Of a stretch of DNA of 64,000 nucleotides, positions 1-64,000 are shown piece after piece. The stretch is taken from positions 62,001 through 126,000 of the forward strand of contig DYJC01000015.1 in NCBI GenBank assembly GCA_020723305.1, in the 5' to 3' direction. Position numbers and translations under genes: made by a program. The notes below the pieces were generated by a model that was not told the origin of the DNA, did no database searches, and worked only from the letters and a program-made list of their open reading frames with translations. This DNA is from Desulfosudis oleivorans (GTDB lineage Bacteria > Desulfobacterota > Desulfobacteria > Desulfobacterales > SURF-7). How positions within the stretch are numbered: position 1 is the first letter of the stretch; each line of letters starts with the position of its first letter.

Positions 1-2164
1 GCAGGATACGTCTGTTCGCATCCACAACAACCTCTTCATCATCCACAAACAGGATGTTTTCATTCCCGGTTGGGGTTTGAACCGAAATACTGGGTTTCAG
101 AGCGGAAATTGTGCCGTCATCGATTATGGGCAGATAGATTTCAAATATTGAACCTTTCCCCTCTTCACTTTCAACTGTAATGAATCCATCATGATGAATC
201 ACAACACCATGCACAACCGATAACCCGAGACCTGTTCCCTCACCTGGTCTTTTGGTTGTAAAAAACGGATCAAAAATACGATCCTTTATTTCCGGTCTCA
301 TTCCACATCCCATATCGCTGACCGATAACCGGACATACCGGCCCGGACGCATATCAGCTTGTGCCAGTGGCTCATCCAGATATACATCTTCGACCTTTAC
401 CTTGAGTTTGCCTCCTTCTTCAATCATGGCGTGGGCAGCATTGTTGCAGAGATTGATGACCAGTTGCTGAATCTGGGTTGAATCGGCAAGAATCACACTC
501 ACATCTTCAGCAATATCCTGCTGCATGACGATTGTTGCTGGAAGCATTGCCCGCAGCATTCTGAGCGTTTCTTTTACAATGGAGTTGATCCGGATGGGTT
601 TTCGCTCAATCTCCGATTCCCTGCTGAATGTGAGGATCTGCTCAATAAGATCTTTTGCCCGGTGGCTACCCTTCAGTACCTGCTTCAGAGAATAGATGGA
701 GTTGCTGTCTTTCGGCAGATCATCAATGGCAAGTTCCGTATTTAACAATATGGATCCCAGAATATTATTAAAATCATGGGCAATTCCACCGGCCAGGGTT
801 CCGATGGCTTCCATCTTCTGCACATGGTGAAGCTTTTTCTCCAGCCGGATCTTCTCTTCTTCTGCATGAAGACGGTTTGTAATATCCGTAATAATGGAAA
901 TAAAACCGATAATATTTCCATTTTTGTCTTTTTTATAATTCCAATCCGATTGCGTATTAATGATGCGACCGTCTTTGGTCAGACACCTGTTGAGAAAAGG
1001 AATGCGAGTCGGTTGTTCCCGGACAAGCGTGGCCAGAAATTCTTTCATTTCCTGCTTTTCCTTTTCCGATACCAGAAGATCAAAAAGAGGTTTTCCGATC
1101 AGTTCCCCGCTTTCATATCCAAAAATATCGTATAATGCTGAATTGGCGAATGTTATTATCCCTTTTGTGGTGATCTCCTGAATTCCATGGGGTATGGTTT
1201 CGACAAGTGTCCGATACCTTTTTTCACTTTCACGCAGCGCCTCTTCCACCCGTTTCCGGTAAGTGATATCAATAGAGGTAATAATCGCACCGCCGGGAAA
1301 GGGGGATATCCGGATATGAAGAAACCGTCCGAAATACGCCTGATCCGTGAACTCTTTTTGGACACCGGATTTCATACACTCCTTTAATTCGTGGAGCATG
1401 TCGATCTTATGCTTCCCGGCATAATCCTTATACATGATATCACCGATATTCGGAAGCCGGCTGTCGGATTGACCTTTTGCCAGATTGTAACCGGTGATCC
1501 GCAATTCTTTATCCACAATAACGGTCTCGATCGGATTATTTTCAAAAAGCGCACGGTATCGCTCTTCACTCTCCCGCAGCGCTTTCTCCATAAAGTTGCG
1601 CTCTTCTATCTCCTTTTTCAGTTTTTCATTAGCCTGAAGCAGTTCAATGGTTCTTTCATGCACATGCAGCTCCAATTTTGCATGCGCCTTCCGAAGCTCC
1701 TCTTCCGCCTTCTTCCTATCGGTCAGATCCCTTGCAAAACTGTTGATACCGGTCAGTTGACGATTCTTATCATACCGGAAATTAATGGCCCAAAGCATAT
1801 GATGTATTGAATTGGTGCTGAAATTGATCTGGCGTATCTCATAGTTCACATTGCGAACCTGATTGTTGATCCACCCTTGAAAATCACGGATCGCCGTATC
1901 CCGATCCTCTGAGTGAACAAATTCAAACATGGATCGGCCGACACACTGCTCCATGCCGACACCGAAAATCCTTTCCGCCACATGATTCACATAAATAAAA
2001 TTCCCCTTTCCATCCAGTTTTGCAATCAGGACATCTGTTTCTTCAACAAGCTCACGGAATCGGGCCTCGCTTTCCTGTAATGCCTCTTCAGCCTTTTTCC
2101 TCCATATCATTTCTCTCTGTAAAGCAGAGTGAGAATCCAATTGATGCACAGTCATTTTTTCCAT
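1..2164 (-). CDS. PAS-rich hybrid sensor histidine kinase (C-terminal part beyond window edge)
   Basis: Reading the minus strand from the ATG at 2164 gives one open frame to the window edge. It encodes a cytoplasmic-looking sensor with no membrane segment near the start. About three PAS domains (roughly residues 28-150, 205-320, 325-445) are separated by helical linkers. A dimerisation/phosphoacceptor helix follows with the H-box [15 protein letters not shown] (near residue 460), then an ATPase domain with N-box [11 protein letters not shown] and G-boxes GMRPEI and GTGLGLS. After that a receiver domain begins ([12 protein letters not shown]) and is cut by the edge. This is the NtrB-like HDFNN kinase class. 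The start ATG is preceded by only a weak CAGG. The signal sensed and the partner regulator cannot be told from the sequence. The family call is sure; the specific role is not. Confidence 0.9.
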
Positions 2165-2487
2165 GATCAAAACCTGTTCTTTTTTAAATGTATGAAAAGT
2201 CGCCGATTGATAAGAATCACAGCTAAAAAATCGAATCCCTTGTATGGAAACCAGACAACAGCTCAAACATGAATAATTAAAAAGAGCCTGGAATCAAAAG
2301 ATTAGGTATTTCACAACCCTGAAGGAAAGAATCTATCTGACACAAACTTATTCTGCTGCCTGTTCGAAAATTGGAATGAACATACCATAAACGCCCTTCA
2401 ATATCAACATTTCATACTATACAAAATGAAGGAAATGAATTTCAACGACTCTCAAGAATTTTGGATTTTTCGCTGGAATACGGATGG
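2165..2487. other. intergenic stretch without a gene
   Basis: AT-rich sequence between the sensor kinase start and the broken ATPase end. I see no convincing open frame, hairpin or promoter with both boxes. It presumably holds the kinase promoter and the lost 3' part of the ATPase gene. Confidence 0.5.
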
Positions 2488-2946
2488 TCAGCCACTATCA
2501 GAAGTCATGGGCCCCAGATGATAATATTCGATTCGACCCGCCGGCATGGAAAAATGAAGGCCCGCCGGAGCAAACTCCAGCAGGGAGCCGGCGCAAATAA
2601 CCGGCAGATCCGGCCGGTTTTCATAAAAATATCGCAACGCCTGGATGGCATGAGGCGTGGCCTGGATTTCATCCAGAAACAAAACAGAGCCGGGTGTGTT
2701 GATGTTCCTTCCCACAAGAGCGTCCAGCTCCCGGATAATATCATCCATATCCAAAGACTTGAAAATCGTGTCCAGGTACAAATGCTGTTCCAGGTTGATC
2801 TCGTTTAAAATCAGAGGATGGTTTTGCGCAAATTTACGCACCAGGGTGGATTTGCCGACCTGACGGGCGCCCCTGAGCACCAGAGGCTTTCGGCGTTCTT
2901 TCCGATACCAGGCATGCAGATAAAGTTCAGCGTTTCGTTGAAGCAT
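2488..2946 (-). pseudogene. truncated AAA ATPase (AAA_14/DUF4143 family), N-terminal part only
   Basis: The first 150 or so residues match the N-terminal ATPase domain of the large AAA_14 plus DUF4143 family (usually near 400 residues). The start is MLQRNAELYL. Walker A is RGARQVGKST, Walker B is VLFLDEIQATP, and the sensor stretch is CAGSLLEF. The family's following segment (LGPMTFEEFL in typical members) begins as LGPMT and then runs into a stop. The whole C-terminal half is therefore missing, and no continuation is visible in the next 300 bases. These proteins are often mobile or laterally spread and have no settled function. The start at 2946 is chosen because the family begins just there; the in-frame upstream ATG adds unrelated residues. 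I read it as a decayed gene. Confidence 0.7.
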
Positions 2947-3116
2947 GATTAAAACAAACCCCTTTTTTGACCAAAAAGCTATCAAAAAATGGGTTTGTTT
3001 GCCAAGTGGACTTCCGGCTGTTTTTATCGTTTCAATGCTGTGCCCTCCAAAAGGAAACGGCCTCGTCTATATGGGAGGCCGTAAACGTAATGTTGAAAAG
3101 CAGCGAGAAAGATAAA

Positions 3117-3308
3117 ATGTCAACGATGATCAACCCGGTCCAATTCTTCACGGATTACCTGACGAATAACCGTCTCGTCGATTGGTTTTCCGCTTTTCGA
3201 AAGATATTCCCGGAAGGCATCATTGATCAATGTAAAGGCATCAAGACTGATAAGCAGCAGGATTTTATAGAAGCATCCCTGTCACAGTTTCAATCCTATG
3301 AAAAATAA
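3117..3308 (+). CDS. small hypothetical protein
   Basis: A 63-residue frame starting MSTMINPVQFFTDYL, with a purine-rich GCGAGAAAG stretch upstream of the ATG. It overlaps the convergent DUF5610-like gene by 13 bases at the stop codons. The composition looks protein-like (amphipathic, ending in a Gln/Ser-rich helix), but I recognise no family. It could equally be the tail of a lost larger gene, because it lies between a truncated ATPase and a housekeeping-like gene. Confidence 0.35.
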   Translation: MSTMINPVQFFTDYLTNNRLVDWFSAFRKIFPEGIIDQCKGIKTDKQQDFIEASLSQFQSYEK

Positions 3309-4708
3309 TCAATCGCCCTGTAGGATGGAAGATTCAGCAAATCCGCGTTCACCTCATCGGCATCTCCTTCCCGGGAAAGGGCTTTTTCAAGCATCTGGGT
3401 AACCAGATCCGGATTTTGATGAGTTGCCTCCGGTGAAACAGACTCAATCGGTTCCTGTAATGCCAGGAAAATATCTTTGAATAGGTCAAGCGGTTTTTCA
3501 AATAACGCAAACCCTTGATGGCCTGATAGTTTTTGCACATCCTCCTTCAGGGCTCCAAGGTAATCCCCGGATGCGGGTTGAGCCAATTCCCTATTTTCAT
3601 AGGCAGGAACACGAGTTTCAGGGGTTATATAAGCAGCATACGCGCTTCTTTCATATTTCAGATCCAGTGTAAATCCGGAAAGCTCATTTGAAATATCACC
3701 CATTCCTACTGCCTGATTAAGCGCATCCTGAAAATTTCCGGAATAAAATTTATCTGCCAATGTAGTGATTTCCCCGATCAGATCGGATATGGCGTTCAAT
3801 TCCTCCGGGTTTAACTCGCCCTGAATCGAAAAGTAGAGAGAATCCTCTGTGGAATCTGAAATCTGTTTGCCCCTGATTTTTTTCCCTTCATCTCCATGTT
3901 GATAGCGAACCAATTCAGACATCATATCCATATTGATTTCAATCTTCACCCGATCGCCATCCTTTGTCAGGATTTCCAGATTGAGTTCCCTTGATTCACT
4001 CTTACCTTGGATTTCAAGCATATCTCTGTTTTCTTGCTGAAGTGCCGGCTGATTACTTCGCAAAGATTGAATCCCTTTTTTAATAAACTGGTCAGCCTTC
4101 TCAACAGTTTGAATCGACTGTTCCCGGAAAACCGACTGTGAAAGATAGGATACGGTTTCCTGGAACCCTTTACTGACGCCATTTTCGACCGCATTTAATA
4201 ACTGTTGTTTTGTCTCATAAACTACCGGCTGCACTTGGATCTCTTCTGCCAATGCTGCCTGAGTCTGATCTTGAGAAATTTCTGCCGGTTCATTCCGTTC
4301 TTCCATCTGCACAGCCTGTGGAAGTTCGCTTTCAGATACGCTCATATCCTCTGCCGGAGGAATCACCAACGCATTGATATTGGCAACCTGCTCTTGTATG
4401 CGGTTCAACATGTTTCCGGCAAAACCTTCGGGTGTGTCCGTGTTTGAATAGGGAAATAATTTATTTGAATTTTCAAAATCGATCACACCGGTCAATGCTT
4501 CCTTCAGATTTGAAAAAAAGAGATCCAGCGCTTTTGACGGGTCAGAGGAGCTGTCCAGGCTGATATATTGAACCTCAATCATTTCACTGGATGTATATGA
4601 ATAAATTCTATTTTTCTGGATGGAATCCTGTTTTTCCAATCCGGATTCATCCAAAGCCCAGGCCTGTTGTGGGCATTGATAAGGACAGCTACTTACATTC
4701 TGTATCAT
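3296..4708 (-). CDS. DUF5610-like hypothetical protein
   Basis: 470 residues with no signal peptide or membrane segment. The middle (about residues 90-215) has the helical pattern of DUF5610: a FAGNMLNRIQEQV stretch, then an acidic and Gln-rich linker, then NAVENGVSKGFQETV. The C-terminal half contains the FSIQGELNPEELNAI / DKFYSGNFQDAL / LSGFTLDLKYER stretch that often follows it in gammaproteobacterial and deltaproteobacterial proteins. Function is unknown; the acidic, low-complexity linker suggests a soluble or surface-associated protein. It stands alone on its strand, so neighbours give no clue. The family assignment is from memory of the pattern and is moderate. Confidence 0.7.
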   Translation of the reverse strand: MIQNVSSCPYQCPQQAWALDESGLEKQDSIQKNRIYSYTSSEMIEVQYISLDSSSDPSKALDLFFSNLKEALTGVIDFENSNKLFPYSNTDTPEGFAGNMLNRIQEQVANINALVIPPAEDMSVSESELPQAVQMEERNEPAEISQDQTQAALAEEIQVQPVVYETKQQLLNAVENGVSKGFQETVSYLSQSVFREQSIQTVEKADQFIKKGIQSLRSNQPALQQENRDMLEIQGKSESRELNLEILTKDGDRVKIEINMDMMSELVRYQHGDEGKKIRGKQISDSTEDSLYFSIQGELNPEELNAISDLIGEITTLADKFYSGNFQDALNQAVGMGDISNELSGFTLDLKYERSAYAAYITPETRVPAYENRELAQPASGDYLGALKEDVQKLSGHQGFALFEKPLDLFKDIFLALQEPIESVSPEATHQNPDLVTQMLEKALSREGDADEVNADLLNLPSYRAIDYFS

Positions 4709-4978
4709 TCGTGTTTCTCCCTGTTTTTATAAAAAATATTACCTGTCAATAGAGTCAAAACAGGATGCCTGAACCGGCATGACATAGGAACCGTTTTGTA
4801 AAAGCGTTTTTTCTTGTATCGACTGTTTGATCAAAAGACTTGAATTATTTTACCGGAAAAACAATAGATGCAGCTTGCAAAATTCATTGAATCTGAATAT
4901 CTAACTAAAAGTTTGGTTGAAAAACAGACTGTAACCCGGTCTGGACGATTTTGAATAAAAATTTAAGCGAGGATATGT

Positions 4979-5185
4979 TTGGCAACATTTTTATATTATT
5001 TCAAATTTGTACCTATTCTTATTGCAGGTGTGCTTCTGGGGCGATGGTTTGATCAGGAACGGAAAGAGCTGAAGGCAAAAGGCAATCCATGGTATACAGC
5101 ATGGTCAACCGCTCCCGGTATTATGATCATTATTATTCTGTGCATGCTGATCGCCTTTCGTATGTACATCCGTTTTTCCTACTGA
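4979..5185 (+). CDS. small two-helix membrane protein
   Basis: 68 residues starting at a TTG codon, with GAGG centred about eight bases upstream. The nearby ATG at 4975 is in another frame. Two hydrophobic helices, FVPILIAGVLLGRWF and PGIMIIIILCMLIAF, flank a charged loop (DQERKELKAKGNPWY). The loop is probably cytoplasmic. I do not recognise a family. It lies 78 bases before the EamA transporter on the same strand and may be co-transcribed with it. Confidence 0.55.
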   Translation: MATFLYYFKFVPILIAGVLLGRWFDQERKELKAKGNPWYTAWSTAPGIMIIIILCMLIAFRMYIRFSY

Positions 5186-5263
5186 CATCAAAAAAAGGAT
5201 GTTCCCAAAAACCTGATCCGGCAATCCAATGGCTCGGCAGACTGCCACCCTTGATTCAATGTT

Positions 5264-6193
5264 ATGGAAGAGCAACAACAAAAACCCGGAAATCCGGAAC
5301 CATCGTTCCTGACTTCGCTGGCCATCATCGGAATCTGCACTACTTTTGGGGCCAATACCGTGTTCGTAAAAATCACCCTCTCCGGGATGGGTGCGTTTAC
5401 AACTGCCGGGTCACGTTTTTTCATCGCTTCCATAACAATCGCCTTATGGGCTCTCCTGACCGGCCAAACGATTTTCATCAAAAAAACACAGATCAAAAAG
5501 ATACTGATACTGTCGGCTATTTTTATCTGCCAGCTTGGCCTGTTTAATCTTGGACTGAGCTTGACCTATGCCTCCCGTGGTTCCCTGATTATCAATCTGC
5601 AACCGTTTTTTGTTCTCATCCTGGCACATTTTTTCATTCCAGGTGATCCATTCACATCCAAAAAACTGGTTGGAATCCTGTTGGGGTTTACCGGTGTTAC
5701 CGTCATGTTTCTGGAAAAAGACGGGATCTCATCGGATCTGCGATCCGGTGATTTTCTGATGCTGGCATCGGTTTTTCTATGGGCCATCAACGCCATCTAT
5801 ACCAAAAAAATCATATCCGGATTTAAACCCTTTCAACTGGTGCTGTATCCGGGAATCCTGTCGGTTCCTTTTTTCTTTCTGGCAGGCTATTTATGGGATA
5901 CGCCGATGTTTGGAACAATCGACCTGAAAATTCTCGGATCACTTATGTACCAGTCCCTGATCACCGCCTCTTTTGGATTTGTTGTCTGGATCAACATGCT
6001 GCAGAAATACGGGGCGGTCACACTTCATTCCTATATTTTTATCATACCGGTTTCCGGGGTGCTGTTGGCAGGGTTTTTATTGAATGAGCCGGTGGGTACG
6101 GTCAACATCATCCTGGCATCCATTTTAATTGCTGCCGGAATCGTCATTGTTCATACCGATTTCTCTTTTGTACGAAGAAGGCTTGGGTGGTAA
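5264..6193 (+). CDS. EamA-family (DMT superfamily) transporter
   Basis: 309 residues with about ten predicted transmembrane helices arranged as two EamA repeats (about residues 18-150 and 160-300). The first repeat ends GVTVMFLEKDG and the second ends GIVIVHTDFS, the usual repeat termini. A hydrophilic N-terminus rich in Gln and Pro precedes the first helix. Members export or import small metabolites such as amino acids or nucleotide-sugars across the inner membrane; the substrate cannot be inferred. The length is normal for the family. A palindromic repeat that may act as a terminator lies just downstream. Confidence 0.9.
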   Translation: MEEQQQKPGNPEPSFLTSLAIIGICTTFGANTVFVKITLSGMGAFTTAGSRFFIASITIALWALLTGQTIFIKKTQIKKILILSAIFICQLGLFNLGLSLTYASRGSLIINLQPFFVLILAHFFIPGDPFTSKKLVGILLGFTGVTVMFLEKDGISSDLRSGDFLMLASVFLWAINAIYTKKIISGFKPFQLVLYPGILSVPFFFLAGYLWDTPMFGTIDLKILGSLMYQSLITASFGFVVWINMLQKYGAVTLHSYIFIIPVSGVLLAGFLLNEPVGTVNIILASILIAAGIVIVHTDFSFVRRRLGW

Positions 6194-6208
6194 TTCCGAT
6201 TTGTTTTA

Positions 6209-6266
6209 AAGGGCAGGCACAGAGGCCTGCCCCTACGAATCAGGCCGTCATGATCGCAAGATGGAA
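6209..6266. repeat. palindromic dispersed repeat (GGGCAGGC type), copy 1
   Basis: A hairpin-forming GGGCAGGC...GCCTGCCC core followed by CTACGAATCA and a conserved tail. The same block, with only a few differences over almost 60 bases, occurs at 14881-14940. In both places it lies in an intergenic space, here between the convergent EamA and phoR genes, where it may also terminate transcription. Confidence 0.7.
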
Positions 6267-6276
6267 TATGTAATGA

Positions 6277-8052
6277 TCAGGCTGGAATGGATATGGTAAA
6301 CCGGCTGCCTTGCCCGGGTTTGCTCTGAACCAAAACATCACCGCCATGAGCCAGCACAATATGTTTGACAATGGCAAGTCCAAGACCGGTTCCACCCAGT
6401 TTCCGGCTACGGGCCTTGTCCACCCGGTAAAACCGCTCAAAAAGCCGCGCATGATGTTTTTCTTCAATTCCGATCCCATGATCCTGAATATGAATATGTA
6501 CCTTATCTCCTGCCGGTTCCGCAGCAATCTCCACATCACTCTCTTTTTCACTGTATTTAATTGCATTATCCAGCAGATTGATTACAGCCTGCTCCATCAG
6601 GGTGCGATCAATCTGTGCAGTGAGATCCTGCGAGCAGGTATAGGTGATATGGATGTTCCGTTCACCGGCAATCCCCCGGCAATGCTGGATGGATGACTGA
6701 ATCAGATCCTCCATTTTATGGATTTTACGGTTGATCTGCTGGATTTCATCTTTCCGTTCAATTCTCGAAAGATGCATCAGGTCATCAATAATCGCCGTCA
6801 AACGATCCACATGTTTATCAATAATCGATAGAAACCGTTCCGAGTCTTCTGCATTTTCCGTTCCCCCGAAACGAAGCGTCTCCACAAATCCTTTAATCGC
6901 GGTAAGCGGAGTTTTGATTTCATGGGATACATTTGCCGCAAAATCCCGGCGCATATTTTCCAGACGCCGAAGCTGGGTGACATCATTCAAAACAATCAGG
7001 ACGCCGATATTTACATCTTCCGGATTTTTCAGGACCGTGCATTTGATATTCAGGATTCTTTCATTTCCATTTTGGAAAAAAGAGACATCCTCCTGTTTGC
7101 GCTCACCGGTTTCAATGGCAGTCTCAATCAGCGTGTTCAGTTGGCTGTTTCTGGAAACCTCGTAAATGCTTCCCCTTGGTGTTGTAGCCGGATCTGCATC
7201 GAGCATAGAGAGCGCTGCTTTGTTGATGGTGATAATCTTCTGATCACGGTCAACACCGACTACTCCTTCCGTCATGCTGGATAGAACTGCTTCATACTCA
7301 TTCCGTTGATTTTTAACAGTCGCTATCCTGTCTTCCAGTTCAAAAGCTGTCCGGTTCATGACCGAAGCCAGATTGGCCAGCTCGGAAATGGAGGGTTCAT
7401 GAAGACGATGGCTTAATTCGCCTTGCGCAAATTTCATAGCTCCTTTTCTCATCTCTTCAATGGGCCGGCTGATCCGCCGGGACATGAAAAGGCTGATCAC
7501 GGATGCCAGAACAGCAATAAAAAAACCTACAAGCATTACTCGGGATTGCACCACTTCAATTGTATTGATAATCGATGTTATGGGAATGGACACACGAACA
7601 ACAGACACGACGCGGTTATCCAGAAAAAGCGGAAGAGAGACATACATCATCTGTATCCTGAGTGTGCTGCTCTTCCGGGTGGAGGAACCGGATTTTCCTT
7701 CCAGCGCCGTCAGTATTTCAGGTCTGTTTTTATGATTTTCCATTTTTGCGGGGTCTTCTTTTGAATCACCGATCACGATACCGTCCGGCAGAATAACCGT
7801 TATTCGGGTTCCGGCAGATGCCCCGGCAATTTTACAGAATTGATCGATACGCTCCGGATCCAGTGGATTCATATACTGCATAATCTGATGCTTGATCAAC
7901 TGGCTGCGGATCATCAGATCCTTTTCCATATTGTTCAGAAAAAACTGCTGAATATAATTGGATGTATAGATCGATACAACCAGAAGCGAGATAAAAACAA
8001 CCACCAGATAGGATGGATAGAGTTGCCAGATAAGTCTTATTTTCTTTTTCAT
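6277..8052 (-). CDS. phoR: phosphate regulon sensor histidine kinase PhoR
   Basis: 591 residues. A first membrane helix (about 10-32) and a second (about 170-192) bracket a periplasmic sensing region. A HAMP segment follows, then a PAS domain (about 255-360), a HisKA helix with the phosphorylatable His in NVSHEIKTPLTAIKG (about residue 376), and a HATPase domain with N-box INLLDNAIKY and G-box GGTGLGLAI. This is the long form of PhoR, with an extracytoplasmic domain, found in many non-enteric bacteria. It phosphorylates PhoB when phosphate is scarce. It overlaps phoB by four bases and closes the pst-pho operon, so the assignment rests on both domains and context. Confidence 0.93.
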   Translation of the reverse strand: MKKKIRLIWQLYPSYLVVVFISLLVVSIYTSNYIQQFFLNNMEKDLMIRSQLIKHQIMQYMNPLDPERIDQFCKIAGASAGTRITVILPDGIVIGDSKEDPAKMENHKNRPEILTALEGKSGSSTRKSSTLRIQMMYVSLPLFLDNRVVSVVRVSIPITSIINTIEVVQSRVMLVGFFIAVLASVISLFMSRRISRPIEEMRKGAMKFAQGELSHRLHEPSISELANLASVMNRTAFELEDRIATVKNQRNEYEAVLSSMTEGVVGVDRDQKIITINKAALSMLDADPATTPRGSIYEVSRNSQLNTLIETAIETGERKQEDVSFFQNGNERILNIKCTVLKNPEDVNIGVLIVLNDVTQLRRLENMRRDFAANVSHEIKTPLTAIKGFVETLRFGGTENAEDSERFLSIIDKHVDRLTAIIDDLMHLSRIERKDEIQQINRKIHKMEDLIQSSIQHCRGIAGERNIHITYTCSQDLTAQIDRTLMEQAVINLLDNAIKYSEKESDVEIAAEPAGDKVHIHIQDHGIGIEEKHHARLFERFYRVDKARSRKLGGTGLGLAIVKHIVLAHGGDVLVQSKPGQGSRFTISIPA

Positions 8053-8741
8053 TTTTTCTTTTCAGTAAACCGGTATCCGACTCCCCTTACGGTTTCAATA
8101 TACTTTCCATAGGGGCCGAGTTTTTTCCGAAGTCCGACAATCTGGACGTCCACGCTGCGGTCTGTAACGGCATATCCTTCTCCCCGGACGGCATCCACAA
8201 TCTGATTTCGTGTAAACACCCATCCCGGATATCCGGCGAGGAAATGCAGCACCTGAAATTCAGTAAAGGTAAGAGGGAAGACCTGCCCATCCGCCGCCAC
8301 CTCTCTCTTTCCGGAATCGATCACCAGTTCATGGGCTTTTAGCACATATTCATTTTCTTCCGGCTTTTTGTCCTTTCTCCGCAGAACCGACTTTACTCTT
8401 GCGGCCAGCACCCTGGGGGAAAACGGTTTGGTGATATAATCATCCGCACCCAGTTCAAGCCCGGTAACCACATCGGCTTCCTCTCCTTTTGCCGAAATCA
8501 TGATGATGGGAACATTCTGCGTTTTGGGATCTTTCTTCAATCGCTTTGCAACCTCAAGGCCATCAATCCCGGGAAGCATCAAATCAAGCAGAATCAAGTC
8601 AAAATCAAAGGAATGGGTTCTTTTCAGGGCATCTTCCCCGGAATCGGAACAGACCACCTGATATCCTTCCCGGCGCAGGTTATAATTCACCAGTTCCAGG
8701 ATATCCTCCTCATCATCTACTGCCAGTATTGTCTTCGACAT
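8049..8741 (-). CDS. phoB: phosphate regulon response regulator PhoB
   Basis: 230 residues with an N-terminal receiver: acidic pair DDEED near residue 10, phospho-acceptor Asp in LILLDLMLPG near residue 54, and Lys in DYITKPFSP near 106. A C-terminal winged-helix OmpR/PhoB DNA-binding domain follows, with the recognition stretch VDVQIVGLRKKLG and wing ETVRGVGYRF. It is expected to bind Pho boxes as a dimer and activate the pst promoters; candidate boxes lie upstream of pstS and pstC. It sits between phoU and phoR, the normal place in deltaproteobacterial pho operons. Upstream spacing from phoU is 60 bases, with an AGGG-type ribosome site. Confidence 0.95.
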   Translation of the reverse strand: MSKTILAVDDEEDILELVNYNLRREGYQVVCSDSGEDALKRTHSFDFDLILLDLMLPGIDGLEVAKRLKKDPKTQNVPIIMISAKGEEADVVTGLELGADDYITKPFSPRVLAARVKSVLRRKDKKPEENEYVLKAHELVIDSGKREVAADGQVFPLTFTEFQVLHFLAGYPGWVFTRNQIVDAVRGEGYAVTDRSVDVQIVGLRKKLGPYGKYIETVRGVGYRFTEKKK

Positions 8742-8801
8742 TTTTTCCCTGTCTTTGCTTCAATATGAAATGGCTCTTTCCGGTTTGACTACCCGGCAAA
8801 C

Positions 8802-9461
8802 CTAGATTTTTGTGTGGCGAACGATCTCTCCTTCAATCAGATAGATCACCTCTTCGGCAATGTTGGTCGCATAATCCGCCAGCCGTTCCAGATGGCGTGA
8901 AACCAGCAGCAGATTGATCAGATATCCATGGCTGTCTGCGTTGGCATTGGCCATGGCTGCTTTGATTTCATCATAAGCCTGCCTCTGAATCAGATCCACA
9001 GCATCATCCATCACCAGGACACGGAAAGCCAGATCCAGATCCAGATTCACGAGGGCATCCAGACTTTTTTTCAGCATCTCCTGGGATTTCTGAGCCATAA
9101 CCGAGTAATCAAAAACAAAGGAGTATTTCTTCTGTTTGGCGATAATGGCTACCCGCTGGGCGATATTCACCGCCTGATCCCCAATACTCTCCAGGTCACT
9201 GTTGATTTTGATCACGGCGATCAAAAACCGCAGATCAACCGCTACGGGTTGATACAATGCCAGGATTTTCAGGCACTCCTCTTCGATATCCACTTCCATT
9301 TCATCTACTTCATGGTCTGAATTAACTACCCTTTTCGCCAGCTCTGCATCCCTGGTCTCGATAGCTAACGCAGCCAGACGAACACGGTCTTCAACCATTG
9401 CGCCAAGGGTCAAAATCGATTTCTTGATTTTTGAAAGCTCTTTCTGCAAATGTATGGTCAT
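8802..9461 (-). CDS. phoU: phosphate signalling regulator PhoU
   Basis: About 219 residues forming two PhoU helical repeats. Each carries the metal-binding type motif: in repeat one near SDLESIGDQAVNIAQR, in repeat two near SRHLERLADYATNIAEE. PhoU restrains PhoR when the Pst transporter is saturated with phosphate. I choose the ATG at 9461 (MTIHLQKELSKIK) because GAGGAA lies eight bases upstream; the longer in-frame start overlaps pstB and adds residues that the family lacks. It follows pstB by 16 bases and is surely co-transcribed. Confidence 0.95.
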   Translation of the reverse strand: MTIHLQKELSKIKKSILTLGAMVEDRVRLAALAIETRDAELAKRVVNSDHEVDEMEVDIEEECLKILALYQPVAVDLRFLIAVIKINSDLESIGDQAVNIAQRVAIIAKQKKYSFVFDYSVMAQKSQEMLKKSLDALVNLDLDLAFRVLVMDDAVDLIQRQAYDEIKAAMANANADSHGYLINLLLVSRHLERLADYATNIAEEVIYLIEGEIVRHTKI

Positions 9462-9477
9462 GTTTTGTTCCTCAGGA

Positions 9478-10239
9478 TCATCCAAAACGGCCGGTGATAT
9501 AATCTTCAGTTGTTTTCAGCCTGGGCCGGGTAAACATGGTATCGGTTTCCCCTGCCTCGATCAGCTTTCCCATATAAAAAAAGGCGGTCACATCCGATAC
9601 CCGTGCAGCCTGCTGCATGTTATGGGTAACGATAATAATCGTATACTTGTCTTTTAATTCGTGGATCAGTTCCTCAATCTTCTGTGTGGCAATCGGGTCC
9701 AGTGCTGAACAGGGCTCATCCATCAGCAGCACTTCCGGTTCAACCGCCAATGCCCTTGCAATGCATAATCGTTGCTGCTGGCCGCCGGACAGACTCAGTG
9801 CAGAGTCATGCAACCTGTCCTTGACTTCATCCCACAGTGCTCCTGATCTTAGACTTTTTTCCACCCGTTCGGCAATCAGATTTTTATCTTTCACACCGTT
9901 CACTTTCAACCCATAGGCCACGTTTTCAAAAATGGTCTTGGGAAAAGGGTTGGGCTTCTGAAATACCATTCCAATCCGGCTCCGGAGTCTCACCACATCC
10001 ACAGAGGGTTTGTAAATATTTTCTCCATCCATGCAGATTTCTCCTTCAACACGGATGCCGGGAATCAGATCATTCATCCGGTTCAGGCAGCGAAGAAACG
10101 TGCTTTTCCCGCAGCCGGATGGGCCGATTAAAGCAGTGGCCTGATGCAACTGAAAATTCAGAGAAATCGATTGAAGGGCCTTAACACTTCCATAATAGAA
10201 GTCTAAATTTTTAGATGTTATTTTATACTCTTGTTCCAT
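9478..10239 (-). CDS. pstB: phosphate ABC transporter ATPase PstB
   Basis: 253 residues with every motif of a working PstB. These are Walker [11 protein letters not shown]-loop [10 protein letters not shown], signature [15 protein letters not shown], Walker [14 protein letters not shown] and switch histidine in [13 protein letters not shown]. It energises phosphate uptake through PstCA as a homodimer. These intact motifs make it a good internal standard for the two divergent PstB paralogues at 36771-38320. Neighbours are pstA (33 bases upstream) and phoU. Confidence 0.97.
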
Positions 10240-10272
10240 TTTCCCATTTCCAATGGATCGATATTCAAGTAT

Positions 10273-11172
10273 TTAAATCTGCCGCATTTTTTTCCGAAGC
10301 CTTGAACGAAGAATGATTGCCGTCAGATTCATGCCAAGTACCATCGCTATCAAAACAAGTGCCGTACCATACTGAAGCGGTCTGGTAGTTTCAATTTCCG
10401 TCCCGGCGGTAGCCAGAACATATATGTGGTAGGGAAGCGCCATGATTTCATCAAAAACAGATTCCGGCAGCTTGGGTGAAGAAAATACAGCCGCCGTGAA
10501 CATGATCGGTGCGGTTTCACCCGCCGCCCTGCTGATCCCTAAAATTCCGCCGGTCAGTATCCCTGGCATTGCCGCAGGCACCACTACCCTGAAAATGGTT
10601 TGGAGTTTTGTGGCACCAAGCCCCAATGAAGCCTCCCGATACGTATCCGGCACGGCTTTCAGTGCCTCCTCTGTTGAACCGATAATGACCGGTAAAGACA
10701 TCGCTCCCAGCGTTAGCGCTCCAGCCAGAATGGAAACGCCCATCTTTAGGTAGATCACAAAAAAAGCCAGTCCAAACAGCCCGAAAACAACGGAAGGAAC
10801 ACCGGCAAGATTGCTGATTCCAAGTCGGATAATCCGGAGTATCCGTCCTGGTTTTGCATACTCATTGATATAGATTCCGGAAAACACGCCGATGGGAAAT
10901 GCGACAACCATGGCCCCGATACATAAGAATAATGTTCCGATAATACAAGGAAAAATTCCACCCTTGGTCATGGAATCCATTGGCGGCTGGGTCAGAAAAG
11001 TCCAGTTGATGGCCTTCCATCCATTGGCCAGTATAAAATAAACAATGACAGCCAGTGCCAGACCATTGATCAAGGCTGATATTCGAAAAAGCATGAAACA
11101 GAAGGATTGCGTGAGTTTCTTTCTCAGACGGATATAATTGTTACCGGTGCTTTCCACTGCATATGATTTCAA
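10273..11172 (-). CDS. pstA: phosphate ABC transporter permease PstA
   Basis: 299 residues with six predicted transmembrane helices. The binding-protein-dependent permease (EAA) loop lies near REASLGLGATKLQTIFRVV, which docks onto PstB. Typical PstA landmarks include FPIGVFSGIYINEYA and GVPSVVFGLFGLAFF. It pairs with PstC to form the inner-membrane channel for phosphate. Its start overlaps the end of pstC by four bases, which shows translational coupling. Confidence 0.95.
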   Translation of the reverse strand: MKSYAVESTGNNYIRLRKKLTQSFCFMLFRISALINGLALAVIVYFILANGWKAINWTFLTQPPMDSMTKGGIFPCIIGTLFLCIGAMVVAFPIGVFSGIYINEYAKPGRILRIIRLGISNLAGVPSVVFGLFGLAFFVIYLKMGVSILAGALTLGAMSLPVIIGSTEEALKAVPDTYREASLGLGATKLQTIFRVVVPAAMPGILTGGILGISRAAGETAPIMFTAAVFSSPKLPESVFDEIMALPYHIYVLATAGTEIETTRPLQYGTALVLIAMVLGMNLTAIILRSRLRKKMRQI

Positions 11173-12062
11173 AGGGTCGCCTCTCCTACTTGTCTGTATT
11201 TATTTGAGATATAATCTGCGATCAGGTTAAATGAAAAGGTAAATACAAACAGCACGATTCCGGTTGCAAAGAGCGCATAATAATGATCCCCCCGATAGGG
11301 CGCCTCCGCCATTTCCGCAGCAATGCTTGCCGGTAGAGGCCGGACCGGATCAAATAAAGACCCTGGAACCATGGCTGCACCGCCTGCTACCATCAGAACA
11401 ACCATGGTCTCTCCGATTGCCCTGGACATGCCGAGAATGATTGCCGTACTGATACCGGATATGGACGCCGGAATGGTCACCCGGACAATAGTGTCCAGTG
11501 AAGTGGCTCCCAGTGCCAAAGATGCCTCTTTCAGGCTCACCGGAACACTGTAGATTGCATCCTCGGATATGCTGCAGATTGTTGGAACAGACATAAAGGC
11601 AAGCATGAGAGCGGCATTGAAGAGGTTCAGTCCGGTTGCGATATCGAATGTTTCCTGCAAAAACGGTGCAACAACCACCATCCCAAAAAAACCGATAACA
11701 ACGGAAGGCAGGGATGCCAGCAGTTCCACGATGGGTTTCACAATTTCCCGGAACCGGTAGGTTGCAATCTCTGCAAGATAAATCGCTGTGAGCACGCCCA
11801 GCGGAATTGATATCAGTGCAGAAAGAAAGGTCACTGCAAGAGAGCTGAAAATCAGCGGGAAAATACCAAAATCCGGTGGCTCATCGGTAGGATACCAGTA
11901 TTCTCCAAACAGAAAATCTTTCGGACTGATTTTCTGAAATATGGGTATCCCTTCCATAAATAAAAAAAGCATGATCATAAAGAGAACCGCGATGGAAGCT
12001 GTCGCTACGATGAAAAAGAAATAACTCATGAAGCGGTCTTTTTGTCTCTGACTGAAAATCAT
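11169..12062 (-). CDS. pstC: phosphate ABC transporter permease PstC
   Basis: 297 residues with six predicted membrane helices. Family landmarks are IPLGVLTAIYLAEIA, ELLASLPSVVIGFFG and the EAA loop KEASLALGATSLDTIVRV. It forms the heterodimeric channel with PstA. The gap to pstS upstream is unusually long (366 bases) and contains a Pho-box-like repeat and a MITE-like palindrome. pstC may therefore have its own promoter as well as read-through from pstS. Confidence 0.95.
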   Translation of the reverse strand: MIFSQRQKDRFMSYFFFIVATASIAVLFMIMLFLFMEGIPIFQKISPKDFLFGEYWYPTDEPPDFGIFPLIFSSLAVTFLSALISIPLGVLTAIYLAEIATYRFREIVKPIVELLASLPSVVIGFFGMVVVAPFLQETFDIATGLNLFNAALMLAFMSVPTICSISEDAIYSVPVSLKEASLALGATSLDTIVRVTIPASISGISTAIILGMSRAIGETMVVLMVAGGAAMVPGSLFDPVRPLPASIAAEMAEAPYRGDHYYALFATGIVLFVFTFSFNLIADYISNKYRQVGEATL

Positions 12063-12124
12063 CTGTCCTGTTCCTGTTTATTCTTTGGCGCTTTTTTCAT
12101 CTCTTCTTTATATATATTATGCTT

Positions 12125-12142
12125 TTGTTAGAAAAATGTTAG
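12125..12142 (-). promoter_or_regulatory. Pho-box-like direct repeat upstream of pstC
   Basis: On the minus strand two 7-base units, CTAACAT and CTAACAA, are separated by four T's. That is the 11-base period of PhoB half-sites. A similar sequence with a 10-base period lies at 12304-12320, on the other side of the inserted palindrome. The box ends 62 bases upstream of the pstC start. PhoB binding is inferred from spacing and context only. Confidence 0.5.
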
Positions 12143-12304
12143 AGCTGATTTAAAAAGTCTGTTGTTGTCATTCCGGCGAAGGCCGGACACGCAGTGAAGC
12201 GTAGCGCTATCCAGAGAAGTGAAGCACTGTCCAATATTTACAATTCTTTTCTGGACACCGGCCTTCGCCGGTGTGACGGTTTTTCATCGTTTTGAAATTA
12301 GCTT
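12142..12304. repeat. MITE-like repeat, copy 1 (between pstS and pstC)
   Basis: Outer ends GAGCTGATTTAAAA and TTTTGAAATTAGCT form imperfect terminal inverted repeats. Inside, two near-perfect hairpins carry TCCGGCGAAGGCCGGA and ACCGGCCTTCGCCGGT. The same family recurs at 47002-47128, 54961-55082 and 57390-57530. In this orientation it is the reverse complement of the other copies. Its strong stems between pstS and pstC could attenuate read-through, as intergenic hairpins do in many pst operons. Confidence 0.7.
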
Positions 12305-12429
12305 GTTAGAAAAAATTAGTTTTATGTGATGACTCTTCCAGAAATCAGTTATCTGCCATATGCCGGTCCGTTCCGGCAAGCACGGCAAGAGTTTTTTCCC
12401 GCCAGGCTGCCGGGCAGACATTTATTACA

Positions 12430-13251
12430 TTAATAAAGGGGAACAAAGCCGGCATCTTTTACCAGTTTTTGACCCTTTTCCGGATGGATTACATAATTCA
12501 TGAACTTGGCAATATCATCCATTGGCCATTTATTCGTAAACATAAATAAAGCCCTGCTGATGGGGAATTTTCCGCTCAAAGTGGTTTCTGCTGATCCGAC
12601 AACCCCGTTGACCGTAACCGGTTTCAAATCCTTATTGATATATCCCACGCCAATATATCCGACGGCATTTTTATTTTTTGAGACTGCCTGGGCCACGGCA
12701 CCGTTGGAAGCCTGAAGCAGGGCTCCGGGATATACTCTTTCCTTCTTCAAGACTTTCTCTTCCCAGACTTCATAGGTTCCAGAGGATGTGTCTCTTGAGA
12801 TTACTACGATTGGCTGGCTGGGTCCGCCAACCTGTTCCCAATTCTTGATTTCACCTTTATACATGGCCTTCAATTGGTCCAGTGTGAGATCATTGACCGG
12901 GTTTGACGGATGAACAACCGGGACGATACAGTCATAGGCAACCGCAAACGGTACCGGATAAAAGCCCTTGGTTACGGCAAGCTGAACTTCATTATCCTTG
13001 ATAAAACGGGAACTGGTTGCAATATCCGTGGTTCCGTCAATGATGGCCTTGATCCCGTTTCCAGACCCGCCGCCGGAAATGGAGATGCTGACATCCGGGT
13101 TTTCTTTCATATAGGCTTCTGCAACCTTCTGCGCAATCGGCAGAACCGTGGTGGACCCTTTGATCGCGATATTCCCTGCCCAGGCCATGCTGAACCCTGC
13201 AAAAAATATCAGCGCCGTTGTCATGATGACCAGTTTATTTCTTTTTTTCAT
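12430..13251 (-). CDS. pstS: periplasmic phosphate-binding protein PstS
   Basis: 273 residues with a cleavable signal peptide (positively charged start, hydrophobic core, then AWAG near residue 26). The mature part has the phosphate-binding motifs IKGSTTVLPIAQ, SISGGGSGNGI, IATSSRFIK and SRDTSSGTYEVWEE. It captures inorganic phosphate in the periplasm and delivers it to PstCA. It is the first gene of the operon, with an AGGAGG ribosome site and a Pho-box-like repeat upstream. The length is in the short PstS class that lacks long insertions. Confidence 0.95.
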   Translation of the reverse strand: MKKRNKLVIMTTALIFFAGFSMAWAGNIAIKGSTTVLPIAQKVAEAYMKENPDVSISISGGGSGNGIKAIIDGTTDIATSSRFIKDNEVQLAVTKGFYPVPFAVAYDCIVPVVHPSNPVNDLTLDQLKAMYKGEIKNWEQVGGPSQPIVVISRDTSSGTYEVWEEKVLKKERVYPGALLQASNGAVAQAVSKNKNAVGYIGVGYINKDLKPVTVNGVVGSAETTLSGKFPISRALFMFTNKWPMDDIAKFMNYVIHPEKGQKLVKDAGFVPLY

Positions 13252-13321
13252 TTTTCCCTCCTGAAATGGTTATGGGTTTTACGACTGATTTCGTTAAACT
13301 GGCCGAAAAATAACTGCTTTG

Positions 13322-13339
13322 TATTAGGTTTTTGTTAGG
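13322..13339 (-). promoter_or_regulatory. Pho-box-like direct repeat upstream of pstS
   Basis: The minus strand carries CCTAACA, four A's, then CCTAATA: two 7-base direct repeats with a 4-base gap and 11-base period, as in PhoB sites. It lies 71 bases upstream of the pstS ATG. The matching pattern before pstC strengthens the reading. The rest of the 13252-13487 space shows no open frame. Confidence 0.55.
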
Positions 13340-13487
13340 GGAAAATTATTTTTATGTTAAAAAATGGTTGGAAAATCATGAAGATTATCTGCATTTCAGG
13401 ATTGAATATCTGCCAATACACTGAATTTAAAAATGTTTACACTGATATTTGAAATGAGTTAGCCGGAGAGAATACAATCAGCAAAGA

Positions 13488-13524
13488 CAGGCATGGAGCA
13501 GGCACACAACCTGTTCCATGCCTG
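13488..13524. terminator. hairpin terminator after the DUF362 gene
   Basis: A perfect 15-base stem, CAGGCATGGAGCAGG with CCTGTTCCATGCCTG, around a 7-base loop, located 38 bases past the stop of the DUF362 gene. It has no long U tract on the minus strand, so it may work with Rho or as an RNA-end stabiliser. Confidence 0.6.
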
Positions 13525-13561
13525 AGTCAGAATTATTTTATTGGTCTGGGAAAAACCGTTT

Positions 13562-14803
13562 TCATGCAACTGCCTTTTGGGCAATATACATTTTTATTTT
13601 CTCAGGCAGTTTCCCATTCACATCCTCAAACTCCAGATTCGGAAGTCCGCCCCACAAATTTGCAGCATGGCAGATGACCGGATCGGTTCTTACGGAACTG
13701 ATGGTGACCGGATCATAGGGTTCTGAGTTATACCACTGCCGGGTCCCCCAGATATACCAGACAAATCCGCGGTTCAAGGTTGAAGGAATCCCGGTATAGG
13801 GATCACTCAACCCGGAAAGCTCACTTTCCGGCGTTTCAAATTCCCGGTTCCACATCAGCCATCCCAGTGCAGCCATATCGTGTGCCAGCAGGGATTCCGA
13901 TGCAAACACCAGACCGGTTTCCGGTTCTGAAACATATCCCTCATCCGGCCCTTTGGTGGAAAGCACCTTGGTCGCGACCGAAAGGGTCAGTCTCAGTTTC
14001 TGTCGCAGCACGGTTGTATCATTGATTTCCGCAATTTTCTCAAAAAAACTTTTCGCATCCCGGTGCAACTCCAGCCGGCTGTCGTCTCTCAGCCAGCCCA
14101 CAGCCGCCTTTAAACCCAGTGTGGTTCCGGCCAGCATGTGCCGGCTGACACGGGGAAGCAGCACCACATGATCCACGGAATTCAGGATATTGGGTAGAAT
14201 CAGCTCCCCTTTCCAGTGGCTGTTATTCACAGTGCGGAAACCGGAATATTCGTCATATCCAGCTTCTTCAAAATAATGAACCGACGCCCCGGAATCGACA
14301 GCTGCGTCATGATGCCCAACGGTTTTCATGACCTCCCGGCTGGAGCCGTCCTGATCATCCTTTTCATGGTACACGGTCATCACACCGGATTTATCACCAA
14401 CGATGACCTTCCCTGCGCCTTTTTCCAGCAGCAGCAAGGTCATTCCGCGAATGGCAAGGGGAGAAGTGGTCGCCGGATAAAGATTGGGAGAGTTTGCAAC
14501 GGTTTTCAGAAATACGACATCTCCTCTGGACAACCAGGAAAAATCGGTTGCAGCCTCAGCAACACGCTGAACCGCCTGTATGGTTTCCGGATCTCCGGCG
14601 CCTTTGGGTAATGCCTGAATGGTAATGCGGTCTGTTTTTCCGGAATTCACTGGAGGCGTAACAGTGGTCATCTGTATCCTGTTCCCTGCACACCCGGCTA
14701 TTCCCAGTCCCATCAGACCTGCGCCGGCAACGCCTGCGGTCTTTAAAAATTGACGCCTTCCCGGACAGAAATTTTTCTTATCCAAACAGTCTATCGATTT
14801 CAT
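13562..14803 (-). CDS. DUF362 domain protein with Tat lipoprotein leader
   Basis: About 413 residues. The leader has a twin-arginine motif (GRRQFLKTAG) followed by a hydrophobic stretch ending LGIAGCAG, a plausible lipobox. The protein is probably exported folded and lipid-anchored. The body resembles DUF362 proteins (VFLKTVANSPNLYPATTSP, VVLLPRVSRHM, GTTLGLKAAVGWLRDD), which are often linked to metal or cofactor-dependent redox proteins, though their biochemistry is poorly known. The ATG at 14803 is chosen because AGGAGG precedes it by six bases; the longer frame adds about 30 residues before the Tat motif. It is monocistronic, with a terminator hairpin downstream. Confidence 0.8.
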   Translation of the reverse strand: MKSIDCLDKKNFCPGRRQFLKTAGVAGAGLMGLGIAGCAGNRIQMTTVTPPVNSGKTDRITIQALPKGAGDPETIQAVQRVAEAATDFSWLSRGDVVFLKTVANSPNLYPATTSPLAIRGMTLLLLEKGAGKVIVGDKSGVMTVYHEKDDQDGSSREVMKTVGHHDAAVDSGASVHYFEEAGYDEYSGFRTVNNSHWKGELILPNILNSVDHVVLLPRVSRHMLAGTTLGLKAAVGWLRDDSRLELHRDAKSFFEKIAEINDTTVLRQKLRLTLSVATKVLSTKGPDEGYVSEPETGLVFASESLLAHDMAALGWLMWNREFETPESELSGLSDPYTGIPSTLNRGFVWYIWGTRQWYNSEPYDPVTISSVRTDPVICHAANLWGGLPNLEFEDVNGKLPEKIKMYIAQKAVA

Positions 14804-14880
14804 GGTATGCCTCCTGGTATAAATCGTCACAAGATTATCATTCCGATTTACTTTCTTATTGACGCTATATTGGGTCACAC

Positions 14881-14940
14881 AAAGGGCAGGCACTGGGGCC
14901 TGCCCCTACGAATCATGCCATCTTGATCGCAAAATGGAAT
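14881..14940. repeat. palindromic dispersed repeat (GGGCAGGC type), copy 2
   Basis: Near-identical to 6209-6266: same hairpin core, then CTACGAATCA and the downstream ATCGCAAAATGGAATA tail. It lies between the DUF362 gene start and the small membrane protein end. Confidence 0.7.
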
Positions 14941-15065
14941 AAGGATGATTTCCCGGATACACCGAATATCGTATCTGTATAAAATTTTTCCAAAGATCAC
15001 AAGCGGTTTAATGGTATGGATCCCAATTATGATTGTAAAACCGGCGTTTCCGTCTTTTGGGACAG

Positions 15066-15329
15066 CTATGCTTTTCCTTTCAGAATCAATTTTCGCAAAA
15101 GCAGCGCCATACGGGTTGCAGGATAAGAGGTGATGGCCCATCCGATTGCGGCCAGCATGATATACAGCATCACTTCACCGGAACCGGACAAAGGATTGGT
15201 TTTCATCAACTGCGGAGAAAGAGCAGCGCTGATCAGGATGCCCATCAGAATCCTCCAGGTATCCACGGAAAACAGGATGTAAAAGAATATATACCCGATT
15301 GTAATTTTGTGTTTATTTGTCATATCCAT
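15066..15329 (-). CDS. small membrane protein, full-length copy
   Basis: About 87 residues with two hydrophobic helices (ITIGYIFFYILFSVDTWRIL and EVMLYIMLAAIGWAITSY) and a basic C-terminus (LLLRKLILKGKA). I do not recognise a family. A second copy of its first 40 residues occurs at 16265-16486, almost identical at DNA level, and then diverges. No clear ribosome site is visible; the start could be GTG 15332 or ATG 15329. It directly follows a hicA-like relic on the same strand. Confidence 0.5.
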   Translation of the reverse strand: MDMTNKHKITIGYIFFYILFSVDTWRILMGILISAALSPQLMKTNPLSGSGEVMLYIMLAAIGWAITSYPATRMALLLRKLILKGKA

Positions 15330-15430
15330 CACGACGGTTTTGCATCATCGCCAAGTTGTCCGGAATTCGTCAAGGCAATTCCTTTCTCATGCAAAAAATT
15401 TCGATGACCACCTTTTCCGCTATCTGAATT
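15329..15430 (-). pseudogene. relic of a HicA-like toxin (C-terminal fragment)
   Basis: The minus-strand frame ending at 15329 contains SGKGGHRNFLHEKGIALT followed by NSGQLGDDAKPS. This matches the conserved GSHRNF-HP and SGKLGDDAKPYQ core of short HicA-type mRNA interferases. It stops right after DDAKP, before the final helix, and no HicA N-terminus is present upstream. No hicB follows. It is therefore a fragment left by recombination. The junction with the duplicated membrane gene falls exactly at the stop. Confidence 0.5.
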
Positions 15431-15455
15431 CATATTGACAAAAGTGTCATCTTTA

Positions 15456-15499
15456 TTGACATTGTCCAAGTGTGTATATATGGTAAATATCATACACAC
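15456..15499 (+). promoter_or_regulatory. promoter and palindromic operator of the vapBC pair
   Basis: TTGACA at 15456 and TATGGT at 15479, separated by 17 bases. An inverted repeat GTGTGTAT (15470-15477) and ATACACAC (15492-15499) covers the -10 region, as expected for autorepression by a VapBC complex. A second small palindrome, TGACA-AAAG-TGTCA, lies just upstream. Confidence 0.6.
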
Positions 15500-15516
15500 G
15501 CTTAAGAGGTTTTGCC

Positions 15517-15708
15517 ATGCGAACAAATATTGTAATTGATGACAAGCTTATACACGAGGCCATGACTCTCAGCAACTTAAAAACGAAAAAAGCTGTTGTT
15601 GAATCCGGGCTTAAGCTATTGGTTCAAATAAAAAAACAGGAACAAATAAAAAATCTGCGTGGAAAACTTAAATGGGATGGTGACCTTGATGCTATGAGGA
15701 TGGATTAG
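15517..15708 (+). CDS. vapB: VapB-type antitoxin
   Basis: 63 residues starting MRTNIVIDDKLIHEAM, the ribbon-helix-helix N-terminus of DUF2191/VapB antitoxins. The helical KTKKAVVESGLKLLVQ stretch and a C-terminal toxin-binding tail (KLKWDGDLDAMRMD) follow. It should neutralise the PIN toxin encoded next and repress the shared promoter through the palindrome upstream. A GAGG ribosome site precedes the ATG. Its stop overlaps the GTG start of the toxin (TAGTG). Confidence 0.85.
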   Translation: MRTNIVIDDKLIHEAMTLSNLKTKKAVVESGLKLLVQIKKQEQIKNLRGKLKWDGDLDAMRMD

Positions 15709-16106
15709 TGATTTTGGTCGACTCATCCGTATGGATCAATTATTTCAACGGTATTTCTACATGGCAGACAGATTTGCTTGATCATCACCTTTCAAACACT
15801 CCCATTATTATTGGAGATTTAATTCTCACAGAAATTCTTCAGGGTTTCCGCTCCAATACCGATTTTGAAACAGCCAAGAACTTTCTCAGTGCTCTACAAT
15901 TCCGACAAATTGGTGGTTATAACGTAGCAATTCAAAGTGCCAATAATTATCGAATCCTTAGAAAAGCAGGGATTACCGTCCGAAAAACAATTGATATAAT
16001 TATCGCAACATTCTGCATTATAGAAGGATTGACCTTGCTGCATGATGATCGTGATTTCGATCCCATGGTGACCCATTTCTCATTAAAAACGCCTTCACCA
16101 CTTTAG
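15708..16106 (+). CDS. vapC: VapC-type PIN-domain RNase toxin
   Basis: 132 residues forming one PIN domain. Acidic active-site residues are visible: Asp in MILVDSSVWINYF (residue 4), Glu in LILTEILQGF (about 45), Asp in RKTIDIIIATF (about 95), and a final acidic cluster in LLHDDRDFDPM (about 115). VapC toxins cleave tRNA or rRNA and stop growth when free of VapB. It starts with GTG, overlapping the antitoxin stop by one base, so the pair is translationally coupled. All catalytic residues seem present, so the module looks functional. Confidence 0.9.
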   Translation: MILVDSSVWINYFNGISTWQTDLLDHHLSNTPIIIGDLILTEILQGFRSNTDFETAKNFLSALQFRQIGGYNVAIQSANNYRILRKAGITVRKTIDIIIATFCIIEGLTLLHDDRDFDPMVTHFSLKTPSPL

Positions 16107-16264
16107 ATTCGACACGTCGCAACCCAAATGCTTTTTTGATGTACAATGGAAAGCTGTGTACCGCGGCAGCTTTGCGTCCGCATGAGCGATTGGCCATTAT
16201 ACCTGTTTAAAAGAAAAACTCGTATGACAGAATTTTTAGAGGGACTGAATGAATGATTTTTTTA

Positions 16265-16486
16265 TTAAATCCAGTAATTATATTGTGGAATCTGGGAGTA
16301 CATATCACCATATGAGGCTTGGGTTGAAAGTGTCAATTCATATTTTAATGTCCCATATCTTCCCAATTGCGGAGCAAGAGCCGTGCTGATCAGGATACCC
16401 ACCAGAATCCTCCAGGTATCCACAGAAAACAGGATGTAAAAAAAGATATATCCGATTGTAATTTTACGTTTATTTGTCATATCCAT
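16265..16486 (-). pseudogene. truncated duplicate of the small membrane protein
   Basis: The first 40 codons are nearly identical to the gene at 15066-15329, including the upstream GTGATGGATATGAC. After LAPQL the sequence becomes unrelated (GRYGTLKYELTLST...) and ends without the second helix. The stop of the RloB-like gene lies 12 bases upstream. This shows a segmental duplication of at least 120 bases, with the vapBC pair and a hicA relic lying between the two copies. Confidence 0.65.
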
Positions 16487-16498
16487 CACGAACGGTCA

Positions 16499-17185
16499 TT
16501 ATAGTTTTGTTGTCGAACGGGTATTCAGGCTGATCAGATATTCAATAATCTCATGCATATCAGTTGCTGGGTTGTTTGTACCGGTTGACTGGTTGTATTG
16601 TTGCAATTGTTTTGCATTTTTGATGGCGCTTGGAAGCATCTCTTTTGTTAATGCAAAGATATTCCGGCCCCCCTTGTTATATCCAGGGATTCGCCCACTT
16701 TTTTTTAAATCGGCAATAACCAGTTCACAGTCTGAGGCATTACCCTGAGTGCAAAATTGACGGGTCGTATAAACGAAATGCAACAGTAACCAAAACTCGA
16801 AGCAGGGTACGGAGATTATGGCCGCAAAAATAACATTTTTACCCAATATCGTCTGACTTATCTTGTCCACGGCCTCATGGAAGTTGGTGTGCTTATCTCG
16901 ATCAATCACACAATAGACTCGTTCGTAGTCCCTATCTTCCCGAAACTTTCCGATGGCATAATTCACAACACTGAGCGGATCTGAACCGCATTCATTCCCA
17001 CAGATATCGATATTGGCGGTATTTAACCGGTAGGAATCCCGTATCTCCCTGAAATAAATAGGCTCTGTTTTGGCCCCTTCGCAGACGATAAGAACCCGGT
17101 CATAAGGTGCCTTCAGAGATTTCTTACGTTTCAGAGAAGAAGCTCGCCGTTCCTTGCGCTTATGAAAAAGATTATCAGTCCCCAT
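16499..17185 (-). CDS. rloB: RloB-like Toprim-fold protein (putative defence effector)
   Basis: 228 residues. A basic N-terminus (RKERRASSLKRKKS) precedes VLIVCEGAKTEPIYF and later VYCVIDRDKHTNF. These are the conserved Glu and DxD motifs of a Toprim-like nuclease/primase fold seen in RloB and related proteins. ISVPCFEFWLLLHF is a further RloB hallmark. Its start overlaps the stop of the ATPase gene by one base (TGATG), so the two are an operon. By analogy with ATPase/Toprim pairs such as PARIS and OLD-type systems, it may cleave nucleic acid when released or activated by the ATPase. The activity is inferred. Confidence 0.75.
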   Translation of the reverse strand: MGTDNLFHKRKERRASSLKRKKSLKAPYDRVLIVCEGAKTEPIYFREIRDSYRLNTANIDICGNECGSDPLSVVNYAIGKFREDRDYERVYCVIDRDKHTNFHEAVDKISQTILGKNVIFAAIISVPCFEFWLLLHFVYTTRQFCTQGNASDCELVIADLKKSGRIPGYNKGGRNIFALTKEMLPSAIKNAKQLQQYNQSTGTNNPATDMHEIIEYLISLNTRSTTKL

Positions 17186-18453
17186 CAGAACCTTACGTCC
17201 CCGATATACGGCAATGCTCCATAGCGCCCCTTAAGATATCCTTTTTCCAGAGCCTCTCCTTTCCGAGGGGTGAAATCGGATAGCGGATAAAGATTGGTGG
17301 CATTCATAGCATCCTTCTCCGTGAACCAGATCTGATCGCGGCGGAATAGCTCGTTGTCCAAAACCGATGTATCGTGAGTCGAAAAAATCAGTTGGGCATT
17401 TTTTCGATTAATCTGCGGGTTGTTAATCATACCAATCAGAAAGCGTACCATCAAGGGATGCATACTGTTGTTCAGCTCATCTACGAACAGAACATGACCG
17501 TTATCGATCACATCCAGCCAGGGACCGGCCATGGCAAACAACTTCTTCGTCCCGACTGATTCATCATCAGCTTCAAGTGTAACCACCTCTTCAGTCCCTT
17601 CCACTATATGCAGAAACTTGGCCTCTGAAAATTCTGCTCCATCTAAGTCTTTACGAATTATATCCTTAATTGGCTCGGGCATATCAGATGGCAAATCAGT
17701 AGGATCAAACCGCTTCCTCTCGATATTGATATCTTTAATGCTCAAATCTGCAGCATTCAGAAACTCAAGAATCCTCTTCCTATCTTTCTCATTCTCGCAC
17801 AAAGTGGTTGTATATATCGGCGCAAGCCCACCCACTCCAATGATACGCAGTTTCTGCTGGAACCAGTTAAAAACCGGCTTCAACTGCTCGTTGTTAAACT
17901 GAACTGCAGTGGACAAAAATAGCGCATTGCTACGTGTTGTCTCCTGCAAGACAGTTTTGTGACCTTTAAATTTACTGCCGAAATACCAGTCCTCCTTTTT
18001 ATTTAAAGCATCAAATTTTCTTTCAAACCACCGTTGGGGACGTCCTTCCGGATAGGCTATCAACCACTCATGGTTGACACTCATACTATTGACGGCAAAA
18101 CCATACTGGTAGCGAACTCCTTCCTGCAGGAATATCACTTCGAATTCGCTCGACCCGGTACGGGTGGTGGTATTGAACAGAAATGGTTTAACCTCGATTG
18201 GCTCCCCCTCCTGCCCCTCCTTTGATGATTTCCCGACGAAGTTATCCATAAAATTAATAGCTTCTATGAGATTACTTTTTCCGGAAGCATTCGGGCCATA
18301 AATGGCAGCGGACCGGAGCAGGCGCAACGCACCTTTTTCATTGGTTATAAAACTATTTTGCTCTCTCAACTCGGAAGCAGGACTTGCTACCAAACTGAGG
18401 GTTTGTGTGTTCTGAATTGACTTGAAATTGGTGACACTAAATTCAATAAGCAT
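17185..18453 (-). CDS. rloA: RloA-like AAA/ABC-type ATPase
   Basis: 422 residues of the AAA_15/AAA_21 class related to SMC/Rad50 ATPases. Landmarks are N-terminal FSVTNFKSIQNTQTLSL, Walker A YGPNASGKSNLIEAI (about residue 55), Walker B HVLFVDELNNSMHPLM (about 330), and a switch histidine in LIFSTHDTSVLD. No coiled-coil insertion is seen, so it is the compact form. It is paired with the RloB-like protein and next to toxin-antitoxin debris, the usual setting of antiphage modules. It likely senses infection and controls RloB. Upstream is AT-rich with a likely ribosome site (AAGGAAATT). Confidence 0.8.
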   Translation of the reverse strand: MLIEFSVTNFKSIQNTQTLSLVASPASELREQNSFITNEKGALRLLRSAAIYGPNASGKSNLIEAINFMDNFVGKSSKEGQEGEPIEVKPFLFNTTTRTGSSEFEVIFLQEGVRYQYGFAVNSMSVNHEWLIAYPEGRPQRWFERKFDALNKKEDWYFGSKFKGHKTVLQETTRSNALFLSTAVQFNNEQLKPVFNWFQQKLRIIGVGGLAPIYTTTLCENEKDRKRILEFLNAADLSIKDINIERKRFDPTDLPSDMPEPIKDIIRKDLDGAEFSEAKFLHIVEGTEEVVTLEADDESVGTKKLFAMAGPWLDVIDNGHVLFVDELNNSMHPLMVRFLIGMINNPQINRKNAQLIFSTHDTSVLDNELFRRDQIWFTEKDAMNATNLYPLSDFTPRKGEALEKGYLKGRYGALPYIGDVRF

Positions 18454-18656
18454 GGTTAATTTCCTTTTTAATTAAATCTTAGGCTAAATATTACATATTT
18501 TCAGCAAAAATCAATACTATTTTATATATTACTATAATTTTGCTTGAGGGTGCTATCCCGGATTATCCACTTGATTTTCGAATAAACTCTTTATAAATTA
18601 AAACTTCCGAACAATCCATCAAGGAAGAAACCCTTCAACGGCAATGCGAGGGCTCT

Positions 18657-20039
18657 ATGAAAACAAAAGATACAGGCATGGCTCTGTCCAATCTCCCGTC
18701 TTCTTTTTCACGGCGTGAGTTCATCAAGTATTCATCACTGGCCATGGCCGCTTCTACAATGCCCGGTGTAATAACCGGCTGCGCCGGTTTCAAACCCCGT
18801 CAGGATTGCCTGGCACAGCTCACCGCAAATCCCGGAATACGGCAAAAAGATGCGGTGTTTTCATCCGCCCGGATCGGTTCCATCCAGACCCGGAATCGTA
18901 TCCTCCGTTCTGCGACTACACTGGGGCTGGCGGAAAAAGATGGAAGACCCAAAAAAGAGCTGATCGATGCTTATGTGGAACTTTGCGAAGGCGGCGTCGG
19001 AGCCATCATCGCCGAAGTCATGGGAGTGCAGAAAAACGGCAGAGGGAGCTCAACCTTTTCATCCCTGTTCTATCAGGATGATTACATTCAGGACTACCGG
19101 CGCGTCACGGATCAGGTTCACGTCTTCAACACCCCTGTCATCGCACAGATCGGACACGGCGGACGCCAGACCCGGCGGGCCATTACCGGTGAAGCAACGG
19201 TTGCTCCTTCCCCGATCACCGACCCTTACTATAATGAAGAGACCCCCAGGGAATTGACCGAACTGGAGATCCGGGAGATCATTCAAAGCTTTATTTCCAC
19301 CATCGAGCGCGCACAAAAAGCCGGATTTGACGGCGTGCAGCTTCACGCAGCCCATGGTTATCTGCTGTCCGGATTTCTGTCTCCGGCCACCAATGAACGA
19401 ACCGACCATTGGGGAGGATCTACGGAAAACCGCTTCCGCATCATCCGGGAAATTTTTCAGGGGGCCCGGAAAAAAGTGGGAAACTACCCGATCCTGATCA
19501 AAATAAGCGCTTATGACCATCAATCCGATGGGCTGCGGGTGGAAGAATCGGTGCACATCGCTGCCATGCTGCAGGAAGCAGGCTGCGATGCCATTGAAGT
19601 TTCCTGCGGGATGGCCGCGGACGGATTTTCCACCATCCGCGTCACGGAAATACCGACCGAGGCAGTACTGGCCTTCAGCTTCCGATATAAAGACAGCAAC
19701 CCCGTTGTAAAGACACTCCTGCCGGTCTTTGCTCCCTTGCTGGTCAACCGCCATGAACCGCTTTTCAATTACAATGTGTGTGCAGCACAGGAAATCAGAA
19801 AACAGGTGTCGATTCCGGTAATCGTCGTAGGAGGAATCCGCACCCTGCCCGACATCGAACAGATCATCGGAAACAAAATGGCCGATTTTGTCGCCATGAG
19901 TCGGCCCTTTATTATCGAACCGGACATCGTCAACAGATTCAAGACAGAAAAACAGCAAGCCTCTTCGTGCATCAACTGCGGCTATTGCCTGCTGGCCATC
20001 GAGCAGGGAGAGACCCGCTGCTTTTACGGTGAGGTGTAA
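18657..20039 (+). CDS. old yellow enzyme family NADH:flavin oxidoreductase, Tat-exported
   Basis: 460 residues. The leader carries FSRREFIKYSS (twin-arginine) and VITGCAG, a possible lipobox, so a periplasmic flavoenzyme is expected. The barrel has OYE landmarks: RNRILRSATTLGLA, IAQIGHGGRQ, the catalytic pair in GVQLHAAHGYLLSGFLSP, NRFRIIREIF, and the FMN phosphate-binding region IPVIVVGGIR / DFVAMSRPFI. The C-terminus has CxxCxxC and a fourth Cys (CINCGYC, then C 11 residues on), the 4Fe-4S ligand pattern of the 2,4-dienoyl-CoA reductase branch. The pyridine-nucleotide domains of that branch are absent. The physiological substrate is unknown. A GCGAGG ribosome site precedes the ATG. Confidence 0.85.
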   Translation: MKTKDTGMALSNLPSSFSRREFIKYSSLAMAASTMPGVITGCAGFKPRQDCLAQLTANPGIRQKDAVFSSARIGSIQTRNRILRSATTLGLAEKDGRPKKELIDAYVELCEGGVGAIIAEVMGVQKNGRGSSTFSSLFYQDDYIQDYRRVTDQVHVFNTPVIAQIGHGGRQTRRAITGEATVAPSPITDPYYNEETPRELTELEIREIIQSFISTIERAQKAGFDGVQLHAAHGYLLSGFLSPATNERTDHWGGSTENRFRIIREIFQGARKKVGNYPILIKISAYDHQSDGLRVEESVHIAAMLQEAGCDAIEVSCGMAADGFSTIRVTEIPTEAVLAFSFRYKDSNPVVKTLLPVFAPLLVNRHEPLFNYNVCAAQEIRKQVSIPVIVVGGIRTLPDIEQIIGNKMADFVAMSRPFIIEPDIVNRFKTEKQQASSCINCGYCLLAIEQGETRCFYGEV

Positions 20040-20078
20040 AGAGGTTCCGCAGATTTATGTATTACATCTGAAACTTAA

Positions 20079-20357
20079 TTATTTTTTATCCACACGCTCT
20101 TTCAATTCTTTCCCGCATTTAAAGAACGGCAGTTTTTTGGGAGCAATTGTAACCTTCTCACCGGTCTTTGGATTCCGTCCGGTATATGACTTATATTTTT
20201 TTACAAAAAAAGAACACAAGCCCCGGATTTCAACCCGCTCACCCCTTGCAAGCGCCTCGGACATTTCATTAAAAAAGATTGATATGATTTGTGCAGCTTC
20301 TGGTTTGGTTATTCCGGTTTCTTTCTTTAATGCATCAATGAATTGAAGTTTGTTCAT
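20079..20357 (-). CDS. HU/IHF-family DNA-bending protein
   Basis: 92 residues covering the whole HU fold: N-terminal helices (NKLQFIDALKKETG), core RGERVEIRGLCSFF, and the DNA-binding arm with YTGRNPKTGEKVTI ending in LPFFKCGKELKERV. The RNPKTG arm with the Pro that intercalates DNA is present. It bends DNA in nucleoid organisation, replication and recombination. HU versus IHF cannot be decided safely, although the FF-KCGKELKERV tail is typical of deltaproteobacterial IHF-like proteins. It is monocistronic with its own promoter. Confidence 0.92.
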   Translation of the reverse strand: MNKLQFIDALKKETGITKPEAAQIISIFFNEMSEALARGERVEIRGLCSFFVKKYKSYTGRNPKTGEKVTIAPKKLPFFKCGKELKERVDKK

Positions 20358-20415
20358 GGTGAGTCCTTTTATATAATTCAGATAAAAATTTGTATATTCT
20401 AAAAATTTTTGGTTG

Positions 20416-20444
20416 AGAATATTTTATTGTTTACTTTTTGTCAA
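20416..20444 (-). promoter_or_regulatory. sigma-70 type promoter of the HU gene
   Basis: On the minus strand TTGACA (20444-20439) and TATTCT (20421-20416) are separated by 17 bases, about 60 bases before the ATG, in a very AT-rich leader. Confidence 0.6.
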
Positions 20445-20487
20445 GAGATATTGGATAGTTATAAAAAAATTGTTGCCGGAGTTAATA

Positions 20488-20688
20488 ATGGGCATCAATA
20501 ATCTGAAAAAATTCAGAGAAGAAATCATGCTGAGCAAGGCAGAGCTTGCAAGAAAGGCGAAAGTTTCGTCTATTACAATTGGTCGAATTGAGGATGGAAT
20601 GCCCTGCAGACTCGAAACCATGCGTAAAATCATACATAGTCTTGGCAAGCAGCTAACAGACAAAAATGAGATTTTCCCGAACGATTAG
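20488..20688 (+). CDS. small XRE-family helix-turn-helix protein
   Basis: 66 residues from ATG 20488, preceded by GGAG at six bases. The HTH reads LSKAELARKAKVSSITIGRIEDG, the canonical Cro/CI fold with SSITIGRIE as recognition helix. The rest is a short helix and polar tail. It is a likely DNA-binding repressor, but no operator or partner toxin is visible next to it. The longer in-frame start at 20413 is not credible, because it runs through the promoter of the divergent HU gene. Confidence 0.75.
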   Translation: MGINNLKKFREEIMLSKAELARKAKVSSITIGRIEDGMPCRLETMRKIIHSLGKQLTDKNEIFPND

Positions 20689-20759
20689 ACTGAATAATAA
20701 TTCCTTCCCGATGATCTTTGGTCATATCCTCATTTAAAAGTAAATCAGAAAAAAAATCA

Positions 20760-20814
20760 TTGACAGTGCAGTTGTTGTCAATTATAAGTATTAAAGCGAT
20801 TAATTGAATACTTA
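20760..20814 (+). promoter_or_regulatory. promoter and operator of the ArsR-rhodanese/selenoprotein unit
   Basis: TTGACA (20760-20765) and TATAAG (20783-20788) at 17-base spacing. An 8-base inverted repeat, TAAGTATT (20785-20792) and AATACTTA (20807-20814), overlaps the -10 box and the probable start site. This is the usual layout for autorepression by an ArsR-family protein. TTGACA and TGTCAA at 20760-20781 form a second, smaller palindrome. Confidence 0.6.
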
Positions 20815-20825
20815 AGGAGCGCTTA

Positions 20826-21497
20826 ATGAAAAACCCAAACAGACAATTCAAAGATGCCATTTACGAACAAATTTCAAGAATCGGTAAGGCGGTTTCGAGC
20901 CCGAAACGGTTAGAACTGCTCGAATTACTCTGCCAGGGGGAAAAAACTGTTGAAATTCTTTCCAAGGAAACCGGCTTAACTTTGGCCAACACATCGCAGC
21001 ACCTTCAGATACTTAGATCGGCCCGCCTGGTTGAAGCAGAAAAAGAAGGATTGTATGTCAAATACCATCTTGCGGATCAGAAGGTTTGCGAGTTTTTTCT
21101 ATCCATGCGTGTGTTGTCTGAGCACCGGTTGACCGAAATCGAAATGATCAAGCGACGCTTTCTGGAAGGCAGGGAGGGCATGGAGCCGGTTGATAGAGGT
21201 GATTTATTGATGCGCGTAAAAGAAGGTTCCGTTACCGTATTGGATGTTCGGCCGGTGGAGGAATACCGTGCTGGACATATCCCTGGAGCTTTGTCTGTTC
21301 CTCTGGACCAGCTTAAAAAACTGCTTGCCAAGCTACCACGGAATCAGGAGGTCGTAGCCTATTGTCGGGGGCCTTATTGCGTTTTGGCTGTTCAGGCTGT
21401 TGAATTGCTGCAAAAAAAAGGATTCAAGGCTGTCCGTCTTGAAGAAGGGGTACAGGATTGGAGAGCGATGGGATTGACACTAGATATTGGTGATTGA
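20826..21497 (+). CDS. ArsR-family regulator fused to a rhodanese domain
   Basis: 223 residues. The N-terminal winged-helix domain (about 10-105) has KRLELLELLCQGEKTVEILS and the recognition helix LTLANTSQHLQILRSARLV. The C-terminal rhodanese domain (about 120-220) has VLDVRPVEEYRAGHIPGA and an active loop YCRGPYCVLAVQAV, with two Cys five residues apart. Such ArsR-rhodanese proteins are thought to sense sulfane sulfur or redox state. It has an AAGGAG ribosome site and lies 51 bases upstream of the rhodanese-DsbD selenoprotein. That gene has the same loop with UGA codons at both Cys positions. It probably regulates both genes. Confidence 0.85.
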   Translation: MKNPNRQFKDAIYEQISRIGKAVSSPKRLELLELLCQGEKTVEILSKETGLTLANTSQHLQILRSARLVEAEKEGLYVKYHLADQKVCEFFLSMRVLSEHRLTEIEMIKRRFLEGREGMEPVDRGDLLMRVKEGSVTVLDVRPVEEYRAGHIPGALSVPLDQLKKLLAKLPRNQEVVAYCRGPYCVLAVQAVELLQKKGFKAVRLEEGVQDWRAMGLTLDIGD

Positions 21498-21548
21498 AAA
21501 AATTATATAAGATAATGACGATGTAACAGCATTGCAGGAGAATTATTG

Positions 21549-23282
21549 ATGAAAGCAACAAAAATGACGCTTCTGGCCTTGATCACCATAGCTGTGACAA
21601 TCGCAGCTTTATGGTTCACAAATGGGGCTGTTACTCCCAAAAAAGCCACTTGGGAGGATGTCGTCGCCGAAGCAGAAACGAACGGGTATAATCTCATCAG
21701 TACTGACGAATTATGGAAACGTTATAACAAGACCTCTGAAAATCTCCTCATTGTCGATACACGGCAAGAATGGGAGTATCGAACCGGTCATATCAAGAAT
21801 GCCGTTAACTTTCCCATGGAACCTACCTGGTGGTCGCGCTGGCAAAAAAAAGAAGAGCTGGAGGCGTTATTAGGAACGGATAAGGACCGGTCTATCATCT
21901 TCTACTGAGCGGGTTTGACATGAGTCAGAAGCGACTCTGCAGCTCGGGTAGCTGTAAAGCTTGGTTATCAAAATGTCTATCGTGACCCCTTTGGTTATAC
22001 TCAGTGGAATGAAAAAGGCCTTCCTGTAGAAACACTTTCCGGGATGGGACAGAGACCGGAAGCGCCGGGAACACTGTATGGTTGGGCTATGATTTGGACC
22101 CTGTTTGGTATTTTCATAGGGGGCATGGCTCTTAATTTAACCCCTTGTGTTTATCCGATGATTCCTATCACTATCTCTTATTTTGGTGGACGAAGCGGCA
22201 AAAGCCACAGAAGCCAGCTAATCGGCCATGGTTTGTGCTACATCGGCGGCTTATCGATTACAAACTCAGTTCTTGGAGTATTTGCCGCCCTGACTGGTGG
22301 CCTTATGGGTGCATTACTTCAAAACCCGTTTGTGCTTTCTGCTATCGCTCTGATTCTGGTGGGTTTTGCCGCCAGCCTTTTTGGATTCTGGGAATTGCGG
22401 CTACCAACTGGCCTGATTCAGGCGGCATCAAAATCCTATGCCGGTTATTTAGGCACTCTATTTATGGGATTAACAATAGGTGTCGTGGCTGCTCCTTGTA
22501 TCGGCCCCTTTGTTTTAGGTTTACTTACCTGGGTAGCAAGCATGGGGAGTCCCTGGCTTGGCTTTATCATCTTTTTTACTTTAAGTCTTGGTCTTGGTTT
22601 ACCTCTTTTCTTTTTGGCCGTTTTTTCAGGAAACATCCAAAAGCTTCCTCGTTCAGGGGAATGGATGCTTTGGGTAAGAAAACTTATGGGTTGGGTTCTA
22701 GTCGGTATGGCCGCCTATTTCATAAGACCGATTTTACCCAAAACAACAGAAGTATTCTTTTTAGCAGCCGTTGCTCTGGCAGCAGGGCTTCATTTGGGTT
22801 GGATCGATAGAACAACAGCAGGGTTTCACGCATTTAAATGGATCAAGGCTGGATCTGGACTCATAGCTATAATTATTGCAACACTCCTGATAGGAACATG
22901 GGCTAAAGAGGGCCCTGGTGTAACCTGGCAACCATACACTTTCAAAATTCTATCCGAAGCAAGAACGTTAAAAAAACCCGTAATTATAGATTTCTCTGCT
23001 GATTGGTGCAGCTCTTGCCGTGAATTTGAAGACCTCACTTTTCACAATAAAGAAGTTGTCAAGCAAGCGGAACAGACCTTTACCATGATCAAGGTTGATG
23101 TCACAAGCAAGGAGAATCCGCTTTATGAACAGTTGTTGAAGGATTATGGGGTCAAAGGTGTCCCAACCGTTATATTTTTGGATCGTCAGGGGAATGAACG
23201 ACGCGACCTCCGTCTGGTAGATTTTATACCAGCCGATCAGTTCTTGAGCCGAATGGCGGAAGCCCAAAAACCAGTCTTGTAA
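21549..23282 (+). CDS. predicted selenoprotein: rhodanese-DsbD-thioredoxin fusion with two in-frame UGA codons
   Basis: One frame of 577 codons runs from ATG 21549 (AGGAG eight bases upstream) to the TAA at 23280, interrupted only by TGA at 21906 and 21921. N-terminus: one membrane anchor (about residues 5-25), then a rhodanese domain (IVDTRQEWEYRTGHIKNAVNFP). Its active loop reads Y-U-AGLT-U-VRSDSAARVAVKLGY when UGA is read as Sec. The regulator upstream has Cys at both places. Downstream in the same frame come the DsbD/CcdA-type membrane domain with its two Cys (NLTPCVYPMIPI and GVVAAPCIGPF, about eight helices) and a thioredoxin-like end with WCSSC. This would carry electrons across the membrane to the rhodanese. 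Alternative: a separate truncated rhodanese and a CcdA gene starting at 22044. The split would waste a conserved rhodanese C-terminus and leave no ribosome site, so I prefer the fusion. Confidence 0.85.
21935..21959 (+). other. bacterial SECIS-like hairpin
   Basis: Seven contiguous pairs (TGCAGCT with AGCTGTA, one G-U), then one mismatch and two more pairs below, close a 5-base loop CGGGT. A G is at the second loop position, a requirement of bacterial SECIS elements. The loop starts 21 bases after the second TGA and 36 after the first, within the range where SelB-binding hairpins act. A single element could serve both codons. It lies inside the coding frame, as bacterial elements do. Confidence 0.65.
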
Positions 23283-23289
23283 TTTCTCT

Positions 23290-23406
23290 ATGGAGCAATA
23301 TGAATTTCCGAAGGCAGATACTAATTTAAAAAAAACCACAGAGGCATCTTTTCAGGATTTTTTGGATATTTTTATCCGAACACATGGTTGTGATATAAAA
23401 AGATAA
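23290..23406 (+). CDS. possible 38-residue peptide
   Basis: A short frame (MEQYEFPKADTNLKKT... ending THGCDIKR) eight bases after the selenoprotein stop. It has no ribosome site and no recognised family. Proximity and codon-like composition are the only support, so it may be chance. The rest of 23407-23609 holds the promoter of the next gene. Confidence 0.2.
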   Translation: MEQYEFPKADTNLKKTTEASFQDFLDIFIRTHGCDIKR

Positions 23407-23439
23407 TGCACAGTTCAACATGTTGTATTGACTTACTGA

Positions 23440-23468
23440 TTGACACTCAGCTATCCTTCACTTATAGT
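23440..23468 (+). promoter_or_regulatory. sigma-70 type promoter
   Basis: TTGACA (23440-23445) and TATAGT (23463-23468) with 17-base spacing, about 140 bases upstream of the outer-membrane protein gene. The long leader has no other gene. Confidence 0.55.
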
Positions 23469-23609
23469 CTTTCTCCAGCAGAATTAAGTCTTGCAGCTAT
23501 AAAATCCGCTTCACTGCATCGAGCGTTTCACTATTCCGGAAATGCGGTTATGCTCTGCAAGATACTATTTTTTGAATGAACAATAACCATTCATGTAAGG
23601 AGCATTCAG

Positions 23610-24584
23610 ATGAAAAAATTTCGGATCTTTTTATTATGGCTGATGGTTGGCCTCATCAGTTCCATAGCCCTCTTTCCTGCGGCCGGAACACTTGCCTATG
23701 ATCTTCCGTCTGTCAATCTCGGGTTCACCAGCTTTCTGGATGGAGGCCCCCCGGCTGGACCGGGAATCTATTTCTCACAATACATTCAATACTGGACATC
23801 CGACAAGCTGACAGATGTTAACGGAGACGCGGCGCTCCCCTCATTTGCAGATGAAGACCTGACAGCCTGGATCAGCCTGACGCAACTGATCTATCAGTCA
23901 GACAAGGCGATTCTGGCCGGAGGAAAGTGGGGTGTGAATCTTATGATTCCGGTTGTTGCCATTGATATGAGCTATGGAACCGATAATCCGGCATTTCCTC
24001 AGGATAACGGCACCGGGGTTGGTGATATCCTGATCGGTCCCTTTCTCCAGTGGGACCCGGTTATGGGAAGCAAGGGCCCGATATTCATGCACCGGGTTGA
24101 ACTCCAGATGATTTTCCCCACCGGAAAATATGATGAGAATAAAGAGTTGAACCAGGGAAGCAACTTTTTTTCATTCAATCCCTACTGGGCAGGAACCCTG
24201 TTCATTACCCCCAAACTGACCGCATCCACACGCATTCACTATCTGTGGAATGCCGAAAACAGCGATCCGAACAGAGGTTTTGTTGGAGCGAACGACACAC
24301 AGGCCGGTCAGGCAGTCCATGCCAATTTAGCAATGGATTATGAGGTTCTCGAAAAAAGACTGCGACTGGGTGTAAACGGGTACTATCTGAAACAGATTAC
24401 CGATACACAGATGGACGGCAATGATGTTGACAACAGAAAGGAACAGGTCCTCGGCATCGGCCCCGGCCTGGTGTATCATTTTTCCCAGAACAGCCACCTG
24501 TTTTTCAACTCCTACTTTGAATCCATGGCAGAAAACCGGCCTGAAGGAAGGCGCTGCAATCTTCGCTGGGTTTATCATTTCTAA
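23610..24584 (+). CDS. outer-membrane beta-barrel protein (phenol-degradation MetA-like family)
   Basis: 324 residues with a signal peptide (KKFRIFLLWLMVGLISSIALF, cleavage near TLAYD). The mature part alternates polar and aromatic residues, has conserved VNLGFTSFLDGG, GVGDILIGPFLQW and FPTGKYDENKELNQGSNF stretches, and ends in a terminal Phe (RWVYHF) as barrel proteins do. This fits the Phenol_MetA_deg / SphA-like outer-membrane family, thought to be porins for hydrophobic compounds. It is a single gene with its own promoter and a strong terminator. Confidence 0.8.
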   Translation: MKKFRIFLLWLMVGLISSIALFPAAGTLAYDLPSVNLGFTSFLDGGPPAGPGIYFSQYIQYWTSDKLTDVNGDAALPSFADEDLTAWISLTQLIYQSDKAILAGGKWGVNLMIPVVAIDMSYGTDNPAFPQDNGTGVGDILIGPFLQWDPVMGSKGPIFMHRVELQMIFPTGKYDENKELNQGSNFFSFNPYWAGTLFITPKLTASTRIHYLWNAENSDPNRGFVGANDTQAGQAVHANLAMDYEVLEKRLRLGVNGYYLKQITDTQMDGNDVDNRKEQVLGIGPGLVYHFSQNSHLFFNSYFESMAENRPEGRRCNLRWVYHF

Positions 24585-24616
24585 TCGGAAAAAAAGTCAT
24601 TCTATACTGCAATCCA

Positions 24617-24650
24617 GGGCGGGATATTCTCCCGCCCCTTCTTTTTTTTC
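24617..24650 (+). terminator. Rho-independent terminator
   Basis: An 8-base stem GGGCGGGA / TCCCGCCC with a 5-base loop, followed by CTTCTTTTTTTTC. It closes the outer-membrane protein gene. Confidence 0.9.
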
Positions 24651-24655
24651 TTTTT

Positions 24656-25087
24656 TTAGCGGTTCACAATTTTCGGTTCAATGACAACTCTTCCCCACCC
24701 CCCGCACTCGATTCCCACATCTTCGCAATGCGCCCTGTAAAAGTAGGGATGAGGATCGAGTCCTTCATAGATGCGCTCCTGAATGATCCACATCAACCTG
24801 GACATGGCCGGCATGATATAAGGACATATTTTCTTTGGCCCCTTGTGAGCAAGCATATATCCTTCCGCACTGAAAAAGAACTTCTCGCCCACATGATGCT
24901 GAATATTGCATCCATGGGATTCAACCACTTCAAAAATAACTGTTTTATTGACCATATCACCCGCTTTTTTCAGAATTTTGTGGTTGCGAGGGTAGCTTTT
25001 AAACTGCTCCAGCTCTTCATCCGAGTATCCCAGTCTCTGCTGCATGAATTTCCAGACAGCCTCGTCTGTTATGGCCTGATCTTTCAT
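24656..25087 (-). CDS. TIGR04076 family protein
   Basis: 143 residues with no signal peptide. The C-terminal part has the family pattern: VIFEVVESHGCNIQHHVGEKFFFSAEG, then KICPYIMPAMSRLMW, and a final HCEDVGIECGGWGRVVIEP. Conserved Cys and His suggest a metal-binding or redox fold, but no activity is established. A helical extension (residues 1-45) precedes it. It is convergent with the outer-membrane gene and separated from the sigma factor by 60 bases on the same strand, so co-transcription with the sigma factor is possible. Confidence 0.75.
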   Translation of the reverse strand: MKDQAITDEAVWKFMQQRLGYSDEELEQFKSYPRNHKILKKAGDMVNKTVIFEVVESHGCNIQHHVGEKFFFSAEGYMLAHKGPKKICPYIMPAMSRLMWIIQERIYEGLDPHPYFYRAHCEDVGIECGGWGRVVIEPKIVNR

Positions 25088-25147
25088 AAAAACTCTCCTT
25101 TTTTTATCTTTAATGGTTAGCGTGCTGATTCAAGATCATATTGGCAT

Positions 25148-26029
25148 TCAATGAAAATCTTTATGAATGATGTCCCGAAAGTCATTGTCTGTAATAATAT
25201 CCTGATACCATGTTTTAAAATCCGGTATTTCGTAGAATGGGTGGCTTCGAAACAGTTCCGTGATTTGGGTGAACCATTTTCTGTCCATTGCATTGTTATC
25301 CGTATCCACAATGTCAATGATCTGTTTTGCCTTGCTCTTGTAAAACGAAAGATGATCCGGGCGGACAAAACCCTGAGCCATATATCCTTTGAGTTTGCGG
25401 GCGCAATTGCATGGATTGGATTCGTCGATCAGACCGCAGTTCTGTGTCATGAAATTTGAAATCTTTTTCCGGGAACGGGAAAGCATTTTTCGGAAATTGA
25501 TCCTGGATATTTCCAGAATCTCGCTCCCCACCTGATCCGCCACATCAAAGACCTCTCCCAAAATAAATACCAAACGGTGCCTCCGATCCAGGCAAAGGAG
25601 TATGGCCGTAAGGCATTTTATTTTCAACTCCTCCAATAGCAGTCTGTTCTCCGGTGAAGCACTGATGGTCTGATCCGGTGTTTTTTGGATCGCATCGATG
25701 TGGTCATCCATGGAGCGGAATATTTTCTCATATTTGCTTGTTTTCATATTCAAAACATGATTGGCAACCATCCGATAGAGCCAAGTCCGGAAGGCCCCTT
25801 TGCCCGGATCATAGGTGGCAAGCTTGGTAATCAGCTTGATCAAAATCTCCTGGGTGATATCCTCTGCATCAACCGGGTCCAGTACCATTTTCAATGCAAT
25901 GTTGTAAATCCAGGCCTGGTGACGAAAGACAAGCTTTTCCAGATCCTCTCTGCTTCCTTCCAGAACGCGGTGGATAAGCTTGATATCATTCTCATGCTCG
26001 GCTTTTTTTTCACAAAACGGATTATACAT
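25148..26029 (-). CDS. sigma-70 family (ECF-type) RNA polymerase sigma factor with Cys-rich tail
   Basis: About 293 residues from ATG 26029, which has GGGGGTG just upstream; the longer frame adds about 33 residues without a ribosome site. Region 2 is clear: LVFRHQAWIYNIALKMVLDPVDAEDITQEILIKLI, then FRTWLYRMVANHVLNM. Region 4 follows (FDVADQVGSEILEISRINFRKMLSRSRKKI). After it comes CGLIDESNPCNCARKL, the C-G-L-x-(4)-NPCxC motif of an ECF subgroup with a Cys-rich extension. About 80 further residues of unknown role complete the tail. No anti-sigma gene is adjacent, so the tail may provide the regulation. Confidence 0.85.
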   Translation of the reverse strand: MYNPFCEKKAEHENDIKLIHRVLEGSREDLEKLVFRHQAWIYNIALKMVLDPVDAEDITQEILIKLITKLATYDPGKGAFRTWLYRMVANHVLNMKTSKYEKIFRSMDDHIDAIQKTPDQTISASPENRLLLEELKIKCLTAILLCLDRRHRLVFILGEVFDVADQVGSEILEISRINFRKMLSRSRKKISNFMTQNCGLIDESNPCNCARKLKGYMAQGFVRPDHLSFYKSKAKQIIDIVDTDNNAMDRKWFTQITELFRSHPFYEIPDFKTWYQDIITDNDFRDIIHKDFH

Positions 26030-26241
26030 GCTCACCCCCTGATGAACAGCCTCTATATCAGATACAATATATTTGTTATGTTGTGACATCAATCCGAAAA
26101 AATCGATCTCCTTGCCTTTGCAATTCATCTATGTTAGTTAGACCCAGTCGTTCGGGTCGTAACAGACAAAACAAAATAAACTTTATCGTATAGAATAAAT
26201 ACCGATTCACTAACCAAATCTTATAATTGAGAGGAGTTCCC

Positions 26242-26946
26242 GTGAAACTTACTGCCATTACCACAACCATTATTTCATTTCTGTTTATTTGCTGCTTTGC
26301 TTCCGAAACCCTTGCTGAAAATAAAACCTATACCTCAAAGAAAGAAAAAATCAGTTATATCATTGGAACCAATATGGCCAAATCCCTGCTCCAGATCAAA
26401 GAAGAGATTGAGATTACTGCATTGGTCAATGGCCTGAACGACCAGTTTGGTGGAAAGCCAACTGCGATTCCCGAAGAAGAGGCAACCGAAATCATGCGCG
26501 AGTTTTCCGCTAAAATGACTGAACTACAGAAAGAAAAGAAAAAAGAATTATCGGAAAAGGCAACTAAAGAGGGGAAAAAATTCCTGGAAGAGAATAAAAA
26601 GAAAAAAAATGTGGTCACAACCAAAAGCGGTCTTCAATATATCGTTGAAAAAAAGGGCGATGGCAAAACGCCATCAACCACTGACAAGGTAAAAGTTCAT
26701 TATCGTGGAACCACCATTGACGGAAACGAATTTGACAGCTCCTTTAAAAGAGGCGCGCCTGCCGTATTTCCGGTTACCGGTGTAATTAAAGGATGGACGG
26801 AAGCCCTGCAGTTGATGAAGGTGGGAGGCAAATACAAACTTTTTATTCCATCTGACCTGGCTTATGGAGATCGCGGTGCCGGCCCCAGAATCGGACCCAA
26901 CCAGGTATTGATCTTTGATATTGAACTGATCGGTATTGAAAAATAG
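26242..26946 (+). CDS. FKBP-type peptidyl-prolyl isomerase (Mip/FkpA-like), exported
   Basis: About 234 residues from GTG 26242, which has GAGGAG five bases upstream. A signal peptide (TIISFLFICCFASETLAENK) leads into the helical dimerisation domain (about 30-125; SYIIGTNMAKSLL, charged Lys/Glu helix). The C-terminal FKBP domain (about 130-234) has KVKVHYRGTTIDGNEFDSS, GWTEALQLMKVGGKYKLFIP, LAYGDRG and VLIFDIELI. It catalyses prolyl isomerisation and chaperones proteins in the periplasm. A hairpin terminator follows. Confidence 0.92.
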   Translation: MKLTAITTTIISFLFICCFASETLAENKTYTSKKEKISYIIGTNMAKSLLQIKEEIEITALVNGLNDQFGGKPTAIPEEEATEIMREFSAKMTELQKEKKKELSEKATKEGKKFLEENKKKKNVVTTKSGLQYIVEKKGDGKTPSTTDKVKVHYRGTTIDGNEFDSSFKRGAPAVFPVTGVIKGWTEALQLMKVGGKYKLFIPSDLAYGDRGAGPRIGPNQVLIFDIELIGIEK

Positions 26947-26965
26947 AAGTTTCTTTTCAAAATAA

Positions 26966-26998
26966 GCAGACATCCGGAAAAATTGTCCGGATGTCTGC
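26966..26998 (+). terminator. hairpin terminator after the FKBP gene
   Basis: A perfect 13-base stem GCAGACATCCGGA / TCCGGATGTCTGC with a 7-base loop. It lacks a long U tract. Confidence 0.75.
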
Positions 26999-27106
26999 TT
27001 CACAAACTGATCCCATCTTTTATTTCATCATCTCTTCTTCATCCCTGGAATTCAAAAAGATACCTATGATCGCCTGCATTGGATTGCCGGATTGTATCGC
27101 AAAAAT

Positions 27107-27829
27107 TTATAATACCCTGCCCAATTGATTCATCTGCCTTTGAATCCATCGGCATCTTTCTTTCACATAGGGTGATGGTTGCCTTACCTTGAATCGTTTT
27201 GGATTGGGAAGCACGGCTGCTAAAAGAGCCGCGTCCCTTCTTGTCAGATATCCGGCAGACTTTTTGCCCAGTAGTTTCTCAGCGGCTGCATTCACGCCAT
27301 AGACCCTGTCGCCGAACTCAGCGATGTTCAGGTACACTTCCAGAATCCGCCTTTTGTCCCACAACAATTCCAGAAGTACGGTAAAATAAGCTTCGATTCC
27401 CTTTCGAAGATAGCTTCGGCCCGGCCATAGAAAAAGATTCTTAGCCACCTGCTGGGTGATGGTGCTGGCTCCCCGCAGACGTCCCTTTTTCTTTTTTTTC
27501 CCCATTGCATCCGAGATCGAGTCAAAATCAAAACCCCAGTGATGCATGAACTTCTGGTCTTCGGCAGCCACAACGGCCAGAAACATATGCGGAGGAATCG
27601 ATTTCCAGTCAACCCAGTGATAATGAATCCTGGTCTTTTGTTCTTTCTGAAAAATACCTGCAATATACCTTTCCATCATAAATGCGCTTGTAGGAGGCGG
27701 GAGCCAGCGCAAGCAGAGTACCAGCAGGATGGAAAAGGCAACAACCGCAATTAGTATTCTTACGGCAATCTGATAAAAGCCACGCCTTTTTCCTTTAGAT
27801 TGTTTTTGTTTTTCAAAACCAGCACTCAT
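27107..27829 (-). CDS. mtgA: monofunctional peptidoglycan transglycosylase MtgA
   Basis: 240 residues: a cytoplasmic basic tail, one membrane anchor (IAVRILIAVVAFSILLVLCL), and a GT51 transglycosylase domain. Catalytic-site motifs are visible: VVAAEDQKFMHHWGFD (with the catalytic Glu), GASTITQQVAKNLFLWPGRS, RKGIEAYFTVLLE, KRRILEVYLNIAEFG, and RDAALLAAVLPNPKRF. It polymerises lipid II into glycan strands at the inner-membrane face. No transpeptidase domain is present, as expected for MtgA. Confidence 0.95.
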   Translation of the reverse strand: MSAGFEKQKQSKGKRRGFYQIAVRILIAVVAFSILLVLCLRWLPPPTSAFMMERYIAGIFQKEQKTRIHYHWVDWKSIPPHMFLAVVAAEDQKFMHHWGFDFDSISDAMGKKKKKGRLRGASTITQQVAKNLFLWPGRSYLRKGIEAYFTVLLELLWDKRRILEVYLNIAEFGDRVYGVNAAAEKLLGKKSAGYLTRRDAALLAAVLPNPKRFKVRQPSPYVKERCRWIQRQMNQLGRVL

Positions 27830-28001
27830 CGCGTCTGCCAGAACCCTTTGCCATCAAATTCATAACCCAATTTCTTTGCCACCATGCCACACAATTCTGA
27901 AAGGGGCAATTATGAAAAAATGTTTCGATTTTCATGAAAGTTGGTTTTATTTTACTTGAGAGTGCAATCAAATAGGATCTGAATATAAATACTAAATTTG
28001 T

Positions 28002-28038
28002 TTGACAAAACAGTGCATATTAAGTAAGCATTACTCAC
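28002..28038 (+). promoter_or_regulatory. possible promoter with palindrome before the ABC/LolA-like operon
   Basis: TTGACA (28002-28007) and TAAGCA (28025-28030), 17 bases apart. The imperfect palindrome GTAAGCATTACTCAC (28024-28038) covers the -10 box and looks like a TetR-family operator. No regulator gene is adjacent. The rest of 27830-28214 shows no gene. Confidence 0.35.
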
Positions 28039-28214
28039 CCATTCAGAGCATCGCATCAAGAGCCGCCTATCGCTCTTGATCAACCAGATCGAAGGGCATA
28101 CGAAATATATGGCCAAAACAAGAACAAAAAAATCCTCATTTTCAGGGAATCCGAGCGTTTGGTTTACAGTAAAAAAATCAGCACTATCCAAATTCAACAG
28201 GGGAGGCTTGCAGT

Positions 28215-28910
28215 ATGAACAACAGCGAGTTTGCGGTTCGTCTTACGGATGTAAAGAAAAGATACCTCCTGGGAAAAGTGGAAGTCGATGCCATTAAAGG
28301 CATAACCCTTCAAATTCCCATTAAAAAATTTAATGTAATCATCGGCCCTTCCGGAAGCGGTAAAACCACCCTGCTGAATCTCCTAGGTTGTATCGATATT
28401 CCATCTTCAGGATGCGTGGAGGTCTGCGGTCAGGACATCGCCCGGATGACCGATGAGCAGGCATCCGACTTCCGAGCGGAGAATATCGGTTTTATCTTTC
28501 AGAATTTCAATCTTATCCCGGTGCTGTCTGCCTATGAAAACGTGGAATATCCGCTGCTGTTGATGAAAAAGCCGGCCAAAGAGCGTCGGGAACTGACCCT
28601 GAAAATGCTCAATGATGTCGGATTGTCCTCCCATAAACACCATCGCCCGAACGAGTTGAGCGGCGGACAGCGTCAGCGGGTCGCCATTGCCCGCGCCCTG
28701 GTAAAGGGACCGAAACTGGTGCTGGCGGATGAACCCACGGCCAACCTTGATTCCAAAACCGGACAAAGCATCATTGATCTCATGTTCGAAATGCAGGCTG
28801 AACGCCATACAACCTTTATTTTTTCCTCCCATGACCACCAGATCATGAAACATGCGGAAAAAGTGTTTGAAATTCAGGATGGCCTGCTGATGGAAGAGAA
28901 GGAGAGATAA
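28215..28910 (+). CDS. ABC transporter ATPase (MacB/LolD class)
   Basis: 231 residues. Walker A GPSGSGKTTLLNLLG, Q-loop FIFQNFNLIPVLSAYENVEYPL (typical LolD/MacB segment), signature LSGGQRQRVAIARALV, Walker B LVLADEPTANLDSKTG, and H-loop FIFSSHDHQIM. It energises a type VII-like mechanotransmission transporter with the FtsX-like permease encoded two bases downstream. Together with a LolA-like protein and an outer-membrane protein in the same operon, the complex probably moves a lipid or lipoprotein towards the outer membrane. Confidence 0.9.
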   Translation: MNNSEFAVRLTDVKKRYLLGKVEVDAIKGITLQIPIKKFNVIIGPSGSGKTTLLNLLGCIDIPSSGCVEVCGQDIARMTDEQASDFRAENIGFIFQNFNLIPVLSAYENVEYPLLLMKKPAKERRELTLKMLNDVGLSSHKHHRPNELSGGQRQRVAIARALVKGPKLVLADEPTANLDSKTGQSIIDLMFEMQAERHTTFIFSSHDHQIMKHAEKVFEIQDGLLMEEKER

Positions 28911-28911
28911 C

Positions 28912-30312
28912 ATGAAAACCCTGCATATTGCTTTTAGAAATATTTTTCGGAACAGCCGCCGTTCTCTGATGACCATTCTCGCCATTGCGGTCAGTTCAAT
29001 CGCCATCCATCTGTTCGGAGGGTACGTGGCGAATATCATTTACGGCATGCAGTCCAACTATGTCAGGGATAACGGCCATTTGCAGGTTTATCAGGAAGGA
29101 TTTTTCGATTACGGCGCGGGTAATCCCGTTGCGTATGGAATCAGCCGCTACCAGGATCTCATACACCTGATCACAAATGATCCTCAATTGAAAGAGCATG
29201 TGGTGATAGCGACCCCCATCCTTAAATTTTTCGGTATTGCCGGAAATTTCAAAAAAGATACCTCAAAAACATTTTTCGGTATCGGGTATATACCTTCAGA
29301 TTTAAAAAAAATGAGGGAATGGAACGACTATGCTATGCAGATCCGGAAATCCCGCCTGAATCGAATCGTGCTTGCCGATGACGACATCGACGCCGGAATC
29401 ATTGGTGAAGGAATGGCACGGATGCTGCTGCTGTGCGAGGAACTGAACGTAAAAAACTGCAAGGAAAAACCCCAGGAAAAGATCGAAGACAAATCTGCTG
29501 CAAAGGAGGATTTCAGCTTTCTTGAAGAAACAAAGGGAGTGAATGACCCTTCTGAAGGCATTGACAAACGTCCCAGACTCGATCTCCTCGCAGCCACTGC
29601 CGGCGGAGCTCCCAATATTGTCACAATGTATGTCAACAATACGGAAATCCAGGGAGTGAAAGCCATAGATGACAATTATGCGGCCATGAACATTTCTCTG
29701 GCCCAGCGGCTTCTTTATGGAAAAGGAGAAAAAAAGGCTACCGGCATTGTCATTCAGCTCCGGCACACAAAAGATATCCCCTTTGCCAAAGTCAGACTGA
29801 AACAGATTTTTGATGAACACAAATTGGATCTGGAAATCAAGGATTATACCCTGATCGTTCCCATGTACCGCCAGGTCATCTCGTTTTTATTCGCCCTCTT
29901 CAGTTTTATTTCAACGATCATGGTCATTATTGTGCTGTTCACCATTATCAATACCATGACCATGAGCGTCATGGAACGGGTGGATGAGATCGGAACCATC
30001 CGCGCACTGGGTCTGCGGCGAGGCGGGATATTGCGCCAGTTTATCGCAGAAGGGCTGGTACTGGGTGCTCTGGGGGCAACCTTAGGCACGATTGCTTCCG
30101 TGATGATCGCCACCGGAATCAATTCATCCGGAATTATGTGGACACCTCCCAATTATGTGGATCCGGTTCCCCTGAAGATTATGATTTTCCTGAATCCATT
30201 TTTATCTCCTGGCTGCTGGTTGGGGATGGTGATGCTGGCAGTGGTATCATCGATCGTTCCGGCAAGAAAGGCAGGAAAAATGGTGATTGTGGATGCGCTC
30301 AGACATGTTTGA
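28912..30312 (+). CDS. ABC transporter permease (FtsX/MacB family)
   Basis: 466 residues. One membrane helix near the start (RRSLMTILAIAVSSIAIHLFGG) is followed by a large periplasmic domain (about 50-320). That domain includes a Lys/Glu-rich insertion near 185-225. Three C-terminal helices make the FtsX domain (FALFSFISTIMVIIVLFTIINTMTMSVMERVDEIGTIRALG motif, then two more). This is the four-helix topology of MacB/LolCE permeases. The permease uses ATP cycles to work on periplasmic substrate rather than form a channel. It is coupled to the ATPase gene by a one-base gap. Confidence 0.88.
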   Translation: MKTLHIAFRNIFRNSRRSLMTILAIAVSSIAIHLFGGYVANIIYGMQSNYVRDNGHLQVYQEGFFDYGAGNPVAYGISRYQDLIHLITNDPQLKEHVVIATPILKFFGIAGNFKKDTSKTFFGIGYIPSDLKKMREWNDYAMQIRKSRLNRIVLADDDIDAGIIGEGMARMLLLCEELNVKNCKEKPQEKIEDKSAAKEDFSFLEETKGVNDPSEGIDKRPRLDLLAATAGGAPNIVTMYVNNTEIQGVKAIDDNYAAMNISLAQRLLYGKGEKKATGIVIQLRHTKDIPFAKVRLKQIFDEHKLDLEIKDYTLIVPMYRQVISFLFALFSFISTIMVIIVLFTIINTMTMSVMERVDEIGTIRALGLRRGGILRQFIAEGLVLGALGATLGTIASVMIATGINSSGIMWTPPNYVDPVPLKIMIFLNPFLSPGCWLGMVMLAVVSSIVPARKAGKMVIVDALRHV

Positions 30313-30341
30313 TGAACCTGACTTTTGACTAGGAGGCGTTT

Positions 30342-31115
30342 GTGAAACGATTATTGATCCTGATCCTGATTGCATTTTTTCCAGGTATATCCAATGCCGG
30401 GCCTGCCAAAACCGCGGATGAAATCGTGGCCGCTTCAGATGCAGTGCGCAATCCCGGAAAACCCTTCAGCCTTTCCGTTTCCCTTCTGGAATACAAGGAA
30501 GGCAGTGTGCAGGATAAGATGCTCCTGACCGTGTACTCCAAGGCAGACCAGAACAGCGGGCAATATCGCAGCCTGATCCGCTTTATTGAACCCCCCAGGG
30601 ATGAAAACAAGCTCATGCTGAAAAACGGAAACAACTTGTGGTTTTATGACCCCGAATCCAAGTCCAGTGTCCGCCTTTCCCAGCAGCAGCGCCTGATGGG
30701 ACAGGCATCCAACGGAGATGTGGTGACCGTCAATTTTCATAAAGACTATAAAGCAAAGATGGAAAATGAGGAAACGATCACCGATGCGGACCGGAAGCAG
30801 CGGAAATGTTATAAACTCAATATGCAGGCCCTCAACGAAACCGTCACGTATTACCGCATCGAATACTGGGTGGATATGGAAAATGATCAGCCTGTAAAAG
30901 GAAAATTCTATTCCGAAAGCGAACGGCTGCTGAAAATAGCCTATTACCGGGGATACCGGGAAGAACTGGGAAAAATAAGGCCCACCGAGGTGATTATCAT
31001 AGACGGTGTGGATAACAAGCTGGTGACAAAAATGAACTACAGCCATTATCAATTTCAGAAAATCCCCGAGGATTGGTTCCAGAAAGAATATCTGCCGAGA
31101 TTCAAAGGGGAATAA
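30342..31115 (+). CDS. LolA-like outer-membrane lipoprotein-sorting protein
   Basis: 257 residues with a signal peptide (ILILIAFFPGISNAGPA). The body has the LolA_like (PF17131) pattern: NPGKPFSLSVSLLEYKEG, SLIRFIEPPRDENKLMLKNGNNLWFYDP, QQRLMGQASNGDVV and a C-terminal YRGYREELGKIRPTEVIIID. In such operons it is thought to carry a hydrophobic substrate across the periplasm from the MacB-like complex. An AGGAGG-like ribosome site precedes the GTG start. Confidence 0.85.
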   Translation: MKRLLILILIAFFPGISNAGPAKTADEIVAASDAVRNPGKPFSLSVSLLEYKEGSVQDKMLLTVYSKADQNSGQYRSLIRFIEPPRDENKLMLKNGNNLWFYDPESKSSVRLSQQQRLMGQASNGDVVTVNFHKDYKAKMENEETITDADRKQRKCYKLNMQALNETVTYYRIEYWVDMENDQPVKGKFYSESERLLKIAYYRGYREELGKIRPTEVIIIDGVDNKLVTKMNYSHYQFQKIPEDWFQKEYLPRFKGE

Positions 31116-31117
31116 AC

Positions 31118-32566
31118 ATGATCCGGAGCTGGTTCGGAATCTTTGCGGCAGCGTTGCTGTCCGTGATGTTTGCCTCCTCATCGGGTTTGTGTGTTCAGCA
31201 GGATGAAGATCTGGGGCTGATACCGGACAATGTACTGTCTCAATCCGCAGAACAAGCCTCCGCAGCCGAACCGGAAAAATACAGATTCAAGGTTTATGTA
31301 GACGAAGCCGCCACCGCAAATATCAAACGAAAAAACCTCACAGTTCCCGTGCCCTCTTCGGATGATTCCGGATGGAATAACCGCCTGAGTCTGGATGTGA
31401 AGACGGAGATAATTTTTTCACCGAACCTGTCGTTTATCATGGCGGATCGCCTGCATTACCTGCTGGAAGAAAACCAGGAAGAATCCGGCGGCAGGGTTCA
31501 GAATGATCTCAAGGAAGTCTACTTTACGGGAAATTCCTATTCGTTTCTGTATCTGGATATCGGCCGGGTCAATTTCAAAAACGGAGTGGCAGTCGGTTTC
31601 AATCCAACCGATTACTTCAAGAAGAACGCCGTGAGTTACCGGATTTCTGAAGATCCGAACCTTCTTCGGGAGAACCGGCTGGGAGTCGTGATGGCCCGCG
31701 CTCAGGGAATCTGGGAAAAAGGGTCTGTCACCCTTGCATTTGCCCCTGAAATCAATCAAGATCCGGACACCTGGTGGATAGATGCCGACAGCTACGGGTT
31801 GCGACTGGATAAAACCAACAATAGCAACCGCTTCTTGTCAAAGATTACCTTGAATGCTTTTCCGGATTTCAATCCTGAATTTCTCTGTTTTTATGATTCG
31901 GATCGCTCAAATTTCGGGACCAACCTTACCAAGGATATCGGGGATGCCGCAATCATCTATCTGGAATGGAGCGGAAGCAGCCGGCCCGATATCTTTGCCC
32001 AATCCCTGACCGAGGCACAGGAATCCGGGAAGATTCCCCCTAATACTCCATGGGTGATCGATTCCGGAAGGGAATCCCATTTCCGGAATCAACTGGCGAT
32101 TGGATTCTCCTATACGGAAAAAGTCAACCGCACCACTTTTGTGGAATACCATTTCAATGAAGCAGGATTTTCACAGGAAGATTGGGATAATTGGTTCAGT
32201 GCCGGCAAAGAGGCCGGAACGCTTTTACAAAACCCCGCAACCGAGGCTTTGGGAACTGGAATGCTGGGACAATTGTGGACAACCAGAAAATGGTCACAAG
32301 AAGCCCAGGAACCCCTCAGCCGGCATTCGATTTTTATCCGAACATTCTGGGAGGATGCGCTCGTTCATTCCCTGGACTTAACCGGCATCACACGGATCAG
32401 TCTGTTGGACGGCAGTTTCTTTGCCCAGCCAATGGCCGAATATCACATCAAAAAAAATCTAACCCTGAGCCTGAGCGTCAATCTTTTCATCGGATCGGAT
32501 GAAACCGAATACGGTTCCGTGAATCCAAAGGCAGATGTCAAGGCAGGGGCGACCTATTATTTCTAA
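31118..32566 (+). CDS. predicted outer-membrane beta-barrel protein of the ABC/LolA-like operon
   Basis: About 482 residues from ATG 31118. It has a signal peptide ending near SSGLCVQQ, a low-complexity N-terminal part, then repeated amphipathic strands with aromatic girdles (SYSFLYLDIGRVNFKNGVAVGFNPTDYF, SKITLNAFPDFNP, FAQPMAEYHI) and a final TYYF. The terminal Phe and strand pattern indicate a barrel. I recognise no specific Pfam family. Its place at the end of the ABC-permease-LolA-like operon suggests it is the outer-membrane partner or receiver of that pathway. Confidence 0.7.
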   Translation: MIRSWFGIFAAALLSVMFASSSGLCVQQDEDLGLIPDNVLSQSAEQASAAEPEKYRFKVYVDEAATANIKRKNLTVPVPSSDDSGWNNRLSLDVKTEIIFSPNLSFIMADRLHYLLEENQEESGGRVQNDLKEVYFTGNSYSFLYLDIGRVNFKNGVAVGFNPTDYFKKNAVSYRISEDPNLLRENRLGVVMARAQGIWEKGSVTLAFAPEINQDPDTWWIDADSYGLRLDKTNNSNRFLSKITLNAFPDFNPEFLCFYDSDRSNFGTNLTKDIGDAAIIYLEWSGSSRPDIFAQSLTEAQESGKIPPNTPWVIDSGRESHFRNQLAIGFSYTEKVNRTTFVEYHFNEAGFSQEDWDNWFSAGKEAGTLLQNPATEALGTGMLGQLWTTRKWSQEAQEPLSRHSIFIRTFWEDALVHSLDLTGITRISLLDGSFFAQPMAEYHIKKNLTLSLSVNLFIGSDETEYGSVNPKADVKAGATYYF

Positions 32567-32658
32567 ACTGTAAAAAACCATCGATTGTTTGACAGAAAGA
32601 AACAAAAGAATTAAACTGCAACGGCAGGATCGGAGTTCATCTGAAAAAGGCTTTTCAG

Positions 32659-32687
32659 TTGACAATTACCCATTTTTGGCTTACTAC
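32659..32687 (+). promoter_or_regulatory. promoter candidate of the second pst operon
   Basis: TTGACA (32659-32664) and TACTAC (32682-32687) at 17-base spacing, about 105 bases before the PhoU-fusion gene. No Pho-box-like 11-base direct repeat is seen here, unlike the first pst operon. Confidence 0.45.
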
Positions 32688-32793
32688 GCCGATAAAAAAA
32701 AGGGTTCATGACCATGGTCCAATGATTCCTACTCCCGTAAACGTACAGGAATGATATGGCAAACTGATTTTTTTCTGGAAGGAAATTACCAAA

Positions 32794-33894
32794 ATGCAAA
32801 CATATCTGAATAAGTTATTACAGGGAGATATTGACCGTATTTGTAGAAATGTCCAAGAAATGTCGAAGCTGGCTGAAAAGGCGCTGCAAGACTGCGTGAA
32901 ATCCCTGGTCGAAAATAACAGACAACTGGCGTATGCCATAATTTTACGAGATTATTACATAGACGAAATGGAAAAAGAGGTTGACCGGCTTTGCCTGGAA
33001 TTTATCGTCCGCCAGCAGCCGGTAGCCTTGCCGTTGCGTTTTGCTTACAATACGATCCGGATCAACCTGCAGATCGAACGTGTGGGTGATTATGCCGTTA
33101 GTATCGCCCGTTCCCTGATCAAACTGAAGCAGGCCGTTCCCGGCCAGATCAAGGACGATATCCTCGATATGGCAAAATTATCGATCCTCATGCTTCAGGA
33201 GGCAACCCGTGCGTTTCTGGAGCAAGACATCGCGTTGGCCAAAAAAAGCATCGCTGTTGAGGATACGGTCGACGAACTGCGGGCTAAGTGTAACCAAAAA
33301 CTGGTCGGTCTTTTTTTAAATAAGGATATTCCGTTTGAAGACCTCGATCCGCTGACAACTATCGTTCGGCGTTTTGAAAGGGTCTCGGATCAGGCTCGCA
33401 ATATATGTCTGGAAGTTCTGCACATGTGTACCGGTGAAAATCCAAAGCATCCGGGCGCAGCCGCTTTCCGTATCCTTTTTTTGGGAGATCACAATTCAAG
33501 CCGGGGGCTGATGGCGGAGGTCATTGCCTCGGCAATGAACCAACCCCGCTTTATCTTTACAAGCGCCGGGCTCGATCCAAGGCCTGTTGCTGAATCAACA
33601 ATAAAATTCATGAAAACCAAAGGCTTTGATTTGTCCCGGGTTGCCCCGAGAGCCTTACATGCTGTCCCGAACCTGGAATATTACGATGTGGTCATTATTT
33701 TTTCAAAAGAGGCGTTGAAAGCATTTCCCCCGGATAAAAGGAGAATGATCATTCTGGATTGGACAATGTGTGACCCATCACAGGTACAGGGCTCAAACGA
33801 AATTGTAATGACTGCTTACGAGGAGACATACCAGGCTATTAAAAGCCATTTGAATGATCTCATCGGAGCCATTATTGGAAGTGAAATCAAATAG
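32794..33894 (+). CDS. PhoU domain protein fused to an inactive low-molecular-weight phosphatase-like domain
   Basis: 366 residues. Residues 1-215 are two PhoU helical repeats with metal-site motifs (NLQIERVGDYAVSIARS and VRRFERVSDQARNICLE). Residues about 225-366 fold like LMW tyrosine phosphatase/arsenate reductase: P-loop ILFLGDHNSSRGLMAEVIA, SAGLDPRPVAESTIKFM, and the DP-loop LDWTMCDPSQ. The P-loop lacks its catalytic Cys, because Gly replaces it in the C-x5-R motif, so the domain is probably a binding or sensing module. First gene of a pst operon, it presumably controls this second transporter. The PhoU of the first operon has no such domain. Confidence 0.85.
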   Translation: MQTYLNKLLQGDIDRICRNVQEMSKLAEKALQDCVKSLVENNRQLAYAIILRDYYIDEMEKEVDRLCLEFIVRQQPVALPLRFAYNTIRINLQIERVGDYAVSIARSLIKLKQAVPGQIKDDILDMAKLSILMLQEATRAFLEQDIALAKKSIAVEDTVDELRAKCNQKLVGLFLNKDIPFEDLDPLTTIVRRFERVSDQARNICLEVLHMCTGENPKHPGAAAFRILFLGDHNSSRGLMAEVIASAMNQPRFIFTSAGLDPRPVAESTIKFMKTKGFDLSRVAPRALHAVPNLEYYDVVIIFSKEALKAFPPDKRRMIILDWTMCDPSQVQGSNEIVMTAYEETYQAIKSHLNDLIGAIIGSEIK

Positions 33895-33902
33895 AGGAGA
33901 TT

Positions 33903-34829
33903 ATGATGACCGGTGCTTCAACACAAGTATTTAATTTGACCATACGTTCCGCTATAAACCTTGTTTTAATCGCCTTGCTCATGTTCACCGGTTGTCAGAA
34001 GAAAAGCGATGAACAGAAAGAGGAAAAACAGGTCACGACGATCCAGGTCAAAGGATCCGATACGCTGGTGAATGTGGCTCAGGCCTGGGCCGAACAATAT
34101 AAGAAGGTCGCGCCGACCGTTGATGTGGAGGTTTCCGGAGGTGGTTCAGGCGTCGGTATCGCCGCCTTATTAAAAGGTACAATCGATATCGCATCAGCCA
34201 GCCGTAATATGAAACAGGAAGAGATAGAGGCAGCCAAACGCAATACCGGTAAAGATGCCAAAAATTTCACCATTGGTTATGATGCCCTTGCGGTTTATGT
34301 ACATAAGGATAATCCGATGAATGAAATCTCTCTGGACCAACTGGCGGCGATTTTTTCCGAGGGGGGTGAGACGACCCGCTGGTCGCAGCTGGGAGTGACC
34401 ATTCCCGGCGCCGGCGAGGATGAAATTGTAAGGGTCAGCCGGCAGTCCAGCTCCGGAACGTATGAATTCTTCCGTGAACATGTCCTGCAGAACAAGGATT
34501 TCAAACTCGGCTCCCGCGATATGAACGGTTCCAAGGAAGTCGTGGAACTGGTCGGTAATACCAAAACAGCCATCGGGTACAGCGGGATGGGATATGCCAC
34601 CCCCTCGGTAAAGAAACTGAGTATCTCCTCCAAAGCCGGCGAACCCGCCTGCTCGCCGACGGTCGAAAATACATTCAGCAAAAAATACGCGCTGGCCCGC
34701 TCGCTGCATATCTATACGATGGGAGAGCCCACAGGTGCGGTCAAACAATTTATCGACTGGATACTATCGGTTCCCGGTCAAAAGATCCTGGAAGAAAACG
34801 GTTATGTTCCGGCAACCGCTGCTAATTAA
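33903..34829 (+). CDS. pstS: phosphate-binding lipoprotein, PstS-like
   Basis: 308 residues. The leader ends LLMFTGCQKK, a lipobox, so it is a lipoprotein, unlike the soluble PstS of the first operon. Ligand motifs are QVKGSDTLVNVAQ, EVSGGGSGVGIAAL, ASASRNMK and SRQSSSGTYEFFREH, all in PstS positions. It should deliver phosphate, or a phosphate-like oxyanion, to the PstCA encoded next. A GAGGAG ribosome site precedes the start and the upstream gene ends eight bases before. Confidence 0.92.
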   Translation: MMTGASTQVFNLTIRSAINLVLIALLMFTGCQKKSDEQKEEKQVTTIQVKGSDTLVNVAQAWAEQYKKVAPTVDVEVSGGGSGVGIAALLKGTIDIASASRNMKQEEIEAAKRNTGKDAKNFTIGYDALAVYVHKDNPMNEISLDQLAAIFSEGGETTRWSQLGVTIPGAGEDEIVRVSRQSSSGTYEFFREHVLQNKDFKLGSRDMNGSKEVVELVGNTKTAIGYSGMGYATPSVKKLSISSKAGEPACSPTVENTFSKKYALARSLHIYTMGEPTGAVKQFIDWILSVPGQKILEENGYVPATAAN

Positions 34830-34908
34830 GGTGAACTGATTCGAGCAATTTTTGAATTCGGATCATATGGATTTATTTTTCATGTGATCTATACAAGCGT
34901 AAAAATGC

Positions 34909-35847
34909 ATGAATAAAGAGGTTAATACAGATATCGTCAGGCCAAAACAGATTCCCCGACGTGCATTTGCAGCGATCGCGGGGGAAAAACTGATTGAACT
35001 GATCATCCGTTTAAGCGGGGTCAGTGCAATCATTTTCGTGCTGGCCATTTTTTTCTTTGTCTTCCGTGAAGCATTACCCATCTTTTTCAGCGATCATTTC
35101 GATTTGTTCAAATTTTTATTCAACACCCAATGGTATCCGACCTCTGCCGTAAATGTGCGTTACGGAACCTTTGCCCTGACAGTCGGCAGTATCAGTATTA
35201 CTTTTCTGGCCATGCTGATTGCGGTTCCCTTTGGTCTGGGAAGTGCGATTTATATTTCTGAATTCTGCGGTCCAAAGCAGAAAGAATCACTGAAGATCAT
35301 CATTGAATTACTGGCAGCGATTCCCAGTGTGGTCTGGGGATTCATCGGCTTAACGGTCATGAGCCGAATGATAATTTCAATCACCGGAGCGCCGGTCGGT
35401 GTCAATCTGTTGAACGGCGGTATCATCCTGGCCTTGATGAGCGTGCCCATTATCGTATCGATCAGTGAGGACGCATTGAAGGCGGTACCGGATTCTTACC
35501 GCGAAGCTGCCCTGGCCCTTGGAGCTACCCGATGGCAGATTGTTTACCGTGTCTTGCTTCCCGCTGCCAAGAATGGACTTCTGGCTGCGGTGCTGCTGGG
35601 TGTCGGCCGGGCGGTCGGTGAAACCATGGCTGTACTCATGGCAACCGGCCATGCAGTGCAGATTCCCCATGGGCTGCTGGATTCCGTACGCACCCTTACA
35701 GCCAATATCGCTGCTGAACTGGGTGAGGCATCTGTGGGATCTGATCATTACCATGTTTTGTTTCTGACCGGAGTACTGCTGTTTCTCCTTACCTTTGCCG
35801 TAAATTTAACGGCTGATTTTGTAATCCGCGGGATCAGGAGGAAATGA
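34909..35847 (+). CDS. pstC: phosphate ABC transporter permease PstC (second system)
   Basis: 312 residues with six predicted helices. PstC landmarks: VPFGLGSAIYISEF, ELLAAIPSVVWGFIG and EAALALGATRWQIVYRVLLP (EAA loop). It differs widely from the PstC at 11169-12062, which indicates an old or imported paralogue rather than a recent duplication. Its last four bases overlap the PstA start. The gap to the lipoprotein upstream (79 bases) has no terminator. Confidence 0.93.
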   Translation: MNKEVNTDIVRPKQIPRRAFAAIAGEKLIELIIRLSGVSAIIFVLAIFFFVFREALPIFFSDHFDLFKFLFNTQWYPTSAVNVRYGTFALTVGSISITFLAMLIAVPFGLGSAIYISEFCGPKQKESLKIIIELLAAIPSVVWGFIGLTVMSRMIISITGAPVGVNLLNGGIILALMSVPIIVSISEDALKAVPDSYREAALALGATRWQIVYRVLLPAAKNGLLAAVLLGVGRAVGETMAVLMATGHAVQIPHGLLDSVRTLTANIAAELGEASVGSDHYHVLFLTGVLLFLLTFAVNLTADFVIRGIRRK

Positions 35848-36764
35848 GCACCATGGCAGACGCTATCGATCCAGCCACCCGCTTTGCAAAGACTGACTTT
35901 GTCATCCGCAAGGAACGCATTCAAGCCATTTCAAAAGCACTGTTTCTGATCATGGTCGTGATCATGATTATCCCCCTGCTGTCCATTATTGCATACCTGG
36001 TCTATCATGCGATGCCTTCCCTGAACTGGGAGTTTCTGATCGAGGCGCCCAAAAAGGGCATGAGTGAAGGCGGGATCTGGCCGGCCTTTGTCGGTACGCT
36101 GTATCTTGTGGTTATTTCCCTTGCCATTGCCGCGCCGATCGGTGTCTTTGCCGCCATCTATCTGAACGAGTACGCAAAGGAAAACTGGTTTAACCGTATC
36201 ATCCACCTGGCTGTCATCAATCTGGCCGGCGTACCCAGTATCGTGCATGCCCTGTTCGGGCTGGGTGCATTTGTATATGCCGCCCAATTCGGCTATTCCA
36301 TCATATCCGCTTCACTTACGCTGGCGATTATGACGCTTCCGGTGATTATTGCCAGCACACGGGAAGCCCTGGCTTCCGTTCCCGCATCGTTTCGCGAAGC
36401 CTGCTGGAATGTCGGAGCCACGCGCTGGCAGACGATCCGTGCGATTGTACTCCCCAATTCCATCAGCGGCATTCTGACCGGTATCATTTTGCAGGTGAGC
36501 CGGGCGGCCGGGGAAACCGCACCGATCATGTTTACCGGCGCCGTATTTTATAAAGCAGTGGCCCGCGGCGAACTTTTTCCTTATTATTTAAACGAGCAAT
36601 GCATGGCTCTTTCCATGCACCTTTACACGATTTCCACCCAGGTACCCAATGTAAAGGAATCCATTCCTTACGCCACAGCAGTCGTTTTGCTCTGTTCGGT
36701 TCTGGTCGTCAATGCCAGTGCCATTGCTCTGCGTGTCTGGCTGCGCAATCACAAGAAATGGTAA
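35844..36764 (+). CDS. pstA: phosphate ABC transporter permease PstA (second system)
   Basis: 306 residues, six helices. PstA landmarks: APIGVFAAIYLNEYAKENW, AGVPSIVHALFGLGAF and the EAA loop REACWNVGATRWQTIRAIVLP. It is translationally coupled to PstC by overlap (ATGA type). Two different ATPase genes follow instead of one, so its EAA loop and that of PstC may each contact a different ATPase subunit. Confidence 0.93.
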   Translation: MSTMADAIDPATRFAKTDFVIRKERIQAISKALFLIMVVIMIIPLLSIIAYLVYHAMPSLNWEFLIEAPKKGMSEGGIWPAFVGTLYLVVISLAIAAPIGVFAAIYLNEYAKENWFNRIIHLAVINLAGVPSIVHALFGLGAFVYAAQFGYSIISASLTLAIMTLPVIIASTREALASVPASFREACWNVGATRWQTIRAIVLPNSISGILTGIILQVSRAAGETAPIMFTGAVFYKAVARGELFPYYLNEQCMALSMHLYTISTQVPNVKESIPYATAVVLLCSVLVVNASAIALRVWLRNHKKW

Positions 36765-36770
36765 GAGGTT

Positions 36771-37535
36771 ATGGAGCAAACTACAAATACCATCGAAATT
36801 GAAGATCTGCGACTGGCCTATGGCGTGAAAGAAGTTCTTCACGGCGTGACCTTAAATATTCACCGCAATGAAATTTTCAGTATCATCGGTCCGGCCAAAT
36901 CCGGAAAAACTTCGTTTTTACGCTGCCTGAACCGTACGATTGATTTTATCAGCCAGGCCACGGTTTCCGGAACCATCCGGGTGGATGGGGAAGATATCCT
37001 CCGTTTAAAAGATATTTACCATCTGCGCCGTAAAATCGGGATGGTCGCACCTCTGCCGGTTGGATTACCTTTGAGCATCTTCGACAACGTGGCTTTTGCC
37101 CCTCGTTGCGCCGGGCTCACCCAGAAGACGGATCTGGCCGAAATCGTGGAACGCTGCCTGAAACAGGCGGCCCTTTGGGATGAAGTGAAAGACCGCCTGA
37201 ACACCTTGGGTACCGCTCTGTCCGGCGGCCAGCAGCAGCGTCTGACCATTGCCCGCGCATTGTCCCATCAACCCGAAATTCTATGTCTGGATGAATTTTC
37301 AATCGCCATCGATCCGGTAACCACCATGCGCATCGAGGATGTACTGAAGGAGCTGCGCAAGGAGATCACCATCATTCTGGTAACCAACCTGACGCAACAG
37401 GCCCGCCGTCTGGCGGATCGCACCATGTTTCTCCTGAATGGTGATTGTATCGAAATTGATCGCACGGAAATTATTTTTTCCGATACGCCTGGAAACCGCA
37501 AGACATATGAGTATGTAAATGGAATATTTGGTTAG
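36771..37535 (+). CDS. divergent PstB paralogue A: intact signature, lost Q-loop Gln and switch His
   Basis: 254 residues with clear PstB ancestry. Walker A is GPAKSGKTS (functional form). The Q-loop reads GMVAPLPVGLP, where working PstB has GMVFQKPNP, so the Gln is gone. Signature [15 protein letters not shown] is intact. Walker B is CLDEFSIAIDP (Glu kept, Pro replaced by Phe, D-loop changed). The switch position is VTNLTQQAR, with Asn for His. In an ABC dimer its own nucleotide site should not hydrolyse ATP well, but its signature can complete the site of a partner. The partner is likely the next gene, five bases downstream. Confidence 0.9.
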   Translation: MEQTTNTIEIEDLRLAYGVKEVLHGVTLNIHRNEIFSIIGPAKSGKTSFLRCLNRTIDFISQATVSGTIRVDGEDILRLKDIYHLRRKIGMVAPLPVGLPLSIFDNVAFAPRCAGLTQKTDLAEIVERCLKQAALWDEVKDRLNTLGTALSGGQQQRLTIARALSHQPEILCLDEFSIAIDPVTTMRIEDVLKELRKEITIILVTNLTQQARRLADRTMFLLNGDCIEIDRTEIIFSDTPGNRKTYEYVNGIFG

Positions 37536-37540
37536 CGCTT

Positions 37541-38320
37541 ATGCAATCTGAGAGCATGCAATTGTGTATTCAGACCCGGAACCTGAATCTCTGGTATGGA
37601 CAGTTCCAGGCCCTGAAGGATGTTAACATTGATGTAAGGCATGGCCTGATCACCTCCCTGATTGGCCCAAGCGGTTGCGGAAAGACCACGCTTCTTCGCT
37701 GTTTTAACCGCATCAATGAACGTTTCAGCTACGTCCGGACAAAAGGGGAAATCAAGGTTCTGGGGAAAAATATTTATGATCCGGATGTTTCTCTGATCGA
37801 ATTGCGAAAATCGGTTGGAATGGTTTTTCAGCGCCCGAATCCCGTGCCGATATCCGTTTACGAAAACATCGTGTTCGGATTGCGCATTCACAATCGATTT
37901 GGCGTATTCCAAAAGAATCAATTGGATGAGATTGTCGAAAAATCGTTGATCGAGGTCGGCCTGTGGAAAGACCTCAAGGACCGCCTGAAAGTGAAAGCAA
38001 CCTCGTTGCAGCTGGAACAGCAGCAGAAGCTTTGTATCGCACGCCTTCTGCCGCTGAAGCCCGAAGTCATTTTAATGGACGAACCCTGTTCCGCTCTCGA
38101 TGTCGAAGGAACGCGCGCCATCGAGGACCTGATGTACAATCTGCGCGGACACTATACCATTGTGATTGTAACCCATAACATGGCCCAGGCCAGACGCACC
38201 AGCGATGAATGTATCTTCATGCTGCTGGGGGAAAAGATCGAACACGACCGAACCGAGAATCTGTTCCTGAATCCCCGTGATCCCAGAACAGCCGAATACA
38301 TCGAGGGACGTTATGGATGA
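37541..38320 (+). CDS. divergent PstB paralogue B: intact catalytic motifs, degenerate signature
   Basis: 259 residues. Walker A GPSGCGKTTLLRCFNR, Q-loop MVFQRPNPVP, Walker [14 protein letters not shown] and switch His IVIVTHNMAQARR are all normal. The signature is ruined: TSLQLEQQQKLCIARLL where PstB has [17 protein letters not shown], so Ser-Gly-Gly is lost. Its active-site half can work only with a signature supplied by another subunit, and paralogue A upstream has an intact one. The start is ATG 37541 or 37556; the second is nearer the family start. It closes the operon. Confidence 0.9.
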   Translation: MQSESMQLCIQTRNLNLWYGQFQALKDVNIDVRHGLITSLIGPSGCGKTTLLRCFNRINERFSYVRTKGEIKVLGKNIYDPDVSLIELRKSVGMVFQRPNPVPISVYENIVFGLRIHNRFGVFQKNQLDEIVEKSLIEVGLWKDLKDRLKVKATSLQLEQQQKLCIARLLPLKPEVILMDEPCSALDVEGTRAIEDLMYNLRGHYTIVIVTHNMAQARRTSDECIFMLLGEKIEHDRTENLFLNPRDPRTAEYIEGRYG

Positions 38321-38380
38321 GATGATTTTTCAAGGTTTCCTGCCCTTACACGCTTGACCCACCCCTTTTATTCAAATCTA

Positions 38381-38409
38381 TTGACACACAAATACCTTTC
38401 ACATATATT
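38381..38409 (+). promoter_or_regulatory. sigma-70 type promoter of the ACT-liv-paaK block
   Basis: TTGACA (38381-38386), 17 bases, TATATT (38404-38409). The spacer and flanks are nearly identical to the promoter at 45213-45241 before motA. It lies about 105 bases upstream of the ACT protein gene. Confidence 0.75.
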
Positions 38410-38515
38410 CAACCCCAAAAAAAGCAGGGGCTTATCCTTAGAGCTCTGCTTTCTGGAAACACGGCTTTTGTCCAAGCAATAATAATGTATTAAAAAGCAT
38501 AAGGTGGATATTCAA

Positions 38516-38947
38516 ATGAAAGTCAGACAGGTTTCGGTTTTCCTGGAAAACAGGTCCGGAAGGCTGGCCAAAATTACAACCGCCCTTGGAAATGCGGGCA
38601 TCAACATCCGGGCCATGTCCCTTGCCGATACATCGGATTTCGGCATTCTGCGCATGGTGATGACGGACACGGAAAGAGCGGTTTCTTTACTGAAGGATCA
38701 TGGCTGTACGGTCCGTGTCACGGAAGTTCTTGCAGTGGCCATCCCGGACATGCCGGGGGCTTTGGGCAAACTGCTGTCCATTCTGGAAAACGCCGGATTG
38801 AATCTGGAATATGTGTATGTGTTCATCCAAAAAAGTCCGGATGAAGCCGTGCTGATTTTCCAGTTTGACGATATCAATAAGGCGTTGAAAACGCTTCTAG
38901 ACAACAACATCACTGTCCTGAATGAAAAGACAGTGCTGGGGATGTAG
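38516..38947 (+). CDS. tandem ACT-domain protein
   Basis: 143 residues from ATG 38516 (AAGGTGGA upstream). Two ACT domains: residues 1-65 (VRQVSVFLENRSGRLAKITTALGNAGINIRAMSLAD) and 70-140 (VAIPDMPGALGKLLSILENAGLNLEYVYVF). ACT domains bind amino acids. Stand-alone tandem ACT proteins of this kind sit next to indolepyruvate:ferredoxin oxidoreductase or PaaK genes in many anaerobes. Here the protein precedes the liv transporter and paaK, which suggests it senses an amino acid and modulates this pathway. Confidence 0.88.
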   Translation: MKVRQVSVFLENRSGRLAKITTALGNAGINIRAMSLADTSDFGILRMVMTDTERAVSLLKDHGCTVRVTEVLAVAIPDMPGALGKLLSILENAGLNLEYVYVFIQKSPDEAVLIFQFDDINKALKTLLDNNITVLNEKTVLGM

Positions 38948-39050
38948 CGGGATAACATCCCGGAATAGCAGATGAGACTCTTGATATATCGTTTTCGGCA
39001 AAGGGTAATATGATATTCAATCAACACCAAAATGCAGGGAGGAAAACAAC

Positions 39051-40202
39051 GTGAAAAAGAGAAGTGTATTTTTACTGGCCGCTTTGGCAATGGTTTTAAG
39101 CTTTTCATCCGCAATTACAGCAATGGCAGAGGACATTCATGTGGGCTGCATCTTTGCCATAACCGGAAAAGCCTCCTGGCTTGGGGAACCGGAAAGAAAC
39201 ACGGCGGAAATGGTTGCAAAAAAAATCAATGCAGCCGGCGGCATCAACGGCAAAAAACTGGTACTGCATATCGAGGATGATCAGGGAGACAATACCCAGG
39301 CAGTCAACGCGGTTAATAAGCTGATCAAAAAGGACAAAGTCTGCGCAATCATCGGACCGTCCACCAGCGGAACCAGTATGGCTGTTGTTCCGATTGTACA
39401 GGAAGCCAAAATTCCTTTGCTTTCCTGTGCGGGTGCCGCTGTAATCGTAGAACCTGCCTCGGAGCGGAAATGGGTTTTCAAGACACCCCAGAAGGACAGC
39501 GATTGCGTCAAAAGAATATATGATCATATGAAGGGAAAAGGGATTAAGGACATCGGCATCATCTCCTCCACCAGCGGCTTTGGCGACGCCGGCAGGAACC
39601 AGTTAAAGAAAATCGCAGCAGAATACGGCATCAACATTGTTGCGGATGAAACCTATGATCCAACAGCAACCGATATGACGGCCCAGTTGGTTAAAATCAA
39701 AAATGCAGGCGCACAGGCAGTGGTGAACTGGTCCATAGAACCGGCCCAGGCGATTGTCCCCCAGAACATAAAACAACTGAAACTGACCATCCCTCTTTAT
39801 CAGAGTCACGGATTCGGTAATTTAAAATACGCCGCAGCTGCCGGTGAAGCCGGTGAAGGCCTTATTTTCCCGGCAGGCAGATTGCTGGCTGTGGATACTG
39901 TGGCGGATGATCATCCCCAGAAAAAAGTTCTTGTGGACTACCGGAACGAATATGAAAGCACTTACAAGGACAAAGTCAGCACCTTTGGCGGCCATGCCTA
40001 TGATGCGCTGTATATTCTCACCAATGCCATGAAAAAAGTCGGCGATGACCCGGCCAAAATCCGGGATGAAATCGAAAAAACCGAATTTGTCGGTACAGCC
40101 GGAATTTTCAAGTTTTCCCCGACAGATCATTGCGGATTGGATAAAACCGCTTTTGAGATGTTGACTGTAAAGAACGGAAAGTTTGTCGTTCTCACGGAAT
40201 AA
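39051..40202 (+). CDS. livK: periplasmic branched-chain amino-acid-type binding protein (LivK family)
   Basis: 383 residues with signal peptide (KKRSVFLLAALAMVLSFSSAITAMAE). The mature part is a type I periplasmic binding protein of the leucine/isoleucine/valine class: HVGCIFAITGKASWLGEPERNTAEM, AIIGPSTSGTSMAVVPI, and YDPTATDMTAQLVKIKNAGAQAVV. It captures the ligand for LivHMGF encoded directly downstream. Given the neighbouring phenylacetate-CoA ligase, the ligand may be an aromatic acid or amino acid rather than leucine. The substrate is inferred from context. Confidence 0.9.
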   Translation: MKKRSVFLLAALAMVLSFSSAITAMAEDIHVGCIFAITGKASWLGEPERNTAEMVAKKINAAGGINGKKLVLHIEDDQGDNTQAVNAVNKLIKKDKVCAIIGPSTSGTSMAVVPIVQEAKIPLLSCAGAAVIVEPASERKWVFKTPQKDSDCVKRIYDHMKGKGIKDIGIISSTSGFGDAGRNQLKKIAAEYGINIVADETYDPTATDMTAQLVKIKNAGAQAVVNWSIEPAQAIVPQNIKQLKLTIPLYQSHGFGNLKYAAAAGEAGEGLIFPAGRLLAVDTVADDHPQKKVLVDYRNEYESTYKDKVSTFGGHAYDALYILTNAMKKVGDDPAKIRDEIEKTEFVGTAGIFKFSPTDHCGLDKTAFEMLTVKNGKFVVLTE

Positions 40203-40359
40203 TTTTTGGTTTATGATCTTTTGATCTTTTTACTGTCCGCTGTCGATGATATGGATTCAACATGATCCGGTTATTGACAGCGGACACATTTTATTAAAAT
40301 CTCTCTTTTTTTATCCGGTGCTGAAAAAACAGATCCGGAAAAACATCACAGGCAGGGCC

Positions 40360-41259
40360 ATGACGGAAAGCACCATTTCGGATATCCTTCAATTCATGTT
40401 CATGGGGATTCAACGGGGCTGTATTTATGCCCTGGCGGCGATCGGATTCAACATGATTTACAACGCCACCGGGATCATCAATTTTGCCCAGGGTGAATTT
40501 GTAGTGATCGGCGGCCTGATGATGGTGACGCTGACCATGACATGGAATCTTCCCATCCCGCTTGCCTTTCTGCTCACAACAGCCTTTGTCACACTCATCG
40601 GCATCGCTATGGAACGGTTCACGATCAATCCTGTCAAACACCCGACAGTGCTTCGATTGATCATCATCACCATCGCGGTTTCCATTATCATAAAAGGCGC
40701 TGCCATGTGTTTCTGGGGAAAGAACTCGCATTTCATGAGACATTTTTCCAGCGCCGAGACCCTTGACTTTTACGGAGCCACGATTCTTCCCCAGACCATA
40801 TGGATTATCGGAATCCTGCTGTTCATCGTGGCCGGGTATATTTTTTTCTTCAACTACACCATGACCGGAAAATGCATGCGTGCCTGTGCCATCAATAGGG
40901 ATGCTGCACGCCTTGCCGGCATCAATGACCGGAAAATGGTAATGCTTTCCTTTGCATTATCCGCAGGAATCGGGGCCATTGCCGGCATCATCATCACACC
41001 GATCATTCAAATGGATTATGCCCGTGGAGCCCTGCTTGGAATCAAAGGATTCGGAGCGGCTGTTCTGGGGGGGCTCGGCAACAGCATGGGAGCCATTATC
41101 GCAGGCGTGCTGATCGGCGTGCTGGAGGCCCTGGCAGCCGGTTATATTTCATCCCACTATATGGACGCCATCGCCCTGATCATTCTTTTACTGGTTCTGT
41201 TTGTCCGCCCGAGCGGCCTGTTTGGAAGTTCCGAAGCCATGAGATTAAAAGAGTTCTAA
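40360..41259 (+). CDS. livH: branched-chain-type ABC permease LivH
   Basis: About 299 residues from ATG 40360; the longer frame adds a hydrophilic stretch without a ribosome site. It has eight or so membrane helices and family landmarks: RGCIYALAAIGFNMIYNATGIINFAQGEF at the start, AARLAGINDRKMVMLSFALSAGIGAIAG (EAA-like loop), and GFGAAVLGGLGNSMGAI. It forms the channel with LivM, whose gene starts three bases after. Confidence 0.93.
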   Translation: MTESTISDILQFMFMGIQRGCIYALAAIGFNMIYNATGIINFAQGEFVVIGGLMMVTLTMTWNLPIPLAFLLTTAFVTLIGIAMERFTINPVKHPTVLRLIIITIAVSIIIKGAAMCFWGKNSHFMRHFSSAETLDFYGATILPQTIWIIGILLFIVAGYIFFFNYTMTGKCMRACAINRDAARLAGINDRKMVMLSFALSAGIGAIAGIIITPIIQMDYARGALLGIKGFGAAVLGGLGNSMGAIIAGVLIGVLEALAAGYISSHYMDAIALIILLLVLFVRPSGLFGSSEAMRLKEF

Positions 41260-41262
41260 CGT

Positions 41263-42279
41263 ATGAAAATAAAAGATTATATCGGCATCGGAATTCTGAT
41301 CATCGTTATCGCAGCCATGCCGGATCTGGTGGGAAATGATTACTATCTGGGTGTTCTCATATTTACGGCCTTCAATTGCCTGACATGTACGGGACTCTGC
41401 CTTCTGATGGGATACACCGGTCAGATATCCATCGGTCATGGTGCGTTCATTGCCATCGGTGCCTATTCATCCGCCATACTCACCACCAAACTGGGCTGGT
41501 CGCCATGGACGGCCATGGGGTGCGGCGTACTTCTTGCCGCCATCACGGCTGTTATTGTGGGTATCCCGACCATGAGACTGAAGGGCCATTATCTTGCCAT
41601 GGCCACCCTGGGATTTGCCTCCATTGTCCATATTGTTTCCGTCGCTGCCGTGGATGTAACCGGCGGCCCATCCGGAATCTCCGGCATCCCCCGCTTGCAG
41701 ATTTTCGGCTTTGCCCTGAATTCGGATACACGCAATTTTTACTTCAGTTGGGGAGTTGTGGTCGTGGGGTTGTATCTGGCCGTTAATCTGATTCATTCCC
41801 GGGTGGGAAGAGGTTTGCAGGCCATTCACGGAAGTGAGGACGCTGCCTCGTCCCTGGGAGTGAACATTGCCGTGGATAAAATCAAGATTCTTGTATTAAG
41901 CGCGATTTATGCCTCTATCAGCGGCAGTCTTTACGCTCATTATGTCCTTTATATCGATCCGGGACCGTTTGACATCATGCATTCCGTTCTGCTGGTCACC
42001 ATGGTGGCGGTGGGCGGCCTGCACAACATATGGGGCGCAATTACCGGAGCGGTTCTGCTTTCGCTGTTACCGGAATTTTTATCTTTCCTGTCCGAATATC
42101 TACAGGGAATCGGCATCCGGTATCAGACAGACTATGATACCCTGATCTACGGCAGTATCCTTTTGCTGATCATGCTTTTTTTACCCGAAGGCTTGTTTGA
42201 AGGTCTCAGCCGATCGCTGAAATCAATTTCCGGTTTCAGGGGGAAATTGGCCGGGAGGAGTTCGGAACGTGCAGACTAA
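41263..42279 (+). CDS. livM: branched-chain-type ABC permease LivM
   Basis: 338 residues, about nine membrane helices. Landmarks: LLMGYTGQISIGHGAFIAIGAYSSA, PTMRLKGHYLAMATLGFASIVHI and VGRGLQAIHGSEDAASSLGVNIAVDKIKILVLSAI (EAA loop), then VAVGGLHNIWGAITGAVLL. Partner of LivH. Its 3' end overlaps livG by 11 bases. Confidence 0.93.
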   Translation: MKIKDYIGIGILIIVIAAMPDLVGNDYYLGVLIFTAFNCLTCTGLCLLMGYTGQISIGHGAFIAIGAYSSAILTTKLGWSPWTAMGCGVLLAAITAVIVGIPTMRLKGHYLAMATLGFASIVHIVSVAAVDVTGGPSGISGIPRLQIFGFALNSDTRNFYFSWGVVVVGLYLAVNLIHSRVGRGLQAIHGSEDAASSLGVNIAVDKIKILVLSAIYASISGSLYAHYVLYIDPGPFDIMHSVLLVTMVAVGGLHNIWGAITGAVLLSLLPEFLSFLSEYLQGIGIRYQTDYDTLIYGSILLLIMLFLPEGLFEGLSRSLKSISGFRGKLAGRSSERAD

Positions 42280-43030
42280 CATCCTCAAACTCGATTGTTT
42301 GCGAAAAACATTCGGTGGAGTCGTTGCCGTGGACGACCTGAGCCTTTCTTTCAACAAAGGTGAAGTGACCTCCCTCATCGGTCCGAACGGAGCCGGCAAG
42401 ACCACTGTTTTCAATCTGATCACCGGATTTTTAAAACCGACTTCCGGAAAAATCAATTTTAATGATACGGAATTGAACCATAAAAAACCGCATGTGATCG
42501 CTGCCATGGGAATCGGAAGAACCTTTCAGAATGTCCAGGTTTTTTCAAACATGACGGTTCTTGAAAACGTAATGGTCGGCCGGCATTTGAGATCCCGGAG
42601 CGGCATGTTTTTTTCATCCATTCTGCCGCCCATGCTGCGTGGGGAAGAAAAACGGATTCGAAGCTCGGCAAAAGAACGGCTCGCGTTGCTAGGTTTGGAT
42701 CAATATGCCGATGTTCCTGCAGGAAGCCTGCCGCTGGGGAATCAACGCATGCTGGAAATTGCAAGAGCGCTGGCCCTGGAACCTACGCTTCTTTTTCTGG
42801 ATGAACCGGCTTCCGGATTAAATGCGCGTGAAACAGTGGTCATGGGAAGACTGATCCAGAAGATCAAGTCGATGAATATCACGGTGGTTCTGGTTGAACA
42901 CGATATGGAACTGGTTATGGACATCTCCGACAAGGTGGCGGTAATCAACTTCGGCAAACTGATTGCTGAAGGAACGCCCAACGAGGTTCAACTCAATCCC
43001 GATGTCATAAACGCCTATTTAGGAACGTAA
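42269..43030 (+). CDS. livG: branched-chain-type ABC ATPase LivG
   Basis: 253 residues. Walker A GPNGAGKTTVFNLITG, Q-loop IGRTFQNVQVFSNMTVLENVM, signature LPLGNQRMLEIARALA (LivG-type variant of the signature), Walker B LLFLDEPASGLNARET and switch His VVLVEHDMELVM. It starts with GTG inside livM, after GGGAGGAG. One of the two ATPases of the importer. Confidence 0.94.
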   Translation: MQTNILKLDCLRKTFGGVVAVDDLSLSFNKGEVTSLIGPNGAGKTTVFNLITGFLKPTSGKINFNDTELNHKKPHVIAAMGIGRTFQNVQVFSNMTVLENVMVGRHLRSRSGMFFSSILPPMLRGEEKRIRSSAKERLALLGLDQYADVPAGSLPLGNQRMLEIARALALEPTLLFLDEPASGLNARETVVMGRLIQKIKSMNITVVLVEHDMELVMDISDKVAVINFGKLIAEGTPNEVQLNPDVINAYLGT

Positions 43031-43034
43031 TCCG

Positions 43035-43772
43035 ATGCTTCGTCTGGTCAATGTCAATGGTTATTACGGCCTGGTGCATGTATTGAAAAACGTATCCATG
43101 CATATTGACGAAGGTGAAATTGTCACTATGCTAGGCGCCAATGGTGCCGGGAAAACAACTACCCTCCGAGTCATCAGCGGCCTCCAGCCGGTGAAGGGTG
43201 GAAAAATTTTCTACCAGGACAAAGAAATTACAGGCGTCCCTCCTGAAAAACTGGTTGAGCTTGGTATTGCTCATGTGCCCGAAGGCCGGCAGATTTTCCG
43301 CCCCATGTCCGTGTATGAAAACCTCGAGTTGGGCGGACACATCATCTATAAACGTTACGGCAAGGCCCAATTGAAAAGCGACATCAATGGGATGTTCGAA
43401 TTGTTTCCCATATTAAAACAAAGACAAAATCAATTTGCAGGAACCCTGAGCGGTGGAGAACAGCAGATGCTGGCCATTGCCATGGCGCTGATGGCCAGAC
43501 CCAAGTTGCTGCTCCTGGATGAACCCTCCATGGGGCTGGCGCCCATGATCATCAAAGAAATTTTTAAACTCATTGCGCAGCTTCAGAAGGAGAGAAAACT
43601 TACCGTTTTACTGATTGAACAGAACGCAAACGCTGCCTTGAAAATCGCCGACCGGGGCTATGTGATTGAAACCGGAAGAATCGTGCTGGAAGAAAACGCG
43701 ACAGCATTGATGTCCAATCAGGAAGTAAAGCGGGCCTACCTGGGAAAAGACCAGAAGGAAATCTGGGAATGA
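43035..43772 (+). CDS. livF: branched-chain-type ABC ATPase LivF
   Basis: 245 residues. Walker A GANGAGKTTTLRVISG, LivF-type stretch IAHVPEGRQIFRPMSVYENLELGG, signature LSGGEQQMLAIAMALM, Walker B LLLLDEPSMGLAPMI and switch position LIEQNANAAL. The usual LivF replacement of His by Gln is present. Second ATPase of the importer, five bases after livG. Confidence 0.94.
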   Translation: MLRLVNVNGYYGLVHVLKNVSMHIDEGEIVTMLGANGAGKTTTLRVISGLQPVKGGKIFYQDKEITGVPPEKLVELGIAHVPEGRQIFRPMSVYENLELGGHIIYKRYGKAQLKSDINGMFELFPILKQRQNQFAGTLSGGEQQMLAIAMALMARPKLLLLDEPSMGLAPMIIKEIFKLIAQLQKERKLTVLLIEQNANAALKIADRGYVIETGRIVLEENATALMSNQEVKRAYLGKDQKEIWE

Positions 43773-43806
43773 TCGGATCAAACCATTTTTCAGCGGGGTG
43801 AAACAT

Positions 43807-45099
43807 ATGACTTTCTGGAACAAAAAAATCGAATGTATGGATCGACCGGAGATCGAACAGGTTCAACTGGAAAATTTACAGGCCACATTGAACCGGGTCT
43901 ATAAGAATGTACGTCACTACCGGAAGGTTTTCCGGGAAATCGATTTCATGCCCGAGGACCTGCAACACATCTCGGATATCAAGAAATTGCCGTTCATCAC
44001 AAGGAGGGATCTCAGCCTGAATTACCCTTATGATATGTTTGCCGTGCCATTGCGGGAAGTTGTCCGCCTTCACATGGCTTCCATCAACTTTGATGATCCC
44101 ATCGTGGTTGGTTTTACCCGCAACGATATTACAAGCTGGGGGGAACTGATTGCCCGCAATCTTACGGCCGTCGGAGTCACCAAGGACGATGTGGTTCAGA
44201 TTGCATTGACCTTCGGCATCACCACGGGACCTTTCGGCGTGCAGGTCGGAGCCGAACAGATCGGGGCGTCCGTGATCCCCATGTCTGCCCGGAAATTCGA
44301 GGACCAGGTCAAGATCATGCGGGATTTTCGAACCACGACCCTGGTTTCGACACCCACGGTTGCCATTGGTCTTGCCCGGATGATGGAAGAGATGGATGTT
44401 GATCCGAATAAACTTGCACTCAAGCATGCTATTTTAGGCTCCGAGCCATGGTCCGAATCCTCCCGTGCGCATATTGAATCAAAAATGCATATCACGGCAA
44501 CAGATACCTATGGCCTGACCGAACTGTTCGGCCCGGGAGTTGCGTGGGAATGCCCGGCAAAAAACGGACTGCATATTGCCGAGGATCATTTCCTGCCTGA
44601 AATCATCGATCCAATAACACTTGAAATCCTGCCTCCGGGATCTCTGGGCGAGCTTGTCCTGACATCCATTTCAAAACAAGCCTTCCCCCTGATTCGTTTC
44701 CGAACAGGAGACCTGACCAGAATCGACTACTCTCCCTGCGCTTGCGGAAGAACCCACTGCCGGATTTCAAGGATTTTTCAAAAATGTGATGATGTGGTTG
44801 TTGTTAAAGGGATAAGCATCACCCCGGAACAGATATCCCGGGTGCTTTCCAAAATAACCGGTGGACAGCCGGTTTTTCAACTGATGATCGAACAGGTCGA
44901 CAAGCTGGATCAACTGATCGTGCTGCTGGAGATATCAGACATCACCTTTTTTGATGAAATGAAAAAACAGAACATTCTGATCGAACGTCTGCACCGTGAA
45001 ATATCGGAATTTTTAGGCTGGGATGTCACTGTCAAACTGGTTGAACCAGGTACGTTTGATTCAAGCCGGAAGGTGCTCGACAAACGCATTTTTAAATAA
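43807..45099 (+). CDS. paaK: phenylacetate-CoA ligase family enzyme (PaaK)
   Basis: About 430 residues from ATG 43807 (GGGG upstream). An adenylate-forming enzyme with IKKLPFITRRDLSLNYPYDMFAVP, the ligase-family GLTELFGPGVAWECP active-site stretch, FRTGDLTRIDY, and the C-terminal CACGRTHCRISRIFQKCDDVVVVKGI, followed by PGTFDSSRKVLDKR. It would convert an arylacetate (or similar acid) to its CoA thioester with ATP. Its place after LivKHMGF and the ACT protein suggests use of aromatic amino-acid breakdown products or of the imported acid. Note the changed substrate-region serine stretch FGITTGPFGV; substrate not certain. Confidence 0.9.
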   Translation: MTFWNKKIECMDRPEIEQVQLENLQATLNRVYKNVRHYRKVFREIDFMPEDLQHISDIKKLPFITRRDLSLNYPYDMFAVPLREVVRLHMASINFDDPIVVGFTRNDITSWGELIARNLTAVGVTKDDVVQIALTFGITTGPFGVQVGAEQIGASVIPMSARKFEDQVKIMRDFRTTTLVSTPTVAIGLARMMEEMDVDPNKLALKHAILGSEPWSESSRAHIESKMHITATDTYGLTELFGPGVAWECPAKNGLHIAEDHFLPEIIDPITLEILPPGSLGELVLTSISKQAFPLIRFRTGDLTRIDYSPCACGRTHCRISRIFQKCDDVVVVKGISITPEQISRVLSKITGGQPVFQLMIEQVDKLDQLIVLLEISDITFFDEMKKQNILIERLHREISEFLGWDVTVKLVEPGTFDSSRKVLDKRIFK

Positions 45100-45212
45100 T
45101 GACGAATCAGTTCCGGATTGAACAATGCGGTGTTATATCCAGCTGACATGGTGATATCATTTTGCAATGAATGTAATCAAAACTGTTGAATAATCGAATT
45201 ATAATAATACTA

Positions 45213-45241
45213 TTGACACACAATTACCTTTCACCTATATT
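45213..45241 (+). promoter_or_regulatory. sigma-70 type promoter before motAB
   Basis: TTGACA (45213-45218), 17 bases, TATATT (45236-45241). It shares ACACAA-TACCTTTCAC with the promoter at 38381-38409, so the two units may be transcribed under a common control. Confidence 0.7.
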
Positions 45242-45382
45242 TATACTGAAAATAAAGCTTATCTTACCCCTTTTTACCCCTAAACCGATCACCCTTTTTT
45301 TTCGAAACCACTGACAATTCTTTGGTAAGGTATCAAAGCGCTTTATCTTGATGAAAAGGATGGACCAGGTACCCCAACTCAA

Positions 45383-46138
45383 ATGAAAATAAACAATATT
45401 GACAAAATCAGTATCGCAGGGCTGACGTTGGCCCTCAGCGCCATCTTGGGAGGCCAGATTCTCGAAGGCGGAAGTGTGCACTCGCTGTTGCAGGTGACTG
45501 CTTTTTTCATTGTCATGGGCGGCACCATGGGCGCGGTCATGCTGCAAACCACCCTTCCGACTTTTATTCATGGAATAAAATTGATTAAATGGGTGTTTAT
45601 TCCGCCTGCAACCGATCCCCATAAACTGATCAAGGATATGATCGTCTGGAGCCAGATTTCCCGAAGGGATGGAATCTTGGGACTGGAGTCTTCCATCGAT
45701 CGTATGAGTGAGCCTTTCAATCGCAAGGGTATGCAGATGGTGGTGGACGGGTTTGAACCCCAAAAAATTCATGAAGAACTGTCGATTGAAATCAGCGTCT
45801 ATGAAGAACACCAGCGCCAGGCAGCCAAGGTATGGGAAGGAGCCGGCGGTTATGCCCCTACAATCGGAATCCTGGGCGCGGTGATGGGCCTGATTCACGT
45901 CATGGAAAATCTTTCCGAACCATCCAAATTGGGCGGCGGTATTGCCGTTGCCTTTGTCGCCACAATTTACGGCGTAGGAATGGCCAACCTGGTTTTCCTT
46001 CCCATAGCCAACAAACTGAAAACCATCATCGCAGAACAGGTGGCCATCCGGGAGATGATGATCGAAGGGCTGTGCTCCATTGCAAACGGTGAAAATCCAC
46101 GCAATATCGAAACCAAATTGAAGGGTTACATCGCATAG
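45383..46138 (+). CDS. motA: flagellar motor stator protein MotA
   Basis: 251 residues with four membrane helices. MotA landmarks: LSAILGGQILEGGSVHSLLQ, the cytoplasmic loop with SRRDGILGLESSIDR, and EGAGGYAPTIGILGAVMGLIHVMENLSEPSKLGGGIAVAFVATIYGVGMAN with the conserved Pro. It builds the proton- or sodium-driven stator with MotB downstream. No other motility genes are in the window. Confidence 0.95.
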   Translation: MKINNIDKISIAGLTLALSAILGGQILEGGSVHSLLQVTAFFIVMGGTMGAVMLQTTLPTFIHGIKLIKWVFIPPATDPHKLIKDMIVWSQISRRDGILGLESSIDRMSEPFNRKGMQMVVDGFEPQKIHEELSIEISVYEEHQRQAAKVWEGAGGYAPTIGILGAVMGLIHVMENLSEPSKLGGGIAVAFVATIYGVGMANLVFLPIANKLKTIIAEQVAIREMMIEGLCSIANGENPRNIETKLKGYIA

Positions 46139-46229
46139 TCTGCTGACGGCAAAGAATGAAGTCTGAAGCTGCTCATCCACTTTAGTCATTTCAGACAATA
46201 ACGGATAACGCAAATTGTGAAATTTCATT

Positions 46230-47003
46230 ATGCGCAAAAAAAAACAGGAAGAACATGAAAACCATGAGCGCTGGCTGGTTTCCTATGCGGATTTTATTAC
46301 GCTGCTGTTTGCCTTCTTTGTCGTTATGTATGCCATATCTTCCGTCAATGAAGGCAAATACAAAACACTGAGTGCATCCCTGATCGAAGCCTTCAGTAAT
46401 GACCCGGAAAAAGCAATCTCTGTAGAATCTGCAGTTGGCCCGGCCGGTCTGAATGCGATTCCCGCTCCTATGATTTCCGTACCGGCAACGACAATACCAA
46501 CAGATGAAGTCGATCCGGTTCAGGAAGAAAAAATGAAAGAAATCGCCGACGACATCCTCAAGGTGATGGAACCTTTGATCAAGGAAGGCCAGGTAAGGGT
46601 TACGCAAAGCCGAATCGGCGTTTCCGTGGAGATCAATGCCGGTGTTCTGTTTGAACCAGGGCAGGCTGTATTGGAAAAGCAACCGGTAGAGGTGCTGAAA
46701 GCCGTGGCTAACGTGGTGGAGACGGTTCCCAACATGATAATGGTCGAAGGCCATACCGACAATACCCCCATCAGTTCCCCTGCCTATCCTTCCAATTGGG
46801 AACTTTCCTCAGCCCGTGCCAGCAGCGTGGTGAGGCTGTTTATCGAAAAAGGAGTATCCCCCAAACGCCTGACCGCGATCGGATATGCTGATCAGAGGCC
46901 GATTTTTCCAAATGAAACCGATAAGGAACGAGCCAAAAACCGGAGAGTGACCATCCGGATAGAACCGGCTGAAAAAAATAAAATTGAAAAACCAGGTGCA
47001 TGA
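46230..47003 (+). CDS. motB: flagellar motor stator protein MotB
   Basis: 257 residues. A cytoplasmic charged tail (RKKKQEEHENHERW) precedes one membrane helix with the ion-binding Asp (SYADFITLLFAFFVVMYA). A linker rich in Pro and Thr follows, then an OmpA-like peptidoglycan-binding domain (about 135-240; MVEGHTDNTPISS and WELSSARASSVVRLF). It anchors the stator to peptidoglycan. The stop codon lies inside the start of a MITE copy, so the repeat inserted at or next to the 3' end. Confidence 0.95.
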   Translation: MRKKKQEEHENHERWLVSYADFITLLFAFFVVMYAISSVNEGKYKTLSASLIEAFSNDPEKAISVESAVGPAGLNAIPAPMISVPATTIPTDEVDPVQEEKMKEIADDILKVMEPLIKEGQVRVTQSRIGVSVEINAGVLFEPGQAVLEKQPVEVLKAVANVVETVPNMIMVEGHTDNTPISSPAYPSNWELSSARASSVVRLFIEKGVSPKRLTAIGYADQRPIFPNETDKERAKNRRVTIRIEPAEKNKIEKPGA

Positions 47004-47128
47004 GCCAATTTCAAGACTATCAAAAATCGTCACGCCGGCGAAAGCCGGTGTCCAGAGATAAAAACCGAAAATACTGAATAGTGGCGGGCTTCACTGCGTG
47101 TCAGGCTTTCGCCGGAATGACGGACAGC
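47002..47128. repeat. MITE-like repeat, copy 2 (3' end of motB)
   Basis: It begins GAGCCAATTTCAAGACTAT, followed by GTCACGCCGGCGAAAGCCGG, and continues to the opposite hairpin TCAGGCTTTCGCCGGAATGA. The right terminal inverted repeat has decayed. The motB stop codon overlaps its first bases, so the element may supply the end of the gene. Confidence 0.7.
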
Positions 47129-47207
47129 ACTATTACCGTCATGCTGCTTGATCCGACATCCAGCATTTACCCAACAGTTTTGATTACACCCTCTGTCTTC
47201 CCATCTG

Positions 47208-47236
47208 TTGACTTATCCATGGAACTGACCTAAAGT
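47208..47236 (+). promoter_or_regulatory. promoter candidate of corA
   Basis: TTGACT (47208-47213), 17 bases, TAAAGT (47231-47236), about 80 bases before the corA start. Confidence 0.45.
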
Positions 47237-47315
47237 ATTTTTCCATGAGAAGCACGGACTGAGTCAGGGCAAAACAGAACTGCGGGCAATAATATATAAA
47301 CAGCAGGTTAAAAAA

Positions 47316-48230
47316 ATGTTAAGGGTTTATGCTCTATCAGAACAAAAAGTTATTGAGTTGGAGGAGCCGCTTGGACCAATCATGGTTTTTATTGCTCCGG
47401 ATGAAGAGGAACGCCGTCGCCTGATCGAGGAATTTAAAATCGATGCACACACACTGACATCCTCCCTTGACCCTGACGAGCTTGCCCGGCTTGAATTCGA
47501 GCCGGATCACGCCGCAATCATATATAAACGACCTAAAAACTATTATCTGGAGCAGGGCTTGGCTTTTCGGGTGGCGTCCAGCGGGATATTCTTTTTTAAA
47601 GAAAGATTGATCGTGGTTCAACCGGAAGACATCAACCTGTTTGACGGCAAACATTTCAATCGTATCAACACGCTGCGTGAAGTGCTTTTAAAACTGATTT
47701 ACCGCTCCCTGCTCCATTTTCTGGAGCATCTGAAGATCATTAACTCCATTTCAGAAGAAGTAGAGCACAAGATCAACACCTCCATGGAAAACAGCTTCCT
47801 GATCAATCTCTTTACGTTGGAGAAAAGTCTTGTATACTATCTGAACGCCATCAATACAAACGGAGTGTTGCTGGAGCGACTACGGAACAACTCAGGCAAA
47901 ATGGATTTTAACAAAGATGACCAGGAATATCTGGATGATCTGATCGTTGAAAATTCCCAGTGCTTCCGCCAGGCTGAAATCTATTCCAACATTCTGGCCA
48001 GCCTGATGGACGCCAGGGCATCTATCGTGGGAAACAACCTGAATGTGCTCATGAAAAGGCTGAATATCATCACCATCGGGATTATGGTGCCGACCTTTGT
48101 CGTTTCCGCCTTTTCCATGAACATCAAGATTCCTTTATCCAGCCATCCGTTCGCTTTCTGGATCATCATGGGCTTGGCGCTGGTTTCCGTGGCCGGCTTC
48201 ATGCTTTTCTGGCGCAGCAGTAAACTCTAA
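47316..48230 (+). CDS. corA: CorA-family divalent cation transporter
   Basis: 304 residues: a large cytoplasmic domain with a long helix bundle (about 1-240), then two C-terminal membrane helices. The first helix ends FVVSAFSMNIKIPL, where the family hallmark Gly-Met-Asn appears as Ser-Met-Asn, a variant known in some CorA lineages. It forms a pentamer that takes up Mg2+ or Co2+. Promoter upstream; no terminator visible. The length is normal. Confidence 0.9.
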   Translation: MLRVYALSEQKVIELEEPLGPIMVFIAPDEEERRRLIEEFKIDAHTLTSSLDPDELARLEFEPDHAAIIYKRPKNYYLEQGLAFRVASSGIFFFKERLIVVQPEDINLFDGKHFNRINTLREVLLKLIYRSLLHFLEHLKIINSISEEVEHKINTSMENSFLINLFTLEKSLVYYLNAINTNGVLLERLRNNSGKMDFNKDDQEYLDDLIVENSQCFRQAEIYSNILASLMDARASIVGNNLNVLMKRLNIITIGIMVPTFVVSAFSMNIKIPLSSHPFAFWIIMGLALVSVAGFMLFWRSSKL

Positions 48231-48250
48231 AAAACCATCTGTTTTCAGGA

Positions 48251-48715
48251 TTACCCCTTTTGAATGGGTTGAGTCAGTTTCAGTTCTTCGATTCTTTTGG
48301 ATATGTCCCGGACATTCATATTCCGGTGATCGATCCACCACTTGGCTTCAGTTTCCGCCTGCCATTCCTCAAGAAACAGGGTAAACGCCTTTTCAGATTT
48401 TTCTCTTGCCTCATCGTTATCAAAAATAAGACTGTCCCGCAGGTACTTGACCTTGTTCAACATCTCGGAACGGATTTTCACTGCCCATGAAACCGTTTTT
48501 TCTGTTCCGACAAGCTCCTGAAACCCTACATTTTTATGTTCATCCGTCAACTGCCTTGTCTGTTTTTCAAAATATTCTTTTTTACACTTTTCACAAAACC
48601 AGACCTTTTTATCCACCAGAAACAGATTCTTCTCATGGGTATCAAACAACTGAACCTCAAACTTGCAACGGCATGTGCGGCATCTTACCGTATAATTATA
48701 GATTTCTTTTGTCAT
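48251..48715 (-). CDS. small protein with zinc-ribbon-like N-terminus
   Basis: 154 residues. Two Cys pairs near the start (CRTCRC and CEKCKKEYF) about 30 residues apart form a probable zinc ribbon. The rest is predicted mainly helical and charged (KSEKAFTLFLEEWQAETEAKWWIDHRNM). I recognise no family. It faces corA convergently and stands alone, so its role is unknown; the ribbon suggests nucleic-acid or protein binding. Confidence 0.6.
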   Translation of the reverse strand: MTKEIYNYTVRCRTCRCKFEVQLFDTHEKNLFLVDKKVWFCEKCKKEYFEKQTRQLTDEHKNVGFQELVGTEKTVSWAVKIRSEMLNKVKYLRDSLIFDNDEAREKSEKAFTLFLEEWQAETEAKWWIDHRNMNVRDISKRIEELKLTQPIQKG

Positions 48716-48870
48716 ATTTTTTATGCCCGGCCCGAAGCCGGCCTTATCCTTTTCATCAATACCGGATGAGGAATGGTTGTGTGGTTTCAGTTACACTGGA
48801 TATGAATTGTTGTACAGTGCATCATAGCAAAAACGATATCTTGAAGCAAAAGAAAAATCTCCTGGGATGA

Positions 48871-49182
48871 TCAGGGTCTCCAGAGAAACCGCGTCAGGTC
48901 AATCCTGCTGTTTTCTGAGAAAACAACTCCTTCCCGCTCCAGAAGCGCCTGCTGAACTTCATACCCCTGACCCTGCCTCAGGGATATCCTGCCATGCTGA
49001 TTCACCACTCGATGCCAGGGGAGACCGTCCTTCCGGGAGCAGGCGTGCAGTATTCTTGCCACCTGTCTGGCTGCCCGTGGATTGCCGGCCAGCGCTGCGA
49101 TCTGTCCATATGTTGCAACTTTCCCGGCAGGAATTTGCAGAATCAAGTTTTTTACTTTAATGGTAAATGGATTCGTCATCAC
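48871..49182 (-). CDS. alkyltransferase-like protein (ATL, MGMT-related)
   Basis: 103 residues, the size of Atl1-type proteins. The helix-turn-helix KVATYGQIAALAGNPRAARQVARIL and the site region LPWHRVVNQHGRIS are present. In O6-methylguanine-DNA methyltransferase the site is PCHRVV; here Trp replaces the reactive Cys. It binds damaged guanines without repairing them and would hand them to nucleotide excision repair. It is a single gene. Confidence 0.9.
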   Translation of the reverse strand: MMTNPFTIKVKNLILQIPAGKVATYGQIAALAGNPRAARQVARILHACSRKDGLPWHRVVNQHGRISLRQGQGYEVQQALLEREGVVFSENSRIDLTRFLWRP

Positions 49183-49386
49183 AAGCAGGAGGTGTTGTTT
49201 TCAAAAGTTTTTCTGATATCTTTTATGAAAAATCAATAATTTTAATAAATCGCTGGACAGAAGCCGGAATCCTTTTATACATGATACTACTTGTATTCAC
49301 AAAAAAAGCAATGTCAAGGTTTTCTCCATAAAATTCCAAATTCAACTTGCTAAATATATAAAAACTTATATAATTGACTCGTGCCT

Positions 49387-49470
49387 ATGAAATCATTAAA
49401 ATTTGTTGGTTCGAGTTTAGATGATTTACGGCTCGAAACAGATACAAACAAATCGGAGTATGACTTATGA
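49387..49470 (+). pseudogene. stub of a HigB/Gp49-type toxin
   Basis: A 27-codon frame MKSLKFVGSSLDDLR followed by LETDTNKSEYDL and a stop. The first 15 residues match the N-terminus of phage Gp49-like/HigB toxins, which are about 100-120 residues. It joins the antitoxin through a normal ATGA overlap, so the middle of the toxin was removed by an in-frame deletion. Confidence 0.55.
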
Positions 49471-49751
49471 AAAAAAACATTATAAAATCATCAGGAAATG
49501 TGTTTGCTGATTTGGGATATTCGCCGGATGAGGCAGCCATTCTCCAAATGCGAGCCGACTTGATGGCTGATTTGAGGAAATTTATTGAAACGAAAAAACT
49601 CATCCAGAATGAGGCTGCAAAAATTTTCGGCATTAGTCAATCGCGCGTTTCCGATTTAATGACGGGCAAGTGGGAAAAGTTCAGCCTGGAGATGTTGATC
49701 ACACTAGCGACAAAAGCCGGGAAGCATGTCACATTGAAAATCGCTGCATAA
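49467..49751 (+). CDS. XRE-family antitoxin (orphan, HigA-like)
   Basis: 94 residues. The HTH reads IQNEAAKIFGISQSRVSDLMTGKWEKFSLEMLITLA, the HTH_37 pattern of antitoxins that follow Gp49/HigB toxins. Its start overlaps the toxin stub by four bases. With the toxin deleted it may remain as an autorepressor or as an antidote to related toxins. Confidence 0.85.
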   Translation: MKKNIIKSSGNVFADLGYSPDEAAILQMRADLMADLRKFIETKKLIQNEAAKIFGISQSRVSDLMTGKWEKFSLEMLITLATKAGKHVTLKIAA

Positions 49752-49816
49752 AAAAGCAACAATTCCCGGAAATTTCTTCTTGCGCCCCCTCCCTATCATT
49801 ATGGGGGATTCGACAG

Positions 49817-50350
49817 TTACATCTCGGCCAGATCCGGCGGATCCTCCAGAAAAATGGTAATTTTTTCTGTCTTGTTCTGTTTTTTCCCTGGCCGGCATTT
49901 TGTGTTTGTTTTTACCAGCTCTATTGTTCTGATACTGAAGCCCTCTTCAAGAAGCGTGCAAAAGGCTTTCATAATATTCTGCTGGGCATCCGGCAAATTC
50001 TGGTAGGAGATTTTTTTTTCAACCGTCACATTCTCCTCGACTTCACGCATGTTTTCAGCCAGATCCGAACATTCTCCATAATTTTTCATTATATTGGCCA
50101 GCGCTGCTTCAGGATGCCCGTCGCTATCTTCACTGTCCTGTTCTGCCTTGTCTTTTCCAAAAAAGCCGGGATCATGATTCACAAATGTCAATGGACTTTG
50201 GTAGCCTTCTGCGGATTCATCAGAGAGGGTGCTGCTGAATTTGCTGGTATGCTCTTTTACTTTCCCTGGAGATTTTTTTTCCTTTCTGTCTTCTGAAATA
50301 AAAATATTTGAGATTTCCCTGAATCCCCTGCCCAAGCTTTTATTCTCCAT
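49817..50350 (-). CDS. hypothetical hydrophilic protein downstream of ParA-CBM48
   Basis: 177 residues, very charged and disordered in the first half (RKEKKSPGKVKEHTSKFSS), with a C-terminal helical part (QNLPDAQQNIMKAFCTLLEEGFSIRTIELV). There is no membrane segment or known domain. It starts 31 bases after the ParA-CBM48 stop on the same strand, so it is probably co-transcribed and may be a partner protein of that ATPase. Function unknown. Confidence 0.6.
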   Translation of the reverse strand: MENKSLGRGFREISNIFISEDRKEKKSPGKVKEHTSKFSSTLSDESAEGYQSPLTFVNHDPGFFGKDKAEQDSEDSDGHPEAALANIMKNYGECSDLAENMREVEENVTVEKKISYQNLPDAQQNIMKAFCTLLEEGFSIRTIELVKTNTKCRPGKKQNKTEKITIFLEDPPDLAEM

Positions 50351-50381
50351 TTTTTATACTCCCGTTCGAGAGAAAGTTCGA

Positions 50382-51450
50382 TCAGACAATCTCAATAACC
50401 GAGTTTTTACCTCCAAATGCATTGTCGGAAAGATTGGGATTCCTCTTGTCCTCGATCCATATATCATTCACCAGGAATTTGTATTCATATTTTCCAGGAT
50501 CCAGTAAAAGTCTCTTTGACCATTTTCCCTCCTGATCCCGCTCCATTGTGGATTCTTCGGAAAGAGTCCAGTTATTGAAACTGCCGACAATCTTGACGGA
50601 GATCGCATCCGGTGCATGAAAAACAAACTGCTTTTCAATTTTTGAAAAAGCTTTGTTCTGTTTTACCAGTTCCATTCCCAGGTGTTTTTCCTCTTTGACC
50701 ACTTCATTTGCAAGGGCCATATAGTCCGTGAATCCCCTTGCTCTTTTCTGATAATCCAGGATCGACTTCCCGAAACTTGCAGCCTCCTTTAACTTGACGT
50801 TCAGGTTGATGACGGTCTTATACATCGAACCCTTGAAGTTGTCTCTGATATCATTCAGAACTTCCTTTGATATCCGGGTCCGGCTGTCATACATGGTCGC
50901 AACTGCATTGATTTTCAGCTTGTGCCCTGTCTTTTCCTGAACCAGGCCCAGTATTTCCATTAATCTGCCGATCCCATGCAGGGAAAAGAGGCTCATCTCG
51001 ATCGGAACAATGACTTCCGTAGAAGCAAGCAGAGAATTAAATGTCAATAATCCAAGGCTTGGCGGGCAGTCGATGATGATATAATCAAAGGCCTGATACA
51101 GACTGTCAATCGATTCCTTCAGCCGCGTCTCTCTTCCCTGCACCATCGACAGATGTTGATCCAGTGTGCTCAGGGATATGTTCGAAGGGGCCATATGGAA
51201 ATTTTTTCCAATTCCAAGCATCACTTCATCAAGACTGGTTGCGCGACTGCCGGAGATCCCGAGCACATCACTGACGGTCTTGCTCTGTTCGTCCGGATTG
51301 ATATTCAGATGCAGAGCTGAATGTCCCTGGGGATCCATATCAATGAGAAGCACCTTTCTTCCCTTGTTTGCCAGGCAGGCGGACAGATTGACCGCTGTGG
51401 TTGTTTTTCCACATCCACCTTTCTGGTTGGCAATTGAAATTATCCGCATA
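50382..51450 (-). CDS. ParA-family ATPase fused to a glycogen-binding (CBM48/AMPK-beta-like) domain
   Basis: About 355 residues from ATG 51450 (AAGGGGGAAT upstream). Residues 1-245: ParA/MinD ATPase with deviant Walker A KGGCGKTTTAVN, DMDPQGHSALHL and IIIDCPPSLGLLTFNSL, complete. Residues about 270-355: a beta-sandwich of the AMPK-beta/isoamylase-N type (FVFHAPDAISVKIVGSFNNW, then DPGKYEYKFLVNDIWIEDK and NPNLSDNAFGGKNSV). The GSFNNW and KYEYKFLVNG-like pattern is the carbohydrate-binding signature. No ParB gene is adjacent. It may position a polysaccharide- or membrane-associated cargo in the cell; this is inferred. The long frame start at 51521 is less likely. Confidence 0.85.
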
Positions 51451-52170
51451 ATTCCCCCTTTTCCGTTTTTATTAAGACCGGTTCTATCAAAAAAGCCCCC
51501 CGTGACATGAACACATGCCACCGGAGGCTTTCAATACGGCGTTTTGGAACCGTAATCATCATGATCCATCCTTTTTCGAGACGGGTTCTGAACACGATTA
51601 ACCGTATAACTTCGTAATATAACAAGCCTTGTATGTCAAGAAAAAAGATGCACAATATATTGTGTTTTTAACATTATTTCAACTGGTTTAAAAATTGATC
51701 GTCATCCGGCAATTTCTTCTTTCCAAGCAAACCTGTTTTCCGGTTTACATTGGCGATACGATTTTGCCCCATACCGAAACTGCCGGGGATTTCCGGCGAT
51801 GAAACCATTCAAGGGTTCACGACGCAACAGGATTATTCTATATGGATGGAATGATGTATAAGCCATATAATTTCGAGGACTTCATTCAGCAGTTTCCGGT
51901 TATTTTATGTTGACATCACTTCAATAAAGTGGTTCTGTAACCAAAAATCGTTGTTATTGAAAAAATCTGGGTTCAGGTGACAAGACACTTTTACAGGTGA
52001 AATGGCTTCCATTTTTCAGATAATTTTTTTGATATTATCAGGAAAAATTATCAGGGCAAAAGTGCCTGAAAACTCCCTTAATTTGGACTTATCAGGGAAA
52101 TAGTGCCCGAAAAGCAGTCAATATCAGGTCAAATTTTGACCTGTTAATAAATGGTGCTCGCTTCAATATA
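51451..52170. other. long intergenic region between parA-CBM48 and a toxin-antitoxin pair
   Basis: About 720 bases without a credible gene. A 23-codon frame at 51844 (MDGMMYKPYNFEDFIQQF) may be a remnant, but I do not recognise it. Two imperfect 25-base repeats lie at 52048-52113. Confidence 0.5.
52048..52113. repeat. two imperfect direct repeats, 41-base period
   Basis: Units at 52048-52072 and 52089-52113, both starting TTATCAGGG and ending GTGCCTGAAAA or GTGCCCGAAAA. They differ at only a few positions and lie upstream of the toxin-antitoxin promoter. Each contains a short palindrome (CAGGGCA...TGCCTG). Possible operator or recombination remnant. Confidence 0.5.
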
Positions 52171-52199
52171 TTGACATAACAATGTCGTGATGTTATTAT
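52171..52199 (+). promoter_or_regulatory. promoter/operator of the RHH-RelE pair
   Basis: TTGACA (52171-52176) and TATTAT (52194-52199) at 17 bases. GACATAACA and TGTTATTATGTC form an imperfect palindrome across the promoter, fitting autorepression by the antitoxin. Confidence 0.65.
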
Positions 52200-52228
52200 G
52201 TCGCCATGATCAAACAGGAGGTGACAAA

Positions 52229-52462
52229 ATGACGGCATTATCAAAAAGATCAACTATATATTTGGATTCTGCATTGCACCAAGCGTTACGAATCAAGTCT
52301 CTTGAAACGTCCAGGTCGATGTCCGAGCTAATAAACGAAGCGGTTAAGCAGGCATTGTCGGAGGACGCCGAGGATATTCTGGCCTTTGAGGAAAGAGTTA
52401 ATGAACCCGTAATCAGTTACGAACAGATGGTTAAAAGGCTAAAAAAAGATGGCCGAATATAA
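52229..52462 (+). CDS. ribbon-helix-helix antitoxin
   Basis: 77 residues from ATG 52229 (CAGGAGG upstream). The N-terminal RHH fold STIYLDSALHQALRIKSLETSRSMSELINEAVKQAL is clear, and the C-terminal tail (EPVISYEQMVKRLKKDG) should bind the toxin. It overlaps the toxin gene by 14 bases. Represses its own promoter through the palindrome upstream (inferred). Confidence 0.85.
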   Translation: MTALSKRSTIYLDSALHQALRIKSLETSRSMSELINEAVKQALSEDAEDILAFEERVNEPVISYEQMVKRLKKDGRI

Positions 52463-52706
52463 AGTTCTGTTCAAGAACTCGGTTTGGAAAGATTTTGAGT
52501 CCATTCCAAAAGCACAATTAAAAAATATTCTTGAAAAGATCAAATCGCTATCAGTAAACCCAAGGCCAAATGGTTCACAAAAACTGAGTAGTCAGGAACA
52601 CTATCGCCTTCGACAAGGCCGTTATCGTATTTTATATTCAATTCAAGATACTGAGCTTACAGTTTGGGTAGTAAAGGTACCTCATAGAAAAGAAGCCTAT
52701 CGCTGA
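52449..52706 (+). CDS. RelE-family mRNA interferase toxin
   Basis: 85 residues: YKVLFKNSVWKDFESIPKAQLKNILEKI, then PRPNGSQKLSSQEHYRLRQGRYRILYSI and WVVKVPHRKEAYR. This is the complete RelE/ParE fold, including the basic RLRQGRYRI strand and the C-terminal H-R-K-x-x-Y used by ribosome-dependent RelE toxins. Pairs with the RHH antitoxin encoded upstream. Looks intact. Confidence 0.9.
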   Translation: MAEYKVLFKNSVWKDFESIPKAQLKNILEKIKSLSVNPRPNGSQKLSSQEHYRLRQGRYRILYSIQDTELTVWVVKVPHRKEAYR

Positions 52707-52708
52707 CG

Positions 52709-52757
52709 CGAACCTTTCACTACAGCCGACCGCAAACTGCCACGTCGGCTGAGTTCG
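52709..52757. other. strong palindrome after the RelE gene
   Basis: Inner stem CAGCCGAC (52723-52730) and GTCGGCTG (52744-52751), outer CGAAC (52709-52713) and GTTCG (52753-52757). It begins three bases after the toxin stop. It may be a terminator or a recombination site. It does not fit the attC core consensus, because GTTCGTC is not GTTRRRY. Confidence 0.45.
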
Positions 52758-53029
52758 TCGTTCTATGCCGGCAATACGCTCAGGAAAATGAACATCGAAA
52801 AAGAAATGGGAGGCGGGTACACAGTTGCCAAGTCCGAGGCCCCGGATCATTTTACTTTCATGTTCTGGGTAAGTCCAAATGCCAAAGAGCAACAACCTCC
52901 GTATTCCCCGGAAAAACCAAACAGGTGTGGTCCTTTAAAATGAAAACCACACCAGCTTGTATCGCAAAGTTGATGTAAGATTAACTCATCAGCGGGTGGC
53001 CCCATAAGGGTCTACTTTATTGGATGCTT

Positions 53030-53105
53030 GAGCCGTGTGACGGGAAACTGTCAAGCACGGTTCTTAGGGGACTCGGGGCTGGTAACAACCACCGGCTACC
53101 CGGTG
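53030..53105 (+). ncRNA. 3' fragment of a group II intron (domains V and VI)
   Basis: A perfect 34-base domain V starts GAGCCGTGTGACGG and ends AGCACGGTTC, with a GAAA loop and paired arms. A domain VI-like hairpin and an intron end CCGGCTACCC follow. I find no 5' GTGYG end, no domain I and no reverse transcriptase upstream (52758-53029), so only the 3' end remains, as after a 5'-truncated insertion. Confidence 0.65.
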
Positions 53106-53136
53106 ATGACTCCGCTTTCGCGTCGCAAAGAATATA

Positions 53137-53361
53137 ATGAAAGAAACGTATAAAGGATACATTTTAACCACTCAATGTCAAAAGTATAATAATAATCGTT
53201 GCTCTGTTGCTGTACTAATCGAAAAGAGCATTGAAGGAAAAATAAAAGCAGATATTTTTAGGGAGAACAAGATATCGCTGGCCTTGAATATTGAGGCAGA
53301 AAAAGAATCAATTAGTCTTGAAAAAAACATTATAAATAAAGGTTTATTATCCTTTTACTAA
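53137..53361 (+). CDS. small hypothetical protein
   Basis: 74 residues (MKETYKGYILTTQCQKYNNNRCSVAVLIEKS...), AT-rich like its neighbours. Predicted short beta strands at the start (YKGYILTTQ) and a helical Lys/Glu tail resemble small cassette-type orphan proteins. It begins 32 bases after the group II intron fragment, so it may be the flanking exon. No ribosome site is clear. Confidence 0.4.
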   Translation: MKETYKGYILTTQCQKYNNNRCSVAVLIEKSIEGKIKADIFRENKISLALNIEAEKESISLEKNIINKGLLSFY

Positions 53362-53443
53362 AAGCAAAGTTACATTTTCCAGATTTGTAATCTAAAAAGC
53401 ATATGGCTCAAGCTTTTTTATATTAATAGGGGAGGGAATATTT

Positions 53444-53791
53444 ATGTTTGGCAAAAACTCAGATAATGGATATCGAGAGATATCAAACGGAATTAAAATA
53501 AAAACAATATCCTATGGGGAAACTTCATTAATGACTGAATTTGTTCTCAAGAAAGATTCTGTACTTCCAGAGCACAAGCATATTCATGAACAGATTGGAT
53601 ATTTAGTCAAAGGAAAGATTCGATTATTCATTGAATCAGAATCAAGACTAATAAATCCAGGTGATAGTTGGTGTGTTCCATCAAATGTTATCCATAAAGC
53701 AGAAATAATTGAAGATTCAATTGCAATTGAGGTCTTTACACCTTGTCGAGAAGAATATAAGCAATATGTTTTCTCTGATGATATTGATTAA
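53444..53791 (+). CDS. cupin-domain protein
   Basis: 115 residues forming one small cupin barrel: LPEHKHIHEQIGYLVKGKIRLFI holds the first motif with two His and a Glu, and PGDSWCVPSNVIHKAEII the second with a His. The metal site is complete. A GGGGAGGG ribosome site precedes the ATG. Small stand-alone cupins bind metals or sugars; no substrate can be assigned. Confidence 0.85.
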   Translation: MFGKNSDNGYREISNGIKIKTISYGETSLMTEFVLKKDSVLPEHKHIHEQIGYLVKGKIRLFIESESRLINPGDSWCVPSNVIHKAEIIEDSIAIEVFTPCREEYKQYVFSDDID

Positions 53792-54117
53792 AGAAAAATT
53801 CCTATTTTCTGCACCAGACCGTTGTTCCGCTGCCGCTTCACACCGGCAGGTGAGAAATACGTTGGCACTCATCGTAGAAGAGAAATTTTGCTTCGCAATA
53901 GCTGATGAGACATTGCAGTTTAATCTCGCAGGTGTGGCAAATTGGAGCTAAGTTTTTCTTCTTTCAAGGTTGGTTTCTGGTTTCAAGGGGCGGAGCATTT
54001 TCCGGTTAGTTCCTTTTGGGGTGTTTTCGGGCGGAACAACCATTTTCCTTTTGATCGGTTTTTTTTATTTGTAGTAATGCGTAATATTGCATTTCATAGG
54101 GAACGGTTTGAGCGCAC

Positions 54118-54596
54118 AATCGGGTAGCCGGGGGGGTTTTATCCGCCCAGCCCCCACACCACCACGGCATGCGGGTCCGCACCGGGCGGTTCGCAAAGAT
54201 TCCGGGCCGTAGCCGGGAGAATGTCCAGAAAACAGTTCGTTGAAAAGTTGACGGTAACTGCTCTCTGATCACCAGAAGCATAAATTCACATGACGCGCCT
54301 GGGTCTTATGCTCCCCCATTCGGGTTCGTTGCATTCCAGAGCCCATGAGGTATGCCGCTGTTCTTCGCGTTTGGCCCTTCAGTGGAATGAGACCTCCGTG
54401 ATGTCCTCCGCTTCCGCGGGTCACGGCTCGTTTCCAATCATCAGACCGTCTCTGACGATGTCCCTCCAGACCTTTCGTCACGGAAATGCCCTTGCCGTCG
54501 GCTAATACTTATGCTAATAAATCAAATAATTTATTAACAGGATTCTTGTATAGGGGACTTTCACCCCATAAGTTCACGCCCATGCCGGGCGTACAC
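54118..54596 (-). ncRNA. ORF-less group II intron
   Basis: The minus strand begins GTGTACGCCCGGCATGGGCG, the characteristic 5' end (GTGYG...) with a GGGGTGAAAGTCCCC helix of domain I soon after. About 480 bases later the strand has a domain V-like 33-base hairpin (54190-54158: lower stem ACCGCC/GGTGGT, upper TGCG-GACC-CGCA with a two-base bulge), then a domain VI and the end GGCTACCCGAT. The element encodes no reverse transcriptase, so it would need a maturase in trans. Ends are placed to within a few bases. Confidence 0.6.
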
Positions 54597-54961
54597 CATT
54601 TTCTACACCTGACTGGTGTTCCGCTTATAAAGATGAAGGACCATTTGTAGTCGTGCCATCTACTATTGCAGCTCTTGCAGTACTACCTCCAGCCTTGGTT
54701 TTTGGTGTGGGTGTGGGGATAGTTGGTGGAATTGTTGGATTACCAGCCCTGCCTTTTATGGATGGTAAAAAGTATTTAAATAATTTTATAGTTATGCCTA
54801 GTTTTATTTCCGCACATCTTTTATCAATACCTATTAGTCATGCTGTTGGATTGCCGTTTTATGTCATTAAGAAAACATTTTATGATTTTCCGAAAAAATT
54901 TTATGAAAGCAACATCGATCAATTAGAACCCAAAACATTAAAAATTAGTCAATGTCAATAG
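54597..54961 (+). pseudogene. 5'-truncated membrane protein gene next to the intron
   Basis: An open frame, without a start, begins at the intron 5' edge: STPDWCSAYKDEGPFVVVPSTIAALAVLPPALVF, then two or three hydrophobic segments (VGVGIVGGIVGLPALPFM, FISAHLLSIPISHAVGLPFYV) and a polar tail. Frame and composition continue upstream of the only internal start (GTG 54653), so the 5' part seems lost where the intron lies, on the opposite strand. I do not recognise the family. A MITE overlaps its stop. Confidence 0.45.
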
Positions 54962-55082
54962 AGCCAATTTCAAAACTATTAAAAAGCGTCACACCGGCGA
55001 AAGTCTGTGCCCAGAAAAGAGCCGAAAATACTGGATTCTAGTTTTCGCCGGAACTACAACAACAGACTTTTGAAATTGGCTC
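54961..55082. repeat. MITE-like repeat, copy 3 (122 bases, perfect ends)
   Basis: Perfect 15-base terminal inverted repeats GAGCCAATTTCAAAA (54961-54975) and TTTTGAAATTGGCTC (55068-55082). Interior hairpins resemble the other copies: GTCACACCGGCGAAAG on the left, TTTTCGCCGGAACTAC on the right. This is the best-kept pair of termini of the four copies. Confidence 0.8.
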
Positions 55083-55195
55083 ACTAATTACAACCAGGCT
55101 ATTCACCCAACTGACATGGTGATAGGAAATAATGGGTCTATGATTTTATAATTTTTTTAAAGGCATGTTTTGTATTTGGCGGGATATGCCAAGAA

Positions 55196-55736
55196 AAGCA
55201 AGAATAGATGCCCCAGGAACCATATTTATTAGAATTGGTTCGCTATATTCATTTAAATCCGCTGAGGGCGACAGTGGTTTCAATTTCAGCAAGTTAGGCC
55301 AACATCCTTATTGCGGGGTCATTCTGTGATTCTGGGTCGCTGGAAGAACGACTGGCAGGATACGGAATATATATTGCGACTATTTGGCAAAAAGGTCGGC
55401 TCAGCGAGAAGAAAATACAGTGAATTTATAAAGAAAAGCATTGAACAGGGCAAGCGTCCAGACCTGATCGGTGGAGGGCTTCTACGGAGTCATGGAGGAT
55501 GGTCGGGTGTCAGATCTATGGCAAAGGCAGGTGAATATCAAAAAGGGGATGAGATACTGGATGGAGTGAGGGATAAAAAGCGGACAGATGCCCGGAGCAT
55601 ATTGGTACATTGGGCAACAGATCAGTTGGGTATTACTCAAGTCAAATTGGCGCAAAAGCTGAATCTAACCCAGTCAGCTATTAGTCATGATGCCCGAAGA
55701 GAACGAATTCTTGCAAAAACAATCAATATTCTTTAA
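55196..55736 (+). pseudogene. RAYT (REP-associated tyrosine transposase) relic with internal deletion
   Basis: The N-terminus MPRKARIDAPG is intact, then the frame jumps to LLELVRYIHLNPLRATVV (a conserved RAYT motif) in another frame. It then continues from 55311 as GHSVILGRWKNDWQDTEYILRLFG to a C-terminal HTH (ITQVKLAQKLNLTQSAISHDARRERILAK). About 90-100 residues with the HUH motif and catalytic Tyr are missing, so it cannot be an active transposase. The 5' flank (from 55137) is nearly identical to 58502-58577. Confidence 0.75.
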
Positions 55737-55754
55737 GGTGAAGCTACTTTTCAA

Positions 55755-55773
55755 ATTTTCATGTACGTCCCAT
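55755..55773. repeat. 19-base inverted repeat, left arm
   Basis: ATTTTCATGTACGTCCCAT at the RAYT relic 3' side. Its exact reverse complement lies at 56806-56824. Probable REP end associated with the RAYT. Confidence 0.6.
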
Positions 55774-55796
55774 TGTACTACGGAGGTAAGGAATTA

Positions 55797-56441
55797 GTGC
55801 GGAACGTTATGATTACGTCTGTAAATCAAGCAATCTATCGCCTTCATTCATTCTCTCGAAAGGAAAATGTGCCGAGTAACTATCGAGGTAGTTACCAACT
55901 TCTCGATGAGCAATCCCAACAGGTCATGGCTTTTTGTGATATCTCAGGGCATGCCACCTTCTCTTTGGTCTCGATTCTCGATGAAGAGCATAAAACATGG
56001 ACCATGAGGCCAAATCGTAAGATTCTTCCTACCCGCTGGATTCTCACCGACCCCAGCGCATCCATTGCTATGCAATTCGATCAAAATTTACCGCGAAAAC
56101 TGATAAATCCGATATATAAAATATTCCTCACACTATTGGATGGCCAAGACAAAGAGAACTACCACGTTGTTGATCAACGAGAATCTTTTGTTGATCGGAT
56201 ACTGGGCGTCGCTCCAGATGATTGGCTGCTTATGGAGGGCGATGAACCAGTTGCAAAAATCACTCGCTTGCCGCGCTACAAAAGACAGCCTGAGGGATTA
56301 TGGCAAAAGCTAAGAGCTTTTCTCGCCGGTTCCGACAAAGCGATTGTCAGTCTCAAGGGCGGCCATGTTATATCGGCACCGATAGCACTTTGTTTGTTGT
56401 TGATTCTTCACGAACTGACAGCAAGCTCAGGCAGCGGCTAA
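55797..56441 (+). CDS. hypothetical protein with C-terminal hydrophobic segment
   Basis: About 214 residues from GTG 55797 (GGAGG ten bases upstream; the next ATG is at 55809). Beta-rich middle (SYQLLDEQSQQVMAFCDISGHATFSLV, TWTMRPNRKILPTRWILTD, DWLLMEGDEPVAKITRLPRYKR) suggests a twelve-stranded barrel-like fold similar to tubby/LURP-type proteins, but I am not sure. The C-terminus has one hydrophobic segment (ISAPIALCLLLILHEL). It lies inside the 19-base inverted repeats. No family assigned. Confidence 0.5.
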   Translation: MRNVMITSVNQAIYRLHSFSRKENVPSNYRGSYQLLDEQSQQVMAFCDISGHATFSLVSILDEEHKTWTMRPNRKILPTRWILTDPSASIAMQFDQNLPRKLINPIYKIFLTLLDGQDKENYHVVDQRESFVDRILGVAPDDWLLMEGDEPVAKITRLPRYKRQPEGLWQKLRAFLAGSDKAIVSLKGGHVISAPIALCLLLILHELTASSGSG

Positions 56442-56454
56442 TGATTCTAGATCC

Positions 56455-56722
56455 TTGGTGACTTACCGTGTCGTTTTTACAAAGCAAGCCCAAACAGACG
56501 CAAAAAAAATCTCTGCATCCGGCCTCAAGTCGAAAGCAGAGAAACGAATCGATATCCTGCGCACCAATCCCTATCAGACGCCACCTTTCTACGAAAAGCC
56601 TGTAGGTGATTTAGCAGATGCCTGTTCCTGTTTGCATTAATATACAGCACCGGTTGGTTTATGAAGTGTTCGAAAATGAAAAAATTGTAAAAGTTATCCG
56701 GATGTGGACTCATTATGAATAA
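56455..56722 (+). pseudogene. frameshifted Txe/YoeB-type toxin gene
   Basis: The first 50 residues (VVFTKQAQTDAKKISASGLKSKAEKRIDIL...PPFYEKPVGDL) match the N-terminal half of Txe/YoeB-like RNase toxins. After DLADA the frame ends at 56638. The true C-terminus, INIQHRLVYEVFENEKIVKVIRMWTHYE, continues in another frame to the TAA at 56720. One indel thus breaks it. No antitoxin gene precedes it; the 14-base gap to the gene upstream holds none. Confidence 0.7.
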
Positions 56723-56732
56723 TTGAGCAGAA

Positions 56733-56800
56733 TCGGGATAAACGCAAATGCGACGAACCGTCCGTCATGACTCAAACTGATGTTGACCGGGAGATATGGG
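56733..56800 (-). pseudogene. fragment of a phosphopantetheinyl transferase gene
   Basis: The minus strand reads PVNISLSHDGRFVAFAF, which matches PISISLSHDGRFAAFAF in the intact transferase at 61481-62230. The DNA of the two (plus strand CGTCCGTCATGACT) is also alike. Only about 20 codons remain, and none of the rest of the gene is present. Confidence 0.55.
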
Positions 56801-56805
56801 GAGAT

Positions 56806-56824
56806 ATGGGACGTACATGAAAAT
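56806..56824. repeat. 19-base inverted repeat, right arm
   Basis: ATGGGACGTACATGAAAAT, exact reverse complement of 55755-55773. A further partial copy (GGGAGATATGGGACGT) is at 58142-58157, and GGGGAGATATGGGACG precedes this arm too. Confidence 0.6.
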
Positions 56825-57051
56825 ATGAATTTTTTTCAATCGGATCATTCTGGCTTATTGTCCATCCAAGATGGATAGTAGGACATTGACAAAATACACA
56901 AAATATTTCAAACACCATCCACAGTTTAATCAGTTTCATGGTAATAGTGGAATGAATGATTTTATAGCGGAGTCGTTCACTGTCTGAGTGGGTTAGGAGC
57001 GACTCCCCTTATCCACGAGTTCGAACGACGCAGTCTTAAAATTATTCTTGG

Positions 57052-57185
57052 AGCGGAATCACATGCCGGTCATAAAATTTTGACCTCAATGAAATTACGA
57101 TTTGCCTTAAAAAATAAACACGGGCAGCCACAAGGGCTGCCCCTACGGGAAATAAAGGGGACAGCCTATGATTTTATGATTTGCT
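57052..57185. repeat. RAYT-flank repeat, copy A
   Basis: AGCGGAATCACATGCCGGTC through a GGGCAGCC...GGCTGCCC hairpin to TATGATTTTATGATTT. It is nearly identical to 58365-58520 and shares its right end with the 5' flank of the RAYT relic at 55137. The space 56825-57389 otherwise shows no gene. Confidence 0.6.
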
Positions 57186-57389
57186 TTCAGGAAAAAAACA
57201 GATCTTGAGAAACGCGTTTTATCTTTTCATATTTAGCATTTGGAATAAATGATTCCTATGTTTTACTACTATCCACTACTGCCAAGAACAACAGATATAA
57301 AAATATAAAGGGCCATCGGTAATCGGTAATGAAAAACAGAAAATTCCAGATTGCAAAAAATTCTAATATTAATTATATTTAGTATTACA

Positions 57390-57530
57390 GAGCCAATGTC
57401 AACACTATTCACGAGCGTTACACCGGCGAAAGCCAGTGTTCAGAAAAGAAACGAAAATAGTGGATAGTGCAAAGCTTAACTGTGTGTCCGGCTTGCATCA
57501 AAATGACAACAGCAGACTGTTGAAACAGGC
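57390..57530. repeat. MITE-like repeat, copy 4, flanked by TACA duplications
   Basis: Ends GAGCCAATGTCAACACTATT and AGACTGTTGAAACAGGCTC. TACA occurs directly on both sides (57386-57389 and 57531-57534), which looks like a 4-base target-site duplication. The central part again has GTTACACCGGCGAAAGCCAG. Confidence 0.75.
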
Positions 57531-57560
57531 TCTACATATTTAAAATAAAAGGAGAATGAC

Positions 57561-57779
57561 ATGGATATTCCATTGCCTTTAGAAAAAATGACAAATTCAG
57601 ATAAAATAGCAATGATGGAAAAAATATGGGATGATCTTTGTCGAGATCCTGAATCAATTCCATCTCCAACATGGCACAAGGATATTTTAGCGGCAAGAGA
57701 AAAAGAGATAAAAGATGGGACGGCCAGCTTTACGTCCTTCGATCGGGTAAAAAAAAGAATCAGGAATCAGATTAAATGA
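57561..57779 (+). CDS. addiction-module antitoxin (TIGR02574 family)
   Basis: 72 residues: MDIPLPLEKMTNSDKIAMMEKIWDDLCRDP, then PSPTWHKDILAAREKEIKDGTASFTSFDRVKKRIRNQ. This is the short acidic-to-basic family TIGR02574 that precedes ParE/RelE toxins. AAGGAG precedes the ATG. The toxin start overlaps its stop (ATGA). Confidence 0.9.
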   Translation: MDIPLPLEKMTNSDKIAMMEKIWDDLCRDPESIPSPTWHKDILAAREKEIKDGTASFTSFDRVKKRIRNQIK

Positions 57780-58066
57780 GGGTCGAACTCCTTGATTCCG
57801 CAGAGGATGACCTGATCAGTGGTTTTGAATTTTATGAGCGTCAGTCGAAAGGATTAGGTAATCATTTTCTTGAATCTCTATTCTCCGATATTGAATCTCT
57901 CCATCTTTATGCCGGTATCCACTCTCTTCATTTTGGATATCGTCGATTGCTGGCTAAAAAATTTCCATTCGCAATTTATTATAAACCAGGTAAAGAAATT
58001 ATAAGGGTATATGCGATTCTAGATTGTCGTAGAAATCCAGCCTGGATAAGAAACAGACTTACGTGA
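57776..58066 (+). CDS. ParE/RelE-family toxin
   Basis: 96 residues: VELLDSAEDDLISGFEFYERQSKGLGNHFLESLFSDIESL, then HFGYRRLLAKKFPFAIYYKP and IIRVYAILDCRRNPAWIRNRL. All ParE landmarks are in place. Its partner is the TIGR02574 antitoxin. The gene appears intact; the mechanism (gyrase or ribosome) is not decidable. Confidence 0.9.
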   Translation: MRVELLDSAEDDLISGFEFYERQSKGLGNHFLESLFSDIESLHLYAGIHSLHFGYRRLLAKKFPFAIYYKPGKEIIRVYAILDCRRNPAWIRNRLT

Positions 58067-58364
58067 TCTTCGCATGTCTGTGTCCAGCGGAGCTAAAATC
58101 TGTAAACTGATATAGGTCGTTGGGATTTCAAAAGTAGTGGGGGAGATATGGGACGTGATGATATGTACTCCCAGATTCTACAATATGATGATTGGATTCA
58201 ATAAAAAAATACTTCAATAAAAGCTATGGATCTATCGTTGTTAACTGTATTTTGTTTTCCGTTTTGGTGATAAAAACACGGTAAATACTTATCCTGGATA
58301 TTTGGTTTCGTAATCCCTTACATTACAGGTTCAAATGAAACTATGATGGGTTCGATTCGGGTTG

Positions 58365-58520
58365 AGCGGAATTACATGCCGGTCATAAAATTGACCTCAA
58401 TGAAATTACGATTCGCCTTAAAAAATAAACACGGGCAACCAAAAAGAAAGAAATACGGGCAGCCACAAGGGCTGCCCCTATCGGGAAATAATGGGGACAT
58501 TTATGATTTTATGATTTTCT
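58365..58520. repeat. RAYT-flank repeat, copy B
   Basis: Same block as 57052-57185, with an internal duplication of about 24 bases before the hairpin. It leads into TTTTAAAGGCATGTTTAGTATTTGGCGGG and a RAYT N-terminus at 58531. Confidence 0.65.
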
Positions 58521-58530
58521 TTTAAAGGCA

Positions 58531-58580
58531 TGTTTAGTATTTGGCGGGATATACTACGAAAAGCAAGAATAGAGGATGTA
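58531..58580 (+). pseudogene. RAYT N-terminal relic
   Basis: FSIWRDILRKARIEDV after the RAYT 5' flank, matching the MPRKARIDAPG start region but with a changed start codon. Nothing of the transposase follows; the next 180 bases show no gene. Confidence 0.55.
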
Positions 58581-58766
58581 ATTAAACTGTTGGGTAATCG
58601 AATTATGCTGGGGCGTCCAGCCACGATATGGCTTGCTCAAGATATCAATCATATCAATCAAGACAGCACTGTCGCGGCAAGATGCAGCTCCCACAATAAA
58701 ATTAATCAAAACTATTGGGTAATTGAAACCCGACACTTTTAATTGTACCATAAGAATAGATGCACT

Positions 58767-59514
58767 ATGAGCGCTGTATCATATAATCATTACAGGAATC
58801 GAACGCAGTATGATATTTTGATTTGGTTGAGACCGGAGGATTTTTATAAACCGGCTGACGGAATTAATTCCGGAAACTCATTTCGATTGTTGGTGAAGAA
58901 ATTCATTGGCTTTGTTTGTAAAAACGATTAGCGGAAGTGATCTTATGCGTTTTCCTGATGGATATAATAAGATATATTCTGAACGGAATCTTAAAAAGTG
59001 GAATAAAATATTATCACTTTTTTTTGAAAATAATCTACTTGAACTTATCGCAAATCAAAGAACAGGTACCAGGGGAAGAATTCTATCGATTTTGGCATCA
59101 AAAATATTCGATATTTTGGAAATTTCTTACAAGGCAGAACCATTATTCAACCACATGGAGCCTGCTCACTGGTAATAAGAATTCGCCATAAAATACAATA
59201 TTCAGCTGAGAACTCACGACTTTTATAACCCGGATTTCCTCTTTGAGGACGGAACATGGGTTGAGATTACCTTATCAGAAAACACAGCCTATAAAAAAAT
59301 ATTTCGGTATGGGCATCAAACCAATTCCCTATTGTTGCTATGGCTCGATGAAGATGAGGGATACCATAAAAAAATATGCAGATCAGTTAGGTTACCAAAT
59401 GTCAAAATTGAATGCATAGAGTGCTTTAATGAGCAAATTTGCAGATCACCAGAGGGCATCAAAATAATGGATCAGTTACAAACTATAAAAAAATTAAAAG
59501 GAACCATTTTATAA
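58767..59514 (+). pseudogene. decayed gene with PD-(D/E)xK-like segment
   Basis: Three successive short frames look like one broken coding sequence: MSAVSYNHYRNRTQYDILIW..., then KIYSERNLKKWNKILSLFFENNLLELI..., then from about 59191 NIQLRTHDFYNPDFLFEDGTWVEITLSENTAYK. The last has an NPDFxx-DGxxxEIT pattern like the PD-(D/E)xK nuclease fold, and continues LLLLWLDEDEG... to a TAA at 59512. A former nuclease or restriction-type gene is possible, but I recognise no family. Confidence 0.35.
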
Positions 59515-59641
59515 CTTTCTATAGCGGACTTGGAGGACGCCCTTTGATATTTTTACATGTGGCATTTGAAACAAATGATCCCTATGTTTTACTACTGTCC
59601 GGAACAAAAAATATAAAGGGCGCTCTCCATAACGTTAACTC

Positions 59642-61156
59642 CTACTCGGTCAAATACGTGCCTGAAAAGGCGGCATTTTGGATCAGTTGATAGTAAAATC
59701 GAATGGCTTCACCGTAATTTTCCACTGACAGCCGCTCATTCACTCCATGGATTCCGGCCAGGTCCTCTTTTTTCAGCCGCCATGGAAAAAACAGAAGGAC
59801 ATTTTCCGATATTCCTGTATAATACTGTGAATCAGTCCCTCCGATCATTATTCCGGGTGCAACGATTGCATCCGGGAATATCTGGTGAATGGTCTTCTGC
59901 ATCATCTGAAAACTTTTGCTTTCCGTATTGTTCACCGGAGTTGGTTTTTTTTCGATAAAACCGGTCTTCGTGATTTCAATATTCGGATTATCTATGGTCT
60001 TCCGTACATGATCTATTACCGATTGAATTGTTTCTCCTGCGCGCATGCGGAAATTGATCGTGGCGCTTGCCTTCTGGGGCAGAACATTTTCTTTAATGCC
60101 ACCTTCTATCATTGTCACTGCGCTTGTTGTTCTCAATAAAGCATTGCTGGGCGGAGAAGATGTTAATTTCTTTTCAATCAACGGTTGAAACAGCCATAAA
60201 TTCGCAAACAGCATTCTGGCAGGGAAAGACATTTCCGGGGCAATATAGTCAAACATCTGCTTCTCTGGTCCGTCAAAACTTACCGGAAACGGATTGTTCT
60301 CAAGTTTTTGAACTGCTTCACATAAAATGCCGATAGCCGTATGCTTAGGAGGCATGGAGGAGTGGCCGCCTCCTTCTTTTACGGTAAGAGTAAGGCAGAG
60401 ATATCCTTTTTCCATGATCCCGATCCCTGCAAGCGGTTTGGAAGTACCCGGAACCATGTTGTAAACAATCGGCAGCCCTTCATCCACCACCAGTATTGGT
60501 TGAATTCCTCTCTGTTTTAAAAGACCTGCGATTTTCGCATTCCCCAATTTTCCACCCACCTCCTCATCATGTCCAAAGGCAAGATAAATGGTCCGCTGAG
60601 GCGTTTGACCTTTTGAAATCATCATCTCAACAGCTTCCATTGTTGCAAACAGCGTACCCTTGACATCTATCGAACCTCTTCCCCAGATATATCCATCTGC
60701 CACTGTTCCGGCAAAGGGCGGATATTTCCATTGGCTTTTTGTGCTGGGTTCGATTGGTACGACATCGGTATGGCTCATCAGGATCAGCGGTTTCAATTTG
60801 GGATTGCTGCCTTTCCAGGTATACAAAAGGCTTAGTTTGCCGATAACCTCTTTTTCCAAAACTGAATGAGCAAGCGGAAATTGCTCTTCCAAATAGCGGT
60901 AAAAAGCGAAAAACGCTTCCGGGTCCAGCTTATCCGGCTCTTGATGGGATAGGGTCTGAAACCGAAGACCGCCGGCAAGCCTGCTTGAAACTTTCCGTAA
61001 ATCAAAGGATATTTCATCCGGCTTTTCGGGAGTCATCTGTTTGGATGGAAACTGAATGGTGTTAAACACCAAAATGATTACCAGGAGGATCAGAACGGCG
61101 CCCAAACCTTTAACGATCTTGCTGGCCAGGGATTTGCCCGTTGGATGTTGTTTCAT
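59642..61156 (-). CDS. M20-family metallopeptidase (membrane-anchored)
   Basis: About 504 residues from ATG 61156 (AAGGTGG eight bases upstream). One N-terminal membrane anchor (LGAVLILLVIILVFNTIQF) is followed by an M20 peptidase/carboxypeptidase domain. Metal and catalytic motifs: LILMSHTDVVPI (His, Asp), WGRGSIDVKGTLFATMEAVE (Asp), AFGHDEEVGGKLG (Glu-Glu), and IGGTDSQYYTG (final Asp/His region). The dimerisation domain contains GGIKENVLPQKASATINFR. It resembles PM20D1-like and carboxypeptidase S enzymes acting on N-acyl amino acids or dipeptides; substrate unknown. Confidence 0.88.
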   Translation of the reverse strand: MKQHPTGKSLASKIVKGLGAVLILLVIILVFNTIQFPSKQMTPEKPDEISFDLRKVSSRLAGGLRFQTLSHQEPDKLDPEAFFAFYRYLEEQFPLAHSVLEKEVIGKLSLLYTWKGSNPKLKPLILMSHTDVVPIEPSTKSQWKYPPFAGTVADGYIWGRGSIDVKGTLFATMEAVEMMISKGQTPQRTIYLAFGHDEEVGGKLGNAKIAGLLKQRGIQPILVVDEGLPIVYNMVPGTSKPLAGIGIMEKGYLCLTLTVKEGGGHSSMPPKHTAIGILCEAVQKLENNPFPVSFDGPEKQMFDYIAPEMSFPARMLFANLWLFQPLIEKKLTSSPPSNALLRTTSAVTMIEGGIKENVLPQKASATINFRMRAGETIQSVIDHVRKTIDNPNIEITKTGFIEKKPTPVNNTESKSFQMMQKTIHQIFPDAIVAPGIMIGGTDSQYYTGISENVLLFFPWRLKKEDLAGIHGVNERLSVENYGEAIRFYYQLIQNAAFSGTYLTE

Positions 61157-61480
61157 GACCATGCCACCTTGTTTGGATGTTATGATGTGTCTTTTTATTT
61201 TCATTTTATATTGCAATAATCATTTTCATTCAAAACAAAAATTATCTCCAAGATCAAGATAATTATTGAAAAACTTCGAGATGTTGTTTACAAATTATAG
61301 AACGTGCTTAACGCTATTCATCAAAGAATTGACAAAGAAAACTTTTCAATGGGCATTGCTGGTATTATCCTGCACGATTGCATCGCCATGCTCGGTCGGC
61401 AGATGTTCTCCTGCCTGAAAAACGCCTTCGGGCATTCCGGGTAACCAGAGCCGCTTCCTGATCAATACCGGAAACCGATT

Positions 61481-62230
61481 TCAGCGCTTCCTCTTCCCAG
61501 CCGGCAGTATCCTGGCTGATATCAGATCACCGATGATATCCTTTTCCCTTTCTCGTAGGTGGACGCGGCAGTTGAAATGACTTACGGAATCCATCCGGGT
61601 AAAGGCAAAAGCCGCAAACCGTCCGTCATGACTGAGACTGATGCTGATTGGTATCTTTTCTCCCTGAACAAAAACCTCCGGCGGGCCGATCCGCCCTGCT
61701 GTGATTTTCCGCAGGATCTGAATCTGGGAAACCGGAACTTTCAGGTATCCGGAAATACGGGCTCCTGCCGACTCCCGAACACGGGTCGATTCCTGCTCCG
61801 GAAGGCACCCTGCCTCCTCTTTCGACGCTGTGATCGGACAGATGTTGGTTTCAATCATCCCGAAGTCCGCTTCCTCGCCCATTATCGCCAGACAGTGAAC
61901 ATAGTCCGGATCAATTGTCCCATGGATCTGCACAGGTGCTTCCGGAGTGGCAACCATGCCGTGAAAAATGGATAGAGATTCGATAACGCTTACCGATACC
62001 TCATACTGCTTTGGGGAGGATGAAACCAGAGGAAAAGATCTGGAGATTGCCTTGTAAGCACTTTCTTTTGCTGCCCAGAAACTCCAGAGGCATTGGTTCG
62101 GAAAGCAAGAAGACCGGAGTTTTTCCTGTTCAGCCGGAGTGAGCACACGGCTGATAAAACGCTGATCTTTATATCTGGCAAATGCTTGCGGATGGAATAA
62201 ATCCACAATATCATTTCCGATGTTCTGCAA
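61481..62230 (-). CDS. 4'-phosphopantetheinyl transferase
   Basis: 249 residues, Sfp-like length. N-terminal GNDIVDLFHPQAFARYKDQRF and WSFWAAKESAYKAIS are the metal/CoA binding core; KIPISISLSHDGRFAAFAF is a further conserved segment. It attaches the phosphopantetheine arm of CoA to an acyl carrier protein. The ACP and ketosynthase of the same strand are the probable targets. The start overlaps the upstream acyltransferase by 20 bases. Confidence 0.9.
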   Translation of the reverse strand: MQNIGNDIVDLFHPQAFARYKDQRFISRVLTPAEQEKLRSSCFPNQCLWSFWAAKESAYKAISRSFPLVSSSPKQYEVSVSVIESLSIFHGMVATPEAPVQIHGTIDPDYVHCLAIMGEEADFGMIETNICPITASKEEAGCLPEQESTRVRESAGARISGYLKVPVSQIQILRKITAGRIGPPEVFVQGEKIPISISLSHDGRFAAFAFTRMDSVSHFNCRVHLREREKDIIGDLISARILPAGKRKR

Positions 62231-62951
62231 AATATTGGTTTTCCATTTTGGAAAGATGCCGGATAATCTGTGCGGAAATATCCCGATGGGCTTTCAAACC
62301 CCTGGCATCCGTAACCGGTTTGATCATTTCCATTTTTACGGAAAAGATCTCTTTATATCCCGGAACCAGACTGTACTCTTTCTGATGATCTCCTCGGGCA
62401 TAGATGCAAAGCACCCTGCATTCCGGAACACAGCACAGAAGCCGGCCTACTCCATATGGAAAATCCCGGGTCGAAATCAAACCGGTTCTGGATCTTGTTC
62501 CTTCCGGGAAAATCATCAGATTCTGATTCTGTTTCAATATCGTCTTACATCGGTTCAATGTCTCATTCACGCTGTTCCTGTGGCCGCCTCTGCTGACAGG
62601 AATACACTTTAAGGCATAACAGATTATTCTGCTGAAAAAATTCCGCTGAAAATTTTTCTTTTCCGGTACATTCCACGGCATCAGATCGAACCGGAATACA
62701 TATCGGTACAGCGGCATCATGGCATAGGCAAGAATAAGGGAATCAATCATCGTAAGATGGTTGGCACAGATCAGCCATGGCCCTTGATGCTCCGTAAAGT
62801 ATTTTCTACATTCACGTCGGGTTTTCTCAAGATCCCGGATACGATACCCGGACAGTTGAATAAAACAGTATACCATGGGGGCGAGAATCCATATCATAAC
62901 CCGCCCGACCATGGTTTGAATCCACAGCCACTGATTGTCAGAAACCCGCAT
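62211..62951 (-). CDS. lysophospholipid-type 1-acyltransferase (PlsC family)
   Basis: 246 residues with one N-terminal hydrophobic segment (VMIWILAPMVYCFIQLSGY). The PlsC/AGPAT motifs are present: ICANHLTMIDSLILAYA (HxxxxD with His and Asp), LMIFPEGTRSRTG (glycerol-phosphate site) and VGRLLCCVPECRVLCIYA. In this gene set it may transfer an acyl chain made by the neighbouring ketosynthase/ACP to a lipid or head group. Confidence 0.88.
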   Translation of the reverse strand: MRVSDNQWLWIQTMVGRVMIWILAPMVYCFIQLSGYRIRDLEKTRRECRKYFTEHQGPWLICANHLTMIDSLILAYAMMPLYRYVFRFDLMPWNVPEKKNFQRNFFSRIICYALKCIPVSRGGHRNSVNETLNRCKTILKQNQNLMIFPEGTRSRTGLISTRDFPYGVGRLLCCVPECRVLCIYARGDHQKEYSLVPGYKEIFSVKMEMIKPVTDARGLKAHRDISAQIIRHLSKMENQYFAEHRK

Positions 62952-62964
62952 TAACCAGCCTCAT

Positions 62965-63222
62965 CTATGCAGCTTTCCTTTTCAGACTCAGAACCACATC
63001 AATGGCATCACCGATTGTCCGGATTCGATCTGCATCTTCATCATTGATCTCGATTCCAAAAACATCTTCCGATTTGATGATAATATCCACCAGGCGCGCA
63101 GAATTCACACGAAGGTCACGAATGATATCGGTCTGGTTCGTGACATTTTTCAACAACTCCGGATCTCTTACATACTCTCTGATGATTCCAACCATTTCCG
63201 TAAAAACTGCTTCTCTATCCAT
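62965..63222 (-). CDS. acyl carrier protein
   Basis: About 85 residues from ATG 63222 (AGGAGA upstream). Four-helix ACP pattern: EAVFTEMVGIIREYV, then LRVNSARLVDIIIKSEDVFGIEINDEDADRIRTIGDAIDVV. The phosphopantetheine Ser is in VNSARLVD, instead of the usual DSLD. This variant is typical of dedicated ACPs of aryl-polyene-like and other special lipid pathways. The ketosynthase stop overlaps its start. Confidence 0.88.
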   Translation of the reverse strand: MDREAVFTEMVGIIREYVRDPELLKNVTNQTDIIRDLRVNSARLVDIIIKSEDVFGIEINDEDADRIRTIGDAIDVVLSLKRKAA

Positions 63223-64000
63223 TTGTATCTCCTTTACAATTCTCATTAGTGTCCCATTTCCTCAGAATCAAACAGCTATTCACATCTCCAAACCCGAAAC
63301 TGGCCTTTGCCATGGTTTTCAATTCCGGGTAATCCATACCCTTGTGTACGACATGATCGGAAAAGGCTTTGATTTCCGGGTGCAGATCCTCACAATTCAA
63401 AGAAGGATGCAGAAATCCCTCAGATAACTGAATCAAGGCGGCAACTGTTTCAATGGCTCCTGCTCCGCCAAGACAGTGCCCGATCATTGATTTTGTAGAG
63501 TTAATATAAGGAAAACAGCCTGGCCCCCTTCCCAGGGCTTTTGACCAGTTCATAATTTCATAAGGATCTGCAAAGGTCGCGGTCAGATGCCCGTTTATGG
63601 CATCAATCTCATTTGGAGAAATTACCGCATCTGCTATGGCTTCCCGGATACAACGCTGGACACCTTCCGCATTGGGCGCGGTCATGGAACCGCCGCTCCG
63701 TTGGCCACCGCAGTTCACCCGCCCGCCGATAATCTCCGCATAAATCCGGGCCTTTCTTTGGATAGCTGTTTGCAGATCTTCCAGTACAATCACTCCCGCG
63801 CCTGAACCTGGAACAAATCCGGAGGCTGTTGCACTCATGGGCCTTGATCCCTTTTCCGGCTGGTCATTAAACTTTCTGGATAAAACTCGCATGGAATCAA
63901 ACCCGCCCCATGTGTAAGGTGAATCTCCTTCTGCTCCACCTGCAATCATTCGTTTTGCATGCCCTGTCCGAATTCTCCAGAACGCCTCGACAATCGCTTC
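63215..64000 (-). CDS. beta-ketoacyl-ACP synthase, N-terminal part beyond window edge
   Basis: The minus frame is open to the window edge; the visible part is about 261 residues. It holds the C-terminal half of a FabF-type synthase: AGGAEGDSPYTWGGFDSMRVLS, MSATASGFVPGSGAGVIVLE, the catalytic His segments NGHLTATFADPYE and STKSMIGHCLGGAGAIETVAAL. The catalytic Cys lies outside. It condenses acyl chains on an ACP. Followed by ACP, acyltransferase and transferase genes, it marks a special fatty acid or polyene cluster that continues to the right. Confidence 0.88.
   Translation of the reverse strand, partial: EAIVEAFWRIRTGHAKRMIAGGAEGDSPYTWGGFDSMRVLSRKFNDQPEKGSRPMSATASGFVPGSGAGVIVLEDLQTAIQRKARIYAEIIGGRVNCGGQRSGGSMTAPNAEGVQRCIREAIADAVISPNEIDAINGHLTATFADPYEIMNWSKALGRGPGCFPYINSTKSMIGHCLGGAGAIETVAALIQLSEGFLHPSLNCEDLHPEIKAFSDHVVHKGMDYPELKTMAKASFGFGDVNSCLILRKWDTNENCKGDTNG

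Follow-up and report, generated by a model that had tools for sequence, protein, structure and literature searches.

Our analysis indicates that positions 21549-23282 of the stretch of DNA studied here, from Desulfosudis oleivorans, a member of the sulfate-reducer group (assembly GCA_020723305.1, contig DYJC01000015.1; the window, 64,000 nt in length) almost certainly encode a TsoB protein with two selenocysteine (Sec) residues, judging from recoding signals shared across its homologues. On direct translation, the frame runs over 577 codons from the ATG at 21549 to the TAA at 23282 and contains two in-frame stops, both of them TGA (codons 120 and 125), within the local motif Y-U-AGLT-U-VRSD. 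A preliminary description of this DNA had proposed such a double selenoprotein, a rhodanese-DsbD-thioredoxin fusion with a SECIS-like hairpin right after the two TGAs and with cysteines at the equivalent loop positions (YCRGPYC) of the ArsR protein encoded just upstream, and all of these elements were recovered here. It had also held that a single fusion with Sec at both loop positions was undescribed, which proved incorrect: the protein matches the family model NF045694 (“rhodanese/DsbD fusion-like selenoprotein TsoB”) with 996.1 bits over residues 6-572, and a 2026 review (PMC13188914) lists TsoB as a UxxxxU protein with 2 Sec, citing Haft & Tolstoy 2025, mSystems 10:e0141724. The window gene is a further member of this already described family, with the same domain order, UxxxxU motif and two Sec codons, and is set apart mainly by its unusual partner regulator gene (Table 1).

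Table 1. Coordinates of features in the ArsR-rhodanese/tsoB region of the window.
Feature	Coordinates	Strand	Evidence and remarks
Possible promoter upstream of the ArsR-rhodanese gene, TTGACA-17-TATAAG	20760..20788	+	Read from the sequence; not reported by the promoter scan
Inverted repeat TAAGTATT-N14-AATACTTA	20785..20814	+	Upstream of the ArsR gene; overlaps the possible -10
ArsR-rhodanese fusion regulator	20826..21497	+	51 bp upstream of tsoB; NF033788 and PF00581; C36/C87 pair, YCRGPYC loop
Shine-Dalgarno AGGAG	21537..21541	+	7 nt 5' of ATG 21549; from the sequence
tsoB, double-selenocysteine rhodanese/DsbD fusion	21549..23282	+	Reading frame; NF045694, 996 bits (cut-off 805)
N-terminal signal anchor/transmembrane helix, aa 4-26	21558..21626	+	AlphaFold helix 4-26; hydrophobic stretch preceded by K2/K5
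Rhodanese domain, aa 52-155	21702..22013	+	Pfam PF00581, E=1.3e-16; Foldseek rhodanese matches
First Sec codon (120, TGA), where the rhodanese loop has its catalytic Cys	21906..21908	+	TGA in 55/55 Sec-type loci; TGC in L096
Second Sec codon (125, TGA)	21921..21923	+	TGA in 55/55 Sec-type loci; TGT in L096
Hairpin 1, GAGTC-N6-GACTC	21922..21937	+	Overlaps TGA 2; loop 18 nt downstream of TGA 1
Hairpin 2, best bSECIS candidate	21939..21955	+	6-bp stem; loop CGGGT 21945-21949; 21 nt from TGA 2, 36 nt from TGA 1
DsbD transmembrane (beta) domain	22092..22736	+	Pfam PF02683, E=5.7e-42; C200 (22146-22148) and C317 (22497-22499), both invariant
Thioredoxin-like DsbD gamma domain	22950..23183	+	PF13899; W-C-S-S-C at 23004-23018; best PDB matches are DsbD C-terminal domains

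The genome that carries the window (G000; 5.4 Mb, 47 contigs, 97.9% complete) encodes the complete Sec machinery sought: selA (623 bits) and selD (376 bits) lie above their curated cut-offs, selB scores 382 bits (cut-off 242), and selC scores 73 bits (cut-off 47) and is called by ARAGORN as a tRNA-Sec with a tca anticodon. A single TGA interrupts the frame of selD (L026, G000:C41:10371-11294), which makes SelD probably a selenoprotein too.

To compare the two codons across relatives, we collected 34 TsoB loci from genome contigs and found 24 places above the family cut-off in 22 of 395 genomes of the phylum. The carriers of tsoB include a cultured strain, Desulfoprunum benzoelyticum DSM 28570 (L049). 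Both codons are TGA in all 55 distinct Sec-type loci examined, a count that takes in the window and the two further copies in the same genome. One further homologue, L096 (G278:C128; 5526-7259; 913 bits against the TsoB model), reads TGC and TGT at the Sec sites (FYCAGPDCVRSD). Its genome also encodes a Sec/Sec TsoB (L097), and L096 itself has no adjoining tsoA. Its position in the tree, within a group of Sec forms (support 98/91 with L114), makes a change from Sec to Cys the best reading. Over the codons from the first TGA to the ATG at 22044, comparison with the closest relative, L032, gave dN 0.075 and dS 0.62, a sign of strong purifying selection. We therefore rejected a pseudogene or a sequencing error, in view of this selection, of the Cys/Cys homologue and of the two TGAs being kept throughout the 55 loci.

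Two hairpins accompany the TGA codons, and RNAalifold recovered both from the 55-sequence alignment alone. Hairpin 1 shows no compensatory changes and is weak by itself. Hairpin 2 has changes on both sides of pair 36/48 in 14 sequences and of pair 39/45 in 5 (19 cells in total), which fall in alanine and valine codons at sites where the change is synonymous; this cell count was reached in 0 of 500 shuffles, which ignore relatedness, and sliding the pairing partner by 1-3 columns abolished most of the pairing. The loop of hairpin 2 reads N-G-[G/T]-G-T in 55/55 sequences (CGGGT, CGTGT or AGGGT), and that of the Cys form L096 is off the pattern (CGGCT). Codons 126-138 show the lowest synonymous variation of the whole tsoB gene (0.46 vs a mean of 0.87). 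The published bSECIS model calls for a loop of 3-9 nt, a stem of 4-16 bp, a G among the first two loop nucleotides, a distance of 16-37 nt from the UGA and an MFE of at most -7.5 kcal/mol (PMC13188914). Of the two hairpins, the second fits this model best, with 5 nt in the loop, 6 bp in the stem, G at loop position 2 and distances from both TGAs within the range; its MFE has a median of -10.3 kcal/mol and is -7.5 or lower in 52/55 sequences. The window copy is marginal when folded alone (-7.0 kcal/mol) and reaches -13.5 together with hairpin 1. Single-sequence folding z-scores are weak (-1.3 for the window), so the structure is argued here from covariation and the loop pattern. The simplest reading of these data is that one SECIS would serve both UGA codons; two SECIS in tandem are possible.

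These results also bear on a reading without recoding, in which a short periplasmic rhodanese would stop at TGA 21906 and a DsbD-like protein would be translated separately from 22044, an alternative that the preliminary description had itself named. Both halves are ordinary ORFs, and other genomes have DsbD-like relatives that match only from about profile position 170. We nevertheless regard split genes as extremely improbable, given the selection acting between the TGAs and 22044, the invariance of both TGAs and their joint replacement by Cys codons in L096, the covarying SECIS and the presence of the sel genes. Moreover, no Shine-Dalgarno-like AGGAG precedes 22044, and the Met at that position is not kept in the paralogue.

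Regarding the protein itself, Pfam assigns rhodanese (PF00581), DsbD transmembrane (PF02683) and thioredoxin-like (PF13899) domains, in agreement with the proposal that a rhodanese replaces the DsbD alpha domain. TsoB shares with DsbD (NF001419, PF02683) the transmembrane domain with its two invariant cysteines and the C-terminal gamma domain, but carries a Sec/Sec rhodanese in place of alpha. Against NF001419 the window protein scores 238.6 bits, with a match that begins at profile position 168 and lacks the alpha part, and since this is below the cut-off of 330, TsoB is not a DsbD by that model. The rhodanese-related (seleno)proteins of NF041203 share a rhodanese loop able to carry Sec; however, they are short, single-domain proteins with one Sec (CxU type; PMC13188914), and TsoB scores 40.5 bits against that model (cut-off 115). 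Positions 120, 125, 200, 317, 487 and 490 are invariant as Sec or Cys in 42 sequences and give three predicted redox pairs in series along the protein (120/125, 200/317 and 487/490). AlphaFold models U120-U125 in the segment that joins a strand (115-119) to a helix (127-137), the place expected for the active loop of a rhodanese. As the pTM of the full-length model is only 0.50, we interpreted single domains and left domain packing aside.

The N-terminal anchor would put the rhodanese domain outside, and positively charged loops, read from the sequence and the AlphaFold model, are found at 215-221, 284-295, 365-378 and 421-433. With the N terminus and these loops placed inside and the rhodanese outside, an eight-helix topology would leave the gamma domain outside, where DsbD also has it. 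Initially, the WCSSC motif had been assigned to a cytosolic thioredoxin; this assignment has to be revised, since the best solved relatives of the domain, by both sequence and fold, are periplasmic DsbD gamma domains. With WCSSC in the periplasm, the cytosolic electron donor would be a separate protein. Both the topology and the direction of electron flow are inferred by homology with DsbD.

The regulator encoded upstream of tsoB passes only the general ArsR/SmtB model. It scores 42.5 bits against the TsoR model NF045707 (cut-off 115), from which it also differs by an extra rhodanese domain, and 34.8 bits against the model (cut-off 155) for BigR, one of the SqrR/BigR-type ArsR proteins that sense persulfide through a conserved dithiol. 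Cysteines C36 and C87 of its ArsR domain, a candidate sensor pair of this kind, are both kept in 6 of 7 homologues and both absent from the seventh. Its rhodanese had been called paralogous to that of TsoB; the two do have a CX4C loop in common, but with ~30% identity the relationship is only that of distant rhodanese homologues. The inverted repeat upstream of the gene is probably the operator of the ArsR protein, and repeats of the ATTCAA/TTGAAT type are found upstream of 4 of 6 ArsR-rhodanese homologues (loci L039, L052 and L055).

An ArsR-rhodanese gene lies directly upstream of tsoB in five loci (the window, L032, L044, L052 and L055). The L032 proteins are 83% and ~80% identical to those of the window, and tsoC follows the gene pair both there and in L052. 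In L055, the gene directly behind the pair (4032-5723) encodes a flavoprotein that resembles CoA-disulfide reductase and ends in a rhodanese-like part; its match is below the curated cut-off (384 vs 458 bits). Behind tsoC in L052 (within 8070-9692, downstream of tsoB), we observed a DsrE-like frame that may include a Sec (VGVUPPC) and has no NCBIfam match at 1e-6. In L039, tandem ArsR-rhodanese genes (1674-3097, minus strand), one of them without both ArsR cysteines, are divergent from a tsoA-tsoB operon. A single origin of the link between ArsR-rhodanese and tsoB is ruled out, because the tree cannot be reconciled with fewer than two changes on its well-supported branches; the arrangement was thus gained or lost more than once. 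Our literature search on ArsR-rhodanese fusions and diselenide motifs returned nothing directly on an ArsR-rhodanese/tsoB system.

TsoB is the membrane member of the Tso operon (TsoR, TsoA, TsoB, TsoC). In most loci tsoB is located behind tsoA and an ArsR gene, with tsoC downstream in many. The window copy, in contrast, stands behind the ArsR-rhodanese gene and outside any tsoA/tsoC operon; tsoA was not found nearby, nor tsoC downstream. Contig C5 of the same genome carries a tsoA-TauE-like-tsoB operon (tsoA at C5:34546-34971), the TauE/SafE-like gene of which has no NCBIfam match. A third, decayed copy on contig C16 (L031, G000:C16:30000-46000; 8090-8830) keeps both TGAs (YUAGLTUVRRDS), has lost the membrane domain entirely as well as the N-terminal half of the rhodanese, and is followed by a truncated tsoC. 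Elsewhere, L038 encodes a CcdA-like membrane protein and an ACR3 arsenite exporter (1742-3574) directly upstream of a tsoB without tsoA. The window further contains, at 16499-18453 on the minus strand, an RloB-like protein beside an AAA_21 ATPase, likely an RloAB-type pair according to Pfam.

The sequence evidence shows the frame, recoding, SECIS, domain order, redox residues and gene order; for the substrate, a diselenide cycle and a sensing role we put forward a hypothesis. The two-gene unit would consist of an ArsR-rhodanese repressor and a TsoB-family selenoprotein acting as an inner-membrane electron relay, in which the Sec/Sec rhodanese stands in for DsbD alpha. A thiol donor in the cytosol (thioredoxin or, in loci that have it, TsoC) would hand electrons to C200/C317, from where they would move to WCSSC of the gamma domain and finally to U120/U125. 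U120, at the catalytic rhodanese position, would attack a periplasmic sulfane-sulfur or related chalcogen substrate; U125 would resolve the adduct, releasing sulfide (or the reduced product) and leaving a U-U diselenide, which the gamma domain would re-reduce. The regulator has a Cys/Cys loop as well as a pair of cysteines in the DNA-binding domain, and it probably releases the unit from repression once substrate of this kind builds up. As a whole, a repressor coupled to a relay that reduces a periplasmic chalcogen substrate seems to us somewhat more probable than its negation. Against it, the window copy has neither tsoA nor tsoC alongside, and the redox potential of diselenides is very low, so the gamma domain may not reduce the diselenide easily.

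As for the substrate itself, leads to sulfane sulfur come from the ArsR-rhodanese gene, the CoA-disulfide-reductase-like protein of L055, the DsrE-like frame of L052 and the TauE/SafE-like gene on C5. The neighbours that point to sulfur outnumber the one that points to arsenic (ACR3 in L038). On this thin evidence, reduction of sulfane sulfur is the most likely chemistry of TsoB, with a probability a little short of even; it is a guess from gene neighbourhoods that differ between loci, and the ACR3 gene speaks for arsenic instead. Alternatively, TsoB could be a DsbD-type protein-disulfide reductase that uses the Sec/Sec rhodanese as a fast exchange domain for periplasmic proteins rather than for small sulfur compounds. 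The full retention of the DsbD transmembrane and gamma parts with their invariant cysteines would fit this, as would the placement of the rhodanese exactly at the DsbD alpha site (the PRK00293 match begins at profile position 168). Nonetheless, we consider this function unlikely, as rhodanese folds normally carry sulfane sulfur, rhodanese and CoA-disulfide-reductase-like proteins are found among the neighbours, and a Dsb substrate gene was not seen adjoining tsoB.

The ArsR-family regulator next to tsoB and the ACR3 exporter of L038 could also indicate detoxification of arsenic or selenium oxyanions, with the rhodanese reducing arsenate or selenite in the periplasm. The TsoB loop, U-AGLTU-V-R, contains a U-X5-R arrangement that we presume to be comparable to the C-X5-R loop of rhodanese-fold arsenate reductases (Acr2p-type), but R127 lies one residue beyond the strict C-X5-R spacing. 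Since ACR3 was seen only in L038 among the examined loci, and the ArsR protein passes nothing more specific than the general ArsR/SmtB model, such a role is even less probable than that of a protein-disulfide reductase. Returning to the reduction of a chalcogen substrate, a more specific and rather doubtful version is that ArsR-rhodanese and tsoB form a self-contained sense-and-reduce circuit apart from the Tso operon, where the Cys/Cys rhodanese of the repressor would sense the chalcogen compound that the Sec/Sec rhodanese of TsoB reduces across the membrane, and where one SECIS would decode both UGAs, 15 nt apart.

Taken together, these data settle the double-TGA gene as a genuine selenoprotein gene and keep it from being filed either as new or as a pseudogene. 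The derived Cys/Cys TsoB, the covarying SECIS placed for two UGAs and the recurrent ArsR-rhodanese partner are additions that we did not find in the literature searched, and it is in these three points that the remaining interest of the locus lies. The recurrent partner in particular hints at what TsoB acts on and makes the function of TsoB testable.
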